In this document: piece by piece, positions 1 to 27,892 of the stretch
Layout: every line of letters begins with the position of its first letter
How positions within the stretch are numbered: position 1 is the first letter of the stretch
Virus record (IMG/VR): IMGVR_UViG_3300037585_003250
Location: 1 to 27,892 of that record
Length of the DNA: 27,892 nucleotides
Source of the DNA: a virus
Reading direction: 5' to 3' (one strand)
Notes under the pieces: generated by a model
The model's input: only the letters and a program-made list of their open reading frames with translations
What the model was told of the DNA's origin: nothing
Database searches by the model: none
Program-made: the position numbers and the translations under genes

Positions 1-1109
1 GAGAACTCTTCGATCATCATAGGTATATTATAACGCTCTTCGTCTGTCATGTCAAGCACAATATTGTCGTGAATCGTAAATGCTATGAAAGACTGCTTAT
101 CTCGTAGCATATCGTGAACCTTTATTACTTGCCGAAGTACAAGGTCTGCTGTTGTACTCTGAATAATGTAGTTTAGGGCGTGTTTGCGGTCTGCTTCGAT
201 CTCGCGACCAAACATAGTTTTGACATTTTCTCCATCCCAGTACATCTCGCGTACCTTGTCACGGTCATAATACTTGGATAGTTTCGGGTTGGTTTTGTTC
301 TCGTCGTATAACCACGAGAAGAACTTCTGTTTGGCCTCTGCGCGTGTTGTGCCCGCATTAAATAGGTTACGCATGTTCCAGCTATGAATGTCCTCTAGGG
401 GGGTCTCAGAGCCTCCTAGGGCCATAAGGGTGCGAAGCTCTGCGGCATTGAAATCAAGCTCCACAAACCAGTCATTCTGGGGCTTAACAATAGAACGAAA
501 GTCCTTGTCCATAGTCATAACCGGAAATGATGCTTTCTTGGTTGTTAGACGACCAGTTTTGGTGCCGTTGATGTTATATCGACAATATGGGTCGATTTGA
601 GCAAACTTCTTCATTGCCTGCCGATACTTGGGCAAGTGAGCCTTGCTTGAGAGACAAGAAACGTCAATATTTAGCTTCTGGTGTTGGATACGGGCCAGTA
701 CCTTGGTCAAATCAACCAAAAAGTCATAGTTTTGCGGCTTTTCGTAGTTTTCGAACACATATTGCGTGATTTTATTGCGGATTTCGCAATATTCAAGCAA
801 AAATGGCTTTGGAACGAGGTCAAAAAAACAATTCTCGTCCATGTTGACCTTAGCCAGCACAAACGAGCGATAATAAGCCTTCAGTTTAGCCTCAATAGCT
901 GCCCAGTCGTCTACTAAGGGACTTGGGCAAACGTCATTAAGGCTCCGATTTCCACAGAGAATACTAGCGTACTCAACGCTGCTCTCTTGAAGATACTCTG
1001 CATATCGCCACGTCCTTTCAAGACCTGTGGGTAGGTCTTGGAAATATAGTTTCCCATCTTTATACACTCCAATACATTCGCCCTTATCATCGAGCGTTTG
1101 AAAATACAA
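1..1109 (-). CDS. Family A (Pol I-type) DNA polymerase, polymerase domain, 3' end cut by window
   Basis: Template-directed DNA synthesis, presumably phage genome replication. The minus frame is open from the stop at 1125 to the window edge. Numbering from the TTG at 1109 gives 369 codons. Motifs of the Pol I polymerase domain are visible in order: TGRLTT at 185-190 (E. coli TGRLSS), motif A as LDFNAAELR with Asp219, motif B as R256-x3-K260-x3-F264-x3-Y268, QSTTADL at 317-323, and motif C as H347-D348-N349. E. coli has HDE in motif C, so the last residue differs. The roughly 185 residues before TGRLTT are too few for a full 3'-5' exonuclease domain plus thumb, so this looks like a stand-alone polymerase module. 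No ATG lies near the N-terminus. TTG at 1109, preceded by GGGGG, is my best start. It follows the upstream gene by 15 nt. About 20-30 C-terminal residues are probably missing. Family assignment is firm; the start is uncertain. Confidence 0.9.
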   Translation of the reverse strand, partial: MYFQTLDDKGECIGVYKDGKLYFQDLPTGLERTWRYAEYLQESSVEYASILCGNRSLNDVCPSPLVDDWAAIEAKLKAYYRSFVLAKVNMDENCFFDLVPKPFLLEYCEIRNKITQYVFENYEKPQNYDFLVDLTKVLARIQHQKLNIDVSCLSSKAHLPKYRQAMKKFAQIDPYCRYNINGTKTGRLTTKKASFPVMTMDKDFRSIVKPQNDWFVELDFNAAELRTLMALGGSETPLEDIHSWNMRNLFNAGTTRAEAKQKFFSWLYDENKTNPKLSKYYDRDKVREMYWDGENVKTMFGREIEADRKHALNYIIQSTTADLVLRQVIKVHDMLRDKQSFIAFTIHDNIVLDMTDEERYNIPMMIEEF

Positions 1110-1124
1110 TTTAGCCCCCGCTAA

Positions 1125-2417
1125 TTAATACACTTTTGTTTTGCCGGCCCTTACTGTCTGTTTCACTTCTTTAGAGAGTGATGCCGGTGATTTTTCCCTT
1201 TCTATCAAATTAATTTTTGATGTCTCGTAAAATAATGAACCTTCATGATGCATGAAAGCACTAAACTTTCTATCAATATAACCCAAACTCTTTCTCAAGT
1301 CAAGCTCTTTTCTCAATTCTCTTGCATTTTTTGTAATCCTATTCAAGGAGGCTTGAGAATAATTTAGCTTGCTCTCTTGGTTTCTGATATTTATATAGTG
1401 TTCTAACCAGAAAGAATCGTTAAGTCTACTCGTAATAGATCGAATATTTTCTATTTGCGGTTGTACAATTTTTGTAGTTTTGCAATTAAGACTATGCTCT
1501 TTATCATAAAAGACCGGGTTGGCCCGGGCAAAGGCGTTATATGCTGAAACTATTGACCTTTTGAAATCCGACATTTCTTCGCCGTAAACAGTCTTATAGT
1601 AGTAACTTAACACGCTGTCAACGGTTGTCAAGCTGGAATTTCGATTGGCTGTGTAGTCCATCATCCGACTATTAGTGCCAATATCCGCTATAAGGCGCCA
1701 TGGCGCGTTTTTGTCTATAATAAATCCATTTTCGGCGGCCGTGATTTGATAAAATTTAAAATTCTTACTCTGCAAAAACAATTCATATTTTTCTTTGTCG
1801 GTGTCGTGATCATACTGAGCCACTTCTATACACAGTCCAGCGTTCATTGGAGAGTTAAAGACGCTTGATATGTAGGCAGTCCTAGTAAAAGGGACATCGG
1901 GTGTCAGTTGCTTAAGATAGTCCATGTAAAAAGGAAAAAAGGTCTCAAAAGAACGAATTTTGGATTTTTTGCTTTCGTCTATATAACCTTCTAGAAAATT
2001 AGCATTGATTGCCTGAATATGCATTTTGTAATTATTCGATGTGTCAGTAGCACCCATGGTTGCGTTAATGCCAGAGCGGGAATCGCCCAAAGGTGTTCCA
2101 GACAGAATTTCTTCCCTATCGATAGCATGTTTAAACGTTTGTTGTACTTTTTTAAAGGCGTCAGCTACAAAGTCCAAAACCATAATTGGTTGAGCTAAAT
2201 TGGCAGATATATTTATCATTTTTCTGTAGTCTGGCTCGATCACATACAAGTATTGATTAACTTTTCCATACAACTGTTTCTCAAGGAAATGGTAATTTTG
2301 TGTCAGGGACGGGTTTACATTAGGGGTTCCATCATCAGAATAGGCATAACAATTATAAAATGTCCTACTCACAAAAGTTTCTCTTGCGCCTAGTTTATTA
2401 GAACCTTTAAATGACAT
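1125..2417 (-). CDS. Unknown 430-aa protein, probably virion structural
   Basis: I do not recognise this protein. It is 430 residues with no evident signal peptide, membrane helix or enzyme motif. It is rich in Asn, Ser and aromatic residues. The C-terminal third (about 315-430) is strongly charged and looks helical (NARELRKELDLRKSLG). The ATG at 2417 is preceded by AGGAGG with good spacing, and that SD overlaps the last codons of the 1026-aa gene, whose stop is only 2 nt upstream. The two are therefore almost certainly co-transcribed and translationally coupled. Position at the end of the baseplate cluster suggests a baseplate or tail-associated protein; that is inference from context only. 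The DNA polymerase gene follows after 15 nt. Confidence 0.8.
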   Translation of the reverse strand: MSFKGSNKLGARETFVSRTFYNCYAYSDDGTPNVNPSLTQNYHFLEKQLYGKVNQYLYVIEPDYRKMINISANLAQPIMVLDFVADAFKKVQQTFKHAIDREEILSGTPLGDSRSGINATMGATDTSNNYKMHIQAINANFLEGYIDESKKSKIRSFETFFPFYMDYLKQLTPDVPFTRTAYISSVFNSPMNAGLCIEVAQYDHDTDKEKYELFLQSKNFKFYQITAAENGFIIDKNAPWRLIADIGTNSRMMDYTANRNSSLTTVDSVLSYYYKTVYGEEMSDFKRSIVSAYNAFARANPVFYDKEHSLNCKTTKIVQPQIENIRSITSRLNDSFWLEHYINIRNQESKLNYSQASLNRITKNARELRKELDLRKSLGYIDRKFSAFMHHEGSLFYETSKINLIEREKSPASLSKEVKQTVRAGKTKVY

Positions 2418-2419
2418 TT

Positions 2420-5400
2420 TTAATTACCTCCTATTTTCGGTACTGGGGGACAATCGGGATTTTCGTTATTTCTGGTTGGAAGTTCCATCGTGCGAGGCCT
2501 GCCAGCTCCGTTGTTGTCCCATCTGACTCCCATAGATGTTGTGAAAGTCTTACTAATTGTATTGGTAACATCAATTATGAAATGATATCCCCCTAGACCC
2601 ATCACGTTAGAGAGTGATGGGCCTTCATGGTTTGTTGGAGAACCCAGAGAGGTCCCAAAACCAACAGGATTTATGAACACATAGGATCCCGGATAAAAAA
2701 CTGTATTTCCTAGCATACTTAGATCGACATTATAAACATTCGACAAGTGAACAAGCGGGTTATAACCCGTCTTTTCATACCTAGCTTCCCGCAGGTAGGG
2801 CTGGTCTGTTTTCTTAAATCTGGCTTGGTGTAATATACCTTTGTGTATTTGTAGGTGAAATATTCCTTTTTCATAGTCGGCTTCTTCATCCCCGTTGAGG
2901 TCCCAAGGTTCGGCGCTTTCCGTATATACTATAAGATAATGGCTAAGATCATGTACTTTTTGTGCCTCTTCAAGTTTGGGGTCTTTCAGGGTATTTATTG
3001 CGGATGATACATATTCCGAGGCAAAGGCGCCTTCCGGCAGTTTATTGAGTTCCTTTAATTTTATGGTACCATAGCCTTCGCTGTCGCTGTTTGCATAAGC
3101 TTCTTCGGAAAGGTTTAAAAGCGGGTCGGGATAATTGCCCCCTATAGAGCCTTCTTTGGGCGGCAAAGTTAGGAAAGCAGTGCGTAAACGGACAGGCTTG
3201 CCGCCTAATGGATGACCGTTATAAGCAAAGCATTCTGCTCCGATAGCCTTGATAACCAGATGTTCTATTACGTCTCTTACAAAATGCAATAAAAGATATT
3301 GTTCACGCCTAGAGGACACTACATTTTTATACCAGAAGTCGGTAAAGGCCCGAACAGAGATTGGTACATCTGCTAAATTTATTAGTCGGTTTTGAGAGCC
3401 ATCAAAGAATTCATACGGGCCCAATATGATTTTAATCCTATTGGCCTCGTCCGGAGTTAAAGAAGTTAATTCGCCTTGTTTAAAATATTCTGCATTTAGT
3501 GCCATATGAGCGGCAACTTCTAACAAGTCCCCTAGGAAAAAGAATGGTAAATTTGTTACATTACCCCTAGAAGTTGATATAACATCTTTGCCCGGGCTAA
3601 TTCCTTGAAGAGATTTTAATGGATCTGTGGCGCTGAAAGAGTTATTCGCAGAGATCTCTTGGAAGTACTTATTCAAGTTTACATTACTTGATGCTGCATC
3701 AAGGTCTTTTATCCCTGTGGTGGCCGATGTGGTGTCTCTGTCCCAAACTCCAGTAGCAAAGTTTGCTAAGTCTGCAACCGATGGCTGTGCGACGTAAATT
3801 CTGCCTTGGATCTGTTCTCGCTTATTACCTCCGAGGGTTGCTCCGCTAGTAAACGGTAAATCATTGTGAGGTTGTCTATCTGCTCCTAAATTGTGAATAG
3901 GGCCCTCGCCACAACTTACAAGAGTTTCTATAATACTCTTTAGGTTAACACGTCGAAACTTCTCTATTTCTTCAAAATACTTATCTCTCGCGGTATCAAG
4001 GCCTTCCCAGTCACAATCTTTCTTAGCTTTTTCTATTTCGGTATTAACTTCGGCCAATGCTTCCCGATAACTATCATTTGATAAAATATCTGCTTTTGGC
4101 TCTGTTAAGACTGATTCTAATCTAGCTCGGTAAGAAAGGTTCAGAGTAAATGTTCCTAGATCATTAATATCAAAATCGTGATCAACCAAAGTGAGATACA
4201 TAATGACTCTTTGATTATCAATTGCTTTTGCGAGCTTTGCTTTACTTTTATCGCCTCGGAATTTGTTTGTGTTCCACCCACAAACAACCTTAATTTCGAA
4301 AAACTTTTCGTGATACTCGTCTGCCCTGTTTTCCATTCTTCGATACGAAGTAGGCCCATAGCCCAATAAGTCTAGCAAGCTCCAAGCTATTGGATCAGGA
4401 TTTTCTTCTTCTTCTGTTGGATCAGGGCTGTATATTCGCACTTTAGATAATTGGTTAAAATCTTGAAATGTTAATGTAAGTTTGGCCGTAATATCATTTC
4501 GAACTGTCTCGGGGTTGGAGCCTATGTATGACCATTCGAATTTCTCCCAACTATACCCAGTGGCCGGGACTTGTGTTGGGTCGACTGTCACGCCGGCATG
4601 CTGCGAAATTGGATTTCCATCCGGATCCTTAAGTCCTGCTGCTTCAATTTGTGTTTTCCCAACATCAAAATCGTATAAATCTTGCCTAGCCATTTTTTCA
4701 AATATTATTGGCACTTCGGTAAGATATTTGGTTGAATATGAACTGACATCTGAATTTTCTTCAGGCTCTTTCCATTCGTATAGAACCTTAGATAGTCTAA
4801 AAAGCGGGGTCAATTCACTAGCATCATCAGGAGTGATACTTACTATGTCTCCAGAGTATGGACGATGATACAGTCTATTCATAAATTCGGCTGGGGATCC
4901 ATCGATTAAATCTATATAACTATAATCTCTTTGGTATAGCCTGTGGGCATCGGATAATTCTCCGATATGGTTAACAAGATAGCACTGTTCGGACCACCTC
5001 ATTCTATTAGCTAAATCTTGAGCTAGCTTGTCACCTTCAGTCGCAGCTGGGTTCTCGATAGGTATACCAGCAGCAGCCATGGCTTGTTGGCGCTCTAGTA
5101 TGGCATCTCCAAGAATATCTTGATTATTCTGGATTGCTTTTTCTAAATCTTCTAGATCTTCTGCATCAGGTTCTGAAAAAGATTGGTCCCTAGTCTCCTT
5201 GAGACTGGTCTTGTCTACAAAATGTTCGTCGGCTCTTGCTGCCTGCCAATCAGCATCATACTTTCCTTCAGTGGAAGCTTTTTTTGCATCCCGTATCCAC
5301 GCTGCATATTCATCGGGTGTGATGATTTTGGTATTATCAGCGGCGCTTTGCTCAAATAGAGATTCTGAGATATCCCGGGCTGTTGCGGTATCTCCGGCCA

Positions 5401-5500
5401 ACTCGGCGGATAGCGCTGCATCGACTTGCGATTGCAAATAATCATAGTCATTCTGAAAGCCGTCAATATCTTTCTTGTAGTCTTCGTAAATATAACCCAT
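2420..5500 (-). CDS. Large (1026-aa) baseplate-region structural protein
   Basis: No enzymatic motif is visible. The N-terminal 180 residues are acidic and helix-rich. A second charged helical stretch lies near residues 470-525. The last 145 residues (about 883-1026) contain a run of short conserved-looking segments: GIFHLQIHKG, KTDQPYLREARYE, NVYNVDLSMLGNTVFYPG, then MGLGGYHFIIDV near 967 followed by a KTFTTSMGVRWD strand pair. Such an aromatic/Gly-rich C-terminal module is, from memory, typical of large structural proteins of marine T4-like phages and resembles the ends of hub-type proteins. The gene follows the LysM gp53-like gene by 5 nt with a weak SD (GTAGGG), which suggests translational coupling. 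A baseplate wedge or hub component is the likeliest role; which one cannot be said. Confidence 0.8.
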   Translation of the reverse strand: MGYIYEDYKKDIDGFQNDYDYLQSQVDAALSAELAGDTATARDISESLFEQSAADNTKIITPDEYAAWIRDAKKASTEGKYDADWQAARADEHFVDKTSLKETRDQSFSEPDAEDLEDLEKAIQNNQDILGDAILERQQAMAAAGIPIENPAATEGDKLAQDLANRMRWSEQCYLVNHIGELSDAHRLYQRDYSYIDLIDGSPAEFMNRLYHRPYSGDIVSITPDDASELTPLFRLSKVLYEWKEPEENSDVSSYSTKYLTEVPIIFEKMARQDLYDFDVGKTQIEAAGLKDPDGNPISQHAGVTVDPTQVPATGYSWEKFEWSYIGSNPETVRNDITAKLTLTFQDFNQLSKVRIYSPDPTEEEENPDPIAWSLLDLLGYGPTSYRRMENRADEYHEKFFEIKVVCGWNTNKFRGDKSKAKLAKAIDNQRVIMYLTLVDHDFDINDLGTFTLNLSYRARLESVLTEPKADILSNDSYREALAEVNTEIEKAKKDCDWEGLDTARDKYFEEIEKFRRVNLKSIIETLVSCGEGPIHNLGADRQPHNDLPFTSGATLGGNKREQIQGRIYVAQPSVADLANFATGVWDRDTTSATTGIKDLDAASSNVNLNKYFQEISANNSFSATDPLKSLQGISPGKDVISTSRGNVTNLPFFFLGDLLEVAAHMALNAEYFKQGELTSLTPDEANRIKIILGPYEFFDGSQNRLINLADVPISVRAFTDFWYKNVVSSRREQYLLLHFVRDVIEHLVIKAIGAECFAYNGHPLGGKPVRLRTAFLTLPPKEGSIGGNYPDPLLNLSEEAYANSDSEGYGTIKLKELNKLPEGAFASEYVSSAINTLKDPKLEEAQKVHDLSHYLIVYTESAEPWDLNGDEEADYEKGIFHLQIHKGILHQARFKKTDQPYLREARYEKTGYNPLVHLSNVYNVDLSMLGNTVFYPGSYVFINPVGFGTSLGSPTNHEGPSLSNVMGLGGYHFIIDVTNTISKTFTTSMGVRWDNNGAGRPRTMELPTRNNENPDCPPVPKIGGN

Positions 5501-5505
5501 AAACC

Positions 5506-5847
5506 CTACTCTCTATAGTAATAATGTAATATCTTATCTAATGGCTTAGGAACAATTATGACATCACCCATTTTTATATGTGCTTCAGTTGGCTTCTGAT
5601 TATACCAAGCTATTAGCCACCACAATGATGGATCACCATAGTGTTTAGATGCTAGGCTCCAATATTTATCGCCAGTCTTCCATGTATGTCTTATTCTAGT
5701 TAATTTAAGCCTTTTTTGCTTAGTCAAGTGTGGAATTCTAGGTGTTGCATAATGTTTTATCTTCTTGAGATCCCGGGATTCGCGAAGATCTTCGTAAACC
5801 TCTTCCTCATTAACAATTGCGCGCCTGTTGTCATATCGAATACTCAT
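5506..5847 (-). CDS. LysM-domain baseplate wedge protein (gp53-like)
   Basis: A 113-aa protein. Residues 53-101 form a clear LysM-type module: RHTWKTGDKYWSLASKHYGD, then LWWLIAWYN, and the closing IKMGDVIIVP. T4 gp53 carries a LysM domain in the baseplate wedge, and small LysM proteins such as P2 gpX sit at the tube/baseplate interface. This one lies among baseplate genes, so a wedge or tube-baseplate contact is the natural role rather than peptidoglycan degradation. No catalytic domain is attached. The 50-residue N-terminal arm is basic and charged. The gene starts 3 nt after the previous stop, and the SD (GGGGGG) overlaps the preceding gene's last codons. T4 gp53 is longer (about 196 aa), so this is a reduced form. 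Confidence 0.75.
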   Translation of the reverse strand: MSIRYDNRRAIVNEEEVYEDLRESRDLKKIKHYATPRIPHLTKQKRLKLTRIRHTWKTGDKYWSLASKHYGDPSLWWLIAWYNQKPTEAHIKMGDVIIVPKPLDKILHYYYRE

Positions 5848-5850
5848 TTT

Positions 5851-6642
5851 CTACCCCCCTGTATCTACCGGTACTCTAAATGTCACATCAAGACCCGGAT
5901 TTCCTGCATCAAGTGCTGACTCAATATCTGTTGGCTCGTCGACACCACCGCCGATGCCGGTGTCACTTGAACCAGCATTATTCTCAGGCGATGCGCCCTC
6001 TTGTAGTGGACTAGTAACACCCCATGGATAGTTGCGAGCATCTGGCCACGAGACGGAACCATTCTCTTTTTCAAGCCATCCAAATCTTTGCCTTTCGTCG
6101 ACAATAACATTATAATCACATGAAACCCTAATTAATTTAGGTAAAATAAATCCGGGCGTGGCGTCAAACACCCCTTCCTCTAAAACAGGTTGCCAAGAAA
6201 AGTTAGAAGGAAAGCCTTTAAGGCCGCTGTTAGGTAGTTCGCCGGAGGTTGCTCGTGTGCCTCCCGTCACTGATGCGCCATGGTGAACCAAGTTCATTAA
6301 ACTCATAAACCAAACAGGGTTTTGCCCAATAACAGTTCCGTGCTCATCAATTTTTGGGTACATCATTCGAACAAAACTAGTGCAATTTTCTAAGTTTAGA
6401 CGGGCTTCTGCCTCGTCATACGCTGGAATCTCCCATCCTAGCTGAATTGTACGATAAACTGCGTTAAAAGTGTATTGTTTATTAAGGCGACGGACAAGTT
6501 CTTTTTCTTCCCACTGATTACGCCAGTTTTCTTGATAATTTGTTAAGAAAGCCTTAAAAGCAAGAACAGATTTCGTGTATTGATGATAAAACACAATCTG
6601 ATGGAGTTTTTTATTAAAAATATCTACTGTTGCATCTGCCAT
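5851..6642 (-). CDS. Probable tail-tube initiator / baseplate hub protein (gp48/gp54-type fold)
   Basis: A 263-aa protein between the tape measure and the LysM wedge gene, the usual place for tube-initiating baseplate proteins. Residues about 73-110 (LGWEIPAYDEAEARLNLENC) and the strand near 165-185 (FILPKLIRVSCDYNVIVDER) resemble the paired strands of tail-tube-fold proteins such as T4 gp19, gp48 and gp54. This is pattern resemblance, not a confirmed match. The N-terminal 60 residues look helical and charged. The C-terminus from about 215 is Gly/Ser/Asp-rich and probably flexible. The ATG at 6642 has an AGGAGA SD and lies 9 nt after the tape-measure stop. It could instead be another hub component. 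Confidence 0.6.
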   Translation of the reverse strand: MADATVDIFNKKLHQIVFYHQYTKSVLAFKAFLTNYQENWRNQWEEKELVRRLNKQYTFNAVYRTIQLGWEIPAYDEAEARLNLENCTSFVRMMYPKIDEHGTVIGQNPVWFMSLMNLVHHGASVTGGTRATSGELPNSGLKGFPSNFSWQPVLEEGVFDATPGFILPKLIRVSCDYNVIVDERQRFGWLEKENGSVSWPDARNYPWGVTSPLQEGASPENNAGSSDTGIGGGVDEPTDIESALDAGNPGLDVTFRVPVDTGG

Positions 6643-6651
6643 TTGTATCTC

Positions 6652-8757
6652 CTATGAAAGCATCACATCGACAACTTGACTACCGATGGAGCGAGAGTCC
6701 ATCTCCAAGGCAACTTTAATAGGTTGCCTAACCTGAACTGGTGGTGGTGGTGGTTGGTACATTGCTGCTGCCGTAGATTGCACAACGCCTGAACTAGCAT
6801 TGGCAATTCTTCCGGATTGATTAACTTTATCCATCAAAGTTGTGAATTTAACTGTTTTTCTTTCAGGTACAGAGTCTATGGTTGCACCAATTTGTCCCAC
6901 GGCGCGTGCTGTTGCCATTAAACCTTCTTGTTCGGCACTTACTCCAGATAAAGCAGAATTAAACTTTATTATTTTTGTGTGGGCAGCGTCTAAAGGTGAA
7001 GTCATCGATCCAAGTGATTTTGACGCCATGCTAGATGCGGTGCCGACATTCATCAGGGCACTTCCGAACATTTGAGTACCTTCAAGCAAAGTCGGAGAAT
7101 TTCTTTTATGTAAGATAGTGAAGGCAAGGGCGCCAAGTACTGCTGGGCCCGCTAACATCATAAGTGGGCCCATGGCGCTGGTTGCGGCGGCGCCCATTGC
7201 AGTCATTGCCGCTGAGGCCATGGCTATTGAGGTAGCAGCCATATTCGCTATCTTTAAGCCGGCTAGGGCGCCTGTTAGACCAATAATAATTCCTCGGTTC
7301 TCTTGAGCAGCAAGGGCCAAATCTCTGATCTTCTCGACCAGTGGGCCCAATTCTATAGCTATTATGCGCAAAGTCTGTGACATCATGTCGGCCACAGAAT
7401 TAAATCTTTGTGTTTGTTCCATCATCCGTTCGATATCTTGACTGCTCTGCATTGTTGAAGAACCCAATAGGTCTATTCTACCTCTCATTAACATCGCTAA
7501 TTCGTTTACGTCTTGCAGACCCATCGCGCTCGCTGTGGCTTGTCTCATATAATAACTCATACTATCAAAATTCATGCCGGCGTCTTTGACAGCGCGGGTC
7601 ATCATTTGAAGTCTCTGGGTTGGGTCAGTTGACATAACCATCTGGATAGTATTTAAATATGGGCCGCCGAGTATTGCGTTAAGCCGACCCACTGATTCAG
7701 CAGCTGTGTCAAATTTATCGAATTGTTGTGTTATCGATAGGAGTCGATTTATCTCAACACCAGTGTTTTTTGCAACTGATTGCAGGTTGATATAAACTCT
7801 GGTTGCCTCTTGGCCAAATTTGATAAGTTGTGGACCGATGGAGCCGAAGTCTCCAAGCATCTTTGAGGTGCTAATACCTATATTTTGGGCGGCGGCAAAT
7901 AATTGTTGGTTCATGTCGGCGGCCATCGGTCCGGACATTCCCATTGAACGATTCAGAATATCTAAGTTTCTAGCTGAAACTTCGGAACTAATGCCCATCT
8001 TTTGTAAAACAGCTGTGGAATCTGCCACAACTCTCTTAGACCTATCTGACATCTGAGTGAATCCAGACATGCCAGAGTATAGGGCATTAACAGCTTGAGA
8101 GGACATCTCAGCAGTGACGCCTAATTTGTATAGTCTAGACTCCATATCTGGAATCATGGCTGTAAATCGCCCACTGGCGCCTGTGGTCCTCGCGAGGGCT
8201 ACACTAGCATCGTCGACGCCTCTCATAAGATCATAAGACCCTTTAGTTACAGCAGCGAGGGCACCGCCGCCAAGTTCTTGAAACTTCATGAAGGTAGAGG
8301 TTAAGTATTCCGCTCCACTTACTGCTCCTTTCATTTCACTTGTAATGGAAGCAAATGCGGCACCTACACCCTTGCCTTCAGCCATGATCTTAGCCATAAC
8401 CCCAGTTGTTGATGTCTTCCAAGCACTATTTATACCCATTAGGCCGCGGATGCGCTCTTTCTGGGTGTCATAGGCTGAATTTAATTCAAAAATCTTAGCC
8501 TTTAATTCCCCTAAAAGCTGAATTTGTCTTTCTATGTTTTCAACTGCTTGAGCGCCTAGTGTTCTACGCTGATCTTCCGTTTTTACAAGCTCGCTTAGGC
8601 TTCGTCGTGTTGCACCTAAAGTAGCACTATAACCGGCCGCTGTCTGATCGAGTAAGGCTATCTGGTCGGACAACGCCTGAACGGCTGCTATAGCTTCAGG
8701 AGCTGCTACAGTGCCTAGGTTTCTTAGATCATTAAGTGTGCTTTCTAAATCCGCCAT
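6652..8757 (-). CDS. Tail tape measure protein (gp29-like)
   Basis: A 701-aa protein that would set tail length and occupy the tube lumen until DNA ejection. Evidence is architecture and position. The N-terminal 110 residues are a heptad-rich coiled coil. The middle is long, helical and Ala/Met/Ser/Gly-rich. Residues about 484-546 form a hydrophobic Ala/Gly/Met-rich region (IIIGLTGALAGLKIANMAAT onward) able to span a membrane, a usual tape-measure feature. A Pro5 run near residue 669 precedes the C-terminal tail. It lies downstream of the gp26-type gene and upstream of the tube-initiator candidate, as in many myoviruses. T4 gp29 is 590 aa, so the tail may be somewhat longer than T4's. SD AGGGGGA precedes the ATG at 8757. 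Confidence 0.8.
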   Translation of the reverse strand: MADLESTLNDLRNLGTVAAPEAIAAVQALSDQIALLDQTAAGYSATLGATRRSLSELVKTEDQRRTLGAQAVENIERQIQLLGELKAKIFELNSAYDTQKERIRGLMGINSAWKTSTTGVMAKIMAEGKGVGAAFASITSEMKGAVSGAEYLTSTFMKFQELGGGALAAVTKGSYDLMRGVDDASVALARTTGASGRFTAMIPDMESRLYKLGVTAEMSSQAVNALYSGMSGFTQMSDRSKRVVADSTAVLQKMGISSEVSARNLDILNRSMGMSGPMAADMNQQLFAAAQNIGISTSKMLGDFGSIGPQLIKFGQEATRVYINLQSVAKNTGVEINRLLSITQQFDKFDTAAESVGRLNAILGGPYLNTIQMVMSTDPTQRLQMMTRAVKDAGMNFDSMSYYMRQATASAMGLQDVNELAMLMRGRIDLLGSSTMQSSQDIERMMEQTQRFNSVADMMSQTLRIIAIELGPLVEKIRDLALAAQENRGIIIGLTGALAGLKIANMAATSIAMASAAMTAMGAAATSAMGPLMMLAGPAVLGALAFTILHKRNSPTLLEGTQMFGSALMNVGTASSMASKSLGSMTSPLDAAHTKIIKFNSALSGVSAEQEGLMATARAVGQIGATIDSVPERKTVKFTTLMDKVNQSGRIANASSGVVQSTAAAMYQPPPPPVQVRQPIKVALEMDSRSIGSQVVDVMLS

Positions 8758-8769
8758 AAATTAATCCCC

Positions 8770-9111
8770 CTATACAAACGGCCATTTAATTCCAGTGGAA
8801 TTTTCAAAAGATCTAACGGCTGAGTCCAGTTTTGCTTTGTTTTTATATGTCTTGGGGTTATCTAGACCGTACATCTTAGCAGTCTCGATATATCGTTTTT
8901 CACTACCCAGAGCTTTTGCAAAAGCGTTGACTTCAACCGGATCTCCTTTGACTGATACGGGTATGTTAGACCCTCCGAACATTCTCTGTAAAATTTCTTT
9001 TACCCAGAACCCGAACATAGACATAAAGCTTTCATTAAGCTTATTCTGTCTTATTTCACTAAAATCTATCACGATTTCAGTAAGCTTGTCTTCGTTTAAA
9101 CTTGTATTCAT
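8770..9111 (-). CDS. Conserved 113-aa protein of unknown function in the baseplate cluster
   Basis: I recall similar proteins in marine T4-like phages but know no function. Residues 29-47 carry an amphipathic segment (FMSMFGFWVKEILQRMFGG). A charged helix follows (EVNAFAKALGSEKRYIETAK), then a C-terminal motif DNPKTYKNKAKLDSAVRSFE ending GIKWPFV. The first gene of its transcription unit: a terminator at 9150-9185 and an ACTATTTAGT element at 9136-9145 lie directly upstream, and the SD GGAGG is well spaced. It precedes the tape measure by 12 nt, so a tail-assembly helper role is possible but unproven. Confidence 0.75.
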   Translation of the reverse strand: MNTSLNEDKLTEIVIDFSEIRQNKLNESFMSMFGFWVKEILQRMFGGSNIPVSVKGDPVEVNAFAKALGSEKRYIETAKMYGLDNPKTYKNKAKLDSAVRSFENSTGIKWPFV

Positions 9112-9135
9112 ACTATAAACCTCCGGGCCTCTTTA

Positions 9136-9145
9136 ACTAAATAGT
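9136..9145 (-). promoter_or_regulatory. Candidate late promoter, ACTATTTAGT
   Basis: The sense strand reads ACTATTTAGT, ending 24 nt before the ATG at 9111. It follows the terminator at 9150-9185 directly, so a new transcript is expected here. It matches the element found in ten other leaders of this window. Confidence 0.6.
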
Positions 9146-9149
9146 TGTC

Positions 9150-9185
9150 ATATAAAAATAAAGCCGAAGAGCTTGTCTTCGGCTT
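9150..9185 (-). terminator. Intrinsic terminator after the gp26/gp51-like unit
   Basis: A perfect 10-bp inverted repeat (AAGCCGAAGA / TCTTCGGCTT, 9161-9170 with 9176-9185) with a 5-nt loop. On the minus strand it is followed by the U-rich stretch TTTATTTTTAT. The TAA stop of the small upstream ORF lies at the base of the stem. Confidence 0.85.
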
Positions 9186-9402
9186 AACGAGAGTGTTGAT
9201 TTTTTGCTTTTTCGGAAGCTTTTTCCATAGCCTCGTTTTCGTCTTCTTTTTGTTTTAGCAGACGCTCTAAAAACCACCTTCTTAACAGTATTGGTAAATT
9301 ATAAGCCTCTGTAAAACTCCAGCCACCGTAATATTTTAATGCAAAAAATTCTTCATATACTGATTTAATATATATATCATCTAGGCCAAAAAAATTCCGC
9401 AG
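9184..9402 (-). CDS. Small ORF downstream of gp26-like gene (gp51 position), no canonical start; likely made by frameshift
   Basis: The frame is open from after the TGA at 9403-9405 to the TAA at 9184-9186. It encodes up to 72 residues but contains no ATG or GTG near its beginning, and no TTG either; only a CTG at 9402 is available. The product reads well as protein: GLDDIYIKSVYEEFFALKYY, then GGWSFTEAYNLP, RRWFLERLLKQ and a charged tail. It resembles the small proteins that follow gp26 in T4-like phages, where T4 has gp51 (baseplate hub assembly). It overlaps the 3' end of the gp26-like gene in the +1 frame, and the overlap contains a T7 run at 9388-9394. A +1 (or -2) slip there would give a gp26-small ORF fusion of about 342 aa. 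An assembly indel in the homopolymer is the alternative. Confidence 0.65.
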   Translation of the reverse strand: MRNFFGLDDIYIKSVYEEFFALKYYGGWSFTEAYNLPILLRRWFLERLLKQKEDENEAMEKASEKAKNQHSR

Positions 9403-10213
9403 TCAGCGGAACCCCCAGTTCCTGCCCAAAGCCGCAAGATGTACATGTAAAATCATGCGTCATATCAATATCTGGAACAATCTTAAAATAATTCTGCCTT
9501 AAGTATCTTGAGTCCTTGGCCGGCATCGCATTTATAAATTTAGATATAGATGATGCTGAATTATCGCCGTTGACTGAGACCATCATTCTTGTTAGTTGGT
9601 CTGTTAGATTTGTTTCTGGTAGGTTTTTCTTTCTTTTGTTTTCTGCTAAAGCAACTAGGTAATCTTCGTCCCTGCTTGTCATTAGGCGAACTTCAAGGTT
9701 AACCTTACTAACTGGCAATGATATAAGGAACGTTCCGTTCTCGGTGACTTGCATATTCTCGTCTAAATTGTCACCATAATATGGTTCTAATGTGTCCAAG
9801 TTAAATGCACTCTTCTCAGAGACGCCACAAGATGGGCATGTTACGTTAATATCATACTCCTCTCCGTATCCAGTGATCCTAGATGCAATCAAAATCGCGT
9901 TTTTATCACCAACATAAAGATCATCGACTTTAATGCTCTTGTTAACAAGAACACTTTGCAAAAATCTTCTAATTGCTATTCCTTTTCGCAGAAGAGTTTT
10001 GGATGTCAGAATATCCTCATCTTTTGCTGTCATAAACCGAATCTCTACTTCTTCCACACCACGGAGAGGATGCCCTTCTGGGTAGTACCTTCCTTTCGTT
10101 GGCAATTCAACGATTTCCGTGGGTGTTGCAAAAGAAAAAGATGCATCCGGTGGTGCTGGGGTGTCGACATTCATGTCTTTGACCCCCATGCGGTCTGCGT
10201 TATTTCTACTCAA
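9377..10213 (-). CDS. Baseplate hub protein, gp26-like, with two CxxC pairs
   Basis: A 278-aa protein of the T4 gp26 baseplate family. Supporting signs are the ELPTKGRYYPEGHPL segment (36-50), the R-F-M-T-AKDEDIL motif (59-69) repeated as RLMTSRDEDYL (176-186), and the FFWPR C-terminus. It acts in hub assembly and is expected in the virion core or as a chaperone. Two CxxC motifs (C126/C129 in CPSCG and C257/C260 in CTSCG) look like a four-cysteine zinc site. The start is TTG at 10213 with a GAGGTG SD six nt upstream; the first ATG (residue 9) lacks an SD. The 3' end overlaps the next ORF at a T7 run. It follows the tube gene by 29 nt without its own ACTA element, so it is probably read from the tube or sheath promoters. 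Confidence 0.8.
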   Translation of the reverse strand: MSRNNADRMGVKDMNVDTPAPPDASFSFATPTEIVELPTKGRYYPEGHPLRGVEEVEIRFMTAKDEDILTSKTLLRKGIAIRRFLQSVLVNKSIKVDDLYVGDKNAILIASRITGYGEEYDINVTCPSCGVSEKSAFNLDTLEPYYGDNLDENMQVTENGTFLISLPVSKVNLEVRLMTSRDEDYLVALAENKRKKNLPETNLTDQLTRMMVSVNGDNSASSISKFINAMPAKDSRYLRQNYFKIVPDIDMTHDFTCTSCGFGQELGVPLTAEFFWPR

Positions 10214-10242
10214 TATACACCTCTAAAATAATAAACTTGATG

Positions 10243-10860
10243 TTAGCCGCCGAGGACGCCGGTACCAGTAACTGTGCCGAAGATAGCTTCTCCAGTCAGA
10301 GCAGCTTCGGTAGCAGCTTCGGTAGCGTCTGTCGGGCCATGAACTGTACACTCAGCCCAATCATATCTAATTTCTAAGTTAACATTGGCTAAAGCATCGG
10401 ACTCGTAATCTAAGTCATCTAGAGAAATGCTTTTAACCCAAGCGTTGTGAAGTAACCATTGCTCAATAATATAGCCATCTCCATCAATCTGGTTGATTTT
10501 AACTTCTCCCAGCCCACCGTCGGCGGATTGAGTTGCTTTTCTCTTAGAAATAGTTGTAACTGCGTTTTCGTCTCCCGGTGGAGAGTAACCCGAATCTTGC
10601 AAGTAAGTCATGAAGATTGCAGCTGCATCGGGAGAAACAGGATCAACTAAAGTCATATTAATAGTATTCCATGAAACTCGACCGGGGTAATAAAATGTGT
10701 GATTCAAATAAGTATGTGATGATTCCGAAACAGTAACTGCTGGTTTACCGACTTTCTTGACAAACCACTGTACAGCGGTACCACCGCCGGGTGCCATGTC
10801 CACGGTAAACCTATAAGCTCTCTTCGGATCTCTTCCAGTTGCGCTAGTCCAAAATGCCAT
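10243..10860 (-). CDS. Tail tube protein (gp19-like)
   Basis: A 205-aa major tube subunit that stacks as rings inside the sheath. The N-terminus has the T4 gp19-type layout: a FWTSATGRDPKRAYRFTVDM strand, then WFVKKVGKPAVTV, a HTFYYPGRVSWNTINMTLVD strand pair, AWVKSISLDDLDYES in the second half, and a closing strand VNLEIRYDWAEC. The order sheath-sheath-tube matches T4 18-19. It is longer than T4 gp19 (163 aa), mainly through a flexible Thr/Ala/Gly-rich tail after residue 175. SD AGAGGAG precedes the ATG, and an ACTATTTACA element lies 22 nt upstream, giving it its own likely promoter, as expected for a protein needed in many copies. Confidence 0.9.
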   Translation of the reverse strand: MAFWTSATGRDPKRAYRFTVDMAPGGGTAVQWFVKKVGKPAVTVSESSHTYLNHTFYYPGRVSWNTINMTLVDPVSPDAAAIFMTYLQDSGYSPPGDENAVTTISKRKATQSADGGLGEVKINQIDGDGYIIEQWLLHNAWVKSISLDDLDYESDALANVNLEIRYDWAECTVHGPTDATEAATEAALTGEAIFGTVTGTGVLGG

Positions 10861-10882
10861 TTAATTTATTCTCCTCTTATAC

Positions 10883-10892
10883 TGTAAATAGT
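10883..10892 (-). promoter_or_regulatory. Candidate late promoter, ACTATTTACA
   Basis: Sense-strand ACTATTTACA in the 54-nt gap between the first-listed sheath stop (10915) and the tube ATG (10860), 22 nt before the start codon. Confidence 0.6.
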
Positions 10893-10914
10893 ATCTAATA
10901 ATCAATTTATCCAT

Positions 10915-13914
10915 TTAGTCTTCGAAAGAAGCACCAGATTTAGTAATAATAAAATCAAGCGCGATGAATTCTATAGATCTTGCTGGTTTAAGGTATATTT
11001 TAGCGTACATAATATTTCTATCTACCAAATCAGGTGTTGTGGTTGTTTCATCTAAGATGACTCTATAATCAGTAAGTCCAAATCTAGATTTTACGCTTTG
11101 CAAGAATGGATTGACCATGCTTGTAAATCTCGTCCAAGTAGCTGGGACATTGTTGTCGAACAGAACTTGAGTTGACATTCTAGAGACTTCTTTCTTCAAG
11201 TAGACCAACAGGCGCCGCACGTTAATACGGTCTAGAGCGGAATCAGTCGCCTGAAGTGTTTTCTGTCCAAAGATAACGATACCTTCGGAAGGGAATCTAG
11301 CAATTGGATTAATGTTGTTCTCGTAAAGCTTATCTCTTTGTTTTTGAGTCAGACGTTCAGATACCGAGACAACTGGCAGGCCTGCTGAGCCTTCTGTCAA
11401 GCCGCCACGGTTGAAGCCGGCAGGGGCGAACCAAAGTTCAGAAACCGCTTCTGAGCTAGCCATAGTACCCAGTGCCACAACAGAAGGAGGTGAGTATACG
11501 AGGACATTTGTTCTAGTATCCTTGATCTGAACCCATGGATAGTAAGTACAGCCGTAACTAGTATTTAGGTCTCTGGTTTGAATTGCAGAAACTACACTGT
11601 CTACGGTCCCTAAATTAGTACTGAAAGACTCAGTATTTTCTGTTGAGGGCGTGAAGACGTCTGGCAAGTCAATTATCGCTAAGGCGTCTGCTCTCTCCTC
11701 TGCTACTTCTAGGACACGATCAGTGATATCAGTGTTCGTCACTCCCGGTACCGTAAGTATGTTGTACTCGACGACATCTGCGTCTGCAACAGTTTGAATT
11801 GCGCGGTCTACAGTGTTATAAGCATAGTGGGAATATTTAGTGGTACTACCAGCGGTCCATTGTGAATTTCGCAATGGTTCAGCCTCTGTAATATCGTAAC
11901 CATCATGGCCGCCTGCCATAACCGTCCAGAATCTATCGTGAGAATCAAGAACTTTCTTGTAGCTTGAGCTAACTGCTGTCACACTTGTACCGTCTGCCCT
12001 AGAGCCGGATACCCATTCGCCGTCGCCGGTCAAGGTGTTAAGTCGAACATCATCGAGGGAAAAGACCCATGAATATTCGGAGCCGACGGGTAGTCCAGTA
12101 AGCTCATCAAAACGGCCTGCAACAGTTGTGTGGAAAGGGAATCCTCTTAAGTAATCGGTAATTCCGTGATCTGGGGTTTTTACACCTTTTGTCGTACTAG
12201 TAGATACGCCAAAGAATGCATCGCTTCCGGGGCCCGGGCCGGGACCGTCTGCTGAACTTGAACGCAAGGAGACTCCGGGGAACGGGAACGTACCAGAGAA
12301 TGGGATCCCGGTGGCCTTTCTGCCGTTGCCGGCAATGCGGCCGACGTCGATAAATGCACCGTCATTGGTTGGTTGTTTAATGTGTGTAGTTGCGTCAGAG
12401 CCGGCTATACAGTTTCCTGAACCGTAGGTTTCTATATGAGTCGCGGTTGTGTTCTGGTAGAATTTGTCTGTGAACGCAACTGACCCACTTTCATAAAAAA
12501 CTGTCTGCGGCCGAATAGGACCAGTAACACCAAATGGTAAGCTAGCTGGATTAAAGTCAATATCCAAAGCAGGGTTCATTTCAACACGAATATATTTTGA
12601 TTTGTTATTGTATTGACCATACTCAGTATGTTTTTCTAAAGAATAACTCCAAGAAAGGTGCTTATCTCCTATTCTACTAGCGATATAATTAGGAGAATTC
12701 GGGTTTAAGTTACAATTGGTGTATCTCTCCAATGCTTCAAATTTTGCTGCTTTGTCAGTAGCTCCTATTGGATAGATAGCAACCGTAAAAGACCCAAACG
12801 GTACTAAAGTATTAGGAGATGCCTTAAGATCTTCTATAGCAATCTTAACCTTGTGCCCCTCCATACCGTAGTCACGAGAAACAAACCTGAATAGTTTAGT
12901 TGCCGTATCGGGTGCAGAATGGTTGGCGTTAGCTCCAAAGTCTTGCGAAAAGAACCAGCCTGTCTTAGGATTAACAAAATTGTTTTGGCGATTCGCCCAG
13001 TTAGCTGTGCCGCTGATCATTGGCAAAATTATACCAAACTGAGAGTCGGTTGATGTAGTGCCCTCTTTAACAGCGCGTTCAAATGTTTCACCAAGCCAAT
13101 ATTTATCTTTTTGCTCTGTAACTTCTCCGCTAGTAACAACATCTGAATTTGTCATGACGGGATTTGTGTTAAATACATCGCGAATGTAGCGGCCGCCGGG
13201 GTTAGCAAAGTCGAATTCAAATGTTCTAAAAGAACCCAAAGTTTCACCGGTTGCGACGTGATTTTTCAAGACACACTTAAAGACGTTATTAACATCTTGT
13301 GATTTGATTGCTATAGCTGTACCAGTGACGGCTGTGTTGCCGGACCGGTCCGAACCAGAAAGCATCATGATCGAGCCAGACTGGGTATACCAGACTGCGG
13401 CCAAGGTGCCAGTAGCGAATGTGCCATCAGTGCCGGCGAGGACGCCGGCAGTGTCGCGGCCTTTAAGGCTTCCAGAGTCAAAAACCCATAAACCCCAAGC
13501 GCCTCCGGCAGCAGATTCAAGGCTTGTAGCCGAAGCGCCAAGTTGTGTAGTTCTCCAACCAGCCAGAGTGCCTCCATCGGTTCTAGATTCGTGCTCTTCA
13601 CCTAATGTCCTAACAACCGTAACAGGTGAAACGGCAGCGTTCAACCATGCTTTGGCCGCATATGCAGCGTAAGTGGGCCCTAGAGGAACATTTTCCCTCC
13701 AGACATCGACCCCTTCAGGACCGCCGACAGGATGGCCAAAAGTTTCAACAAATTGTTGGTAGTTTTCAACGGTAACAGGGCGCATAGCTGGGCCTTTTCT
13801 GGTGCGGCCGATAATAGTTGGTCCTAAAATCGGTGGAACCGGCTCAATTATGGATTCATCTACTTCATTAGTGTAGATGCCCGGGGAAATAAACTTAAAT
13901 TTTCTAGCTGCCAT
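10915..13914 (-). CDS. Tail sheath protein, paralogue A (gp18-like, 999 aa)
   Basis: A contractile sheath subunit. It opens MAARKFKFISPGIYTNEVDE and carries IIGRTRKGPAMRP, the usual gp18-type start, in which the N-terminal arm meshes with neighbouring subunits. Mid-protein landmarks are VSRDYGMEGHKVKIAIEDLK, HDRFWTVMAGGHDGYD and VAEERADALAIIDLPDVFTP. The C-terminal core ends LKPARSIEFIALDFIITKSG. T4 gp18 is 659 aa, so this protein carries over 300 extra residues, including a variable stretch around 475-570 probably exposed on the sheath surface. It is a tandem paralogue of the gene at 14020-17433: the last 77 residues differ at only 10 positions. It lacks the inserted domain of that copy. An ACTATTTACT element lies 42 nt upstream of the ATG. 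Confidence 0.93.
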   Translation of the reverse strand: MAARKFKFISPGIYTNEVDESIIEPVPPILGPTIIGRTRKGPAMRPVTVENYQQFVETFGHPVGGPEGVDVWRENVPLGPTYAAYAAKAWLNAAVSPVTVVRTLGEEHESRTDGGTLAGWRTTQLGASATSLESAAGGAWGLWVFDSGSLKGRDTAGVLAGTDGTFATGTLAAVWYTQSGSIMMLSGSDRSGNTAVTGTAIAIKSQDVNNVFKCVLKNHVATGETLGSFRTFEFDFANPGGRYIRDVFNTNPVMTNSDVVTSGEVTEQKDKYWLGETFERAVKEGTTSTDSQFGIILPMISGTANWANRQNNFVNPKTGWFFSQDFGANANHSAPDTATKLFRFVSRDYGMEGHKVKIAIEDLKASPNTLVPFGSFTVAIYPIGATDKAAKFEALERYTNCNLNPNSPNYIASRIGDKHLSWSYSLEKHTEYGQYNNKSKYIRVEMNPALDIDFNPASLPFGVTGPIRPQTVFYESGSVAFTDKFYQNTTATHIETYGSGNCIAGSDATTHIKQPTNDGAFIDVGRIAGNGRKATGIPFSGTFPFPGVSLRSSSADGPGPGPGSDAFFGVSTSTTKGVKTPDHGITDYLRGFPFHTTVAGRFDELTGLPVGSEYSWVFSLDDVRLNTLTGDGEWVSGSRADGTSVTAVSSSYKKVLDSHDRFWTVMAGGHDGYDITEAEPLRNSQWTAGSTTKYSHYAYNTVDRAIQTVADADVVEYNILTVPGVTNTDITDRVLEVAEERADALAIIDLPDVFTPSTENTESFSTNLGTVDSVVSAIQTRDLNTSYGCTYYPWVQIKDTRTNVLVYSPPSVVALGTMASSEAVSELWFAPAGFNRGGLTEGSAGLPVVSVSERLTQKQRDKLYENNINPIARFPSEGIVIFGQKTLQATDSALDRINVRRLLVYLKKEVSRMSTQVLFDNNVPATWTRFTSMVNPFLQSVKSRFGLTDYRVILDETTTTPDLVDRNIMYAKIYLKPARSIEFIALDFIITKSGASFED

Positions 13915-13956
13915 ATTGTTAAATTCCTTTTAGAAACTATGATTTCTTTTTCTCAT

Positions 13957-13966
13957 AGTAAATAGT
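13957..13966 (-). promoter_or_regulatory. Candidate late promoter, ACTATTTACT
   Basis: Sense-strand ACTATTTACT between the two sheath genes, 42 nt before the ATG at 13914. The preceding CAAAGAACAAAAT resembles the CAAGTAATAAAAT before the equivalent site of the other sheath gene, so this leader was probably duplicated with the gene. Confidence 0.6.
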
Positions 13967-14008
13967 ATTTTGTTCTTTGAAAAACCTTTTTGTAGCTTAT
14001 AAAAGCCA

Positions 14009-14031
14009 TTTGAAGACGCTTAGTCTTCAAA
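14009..14031 (-). terminator. Weak terminator candidate at the end of sheath paralogue B
   Basis: A 9-bp inverted repeat, TTTGAAGAC / GTCTTCAAA, with a 5-nt loop that holds part of the stop codon. The minus-strand sequence after it (TGGCTTTTATAAG) is only modestly U-rich, so termination would be partial at best. Confidence 0.35.
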
Positions 14032-17000
14032 GGAAGCGCCGGACTTGGTGATAATAAAATCAAGTGCAATAAACTCTATAGCTCTTGCAGGCTTTAAGTA
14101 AATCTTTGCATACATAATATTTCTATCTACCAAATCAGGTGTTGTCGTAGACTCGTCTAGGATTACCTTATACTCAGTAATCCCAAATCTTGCCTTCACA
14201 CTACTCAAAAATGGGTTTATTAAACTAGTGAACCTGCTCCAAGTCGCAGGGACGTTGTTATCAAATAACACCTGAGTTGACATTCTGGATACTTCTTTTT
14301 TAAGGAAGATCATGAGTCGACGTACATTGATCCGATCTAAAGCAGAGGGAGTCGCTTGAAGTGTTTTTTGTCCAAACACTACTATGCCATCCGATGATAA
14401 CGAAGCAATTGGGTTAATGTTATTTAGATACAATTCATCTCTTTGACCAAGATTAAGAGTATCAGATACGGCTGTCACAGGTACCCCTCCGTGGCCTCTA
14501 GAGAGTGTTCCTCTCTTATAACCAGCTGGGGCCTTCCACAACTCTGATACAGCCTCAGTGTGGCCCATAGCGCCTAGAGCGACGACAGATGGTGGAGTCC
14601 AAAGCAAGCGACGATTACTCGTGTCTCTAATTTGCACCCATGGATAGTATGCACAAGCATAGCTAGTATTTAATTCTCTATTCTGGATTGAAGAAACTAC
14701 AGAAGTCACTGAACCAAGATTGTTGGCAAAAGACTTGGTATTTTCTGTGCTTGGAGTGAATACATCCGCTAAATCAATAATCGCGAGTGCATCGGCGCGT
14801 TCTTCTGCTATCTCCATTACTCTGTCAGTCAAATCGTTGTTAGTAATGCCGGGAGCTGTTAATAAATTATATTCTATAACATCTTGATCCGCGACAGTAC
14901 CAAGAGCACGGTGAACACTGTTCCAAGCATAATTGGTGTATTTGGTTGTAGTTCCAACAGTCCATTGAGAATTTCTAAGTGGCTCTGCTTCAGTTACATC
15001 GAAACCATCGTGGCCGCCGGCCATGACCGTCCAGAACCTGTCGTGATGATTAAGAATTTCTTTATAACTAGAACTTGTTGCGGTGGCACTGGAGCCATCT
15101 GCCCTAGAGCCAGATACAAACTCTCCGGCGCCGGTTGTGGTGTTAATCCGGATATCATCAAGAGAGAAGACCCATGAGTATTCGGCTCCATAAGATGGCA
15201 GACCAGTTAACTCTTCGAAACGTCCTGCAACTGTAGAATCAAATGGCAATCCTCTTAAATAATCACCTATTCCAGCGTCCGGAGTATTAACTGTTTTCAA
15301 CTTCGTAGTGGAAACCCCAAAATATGCGTCGGCTCCCGGGCCATCACCGGGGCCGTCGACAGAGCTTGAACGTATAGACGGAGCTGGGAATTCGAAACTA
15401 CAAGACATTGGTATCATGCTTGCTGCTGCGTCGGCGCCCATGCTAAACAAGTGGCCTCCGATCTTATTATCCAGCGGATTACCGTATATTTGCCCTCCGG
15501 TCAAGAACGTCTCGAACGTTGCGGCGGCTATAGAAGTAGCACCAGAAGAACCGGGCAATGAACCTTCAGCCTTAGCAAAATGTCTAGAAGTTAAAATACT
15601 TCCACTATGAAAGCCAGCGCCGGATCCACTAACCCAGTGAGCAGTGGGCGGCCGGACAGGCCCAGATACGCCGAATGGCAGACTAGCCTGATTGAAATCA
15701 ACATCCAAAGCGGGGTTCATCTCAACCCGAATATACTTGGATTGATTAGCATATTGACCAATGTGAGTATGTTTATCCAAAGAATATTCCCAGTTGACAT
15801 ATCTGTCGCCTATTCTTCTGGCAATGTAATTCTCGGAGATCGGGTTTAGATTGCAATTAGTATATTTTTCTAACGCTTCAAATTTGGCTTTCTTATCAGC
15901 AGTTCCAATTGGGTAGATACCCACCGTGAAAGATCCATAAGGCGAAGTAGGATTTGGTGAGGCTTTAATATCCTCAATAGCAATCTTAATTTTATGTCCT
16001 TCCATTCCATAATCACGAGAAACAAATCTGAATAGTCTAGTCGTGGTGTCGGGTGCCGAGAAGCTGCTGTTGGCGCCAAAGTCTTGTGAGAAAAACCAAC
16101 CCGTTTTAGGATTAACATAGTTGTTTCGGCGGAAAGACCAGTTAACTGACCCACTAAGGAGAGGAAGTATAATACCAAACTGACTATCCGTTGATGTGGT
16201 TTTTTCGTTTAACTGCCGCTCAAAAGTCTCACCAAGCCAATATTTATTCTTCATAGCACTGACTTCGCCTGATGTGACAACATCCGAATTCGTCAAAACC
16301 GGGTTGGTGTTGAAAATGTCTCGGACATATTGACCACCATTAGGGTCGAAGTTAAATTTGAAGACTTGCGAATTCTCCTCGGTGCCACCGGAAAAATCTG
16401 TTTTTGATATGTTACCACCTAAAGAAGTTAAAGTGATTGTAGTATTTCCAGCCGTACCTGCGATACTTTGTACTAAAGTTAATTGTTGACCGGAGTCGAC
16501 TGTCGCGGTAGATGCAACAATTGTTCCATTGTGGCCGGCTGCATTATTTATACAATCCACTAGAGATGCAGCTACTGCGGAATCTCCGCCGCTGTCTCCA
16601 TCAAACTGGTTTGCGGCCAAATTTTCAGTTCCCTTTGCAGTATATGTTACTGTTTTGCCGGCACCATCAGTTATTGCAACTGTTCCATCGAGAGTTACAT
16701 GTGCTGCAATATTTATTGTTGCAGTTGCCTTAATACCCGTTCCGTCGTCGCCGGAGGAATAAGATTTCAAAACAGTCTTAAATTCATTATTCACCCCTTG
16801 CGATTTAATGAAGACGGCGGTACCGGTGACGGCCGCGGTTTGGCCTCTAGAAGTACCTGACATCATCATAATCGAACCGGAGTCGCAATACCATATCGCG
16901 GCGAGGGTGCCTGTGGCTGAATTGCCAGCGCCATTCTTGAGGTCGTTGGTTTCAGCACAAGAAGCGGAATCAAAAATCCACATTCCGTAAGCTCCGCCTT

Positions 17001-17433
17001 GCATAGAACCAGAAGCTGCCAAGCTATTAAGATAATCTGTAGTTAGGTTGGCCTTAGAGCCTTGTGTTGTCTTCCAACCGGCCAGAACGCCATCAGAGTC
17101 TCTAGAATCGTGTTCTTCTCCTAGCACACGAACAATGGTTGCTGGCGAAACATTAGAATTAAGCCATGCTTTGGCAGCATATGATGCATATGTTGGGCCG
17201 GCGGGAGTGTTAGCTCTCCATAAATCGCCTGTCTCTGGGCCCGGAACAGGGTCGCCGAAAGTTTCAACAAATTCTTGATAATTCTCTACTTTGATAGGGC
17301 GCATTGCGGGGCCTTTTCTAGTCCTTCCTACGATGAGGGGGCCTAAAACAGGCGGGGTAGGTGTGATTATGGACTCATCCACTTCATTTATATAAACACC
17401 GGGTGAAATGAATTTAAATTTTCTAGCTGCCAT
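14020..17433 (-). CDS. Tail sheath protein, paralogue B (gp18-like, 1137 aa) with inserted beta-rich domain
   Basis: A second contractile-sheath gene directly upstream of paralogue A, sharing its N-terminal arm (MAARKFKFISPGVYINEVDE), the GRTRKGPAMRP segment, VSRDYGMEGHKIKIAIEDIK, HDRFWTVMAGGHDGFD and the C-terminal core. It is 138 residues longer. Most of the difference is one block at about residues 230-353 (DNA about 16375-16746), absent from paralogue A, with Thr/Gly/Ala-rich beta-strand character: TVAITDGAGKTVTYTAKGTE, AVAASLVDCINNAAGHNGTI, and LVQSIAGTAGNTTITLTSLG. Such modules recur, from memory, as insertions in phage virion proteins. A second variable stretch aligns with the variable region of paralogue A (about 600-695). 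ATG at 17433 has an AAGGAG SD, and ACTATTTATC lies 30 nt upstream. Confidence 0.93.
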   Translation of the reverse strand: MAARKFKFISPGVYINEVDESIITPTPPVLGPLIVGRTRKGPAMRPIKVENYQEFVETFGDPVPGPETGDLWRANTPAGPTYASYAAKAWLNSNVSPATIVRVLGEEHDSRDSDGVLAGWKTTQGSKANLTTDYLNSLAASGSMQGGAYGMWIFDSASCAETNDLKNGAGNSATGTLAAIWYCDSGSIMMMSGTSRGQTAAVTGTAVFIKSQGVNNEFKTVLKSYSSGDDGTGIKATATINIAAHVTLDGTVAITDGAGKTVTYTAKGTENLAANQFDGDSGGDSAVAASLVDCINNAAGHNGTIVASTATVDSGQQLTLVQSIAGTAGNTTITLTSLGGNISKTDFSGGTEENSQVFKFNFDPNGGQYVRDIFNTNPVLTNSDVVTSGEVSAMKNKYWLGETFERQLNEKTTSTDSQFGIILPLLSGSVNWSFRRNNYVNPKTGWFFSQDFGANSSFSAPDTTTRLFRFVSRDYGMEGHKIKIAIEDIKASPNPTSPYGSFTVGIYPIGTADKKAKFEALEKYTNCNLNPISENYIARRIGDRYVNWEYSLDKHTHIGQYANQSKYIRVEMNPALDVDFNQASLPFGVSGPVRPPTAHWVSGSGAGFHSGSILTSRHFAKAEGSLPGSSGATSIAAATFETFLTGGQIYGNPLDNKIGGHLFSMGADAAASMIPMSCSFEFPAPSIRSSSVDGPGDGPGADAYFGVSTTKLKTVNTPDAGIGDYLRGLPFDSTVAGRFEELTGLPSYGAEYSWVFSLDDIRINTTTGAGEFVSGSRADGSSATATSSSYKEILNHHDRFWTVMAGGHDGFDVTEAEPLRNSQWTVGTTTKYTNYAWNSVHRALGTVADQDVIEYNLLTAPGITNNDLTDRVMEIAEERADALAIIDLADVFTPSTENTKSFANNLGSVTSVVSSIQNRELNTSYACAYYPWVQIRDTSNRRLLWTPPSVVALGAMGHTEAVSELWKAPAGYKRGTLSRGHGGVPVTAVSDTLNLGQRDELYLNNINPIASLSSDGIVVFGQKTLQATPSALDRINVRRLMIFLKKEVSRMSTQVLFDNNVPATWSRFTSLINPFLSSVKARFGITEYKVILDESTTTPDLVDRNIMYAKIYLKPARAIEFIALDFIITKSGASFED
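16375..16746 (-). other. Inserted beta-rich domain within sheath paralogue B
   Basis: Codes for about residues 230-353 of the 1137-aa sheath protein. Flanking residues (VLKSYSSGDD before, SQVFKFNFDPNGG after) align with contiguous sequence in paralogue A (VLKNHVATGE, RTFEFDFANPGG). The block is therefore a discrete insertion in one copy or a deletion in the other. Boundaries are approximate. Confidence 0.7.
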
Positions 17434-17463
17434 GTTATAATTTCTCCTTGAAACTGTCGCTAA

Positions 17464-17473
17464 GATAAATAGT
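17464..17473 (-). promoter_or_regulatory. Candidate late promoter, ACTATTTATC
   Basis: Sense-strand ACTATTTATC in the 63-nt gap after the gp15-like stop, 30 nt before the ATG of sheath paralogue B. Confidence 0.6.
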
Positions 17474-17496
17474 ATTTTATTACTTGAAAAATCTTT

Positions 17497-18357
17497 TTAC
17501 TCTCGATAAAAACCATCCTTAGACAACAAATCTGTATTAATCAAGTCCTGATTGTCTGGAGAGCCGCCGATTAAGGCTCTCTCTCTCACCTGAACCAGCT
17601 GGACGGCGTTTTCACGAATAGTAATTTTTGGGCGCTCATCATTCTTGCCCTCGCCTATCAAATAGGCTAATATTTTTATAGATATAGTTGATTCATAAAG
17701 CCTTTCACTGTCAGAATAATTAGCAACATTATTATTCATCCCAAAGTCTCCTTGAATAAACCCTTCGAACCTGTGTCCCTCGTTTGTTATAAAGAAATTA
17801 TCAATTTGTCCTGTCTTGGTCATGAACGGCGTCATCAGTTCGTTAATTTGCTGCTGATATTCTGCTTTTAGTGTTACACTATACATTGCGTTTATGTATG
17901 TGGGGACCGGCATTGTTACTGTCTCATAAACTGTCTGTTTTTTATCATCCGGAAAATTATAATCCTGATGTTTTCGGAAAGAGTATGCATTCTTAAAATT
18001 AGATGTCTTTGTCTGGCCGATCCTTCTAGACACAGTAATGGCTCCACCCTTGGCGTCGTCTATGTTAGGAATATGAGCCCATGCGACCCCTTTCATTGCA
18101 GGATCCTTAAGCATAGATGTTCTATTCAATGAAATCAAAGGCAACTTAAGAACACCATTGCTGTCTCGTAAATCATCTCGTTCTTTTACTTGAAAACCTC
18201 TCTCACCAGCTAGCCATAAGACGGGAACCTTATTCCACCCTTTGTTTGACGTGGCATGAATATTCAGTGTCTGATCTATCCATTCGAAAAGCGCCGTGTC
18301 AATTGTCTCTATCGTAGACGGCATCATTGTTATTTCTCTTAAGCTTTCAGCTGGCAT
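17497..18357 (-). CDS. Tail terminator / proximal sheath stabiliser (gp15-like)
   Basis: A 286-aa protein that would cap the tail tube and sheath and connect to the neck. The layout follows T4 gp15: an N-terminal helix (TIETIDTALFEWIDQTLNIH), a strand NKVPVLWLAGERGFQVKE, then VPTYINAMYSVTLKAEYQQQ followed by a helix INELMTPFMTK, matching the beta-alpha order around T4's MIYELSIFTRYEDD. Sequence identity is low, so the call rests on pattern and on position just upstream of the sheath genes, as in T4. The open frame extends to 18402, but I chose the ATG at 18357 because AGAGGGG lies about 8 nt upstream. This gives an 11-nt overlap with the gp14-like gene. T4 genes 16 and 17 (terminase) are missing between 15 and 18. 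Confidence 0.7.
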   Translation of the reverse strand: MPAESLREITMMPSTIETIDTALFEWIDQTLNIHATSNKGWNKVPVLWLAGERGFQVKERDDLRDSNGVLKLPLISLNRTSMLKDPAMKGVAWAHIPNIDDAKGGAITVSRRIGQTKTSNFKNAYSFRKHQDYNFPDDKKQTVYETVTMPVPTYINAMYSVTLKAEYQQQINELMTPFMTKTGQIDNFFITNEGHRFEGFIQGDFGMNNNVANYSDSERLYESTISIKILAYLIGEGKNDERPKITIRENAVQLVQVRERALIGGSPDNQDLINTDLLSKDGFYRE

Positions 18358-18844
18358 CGAATAACCCCTCTCTTGCTCTAGTGCATGTTGCCGAAATTTC
18401 AATCATGTGGTCCACTTGCCCAAATAATTGTCGCGGCTCTGACAAGGCTACAATCTCGAATAATATCTCTCCGTATAACACAAAGTCTCCTTCCCTAACA
18501 AACAAATTCTGATCTTCTGTGAGACGGCGTTTGTGAAAGTGGACTGTGATATTAGCAGTTTTGCCGATTATCAGATTTTGCTCGTGTTCCGTAGAAATAC
18601 CTCCCCACTCAATAAGTGCATTTACTTTAATTGGGGGTAAAAAAGTTTTCTCTATTGCTTCACCATACAAAGGATGGTAATTAGATCTCTCAACATCAAT
18701 CGGATAGTATATTACTGTCTGGCCTATAACTCTCTCTATCAGCTCGTCATTGACTTGTTTAACAAGATTACGCTCTCTTTCACCCAGAAATAAGGGAGGA
18801 GGAGCTTCTTTCGGTTGTGACCATTTATTGTTATCATCAGCCAT
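18347..18844 (-). CDS. Neck / head-closure protein (gp14-like)
   Basis: A 165-aa protein. A Pro-rich start (QPKEAPPPLFLGERERNLVK) leads to a helix, then IGQTVIYYPIDVERSNYHPL with YGEAIEKTF, a segment style I associate with T4 gp14-type neck proteins. A beta-rich C-terminal half follows (GKTANITVHFHKRRL, REGDFVLYGEILFEIVALSE). T4 gp14 (256 aa) binds the connector and joins the head to the tail; this protein would be a compact version. Position between a putative connector protein and the gp15-like terminator reproduces the T4 13-14-15 order. SD AAGGA precedes the ATG at 18844. The 3' end overlaps the next gene. Confidence 0.6.
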   Translation of the reverse strand: MADDNNKWSQPKEAPPPLFLGERERNLVKQVNDELIERVIGQTVIYYPIDVERSNYHPLYGEAIEKTFLPPIKVNALIEWGGISTEHEQNLIIGKTANITVHFHKRRLTEDQNLFVREGDFVLYGEILFEIVALSEPRQLFGQVDHMIEISATCTRAREGLFDAS

Positions 18845-18851
18845 CCGTTAT

Positions 18852-20168
18852 TTATCCTTGGTAAATCAATAGTGGAATTTCTTCTTGTATAGTCCCTACA
18901 GCCGTTACCATTTTTGCATCGTCTTCCATTAGGGCTCTATAAGTCATTTGGTCAAATATTTCTTTAATTTCCGTTTTCAGTTTTTCCTGCTCGGTAGCAG
19001 ATTCAGTTGATAATTGACTAGCATTTAAAGTTACAGCTTCTCCCGGAATAGGTATAGACCCGAATTTGCCTCTAACATGAGATAAAGTTTCCTTACTCAG
19101 AGCTAGAGCATATCTTCTTATCCACTGTTTACCTATTGCATTAATGTTCTTATAAGGGACGTTCTCAAATGGAAGTGTATTCACGTTGTTAATGCCGTCG
19201 ACCCCATCTTGCCTGTCAGGGTCCTCTTCCCAAGCATTTTTACCAACAGTGAACTCTACCCACATGTGTTCCCCAGTATCATTTCCGTCTGGAAGTGGGA
19301 ATATCCTTAATTTATTATTTCGAATTTCATAAGAGTAATGAGACAATCTTGTGTACATGTGGTCTTCATAGGCCATGGCTTGCAATTTATTGTGCCATGC
19401 GGGTATTAATTCGAAGGTTGTGTCATCAGCATACTGACCATAGTGGTTAAGGTTACCGACTACGTTTAAGCCTCCGTAGTAACCATAAAAACGCCAGATT
19501 GCTTCAGGAGTTTTGTAAAAAACTCTATGAATTTTTATTTTATTATTTTTTATTTTGCCAGCATAGTCGGCTGCGTTACCTGTGGCTGGTTCTATCCCAT
19601 TAGCGGAAGATGCTGAGATGAGTGATTGTAGATCGTAGTCTTGTCTACCGCCTGTCAAAGCGAAAGAACCGGAGTACATCGTCAAGTTGCCTCCAATTCC
19701 AGCTTCTTGTGCTAGGCCTTCAGCCACTCTCTGTGCATACCCAAATTCGAATCTTGGAAATTTGAGATTTACTGCGGTGCCTTCTGCATCACCACCAGTC
19801 ATTTGTCCATCGTGGTCAAAAGTACCAGTTGACATGCCTAATAAATCTGACAATACATTTTTGGCCTGATGTATATTAACTTGGTATGAGTATTCTAATA
19901 CAGCTTCTTCATAGGAGGCGTAAATATTGCCCGGGGTAAGCTCTATATCTAGAATATCTCCACCTAGTTTTTTGTAAGTATAGGCAACCTGATCGGAGGC
20001 TCCATTAACAAAGTTTATATCATACAAGTTAGATTCTGGTTCCGCATATATCCCGAATGGGTAATGAGAACTATTACCGGCGCCGTTGCCTGACGTCTCT
20101 ATACTACCGGTGGCGGTTAAGACAATGGCATTGGTGGTAGAGGACGGAGAAAGTTTTGGTAATGACAT
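18852..20168 (-). CDS. Putative head-tail connector (neck) protein in gp13 position
   Basis: A 438-aa protein not confidently recognised. The N-terminal part contains IYASYEEAVLEYSYQVNIHQ and AKNVLSDLLG (helical, about 82-112). A middle section is aromatic-rich (AIWRFYGYYGGLNVVGNLNH). The C-terminal part, about 340-438, has WIRRYALALSKETLSHVRGK, IPIPGEAVTLN and a long charged helix. The C-terminal helices resemble adaptor proteins that dock on portals, and the gene directly precedes the gp14- and gp15-like genes, so a gp13-like neck role fits. T4 gp13 is 309 aa. SD AGGGGGA precedes the ATG; the upstream 157-aa gene ends 12 nt before. Other virion roles remain possible. Confidence 0.55.
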   Translation of the reverse strand: MSLPKLSPSSTTNAIVLTATGSIETSGNGAGNSSHYPFGIYAEPESNLYDINFVNGASDQVAYTYKKLGGDILDIELTPGNIYASYEEAVLEYSYQVNIHQAKNVLSDLLGMSTGTFDHDGQMTGGDAEGTAVNLKFPRFEFGYAQRVAEGLAQEAGIGGNLTMYSGSFALTGGRQDYDLQSLISASSANGIEPATGNAADYAGKIKNNKIKIHRVFYKTPEAIWRFYGYYGGLNVVGNLNHYGQYADDTTFELIPAWHNKLQAMAYEDHMYTRLSHYSYEIRNNKLRIFPLPDGNDTGEHMWVEFTVGKNAWEEDPDRQDGVDGINNVNTLPFENVPYKNINAIGKQWIRRYALALSKETLSHVRGKFGSIPIPGEAVTLNASQLSTESATEQEKLKTEIKEIFDQMTYRALMEDDAKMVTAVGTIQEEIPLLIYQG

Positions 20169-20180
20169 CTAACTTTCCCC

Positions 20181-20654
20181 CTATATACTGGCTACAAATA
20201 ATTCTAAGTCCACAGAGGCTGAATTGGCAATAGCTCTGATGGACTTCAAGTCTTCTAAATTTATGCCACTAATGTCTGAATAGTTGGTAACACCAGCGTC
20301 GTCCGAACCGCTGTCTTGTGTAGTCATTAGGAGGTGGGATCCCGTGGGATCCAACCTGAATGAGTAATCTGTTGAGGCTGAGCCCTGAAACCTTAAGGTA
20401 GCATAATTAGTATCGTCTAAGTTAGTAATTCTTAGATACCTAACATCAGTATTTATAAATTGGCCGGCTGATGCCGAAGGTTCGAAACGGATTATCTCTG
20501 TAGATGCTGTGCCATTGGTTGCAACTAATCTTCTTGAGATTTCAGATATACTGCCAACGGTATACCGCGTTATCCCACCATAGTCGGTGCCATTCATAGT
20601 AATCCGCTCGCGTATAGTTACGTTTAACGGTGCTGGTGTAAATGTACTCGCCAT
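20181..20654 (-). CDS. Unknown 157-aa beta-rich protein, probably virion-associated
   Basis: I cannot assign a family. The protein is mostly alternating hydrophobic strands: PLNVTIRERITMNGTDYGGI, TEIIRFEPSASAGQF, VRYLRITNLDDTNYATLRFQ and SHLLMTTQDS, ending IRAIANSASVDLELFVASI. This suggests a beta-sandwich, as in decoration or fibre-base proteins. It is similar in style to the 143-aa protein at 26433-26864 (a PSASxS segment beside xVRYLRITN- or VTVRN-type strands), though homology is not established. It begins its own unit: ACTACTTACT lies 39 nt upstream and the SD AAGGAGGG is strong. It is followed closely by the putative neck gene. Confidence 0.75.
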   Translation of the reverse strand: MASTFTPAPLNVTIRERITMNGTDYGGITRYTVGSISEISRRLVATNGTASTEIIRFEPSASAGQFINTDVRYLRITNLDDTNYATLRFQGSASTDYSFRLDPTGSHLLMTTQDSGSDDAGVTNYSDISGINLEDLKSIRAIANSASVDLELFVASI

Positions 20655-20693
20655 TCACTAGTCCCTCCTTGAGTGTTATTCAGTAGTAAGTAT

Positions 20694-20703
20694 AGTAAGT
20701 AGT
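20694..20703 (-). promoter_or_regulatory. Candidate late promoter, ACTACTTACT
   Basis: Sense-strand ACTACTTACT in the 100-nt gap between the 60-aa gene stop (20755) and the ATG at 20654, 39 nt before the start. No other feature was seen in this gap. Confidence 0.55.
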
Positions 20704-20754
20704 TTCTCACAGGACAAACCACCAGATTAACGAAAGCTTTATCGTCTAGGTAAA

Positions 20755-20937
20755 CTATGCCGTTTTAGTCTTTTTAGATGCTTTAGGCTTTTTAGTCACT
20801 TTTTTAGTAACAGCCGCTGCTGGTGCGGGGGCTGGTACGGATTCTTGGCTGCCATCTCTACGGGCGCCCAAAGCTTTCTGCTCTGCTCTTCGAGCTTGTT
20901 TCCTCTCCCAGTAAAAAACTTTATTATTTGCGGTCAT
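20755..20937 (-). CDS. Unknown 60-aa basic protein with Lys/Ala/Pro-rich tail
   Basis: MTANNKVFYWERKQARRAEQ opens a charged helical half of about 28 residues. A Pro/Ala linker (VPAPAPAAA) and a lysine-rich tail (TKKVTKKPKASKKTKTA) follow. The composition resembles histone H1-like tails, which would fit nucleic-acid binding or a DNA-packing internal head protein; this is inference from composition only. The frame extends upstream to 21003, but I start at 20937: AAAGGAG lies just upstream, and the longer version would read into the terminator at 21000-21033 and past the ACTAATTACT element. It has its own terminator-promoter-SD arrangement, so it is a real unit. Confidence 0.75.
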   Translation of the reverse strand: MTANNKVFYWERKQARRAEQKALGARRDGSQESVPAPAPAAAVTKKVTKKPKASKKTKTA

Positions 20938-20979
20938 GATAGATCTCCTTTGTTTATAACCGTATTTTGTCACGGATAC

Positions 20980-20989
20980 AGTAATTAGT
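20980..20989 (-). promoter_or_regulatory. Candidate late promoter variant, ACTAATTACT
   Basis: One mismatch from ACTATTTACT. It lies just after the terminator at 21000-21033 and 42 nt before the ATG at 20937. Confidence 0.5.
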
Positions 20990-20999
20990 CCCATACAAA

Positions 21000-21033
21000 A
21001 CAAAAACCCCCAACCAATGTAGGAAGGGGGTTT
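21000..21033 (-). terminator. Intrinsic terminator after the 212-aa gene
   Basis: AAACCCCC (21004-21011) pairs with GGGGGTTT (21026-21033), with an inner CC/GG pair. On the minus strand the stem is followed by TTTTTGTTTTGT. It lies 25 nt past the stop at 21059. Confidence 0.8.
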
Positions 21034-21058
21034 AAGTTAGGCTCTCTAAAGATAATTA

Positions 21059-21697
21059 TTAGAAAGTGGGGTGTCCGTAGAACTTAATAAGAAGCTTGCC
21101 GGCAGTAAACACTGAAGCACCTGAGTGGGTAGCACCAGTGACGAGGTAGATTGCATCACCGTCAGCATCAGGCTGGCCGGCACTAAGATCTTGAATTGTT
21201 GTACCTAACACAGCATTACCACCGCCGATAAAGACATCAACAGCATCGGATTCGCCGTCAACAGCGCCATCACCTGCCAAGGTGGCAGAGGTTGCAGATA
21301 TGAGATCGAAATCCAAAGCAACGTTTGAACTAGCGGTTGGCAGTTCAAGGCAACTCATTTCAACCTTGTACAAAACACCAAATGTTGATGCAACGTACTT
21401 CGTGACATATGCGCCTGCAACGCCGTCAAGACCAATAACATCGCCTTCATCATTGTATGACTTAAGTCCAGTCAGGTCAAGCTCAATAGTGTTAACCAGT
21501 GAACCGTCTGGTGCTGTGTAGCGGTAGTGTGCTGGAGCGACTTCGGTGCTGATTGCGCCGGCGCCGTGTGCAGCAGTTATTGCATTTGACTGCCCTGTAA
21601 TTGTTGCAGATGTTAAAGTTGATCCTGCAAGGTTAATCTCTCTCTTTAAATTTTCTAACAAATTTTCTACTCTTGCGAGTCCTATTCTTCTTCCCAT
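21059..21697 (-). CDS. Unknown 212-aa virion-type protein with a conserved N-terminal helix
   Basis: The protein opens MGRRIGLARVENLLENLKRE, a helical N-terminus I recall from abundant structural proteins encoded beside the capsid gene in marine T4-like phages. The remainder is Ala/Gly/Thr/Asp-rich with many beta strands (HYRYTAPDGSLVNTIELDL, YVASTFGVLYKVEMSCLEL, GKLLIKFYGHPTF). A capsid-associated or decoration role is plausible, but no named family is recognised. It has a strong AAGGAGG SD, a long leader (139 nt from the nearest ACTA-type element at 21837) containing two inverted repeats, and its own terminator. That is the layout of a highly and separately expressed gene. Confidence 0.8.
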   Translation of the reverse strand: MGRRIGLARVENLLENLKREINLAGSTLTSATITGQSNAITAAHGAGAISTEVAPAHYRYTAPDGSLVNTIELDLTGLKSYNDEGDVIGLDGVAGAYVTKYVASTFGVLYKVEMSCLELPTASSNVALDFDLISATSATLAGDGAVDGESDAVDVFIGGGNAVLGTTIQDLSAGQPDADGDAIYLVTGATHSGASVFTAGKLLIKFYGHPTF

Positions 21698-21733
21698 AAT
21701 TTGTTTCCTCCTTCAAGGTGTTGTATTTGATAT

Positions 21734-21768
21734 GGTTATCGATAACCTGATTATAATCGCGAATTATA
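21734..21768. repeat. Two adjacent inverted repeats in the leader of the 212-aa gene
   Basis: GGTTATCGATAACC at 21734-21747 is a perfect 14-bp palindrome. TATAAT-CGCGA-ATTATA at 21752-21768 is a 6-bp inverted repeat five bases away. They sit 37-71 nt upstream of the ATG at 21697. This could be an operator or leader RNA structure; neither has a U-tract, so they are not terminators. Confidence 0.6.
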
Positions 21769-21836
21769 GCCAGCCACTTCGGCTACATTTCTTTAAGGGT
21801 CAGTGGCCCCGACCCCGAAGAAAACTTTCAAGTCAC

Positions 21837-21846
21837 TATAATTAGT
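21837..21846 (-). promoter_or_regulatory. Candidate late promoter variant, ACTAATTATA
   Basis: Sense-strand ACTAATTATA, 139 nt upstream of the ATG at 21697, just after the 82-aa gene stop (21860). It is the most distant example from its gene and a variant sequence, so it is weaker than the others. Confidence 0.4.
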
Positions 21847-21859
21847 CTCATGTTAAGTC

Positions 21860-22108
21860 TTAAGCATAAAATTTAACTTGCTGCAACAATCCTAACGCCT
21901 CTAACATTTTGACGGTAAGATCTTCGGCGTAGGCTTCATCAGTTGGACCCATGGTGAACGCAGTCTCAAAAGCCAAGCGGACCCATTTCTCTTCGCATTC
22001 ATATTCGCCATCTGTCATGGTCAGAGTGTATTCCTGCGAAAAAGGATTATAGGTGCATTGAGATCGGTAATAAGGATTAGAATATATCTTATGCCAGATC
22101 TGGACCAT
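21860..22108 (-). CDS. Unknown 82-aa protein coupled to the 262-aa gene
   Basis: MVQIWHKIYSNPYYRSQCTY is an aromatic-rich beta-type N-terminus. An acidic segment (TMTDGEYECEEKWVRLAFET) and a C-terminal helix (AEDLTVKMLEALGLLQQVKF) follow. I do not recognise it. Its ATG lies 3 nt after the TGA of the 262-aa gene, without a strong SD of its own, which implies translational coupling and possibly a joint function. It could be a small capsid or neck accessory protein. Confidence 0.7.
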   Translation of the reverse strand: MVQIWHKIYSNPYYRSQCTYNPFSQEYTLTMTDGEYECEEKWVRLAFETAFTMGPTDEAYAEDLTVKMLEALGLLQQVKFYA

Positions 22109-22111
22109 ATA

Positions 22112-22900
22112 TCACCCAGAGGTTGGTGCGCCGAACTGAGAATAGTAAAGTGCGTAAGTAATTGAGCCTGTTGGATTAGTAATAGCTGCGACATTAGGGT
22201 TGCCGGCTGATGTCAATTCAAAATAGATAGCGACTTGATTCGAGCCAGTGAATCCAGTGTGATAAACTTTTCGGCCTAGGTTAACCCCGATCTGCCAGCC
22301 CGTCTCGGCTTCATAGGCTTCTGTGTCTGCGTAAGCTGACGCGGAGAATTTCGTGCCATAGTCAGTATCCTGATTCAGGGGGAAGTATACGGCAGAGTTT
22401 CCGGATTCAGATAGAGGATACATATTGCCAAATGCTTGGTCGCGACCATAACCGGAACGGGCCGTGTGGCCATACCAATAATCACGATCTGCTATGTCGT
22501 GTTGGCTTGAGTCGGCTGAAGCCGTTATCCCAACATTTTTTAAATAAATCTTGTTGGCGGTGGTGCCACCGGTGGAGCCCGATAAAGTGTCACTAACGTA
22601 AAGGCCGAGTGCATGCACAATACAATTTTCTGGTATTGTTAGGGTTCCCGAAAATGCAGCAGAGTGTGGGATTCTATCCGTGCGGAAGGGTGCTCGTCCG
22701 GAAACTTGGGGGCCGTTGGTGATTTGTTGGGCGCTGTCACTAAAACTAATGGAGGATTCCGTGATTTGCATCAACCATGTTGCACCGGGGTTGGTCTTAA
22801 CTAATTTAATATAAGGATCAGTTTCCGCAGTAACTGTCATATTTTGTTGGCGGCCGGGCTTGTTTCGACCAACCAAGACGTGTTGATTTCTTTTTGCCAT
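22112..22900 (-). CDS. Unknown 262-aa protein next to the capsid gene, probable head structural/decoration protein
   Basis: A basic N-terminus (MAKRNQHVLVGRNKPGRQQN) leads into a long Ser/Thr/Gly/Tyr-rich beta-type protein, with AAFSGTLTIPENCIVHALGL, YWYGHTARSGYGRDQAFGNM, TGWQIGVNLGRKVYHTGFTG and SNQVAIYFELTSAGN. No membrane segment or catalytic motif is seen. It is the first gene after the major capsid terminator and has its own ACTACTTAGT element, so strong independent late expression is likely. Such neighbours of gp23 are often decoration or vertex proteins, but this one has no T4 counterpart that I can recognise. Confidence 0.75.
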   Translation of the reverse strand: MAKRNQHVLVGRNKPGRQQNMTVTAETDPYIKLVKTNPGATWLMQITESSISFSDSAQQITNGPQVSGRAPFRTDRIPHSAAFSGTLTIPENCIVHALGLYVSDTLSGSTGGTTANKIYLKNVGITASADSSQHDIADRDYWYGHTARSGYGRDQAFGNMYPLSESGNSAVYFPLNQDTDYGTKFSASAYADTEAYEAETGWQIGVNLGRKVYHTGFTGSNQVAIYFELTSAGNPNVAAITNPTGSITYALYYSQFGAPTSG

Positions 22901-22953
22901 TGTTTAATTCTCCGTTGTTATATGTTATGCAGTACAATGTATACGGCACTATA

Positions 22954-22963
22954 ACTAAGTAGT
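22954..22963 (-). promoter_or_regulatory. Candidate late promoter, ACTACTTAGT
   Basis: Sense-strand ACTACTTAGT, 53 nt before the ATG at 22900 and about 37 nt after the capsid-gene terminator stem. Confidence 0.55.
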
Positions 22964-22991
22964 TTTAAGAATCTCTTTAAGTCGTTCCCAC

Positions 22992-23022
22992 ATAAAAAAA
23001 CCCGCCCTCAAAAGAGGGCGGG
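22992..23022 (-). terminator. Intrinsic terminator of the major capsid gene
   Basis: A perfect 9-bp GC-rich stem, CCCGCCCTC (23001-23009) with GAGGGCGGG (23014-23022), and a 4-nt loop. A run of Ts follows on the minus strand. It lies 24 nt past the stop at 23047. Confidence 0.93.
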
Positions 23023-23046
23023 TCGGTTTTAGTTAACCGCTACGGA

Positions 23047-24912
23047 TTAGGCAGTTGTCTTGCCGGCCTCACCAAGGAGTCCGCGGACAATAACCAGTCC
23101 ATACATATCAGCACGCACCATTTGCTTGGCATACCGAGTCATCACGCCCTTGCGAGGAGTGAAGTCTTCAGGTCCAAAGATGGTTGGTGTGACTTGCAGA
23201 GGAACATACGGAGCATAAACATAGCCACTTTCGAGGAAGCTACCACCCTTACGGCCAACGAGGACCACATTACGAGGGAAGTATGGGTCGACATAGACGT
23301 CCCACTTCTTGGAAAGAGAACCAGTTTTAACAGCACCGATAGTGCCCTTGTCGTCATCAGCTGTGACCGCTGCGCGGAAACCACTTGTGAACTCAAGGAT
23401 GTTAGCAACTTCAGGTGAACACACCACAAAGTTAGCACCACCCCGGAGAGTCTTACGGTGGATCTGAGCAGAAACGTCATTGATGGTTTCGATCAGAGTC
23501 TCATACCATTCGCTAACAGTACCAGTGAAGTCTGGAGCAGCCGAAGCATGTCCAACTTCAAGTCCTGTAGTGCGATGGACGAAGAGACCGGGTGAACGAG
23601 CCCAGTAGTACGTTCCAGCAGTTGCGCCTCGAACGAGGTCGTTAACGATCTCGCGGTCGATCTCAAGAGCAATATGCTCAGAGAGAACACTAGTAAGCTC
23701 AACCTCAGCGTCCAAGTTGTGGTAAGCGTTGAGGTCCTGACCTAACTCAGGAGTCCACTTAGCTTTCAACTTCTTGGTCATAGCTGTTACAGCAATACTA
23801 TCCACCTTGATGTCAATCTCAGGGATTACATCGCGCTCGATACCATCGAAATCAGCGTTGTCATTACCAGCGCCTTCAAGACCCCATGTGGTAGTACCCT
23901 TGACAGAGCCAAGGCCGTTACCAGCAGAGAATTGATCAGCATGCGGGAAAATCAGGTCAGCTGTTGCAGCAGTGATATCAGCATCAGCCGCATTTGTCGA
24001 TCCCAAGAAAGTAAAGCGAATGTAGTCTTTACTAGGACGGAATGTCAAACGACGAACTGGGTGGATATCCTCATCACCGGTAATACCGAAGCTAGTATCT
24101 GTGATACCAGTGGTTGTACCAGAAGGAGTAAGCGTAAACGCGACCATGTTATCGAAATTCATGAAAGCCTGTTGAGCTTCGGAAACTTCGACATCAGCTT
24201 GAAGTACCTTAAGGGTACCATTAGACGAGCCAGAGAACGCAAGAAGATCAGGATCATAACGAAGCTGTTTCTTCTGGCCTTCTGTCAGGCTGTTAATAGC
24301 TGTGAACGTGTTAACAGCGGCGCTACCGCCTGCAAAGCCACCAGATGCCTCAATAGCAACAGCCACAACTGGGGTTTGATTAAGAATCGAACCTGTTGGG
24401 GATGTGTAGCCATTATTGAGTCCATAGAAACTGGACTCGGCTCCAGAGCCAAGAACCGTCGTAGCAGCGGTGCCGGGCACCTCTTCTCCGAGATTCACGC
24501 CACCAGTAATCTGGTTGGCAACAACTCCACCACCGTAGATAGAGTCACCGGAATCGGCGCCTCCTGCACGAGTGTTTGCATATGTGAAGTCGAGGAAGAA
24601 AATGAGGCCCGAGGGCAAACTCATTGGTTGAACACTAACGAGATCGTTAGCTAAAAGTCCACCGAATACACGACGGACGAGAGGGAAAGCAACAGATGCG
24701 AATCCTTCAACATCACCGCCTGCCATAGAAGAAGCTTCTTTTAGAAGCTGCTTAGCTTGGTTCTCAAGAAGTCTAGCCATACCTTGTTTCTCATGGTCTT
24801 GGCTTAGTCCTTCGAGAAGACCAGTCTTCTCCCACTTGGACAGTAATGCATCGCCTTCCTTGGCAAGGTCACGATGGACAATACCTTCAGTTAGTTTATT
24901 TAATACTGACAT
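23047..24912 (-). CDS. Major capsid protein (gp23-like)
   Basis: A 621-aa precursor of the main head lattice subunit. T4 gp23 landmarks are clear: VAFPLVRRVFGGLLANDLVS, PSGLIFFLDFTYANT, KLKAKWTPELGQDLNAYHNL with DAEVELTSVLSEHIALEIDR, FVVCSPEVANILE, YVYAPYVPLQVTP and GPEDFTPRKGVMTRYAKQM. T4 gp23 is 521 aa, so the middle carries extra residues. The helical N-terminal 59 residues look like a delta peptide for scaffold interaction. LKE-A at 57-60 fits the LxE|A/G/S rule of gp21-type proteases, so the mature protein probably starts at Ala60. The SD is exceptionally long (24918-24929). ACTATAAATC lies 27 nt upstream of the ATG, and a strong terminator follows. Confidence 0.96.
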   Translation of the reverse strand: MSVLNKLTEGIVHRDLAKEGDALLSKWEKTGLLEGLSQDHEKQGMARLLENQAKQLLKEASSMAGGDVEGFASVAFPLVRRVFGGLLANDLVSVQPMSLPSGLIFFLDFTYANTRAGGADSGDSIYGGGVVANQITGGVNLGEEVPGTAATTVLGSGAESSFYGLNNGYTSPTGSILNQTPVVAVAIEASGGFAGGSAAVNTFTAINSLTEGQKKQLRYDPDLLAFSGSSNGTLKVLQADVEVSEAQQAFMNFDNMVAFTLTPSGTTTGITDTSFGITGDEDIHPVRRLTFRPSKDYIRFTFLGSTNAADADITAATADLIFPHADQFSAGNGLGSVKGTTTWGLEGAGNDNADFDGIERDVIPEIDIKVDSIAVTAMTKKLKAKWTPELGQDLNAYHNLDAEVELTSVLSEHIALEIDREIVNDLVRGATAGTYYWARSPGLFVHRTTGLEVGHASAAPDFTGTVSEWYETLIETINDVSAQIHRKTLRGGANFVVCSPEVANILEFTSGFRAAVTADDDKGTIGAVKTGSLSKKWDVYVDPYFPRNVVLVGRKGGSFLESGYVYAPYVPLQVTPTIFGPEDFTPRKGVMTRYAKQMVRADMYGLVIVRGLLGEAGKTTA

Positions 24913-24917
24913 TTTAA

Positions 24918-24929
24918 ATCACCTCCTTT
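24918..24929 (-). promoter_or_regulatory. Extended Shine-Dalgarno of the major capsid gene
   Basis: The sense strand reads AAAGGAGGTGAT, 12 consecutive bases complementary to the canonical 16S rRNA 3' end (ATCACCTCCTTT). GGAGG is 9 nt from the ATG. Other genes in the window have 4-7 base SDs, so this leader is unusually strong. Confidence 0.85.
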
Positions 24930-24939
24930 TTAATTTTTG

Positions 24940-24949
24940 GATTTATAGT
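24940..24949 (-). promoter_or_regulatory. Candidate late promoter variant, ACTATAAATC
   Basis: Sense-strand ACTATAAATC, 27 nt before the capsid ATG. It begins ACTA like the other sites but also contains TATAAAT, close to the T4 late box TATAAATA. Confidence 0.55.
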
Positions 24950-24958
24950 CATATTCTA

Positions 24959-26023
24959 CTATTTGGAAATACCCGCCAGTCTTTGGAACCGATCTTTCAC
25001 AGCAGTTTCCCGCGGTGTGTTTTCGTTTCTTCTTCTTGGCATGGTAGTTGAAGGTCTCTTGATAGCTTCGTTCAGTGATTTCGGTCTCCTATTTGGAGTA
25101 CCCACTGCACTTTGAAGGGTTTCATAGATAACCTTCGCTTCCTCTATAGAATCCGATTTCTGAATAGAATCGACAATTTTTGATTTTTGTCGCTCATTCA
25201 GGGAGGGACTATTCAATGTTCGATTTATATAGAGTAAACGTGCGTTTGAAAGGTTAACTTCTTCAAGCTTTTCTTTCAAACGTAAAATTAATGTCTTGTA
25301 TTCCTTGTTGGACTCCATAATAGAAACAGAGGATTTCTCTAGTTCTTGGATCCTTGCAAGGCTTTCACCTAGACGAATTTCTAAAGCATCTTTTTCTGGA
25401 CTTTCTTCTGTTTCTTCTTCGTCCATCTGGCCGGCTTTTTCCAGTTCTTCTTCATATTCCATTACGCCTGTAGGAACTGAGTCTCCGGGGTGTGCTGCCC
25501 ATCCCGTGGGTTGCGCTCCCATATCGCGAAGAACAGCTTCTAGTAAGTCGTCATCAACCTCGAAGTCCTCTCCGAGCATACCCATAAGATCTTCTTCTTC
25601 ATCATCTTCTGGAGACATTGGCATCTCCATTTCTGGACCGACGTCCGGTCCGATCTCCATCGGCAGTTCTTCGTGTGGGGCAGGCTCTCCCATTTTCATT
25701 TCGTCAGCGACGGCTAGGAGATCCTCTAGTTTAAATTCAATTTGCATATCCGCTTTCTCGTCCGGACAAGGGCAGAGTGGCTGCTCTTCGGCGGCACCCA
25801 TGGCGACGGCCTCCTCTGGCGGCATTGCTAGAGCGTCTGGCTCTGGCTCTGCACCTAGGCCGAGCATTGCTTCTTCTGGAGGCATTTCTTGCTCCAACAA
25901 AGAATCAACAGCGTTTTTCACTTCGGCTGAGTACCTTTCTAATATAGCTGTTTCGGCGTTTTTAAGCGCAGCAGCTCTCAAATCATTAGCATCGATTATA
26001 GCCTGTTCAAGCAATGAAGACAT
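24959..26023 (-). CDS. Prohead core scaffold protein (gp22-like)
   Basis: A 354-aa internal scaffold that would organise capsid assembly and be degraded by the prohead protease. Typical gp22 features are present. Residues about 43-210 are extremely acidic and Met/Pro-rich (SPEDDEEEDLMGMLGEDFEV). A coiled coil covers about 210-265, followed by ARLLYINRTLNSPSLNERQK, the recurrent gp22 C-terminal signature, and a basic tail. Cys84 and Cys86 lie in QPLCPCPDE. It sits directly before the major capsid gene, as in T4. SD AGAGGG precedes the ATG, and ACTATTTATT lies 30 nt upstream. The plus-strand open frame here is only the antisense of the Glu/Asp-rich codons. Confidence 0.88.
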   Translation of the reverse strand: MSSLLEQAIIDANDLRAAALKNAETAILERYSAEVKNAVDSLLEQEMPPEEAMLGLGAEPEPDALAMPPEEAVAMGAAEEQPLCPCPDEKADMQIEFKLEDLLAVADEMKMGEPAPHEELPMEIGPDVGPEMEMPMSPEDDEEEDLMGMLGEDFEVDDDLLEAVLRDMGAQPTGWAAHPGDSVPTGVMEYEEELEKAGQMDEEETEESPEKDALEIRLGESLARIQELEKSSVSIMESNKEYKTLILRLKEKLEEVNLSNARLLYINRTLNSPSLNERQKSKIVDSIQKSDSIEEAKVIYETLQSAVGTPNRRPKSLNEAIKRPSTTMPRRRNENTPRETAVKDRFQRLAGISK

Positions 26024-26053
26024 AATTTACCCTCTATAAGTCCATTTTCACAA

Positions 26054-26063
26054 AATAAATAGT
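26054..26063 (-). promoter_or_regulatory. Candidate late promoter, ACTATTTATT
   Basis: Sense-strand ACTATTTATT in the 95-nt gap between the bS21-like stop (26119) and the scaffold ATG (26023), 30 nt before the start. Confidence 0.6.
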
Positions 26064-26118
26064 ATCCACAATTCACAAAATCCTATTAAGTTACAGATAG
26101 ATCAACTCTAAAAACAGC

Positions 26119-26421
26119 TTACTTGTCCCTTTGAGCTTTCTCTATAACCCTTTTTCGTCTTAATTTCTCTCGCCTCTTTATATCAGAGGGCTTTTCGTAA
26201 TACTGTCGTTTACGGAAATCCTCGACAATTTTGATCTTTTTGCACTTTTTTAAGAACCTTTTTATAGTTCTTTCCGGGTTTTCGCCGGGTCGTGCCACTA
26301 CCGTGACGTGCGAAGGTTTATTACCTTTTGTGTTTATTTTGGGGGCGTCATGCCTGCGTCTTCGATTACCGTAATCGTCTCTATTGTCACGGTGGTTGAA
26401 TCTTTTTCTGTTATAAGCCAT
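26119..26421 (-). CDS. rpsU-like: Ribosomal protein bS21 homologue encoded by the phage
   Basis: A 100-aa very basic protein. Residues 38-97 match small-subunit protein bS21 along its length: SHVTVVARPGENPERTIKRF (E. coli IKVRENEPFDVALRRF), LKKCKKIKIVEDFRKRQYYE (SCEKAGVLAEVRRREFYE), then KPSDIKRREKLRRKRVIEKA. In bacteria bS21 binds the 30S platform near the 16S 3' end and helps initiation. Phage-borne bS21 genes are known from cultivated and metagenomic phages. Unusual here is a 37-residue Arg/Asn/Asp-rich N-terminal extension absent from bacterial bS21. The gene lies inside the late head operon, 11 nt after the 143-aa gene and directly before the scaffold gene. It probably swaps into host ribosomes to favour phage mRNAs; that role is inference. 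Confidence 0.9.
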   Translation of the reverse strand: MAYNRKRFNHRDNRDDYGNRRRRHDAPKINTKGNKPSHVTVVARPGENPERTIKRFLKKCKKIKIVEDFRKRQYYEKPSDIKRREKLRRKRVIEKAQRDK

Positions 26422-26432
26422 TATTTACTCTG

Positions 26433-26864
26433 TTATCCGACACCATCGAGGCCAGACCACGACGATGTTAAGCTAGAGAATGGAATATTAGTTAGGCCTG
26501 CAATGACAGTAGCATACTGATCGTCGGCGGCTCCAGATGCCATCAAATATAGTTTTGTAACACGCATGTCTGCGGAGAAGGATGCGGATGGTTGCAACAT
26601 CACAAAATTAGCTTCTTCCGGGTTTAGACCGTTCCTAGAAAAAGAAACCTTAATCTCTCCCAGTTGTCCTGCGGCGCCGCCGCCATCATTCCTAACAGTA
26701 ACAAACTTTGAAACACTTGGAAGTACAACTTCCGCGGCTGTTGTATTAGCGCCCGTATCAGGTACCTGAATCAGCGTCTTAATATACGGTCTTCCGCTAA
26801 CTTGATATGAGCCAACGTTACTTAGCCCAACTTGATATCTTCCGAAATGAAAATTATCCGACAT
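26433..26864 (-). CDS. Unknown 143-aa beta-rich protein, possible capsid decoration or fibre component
   Basis: Strand-rich protein: GRYQVGLSNVGSYQVSGRPY, SKFVTVRNDGGGAAGQ, GEIKVSFSRNGLN, FVMLQPSASFSADMRVTKLY and YATVIAGLTNIP. The layout (framework strands with xVTVRN, a Gly-rich loop, then LQPSASFSADMR) is reminiscent of small beta-sandwich phage surface proteins, but I cannot name the family. It heads a short unit with the bS21 homologue: ACTATTTATA lies 18 nt upstream of the ATG, SD GAGAGGA is present, and the bS21 gene follows after 11 nt. Co-expression with bS21 is therefore likely. Confidence 0.75.
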   Translation of the reverse strand: MSDNFHFGRYQVGLSNVGSYQVSGRPYIKTLIQVPDTGANTTAAEVVLPSVSKFVTVRNDGGGAAGQLGEIKVSFSRNGLNPEEANFVMLQPSASFSADMRVTKLYLMASGAADDQYATVIAGLTNIPFSSLTSSWSGLDGVG

Positions 26865-26882
26865 TTCTTATTCCTCTCTTTA

Positions 26883-26892
26883 TATAAATAGT
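26883..26892 (-). promoter_or_regulatory. Candidate late promoter, ACTATTTATA
   Basis: Sense-strand ACTATTTATA, 18 nt before the ATG at 26864, the closest spacing of the set. Read on the plus strand it contains an exact TATAAATA, but no plus-strand gene would be served. Confidence 0.55.
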
Positions 26893-26893
26893 C

Positions 26894-27325
26894 CTAGCCT
26901 AGTAAAGCTTTCCAGTTTTTTCCACCCAAAGCCATAATTCCCGAAATATCTACTCCGGGGTCTTGAGGGTCAATTCCAGTAAGAGCGCCGCCACGTTGGC
27001 TTTTCGTGGCGCCGGCTTCATAATTTGATAACGGCTCTGTTCCTTCAAAAACGTTAATCCCATTAAAAGTCTCTTTTTTAAAAGAGTTTAATAACTCTTT
27101 CTTGTCTTCATCCATTCGCTTCCGAACTTCTTGAATTCGTGCGGTATCATGTGAAGATGTTGGTTGTGGGGCCGAGGTGTGCTGTTCGCGCATAATTGGC
27201 TGAACGTTTATACCTTTTACCACTTCCGATATAACCCCTGAAAGAAGACCTTCTTCAAGAAGAGATTCGTGGATACACTCTTTAACAAGGGGCTTAATAA
27301 TTTTTTTTAGATCTGCTCTTTTCAT
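26894..27325 (-). CDS. Unknown 143-aa protein overlapping the prohead protease gene, possible prohead core component
   Basis: A basic helical N-terminus (MKRADLKKIIKPLVKECIHE) is followed by SLLEEGLLSGVISEVV, a Ser/Pro/Gln linker (45-60), a charged helix (RIQEVRKRMDEDKKELLNSF) and a C-terminal part with GIDPQDPGVDISGIMALGGK. I recall such N-termini from small proteins beside gp21 in marine T4-like phages but no assigned function. The ATG overlaps the protease stop in ATGA, so translation is coupled to gp21. LEEG at 23-26 and VFEG near 92-95 resemble protease cleavage signals, so it could be a core protein cut during maturation, like T4 gp67/gp68. That is speculative. Confidence 0.75.
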   Translation of the reverse strand: MKRADLKKIIKPLVKECIHESLLEEGLLSGVISEVVKGINVQPIMREQHTSAPQPTSSHDTARIQEVRKRMDEDKKELLNSFKKETFNGINVFEGTEPLSNYEAGATKSQRGGALTGIDPQDPGVDISGIMALGGKNWKALLG

Positions 27326-27864
27326 TTTTCTCTCAAGATGTCGTTCATAATACGATTAATTTTGTCTGCTTTGGTAAAGATGTTTGGATCCTTACTCTCT
27401 TTCATCATAAAGGCGCCGGGTGTTGAAGGCTCTGATACAAAATCAAAGCATATCAATTGGAAGTCATCTTCTACAATTGTGTTACCCTTCTCTTCTCTGG
27501 TTGATCCTAAGCCTCGTGACGAAATGCCAAGCGTAACGCCAGATTGTGCTAGGTTTTTAAGAATCTCGCCTGATGGTGTGTTTAGGATTTCAACTTTACC
27601 CATAAGGGCTTCTCCATCCCACCACATGTCTGTGACAAGGTGAGATGCGTTTTTAAGATTAATAACTGAATCGTCAGGATGGTCCAACTCACCCAATGCC
27701 CGACGCTCCTTAACAAGCTTCCAATAATTTTCTACTTCACGTTGAAGTATCCTCTTCTTGTACACGCGGCCATTGCCATTAGGCGTGTCAAACTTCTGCA
27801 TACAACCAGTCATGTAAAACTTCTTGCCTGCGGCCATAAGTTTCTTCTCTTCCTCGTTCAGCAT
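27322..27864 (-). CDS. Prohead maturation protease (gp21-like)
   Basis: A 180-aa serine protease of the T4 gp21 type that cleaves scaffold and capsid precursors inside the prohead. Key segments match T4 gp21: KKFYMTGCMQKFDTPNGNGR and VYKKRIL (T4 GVFLQAEVQNRNGRIYPRKL), ALGELDHPDDS with catalytic His62, DMWWDGEALMGKV, and GISSRGLGST with the nucleophile among Ser115/116. Asp141 in CFDFVSEPSTPGA is the probable third member. It is shorter than T4 gp21 (212 aa). The frame stays open upstream to the window edge, but the ATG at 27864 aligns with the family N-terminus and has GGAGGGG about 12 nt upstream. The next gene starts within its stop. The portal gene (gp20) would be expected just outside the window. 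Confidence 0.92.
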   Translation of the reverse strand: MLNEEEKKLMAAGKKFYMTGCMQKFDTPNGNGRVYKKRILQREVENYWKLVKERRALGELDHPDDSVINLKNASHLVTDMWWDGEALMGKVEILNTPSGEILKNLAQSGVTLGISSRGLGSTREEKGNTIVEDDFQLICFDFVSEPSTPGAFMMKESKDPNIFTKADKINRIMNDILREK

Positions 27865-27892
27865 GTCTTGACATACCCCTCCATCACAAAGG

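Follow-up and report, generated by a model that had tools for sequence, protein, structure and literature searches.

A probable T4 gp26-like tail-assembly chaperone gene with a predicted +1 ribosomal frameshift at a conserved TTT TTT TGG site

The locus described here raises the question of how a small open reading frame with no apparent start codon is translated. In the window, by which we mean the whole 27,892-nucleotide stretch of viral DNA analysed, a gene for a gp26-like protein of 278 aa lies on the minus strand (9377..10213), with a TTG start preceded by the Shine-Dalgarno sequence GAGGTG and a 3' end that reads GAA TTT TTT TGG CCT AGA TGA, in which the run of seven T residues occupies positions 9388-9394. 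The small ORF, open from stop to stop over 72 codons on the same strand (9184..9402, with TAA at 9184-9186), overlaps this gene by 26 nt in the +1 frame; between its opening and a conserved motif it contains no ATG, GTG or TTG. As the next gene downstream of the pair, which encodes 113 aa (8770..9111, minus strand; no family match in Pfam or PHROG), has a plain CCCGGAGG ribosome-binding site of its own and an ATG, it is notable that the small ORF has neither. Skipping one T at the putative slip site TTTTTTTGG (9386..9394, minus strand; TTT TTT TGG in the 0 frame) would lead from EFF directly into GLDDIYIKSVYEEFF...GGWSFTEAYNLP..., a predicted frameshift-encoded C-terminal extension of 67 aa (9187..9387, minus strand; the T domain), and give a fusion of 275 + 67 = 342 aa. 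A preliminary description of this DNA had noted the overlap, the missing start codon and the length of the fusion, all of which we confirmed, and had proposed a programmed shift at the T run in a pair likened to tail-assembly chaperones; the constant +1 frame of the relatives analysed below supports the first proposal, while the likeness holds through homology to the T4 gp26/gp51 family and a position next to the tail tube gene. The terminator that it placed right after the small ORF fared less well, as the terminator-like hairpin present there (9161..9185, minus strand) carries no weight, with one match found versus 1.2 expected in shuffled sequences.

The genes around the pair are ordered tube, gp26, T domain, 113-aa protein and 701-aa protein. 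The tube gene upstream of the pair (10243..10860, minus strand) matches the PHROG 4542 tail tube protein with an E value of 1.7e-26. The 701-aa protein (6652..8757, minus strand) had no family match; it is a probable tape measure, judged by its size and position and by the annotation of the equivalent downstream gene as a tape measure in Listeria phage LIS04 and Flavobacterium phage immuto and, one gene further on, in Caulobacter phage Cr30. A nucleotide search of phage records returned no match. The minus strand of the window also carries two tandem tail-sheath genes, at 10915-13914 and 14020-17433, whose products of 999 and 1137 aa share ~66% identity along most of the sequence; the 1137-aa product has an extra stretch at ~residues 226-350.

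The gp26-like protein belongs to the T4_baseplate family (Pfam PF12322; E 2e-14, 54.3 bits versus a cut-off of 24.5) and matches the PHROG 150 baseplate hub with an E value of 5e-15. A structure of gp26 alone, predicted using AlphaFold2 with a pLDDT of 92, matched T4-like baseplate hub proteins in BFVD, such as that of Bacillus phage SP-15 (E 5e-19). When this model was aligned with solved structures using VIA-align, the known chaperones of HK97 (2ob9, Z 4.2) and YqbN (3klu, Z 4.1) took second and third place among 921 chains, with Z scores that are weak and below the reliable range, and the Foldseek match to the HK97 chaperone was likewise weak (E 1.8). The likeness of the predicted fold to these two chaperones is thus suggestive, below the reliable range of the method, and sequence profiles gave no meaningful match to solved structures. 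The T domain matched DUF6760 (PF20546) weakly, at 19 bits versus a cut-off of 27 (E 0.0015), and is likely a distant relative of that family that falls outside it under the curated threshold. Profile comparison linked the window T domain to the 'gp51' mini-gene of cyanophages and Vibrio phage KVP40 (probability 90.9, E 1e-6), and that mini-gene in turn to the C-terminus of T4 gp51 (residues 209-246; probability 94.6, E 7e-8), a similarity that is also stated in the KVP40 record itself. Since direct profile comparison of the window-group T domain with T4 gp51 was not significant, we claim the link only through the cyanophages. T4 gp26 and gp51 both belong to PF12322, with gp51 carrying ~48 additional C-terminal residues.

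Using the small ORF as query, 80 related viral contigs were recovered, of which 51 were left once near-duplicates had been removed. A gp26 homologue overlaps the small ORF in the same +1 relation in all 80 of these contigs, at gp26 identities down to ~40%. The site TTTTTTTGG is present in 49 of the 51 dereplicated relatives versus 25 expected from the Phe codon usage of the genes themselves (72% TTT), and the maximum reached in 20,000 simulations of this count was 37, such that the arrangement at the predicted slip site is beyond chance. In 51/51 close relatives the extension opens with GL, encoded with third codon positions free, while the 0-frame residues past the Trp codon are variable and followed by a stop 3-4 codons on. 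Across the same 51 relatives, the 0 frame upstream of the site has diversities of 0.42/0.34/0.60 at the first, second and third codon positions, compared with 0.23/0.13/0.53 for the +1 frame past the site. Together with the invariant GL, this indicates that selection acts on the gp26 frame before the site and on the small ORF frame from the site onward.

So that sampling would not favour the small ORF, a second set of 160 contigs was retrieved, for which the only queries were the gp26 proteins of immuto and Microcystis phage Mel-JY01. This revealed 125 distinct junctions, 116 of which were +1 by automatic scoring and six +1 by eye, with three off the contig; none was fused or in the -1 frame. 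The 178 distinct site contexts from all groups comprise TTT TTT TGG (138), TTT CTT TGG (29), TTT CTA TGG (3), CTT TTT TGG (3), TTC TTT TGG (2), TTT TTT TAC (2) and TTT CTT TAC (1), and the few loci missed by the pattern used (L275, L281, L340 and L343) also have TTT TTT TGG in the +1 arrangement. Variants that break the homopolymer, including TTT CTT TGG and TTC TTT TGG, keep the frame, and the codon that would occupy the A site is TGG, or rarely TAC, in all 178 contexts. Overall, at the junction that the preliminary description had suggested comparing among relatives, the frame is conserved in all readable loci and the slippery sequence in most.

The same +1 overlap and site occur in the isolates Mel-JY01, where each frame is annotated as a separate hypothetical protein, and immuto, in whose record the T frame is unannotated. 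The T frame is also in +1 in SP-15, LIS04, Streptococcus phage GXN1 and an uncultured jumbo phage (LR756508), with candidate sites TTT CAC, TTT AGT, TTT CGT and TTT CTA, respectively; in these four records it mostly lacks annotation or has been cut down to a short ORF. Scanning 84,980 bacterial and archaeal genomes for the T domain identified only three MAG contigs, all with TTTTTTTGG and the +1 frame, which are possibly phage contamination. In a WOR-3 MAG (L349), the gp26/T locus with TTTTTTTGG lies on a 2.8 Mb contig of a bacterial chromosome assembly and represents either a prophage or a misassembly.

We consider it highly probable that this locus encodes a tail-assembly chaperone made in two lengths through programmed +1 ribosomal frameshifting. 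We infer that frameshifting occurs here, that it proceeds in the +1 direction and that its rate leaves most ribosomes to complete gp26, giving the 278-aa 'G' form. The remaining fraction would slip one base forward at TTT TTT T, or at TTT CTT T in relatives, with the P-site Phe or Leu tRNA pairing anew with the overlapping UUU or UUC as the UGG codon stands in the A site; these ribosomes would then read GGN CTN and continue through the small ORF, yielding the 342-aa fusion, or 'GT' form. The proteins may do the job of their lambda counterparts, with G coating the tape measure, T bringing in tube subunits and neither remaining in the virion. All seven site variants would permit +1 re-pairing without a mismatch when G-U pairs are allowed. 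No significant or conserved RNA fold was found downstream of the site in five +1 loci (z +0.7 to -1.1), nor was a conserved upstream Shine-Dalgarno stimulator seen. Two other site types were considered for window-type loci and ruled out: a -1 heptamer (X XXY YYZ), by the +1 frame in all readable loci, and an RF2-type +1 site, as none of the 178 contexts has a stop codon in the A site.

The preliminary description had allowed the shift to be +1 or -2, and a -2 slip, as in phage Mu, would produce the same fusion with one extra Phe at the junction (EFFFGL). Such shifts are known in the tail chaperone genes of Mu (PMC5009743), and on TTT TTT T the second Phe tRNA could re-pair two bases back without a mismatch. 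However, tandem re-pairing would leave two P-site mismatches in every variant, and TTC TTT TGG would give a mid-codon mismatch even with a single tRNA. We regard -2 slippage as improbable; the site variants favour +1 and do not prove it, as most of them fail to separate the two.

Expression of the small ORF as a separate protein through coupled re-initiation has a precedent in Actinomycetota, where DUF6760 genes have a GGGGGA-like Shine-Dalgarno sequence and an NTG start codon that shares bases with the upstream TGA, such that an unfused T protein is workable. In the window, however, no ATG, GTG or TTG precedes the motif, and no start codon lies between the site and the motif in 22/51, 33/48 and 33/59 dereplicated loci of three groups, in which a Shine-Dalgarno sequence with a start was found in only 9, 8 and 1 loci, respectively. 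Conservation moreover begins at the slip site, upstream of any start, and no start codon position is conserved across relatives; a separately initiated small protein was the outcome that the preliminary description had set against a frameshift. Re-initiation is accordingly very unlikely here. For the bacterial DUF6760 loci, which are probably extracellular contractile injection systems, frameshifting was rejected given their own Shine-Dalgarno sequence and NTG start. This start overlaps the upstream TGA in the Actinomycetota genes analysed (L351-L368), and is CTG in L357 and L360.

Slippage of RNA polymerase on the seven T residues, by which some mRNAs with an altered run length would encode the fusion directly, might be considered given that homopolymers can cause slippage and that this run is under selection. 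Seven is a short run, however, and because TTT CTT TGG and other variants, amounting to 38 of the 178 contexts, break or shorten it while keeping the frame, we give this explanation little credence, no more than re-initiation. A homopolymer sequencing error in a plain fused gene, conceivable from the single contig of the window with its T run, is excluded for practical purposes by the constancy of the frame in all independent contigs and isolates, by the non-homopolymer variant sites and by the lack of a T6 or T8 (plain fused) version in any relative.

The proposed +1 arrangement resembles lambda G/GT in having two overlapping ORFs that adjoin the gene for the tail tube and precede the presumed tape measure gene, from which a short form and a fused long form would be made. 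The lambda slip is a -1 shift at GGGAAAG, whereas the window has the +1 frame, a T7GG site and a G domain of ~278 aa bearing a zinc ribbon, and no sequence similarity between the window pair and lambda G/GT was found. Chaperone genes of T4 encoding short and fused-long forms were identified in 2022 by Vladimirov, Gautam and Davidson (Virology 566:9-15, as cited in PMC10885494 and PMC12846349), and from the citation in PMC10885494 together with the T4 data we read these as genes 26 and 51. In T4 the genes are separate and divergently transcribed, 26 encoding the short form and 51 the short form plus an extension, whereas the window has one gene and a predicted shift; as its G domain belongs to PF12322 and its T domain is related to the gp51 C-terminus via the cyanophages, the window pair would be the frameshifted counterpart of T4 genes 26 and 51.

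Cyanophages and KVP40 have homologous G and T parts, in gp26 and the 'gp51' mini-gene, and a poly-T slip after two Phe codons, but use the -1 frame and a T TTT TTC heptamer. This heptamer and the T frame in -1 are found in 80/80 cyanophage contigs; across 78 dereplicated loci the heptamer is invariant, the preceding codon ends in T in every locus versus 47 expected, and TTC invariably serves as the second Phe codon despite a 74% share of TTT among Phe codons. Elsewhere in the T4 superfamily, T TTT TTC recurs in KVP40, Vibrio phage D484 and Escherichia phage UB, and in Cr30 the heptamer reads T TTT TTT. Because -1 signals at poly-T tracts have already been described for T4-like phages, according to PMC12846349, we do not claim this part as new. 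Annotation of the -1 mini-gene is uneven, with some starts falling inside the domain (Syn19) and other ORFs unannotated. In Synechococcus phage S-SCSM1 (L092, ~1160-1210), unlike every other cyanophage analysed, the T frame after TTT TTC is in +1, reflecting either a real switch or an indel. KVP40 (L097) has a strong hairpin, GCCAUGAUCACUCAUGGC, at 1229-1246, ~45 nt downstream of UUUUUUC, in an 86-nt fold with a z score of -3.9, and in Escherichia phage CBA120 (L102, 2295-2500) a T-like frame missing from the annotation follows gp26 in -1, with no TTTTTTC heptamer.

In mechanism, the predicted site can be likened to those of the HF1-group haloarchaeal myoviruses and HSTV-2, for which +1 shifts fusing a tail-assembly chaperone pair have been proposed (PMC7230728, PMC5009743); these have TTT in the P site (TTT-CGC in HF1) but differ in the rest of the site and in their archaeal hosts. 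The CUU UGA site of E. coli RF2 (prfB) is similar in that YUU followed by U would re-pair in +1, as would the CTT T of window relatives, but the A-site codon here is UGG and not a stop, and no conserved Shine-Dalgarno stimulator was seen.

Producing chaperones of two lengths by frameshifting is a known phage strategy, and tail-chaperone genes with +1 shifts have been described before (PMC5009743; HF1 haloviruses, TTT-CGC, PMC7230728), such that the kind of event is already known; it is the direction and site of the slip that appear unusual. Our literature search, in which the 2022 Virology paper was represented by the papers citing it, found no description of the T7GG or UUU-CUU site, of the +1 direction within the T4 gp26/gp51 family or of its breadth. 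According to a 2016 review, T4 is the one exception to a G-T frameshift otherwise conserved among long-tailed phages (PMC5009743), and the 2022 paper on T4-like chaperones argues, by its title, for a non-frameshift mechanism. As the tool PRFect detected 0/481 +1 sites in RECODE and +1 sites are hard to predict, more than 100 aligned natural variants of one site should be useful for defining working +1 sites. The +1 reading would also explain an orphan ORF that annotators call a hypothetical protein or omit. Taken together, our analysis makes it probable that one homologous chaperone family obtains its short and long forms by four routes, namely +1 slippage at UUU U/CUU U before UGG in the window clade, -1 slippage in cyanophages and KVP40, gene duplication in T4 and a separate coupled gene in the DUF6760 loci, and that the +1 site represents a large uncharacterised class of sense-codon +1 frameshifts in bacterial viruses. 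Frameshifting, in the unusual +1 direction, would thereby have been retained by relatives of T4 gp26/gp51 in marine, freshwater and Bacteroidota-infecting phages, an extensive and mostly uncultured group of contractile-tailed phages, including marine myophages, in which public annotations have missed the site.

Follow-up and report, generated by a model that had tools for sequence, protein, structure and literature searches.

The window, by which we mean the whole stretch of 27,892 nucleotides of viral DNA that was analyzed, carries in its head operon a gene for a phage form of ribosomal protein bS21 with a basic N-terminal extension. On the evidence of its sequence, the assignment to bS21 is confirmed by three profile libraries and by matches to solved structures, and the protein is a real, well-conserved form of a phenomenon that is already published. 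We propose, with a probability of about one half, that this paralog joins or replaces the bS21 of the host late in infection; its core would do the ordinary job of the protein and its tail would hold late leaders or the 16S tail. The tail, the link between the tail and the position of the gene in the operon, and a strand-specific sequence element of the lineage are seemingly new, not having been found in print.

Identity of the Protein

The gene and its two parts are placed as follows:

26119-26421, minus strand: phage bS21 gene, 100 amino acids, ATG start (PF01165, TIGR00030 and PDB sequence matches)
26131-26310, minus strand: bS21 core, residues 38-97 (Pfam match to residues 40-92; AlphaFold helices)
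26311-26421, minus strand: Arg/Asn-rich basic extension, residues 1-37, predicted to be disordered (pLDDT, composition and pN/pS)

The original prediction claimed homology to bS21 for residues 38-97, and profile searches bear this out. The Pfam family Ribosomal_S21 (PF01165) matches residues 40-92 over profile positions 1-53 of 55, with 50.5 bits against a curated cut-off of 27 (E = 1.7e-13). This significant match is backed by TIGR00030 (S21p; 41.3 bits, cut-off 28.95) and by PHROG 21469, “ribosomal protein S21” (E = 1.3e-8). Among the sequence matches of the protein in the PDB with E up to 1, 36 of 38 are bS21 or its organelle forms. An AlphaFold model, built from an alignment of 16 sequences, has core helices at residues 49-63, 65-73 and 80-99, with block pLDDT values of 75-94 from residue 41. 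Foldseek searches with this model returned a best E of 0.27, which is not significant; ranks 1-12 of the 13 matches are chains from ribosome entries, several of them bS21 as judged by the PDB sequence matches. With the window protein as the query, tblastn against phages gave no match, perhaps since low-complexity masking removes much of the query; the homolog from locus L015 did recover phage bS21s.

The Head Operon

The neighborhood of the gene comprises these features:

27322-27864, minus strand: gp21 prohead protease (PF03420, 104.3 bits)
26894-27325, minus strand: g143b, a conserved small gene after the protease, 143 amino acids (in 86 of 91 listed head-operon loci)
26433-26864, minus strand: g143, 143 amino acids, predicted to be beta-rich (beta-sandwich), first gene of the g143-bS21 unit (model and synteny)
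24959-26023, minus strand: gene at the gp22 (scaffold) position, 354 amino acids, acidic (between protease and major capsid protein, kept in relatives)
23047-24912, minus strand: gp23 major capsid protein (PF07068, 254.8 bits)
22999-23024, minus strand: hairpin like an intrinsic terminator, downstream of the capsid gene (stem of 11 pairs followed by a T run)

All 24 complete genes analyzed, as well as a polymerase gene cut at the left end of the window, lie on the minus strand, and family matches identify a prohead protease, a major capsid protein, a tail tube, a tail sheath and a baseplate. The bS21 gene sits within a few genes of the protease and the capsid protein on the same strand, and its predicted location inside a capsid operon is thus upheld. 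It begins 11 nt after g143. The model of g143 (pTM 0.67, mean pLDDT 71) consists mostly of strands, and its BFVD matches are mainly unnamed or uncharacterized phage proteins (best E 2.1e-5). No Pfam or PHROG family matches g143b above cut-off. The protein at the scaffold position likewise has no match in Pfam or PHROG; we name it for its position and its acidic make-up (81 Asp and Glu against 38 Lys and Arg residues). Terminator-like sites number nine in the region, compared to 4.5 expected.

Two other loci of the window deserve mention. A small Lys/Ala-rich protein with a TTG start is encoded at 20755-21003 (minus strand), with a hairpin-like stretch of a C run and a G run just upstream. Part of a family A-type DNA polymerase (3-1109, minus strand; PF00476, 56.8 bits), cut by the window end, sits in this phage with T4-like head and tail genes; the DNA polymerase of T4 is a family B enzyme.

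Scans of viral contigs yielded 34 loci and then the best 80 of 408 relatives (4 repeats), for at least 110 viral loci. Those with at least one of the protease, scaffold-position and capsid genes beside bS21 form the head-operon set, 91 of the 110 listed; L016-L032, L034 and L035 were left out. A separate viral bS21 group of the MKKF...RQKEW type (L016-L021, L024, L030, L031, L034 and L035) has none of the head genes of the window in view. Within the head-operon set, the protease is in view in 82 of the 91 listed loci, always before bS21 and on its strand, and the scaffold-position gene (60/91) and the capsid gene (55/91), where seen, always follow on the same strand, with the best match of each gene per locus being counted. 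The bS21 gene therefore shares the strand of the structural genes in the window and in 91 of 91 listed loci. Two arrangements occur. In one, that of the window, bS21 follows g143; in the other, it precedes g143 and follows the protease and g143b.

A search anchored on the capsid gene led to a similar picture. Among the best 80 of 594 relatives, 35 include over 3 kb of sequence ahead of the capsid gene, and in 25 of these bS21 lies in that stretch. In four of the other ten listed records, bS21 is matched farther upstream, at 8.7-12.8 kb and in the same orientation, one of these matches falling short of the Pfam cut-off; the remaining six have no bS21, and their contigs run out no more than about 8.2 kb before the capsid gene. 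The gene is common in the lineage, with no clear absence among the loci listed, which does not prove fixation. The whole records of Flavobacterium phage immuto and Rhodothermus phage RM378 gave no bS21 match.

The late structural context of the gene had been put forward as a novelty. This we reject, because phage bS21 near protease and capsid genes is in print: passages of Chen et al. 2022 (PMC9723584) describe bS21 beside genes for TerL, portal, prohead protease and major capsid protein. Structural genes lie within ten genes of bS21 in 388 of 900 published bS21 phages, the prohead protease in 310 and the capsid protein in 154. The same passages have bS21 transcribed together with structural genes, though the region is not one operon, and propose both a takeover of the ribosome late in infection and the packaging of bS21. 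The phages described there resemble the window in the nearness of bS21 to protease and capsid genes. However, their bS21 lies on the opposite strand from the structural genes and is Bacteroidetes-like, with an aromatic residue at position 54, whereas the protein of the window shares the strand of its neighbors, has no aromatic residue there and bears a 37-residue tail.

Other named phages provide closer or more distant comparisons. The cultured Microcystis phage Mel-JY01 (PP395634), on which we found no paper in the open-license literature, has the order protease, small gene, bS21 and, further on, major capsid protein on one strand, as in the window; but its annotated RpsU has 75 residues and a short N-terminus, and its capsid Shine-Dalgarno (SD) sequence is weak (-6.4 kcal/mol). 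The bS21s of Pelagibacter phage HTVC008M and of Mosig are like that of the window in their cores, but are 67 and 69 residues long with no long tail, and their genes neighbor those for heat-shock and clamp proteins, the annotation of the stretches seen including no head gene.

A Strand-Specific Promoter-Like Element

The original prediction placed the gene under a late-type element. The exact T4 late octamer TATAAATA does occur at 26883, but on the plus strand, against the direction of the gene; the nearest exact copy on the coding strand is at 20457, and there is none near bS21. A one-mismatch copy, TATAAAGA, lies at 26884 on the coding strand, where the window has 36 such copies, exact ones included. 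Across the 91 listed head-operon loci, TATAAATA has 18 hits on the coding strand versus 89 on the non-coding strand. With the wrong strand at the gene and this count in the relatives, a T4 late promoter is rejected.

A different element, ACTATTTA, is distributed as a promoter might be:

26885-26892, minus strand: ACTATTTA before g143, promoter-like, candidate late element (motif scan)
26056-26063, minus strand: ACTATTTA before the scaffold-position gene (motif scan)
9138-9145, 10885-10892, 13959-13966 and 17466-17473, minus strand: other ACTATTTA sites (motif scan)

The window has seven copies, compared to 1.6 expected; six are on the coding strand, in gaps between genes. In the 91 listed head-operon loci, where chance would give about 20 per strand, the coding strand has 236 copies and the opposite strand 11; for the immuto stretch the figures are 8 and 2. 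Taking each gene to start at the first ATG of its frame, by which single distances may be off, the element is found within 110 nt of the start of g143 in 29 of 70 listed loci, of the scaffold-position gene in 38 of 60 and of g438 in 15 of 32; the corresponding figures are 0 of 89 for bS21, 0 of 55 for the capsid gene, 0 of 80 for the protease and 2 of 85 for g143b. The 215 distinct instances often have G at -20/-19 and G-A at +13/+14. In the late-promoter and cyanophage literature, the string CTATTTA appears, among the matches listed, only in baculovirus work. The adjacent tail sheath paralogs of the window (10915-13914 and 14020-17433, minus strand; 999 and 1137 amino acids), both of which match tail sheath families, each have their own ACTATTTA element.

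We read ACTATTTA as a promoter-like element of this lineage that marks transcription units and as a candidate lineage-specific late promoter, the lateness being judged from the genes that it precedes. The 11-nt gap, the copies of the element before g143 and before the scaffold-position gene, and the hairpin after the capsid gene suggest that g143 and bS21 are likely one unit. In the arrangement of the window, bS21 would then ride behind g143; in the other, it would ride behind the protease and g143b.

The N-Terminal Extension

Residues 1-37 are 32% Arg and Lys and 16% Asn, with no Glu and a net charge of about +8, and block pLDDT values across residues 1-30 are 49-52. In all eight pairs of relatives compared, pN in the tail is below pS, which is near saturation, and it amounts to 1.3-3.2 times the pN of the core. 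Comparison of the window with its closest listed relatives, L002 and L116, gives the tail a pN of 0.37-0.46 and a pS of 0.72-1.00, and the core a pN of 0.25. The tail behaves as coding sequence. Of the 17 long-tail proteins that were compared, 15 start with M-x-Y, and Arg and Lys make up 26-43%; in the long tails, make-up is kept more than letters.

The predicted extension is not only real but common to relatives. At least ten extra residues are present in 22 of 24 distinct listed proteins encoded after g143, ranging from a short type (“MSYRDRKF”) up to the long form that the window has, and in 3 of 36 encoded before g143; two of these three are doubtful (L176 and L177, which probably have mis-picked starts). 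Where g143 is out of view, 8 of 21 distinct listed proteins are extended. These lengths are profile-based, a regular expression having under-measured L155 and L162. Fewer than ten extra residues are found in 48 of 81 distinct listed head-operon proteins, and the tail is not required for the head-operon position. A tree of 89 viral rows requires 4 changes of the long-tail label, compared to 21.4 with shuffled labels, and 10 of the arrangement label, compared to 22.1; the bS21 trees rest on about 63 columns and are rough. Among the matches listed in the open-license literature, we found no phage bS21 described as having an Arg/Asn-rich extension at its N-terminus. The bS21c of plastids also has residues before its core, the match starting at residue 38-96 of chains of 137-190 amino acids; but it is an organelle protein, and the likeness noted is that of having an extension.

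These observations bear on a simpler explanation, that the phage copy tops up or swaps bS21 and keeps initiation high as host synthesis fails, with the tail as a neutral ornament. The core is far better conserved than the tail, most distinct listed head-operon proteins do without an extension of ten residues, and the leader of the bS21 gene ranks only 23rd of 24 in SD strength in the window (-3.4 kcal/mol), all of which such a replacement would accommodate. However, the tail has persisted with the same make-up and the same M-x-Y start through wide divergence, its label changes far less often than shuffled labels do, and its pN is below its pS. We consider this explanation rather unlikely.

A basic tail could instead bind DNA or the acidic scaffold, with the protein being packaged with the head and injected. 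The gene does lie between the protease and the scaffold position in relatives, and the scaffold-position protein is acidic. In T4, the capsid-targeting cleavage pattern is a hydrophobic residue, any residue and Glu before a small residue. Because residues 1-37 contain no Glu, this pattern cannot lie there in the window protein; the tails of some relatives do hold one or two Glu residues. Although packaging has been proposed in print (PMC9723584), constraint is tighter on the ribosomal core than on the tail, and a role in the virion or its assembly seems improbable to us.

Phylogeny and Host

A tree was built from 162 rows, of which 73 are cellular. In it, one clade (support 99/94) unites 83 phage head-operon rows and includes no sampled cellular row. 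A clade of 28 rows (99/92) contains the window protein and most of the tailed forms, though not the tailed L127, L128, L130, L149 and L156. The bS21s of HTVC008M and Mosig are outside the 83-row clade, as is that of Mel-JY01, which has a very long branch and a placement flagged as unsure by the tool. Seven of 169 distinct rows, with core matches under 50 residues (the L016-type group), were dropped from the tree. The sampled cellular rows nearest the head-operon clade are mainly from Planctomycetota. The cellular rows were gathered with a phage-derived pattern as 80 of 199 relatives, with no Cyanobacteria or Alphaproteobacteria by title and no cellular Bacteroidota. Two of the 80, L041 (Acidiferrobacteraceae MAG) and L098 (Flavobacteriales MAG), are phage contigs with a head operon and bS21; these could point to hosts or result from mis-binning. 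Recent capture from a host is not supported by this single clade without a sampled cellular row. The cellular sampling is biased, and we therefore claim no donor.

Judged by the capsid protein, the nearest isolate is a Flavobacterium phage, with 47% identity across 64% of that protein. Nevertheless, a Bacteroidia host is less likely, as the genes of this phage lack the SD excess that the window genes have. The mean SD energy in the window is -8.97 kcal/mol, versus -5.37 for shuffled leaders (z -8.4); z is -6.4 for Mel-JY01 and 0.1 for immuto. Since SD use in the window is far above that of shuffled leaders, a Bacteroidia-type ribosome with a hidden anti-SD is unlikely for the host. At the position of Tyr54 of Flavobacterium johnsoniae bS21, the window protein reads K-R-V around the site with no aromatic residue, which is in line with an anti-SD that is not hidden. 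By ungapped offset, 24 of 89 listed head-type loci (the window counted) have an aromatic residue there; 3 of 92 could not be placed. No psbA-type family match was found in 17 related records, many of them fragments, which speaks weakly against a cyanobacterial host. No tRNA was found in the window or in 11 stretches of three related contigs.

The Capsid Shine-Dalgarno Sequence

24918-24928, minus strand: 11-nt extended SD of the capsid gene (-20.3 kcal/mol, rank 1 of 24 genes)

The capsid SD had been called unusually long, rightly so: its 11 nt pair with the 16S tail at -20.3 kcal/mol, and the next-best SD in the window reaches -12.9 kcal/mol. Capsid starts were placed by an N-terminal motif in 54 loci, 53 of them viral head-operon loci; the SD energy list has several misplaced capsid starts, such as those of L122, L123, L131, L145 and L169. 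The extended SD (GGAGGTGA) is kept in 10 of the 54 listed relatives with a placed start. Of the listed loci, it occurs in 8 of 19 whose bS21 has a long extension, in 0 of 8 where the extension is short and in 2 of 26 that lack one; these counts share descent. Two close tailed relatives, L117 and L120, are without it; the capsid-anchored L260 and L276 have it, and their bS21 matches lie at distances of 8.8 and 8.7 kb, respectively. Across phages, tail and extended SD are linked weakly and not independently of descent.

The N-terminal helix of bS21 is described as lying over the anti-SD, and the protein as sitting at the SD-anti-SD helix (PMC9723584). In E. coli, bS21 is said to hinder extended SD pairing (PMC13009471), and ribosomes of Flavobacterium without bS21 are described as favoring extended SDs (PMC9976891). 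Mizuno et al. 2019 (PMC6375957) describe the entry of HTVC008M bS21 into E. coli 70S ribosomes, with translation in vitro down to about 5%. From the latter figure, a phage bS21 may inhibit rather than redirect. The protein could accordingly be a shut-off factor that poisons host-type initiation, such that only phage mRNAs with strong SDs, e.g., that of the capsid gene, are translated. Both the Flavobacterium ribosomes and the rank of the capsid SD, the strongest of 24, would suit this idea. Yet the 5% activity may reflect a species mismatch, as its authors note, and several other structural genes of the window have ordinary or weak SDs. We regard a shut-off function as quite unlikely.

A Proposed Role in Late Translation

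We favor the reading in which, late in infection, the phage bS21 would replace or join the host protein at its site on the 30S platform beside the SD-anti-SD helix. The conserved core would do the ordinary bS21 job, while the tail, predicted to be disordered, would extend near the point where mRNA leaves the ribosome and there hold either the 16S tail or the 5' leaders of late phage transcripts. By analogy with HTVC008M bS21 in E. coli, the window protein would enter the ribosome; we infer the late timing and the action of the tail. Retuning of initiation by the protein at the time of capsid mRNA synthesis is a hypothesis that agrees with where bS21 sits, at the SD-anti-SD helix. A basic-tailed bS21 and an 11-nt capsid leader fit a ribosome adapted to late phage messages, a matter of fit and not of function. 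A bolder version, which we think has a small chance of being right, is that the phage builds its own class of late ribosome: the tailed bS21 would widen or hold the SD-anti-SD groove so that extended SDs are preferred, and the tail would be an mRNA clamp. If so, the tail and the extended SD would be a matched pair of ribosome and message.

The specialization of ribosomes by viruses is often proposed but rarely tested. This lineage offers a natural comparison, as bS21 has stayed in the head operon of related phages that differ in whether they have the tail and in whether they have the extended capsid SD. Swaps of tail and leader would show directly whether a phage ribosomal protein selects mRNAs. 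A tailed, lineage-specific bS21 may help the phage to steer ribosomes to its own messages late in infection.
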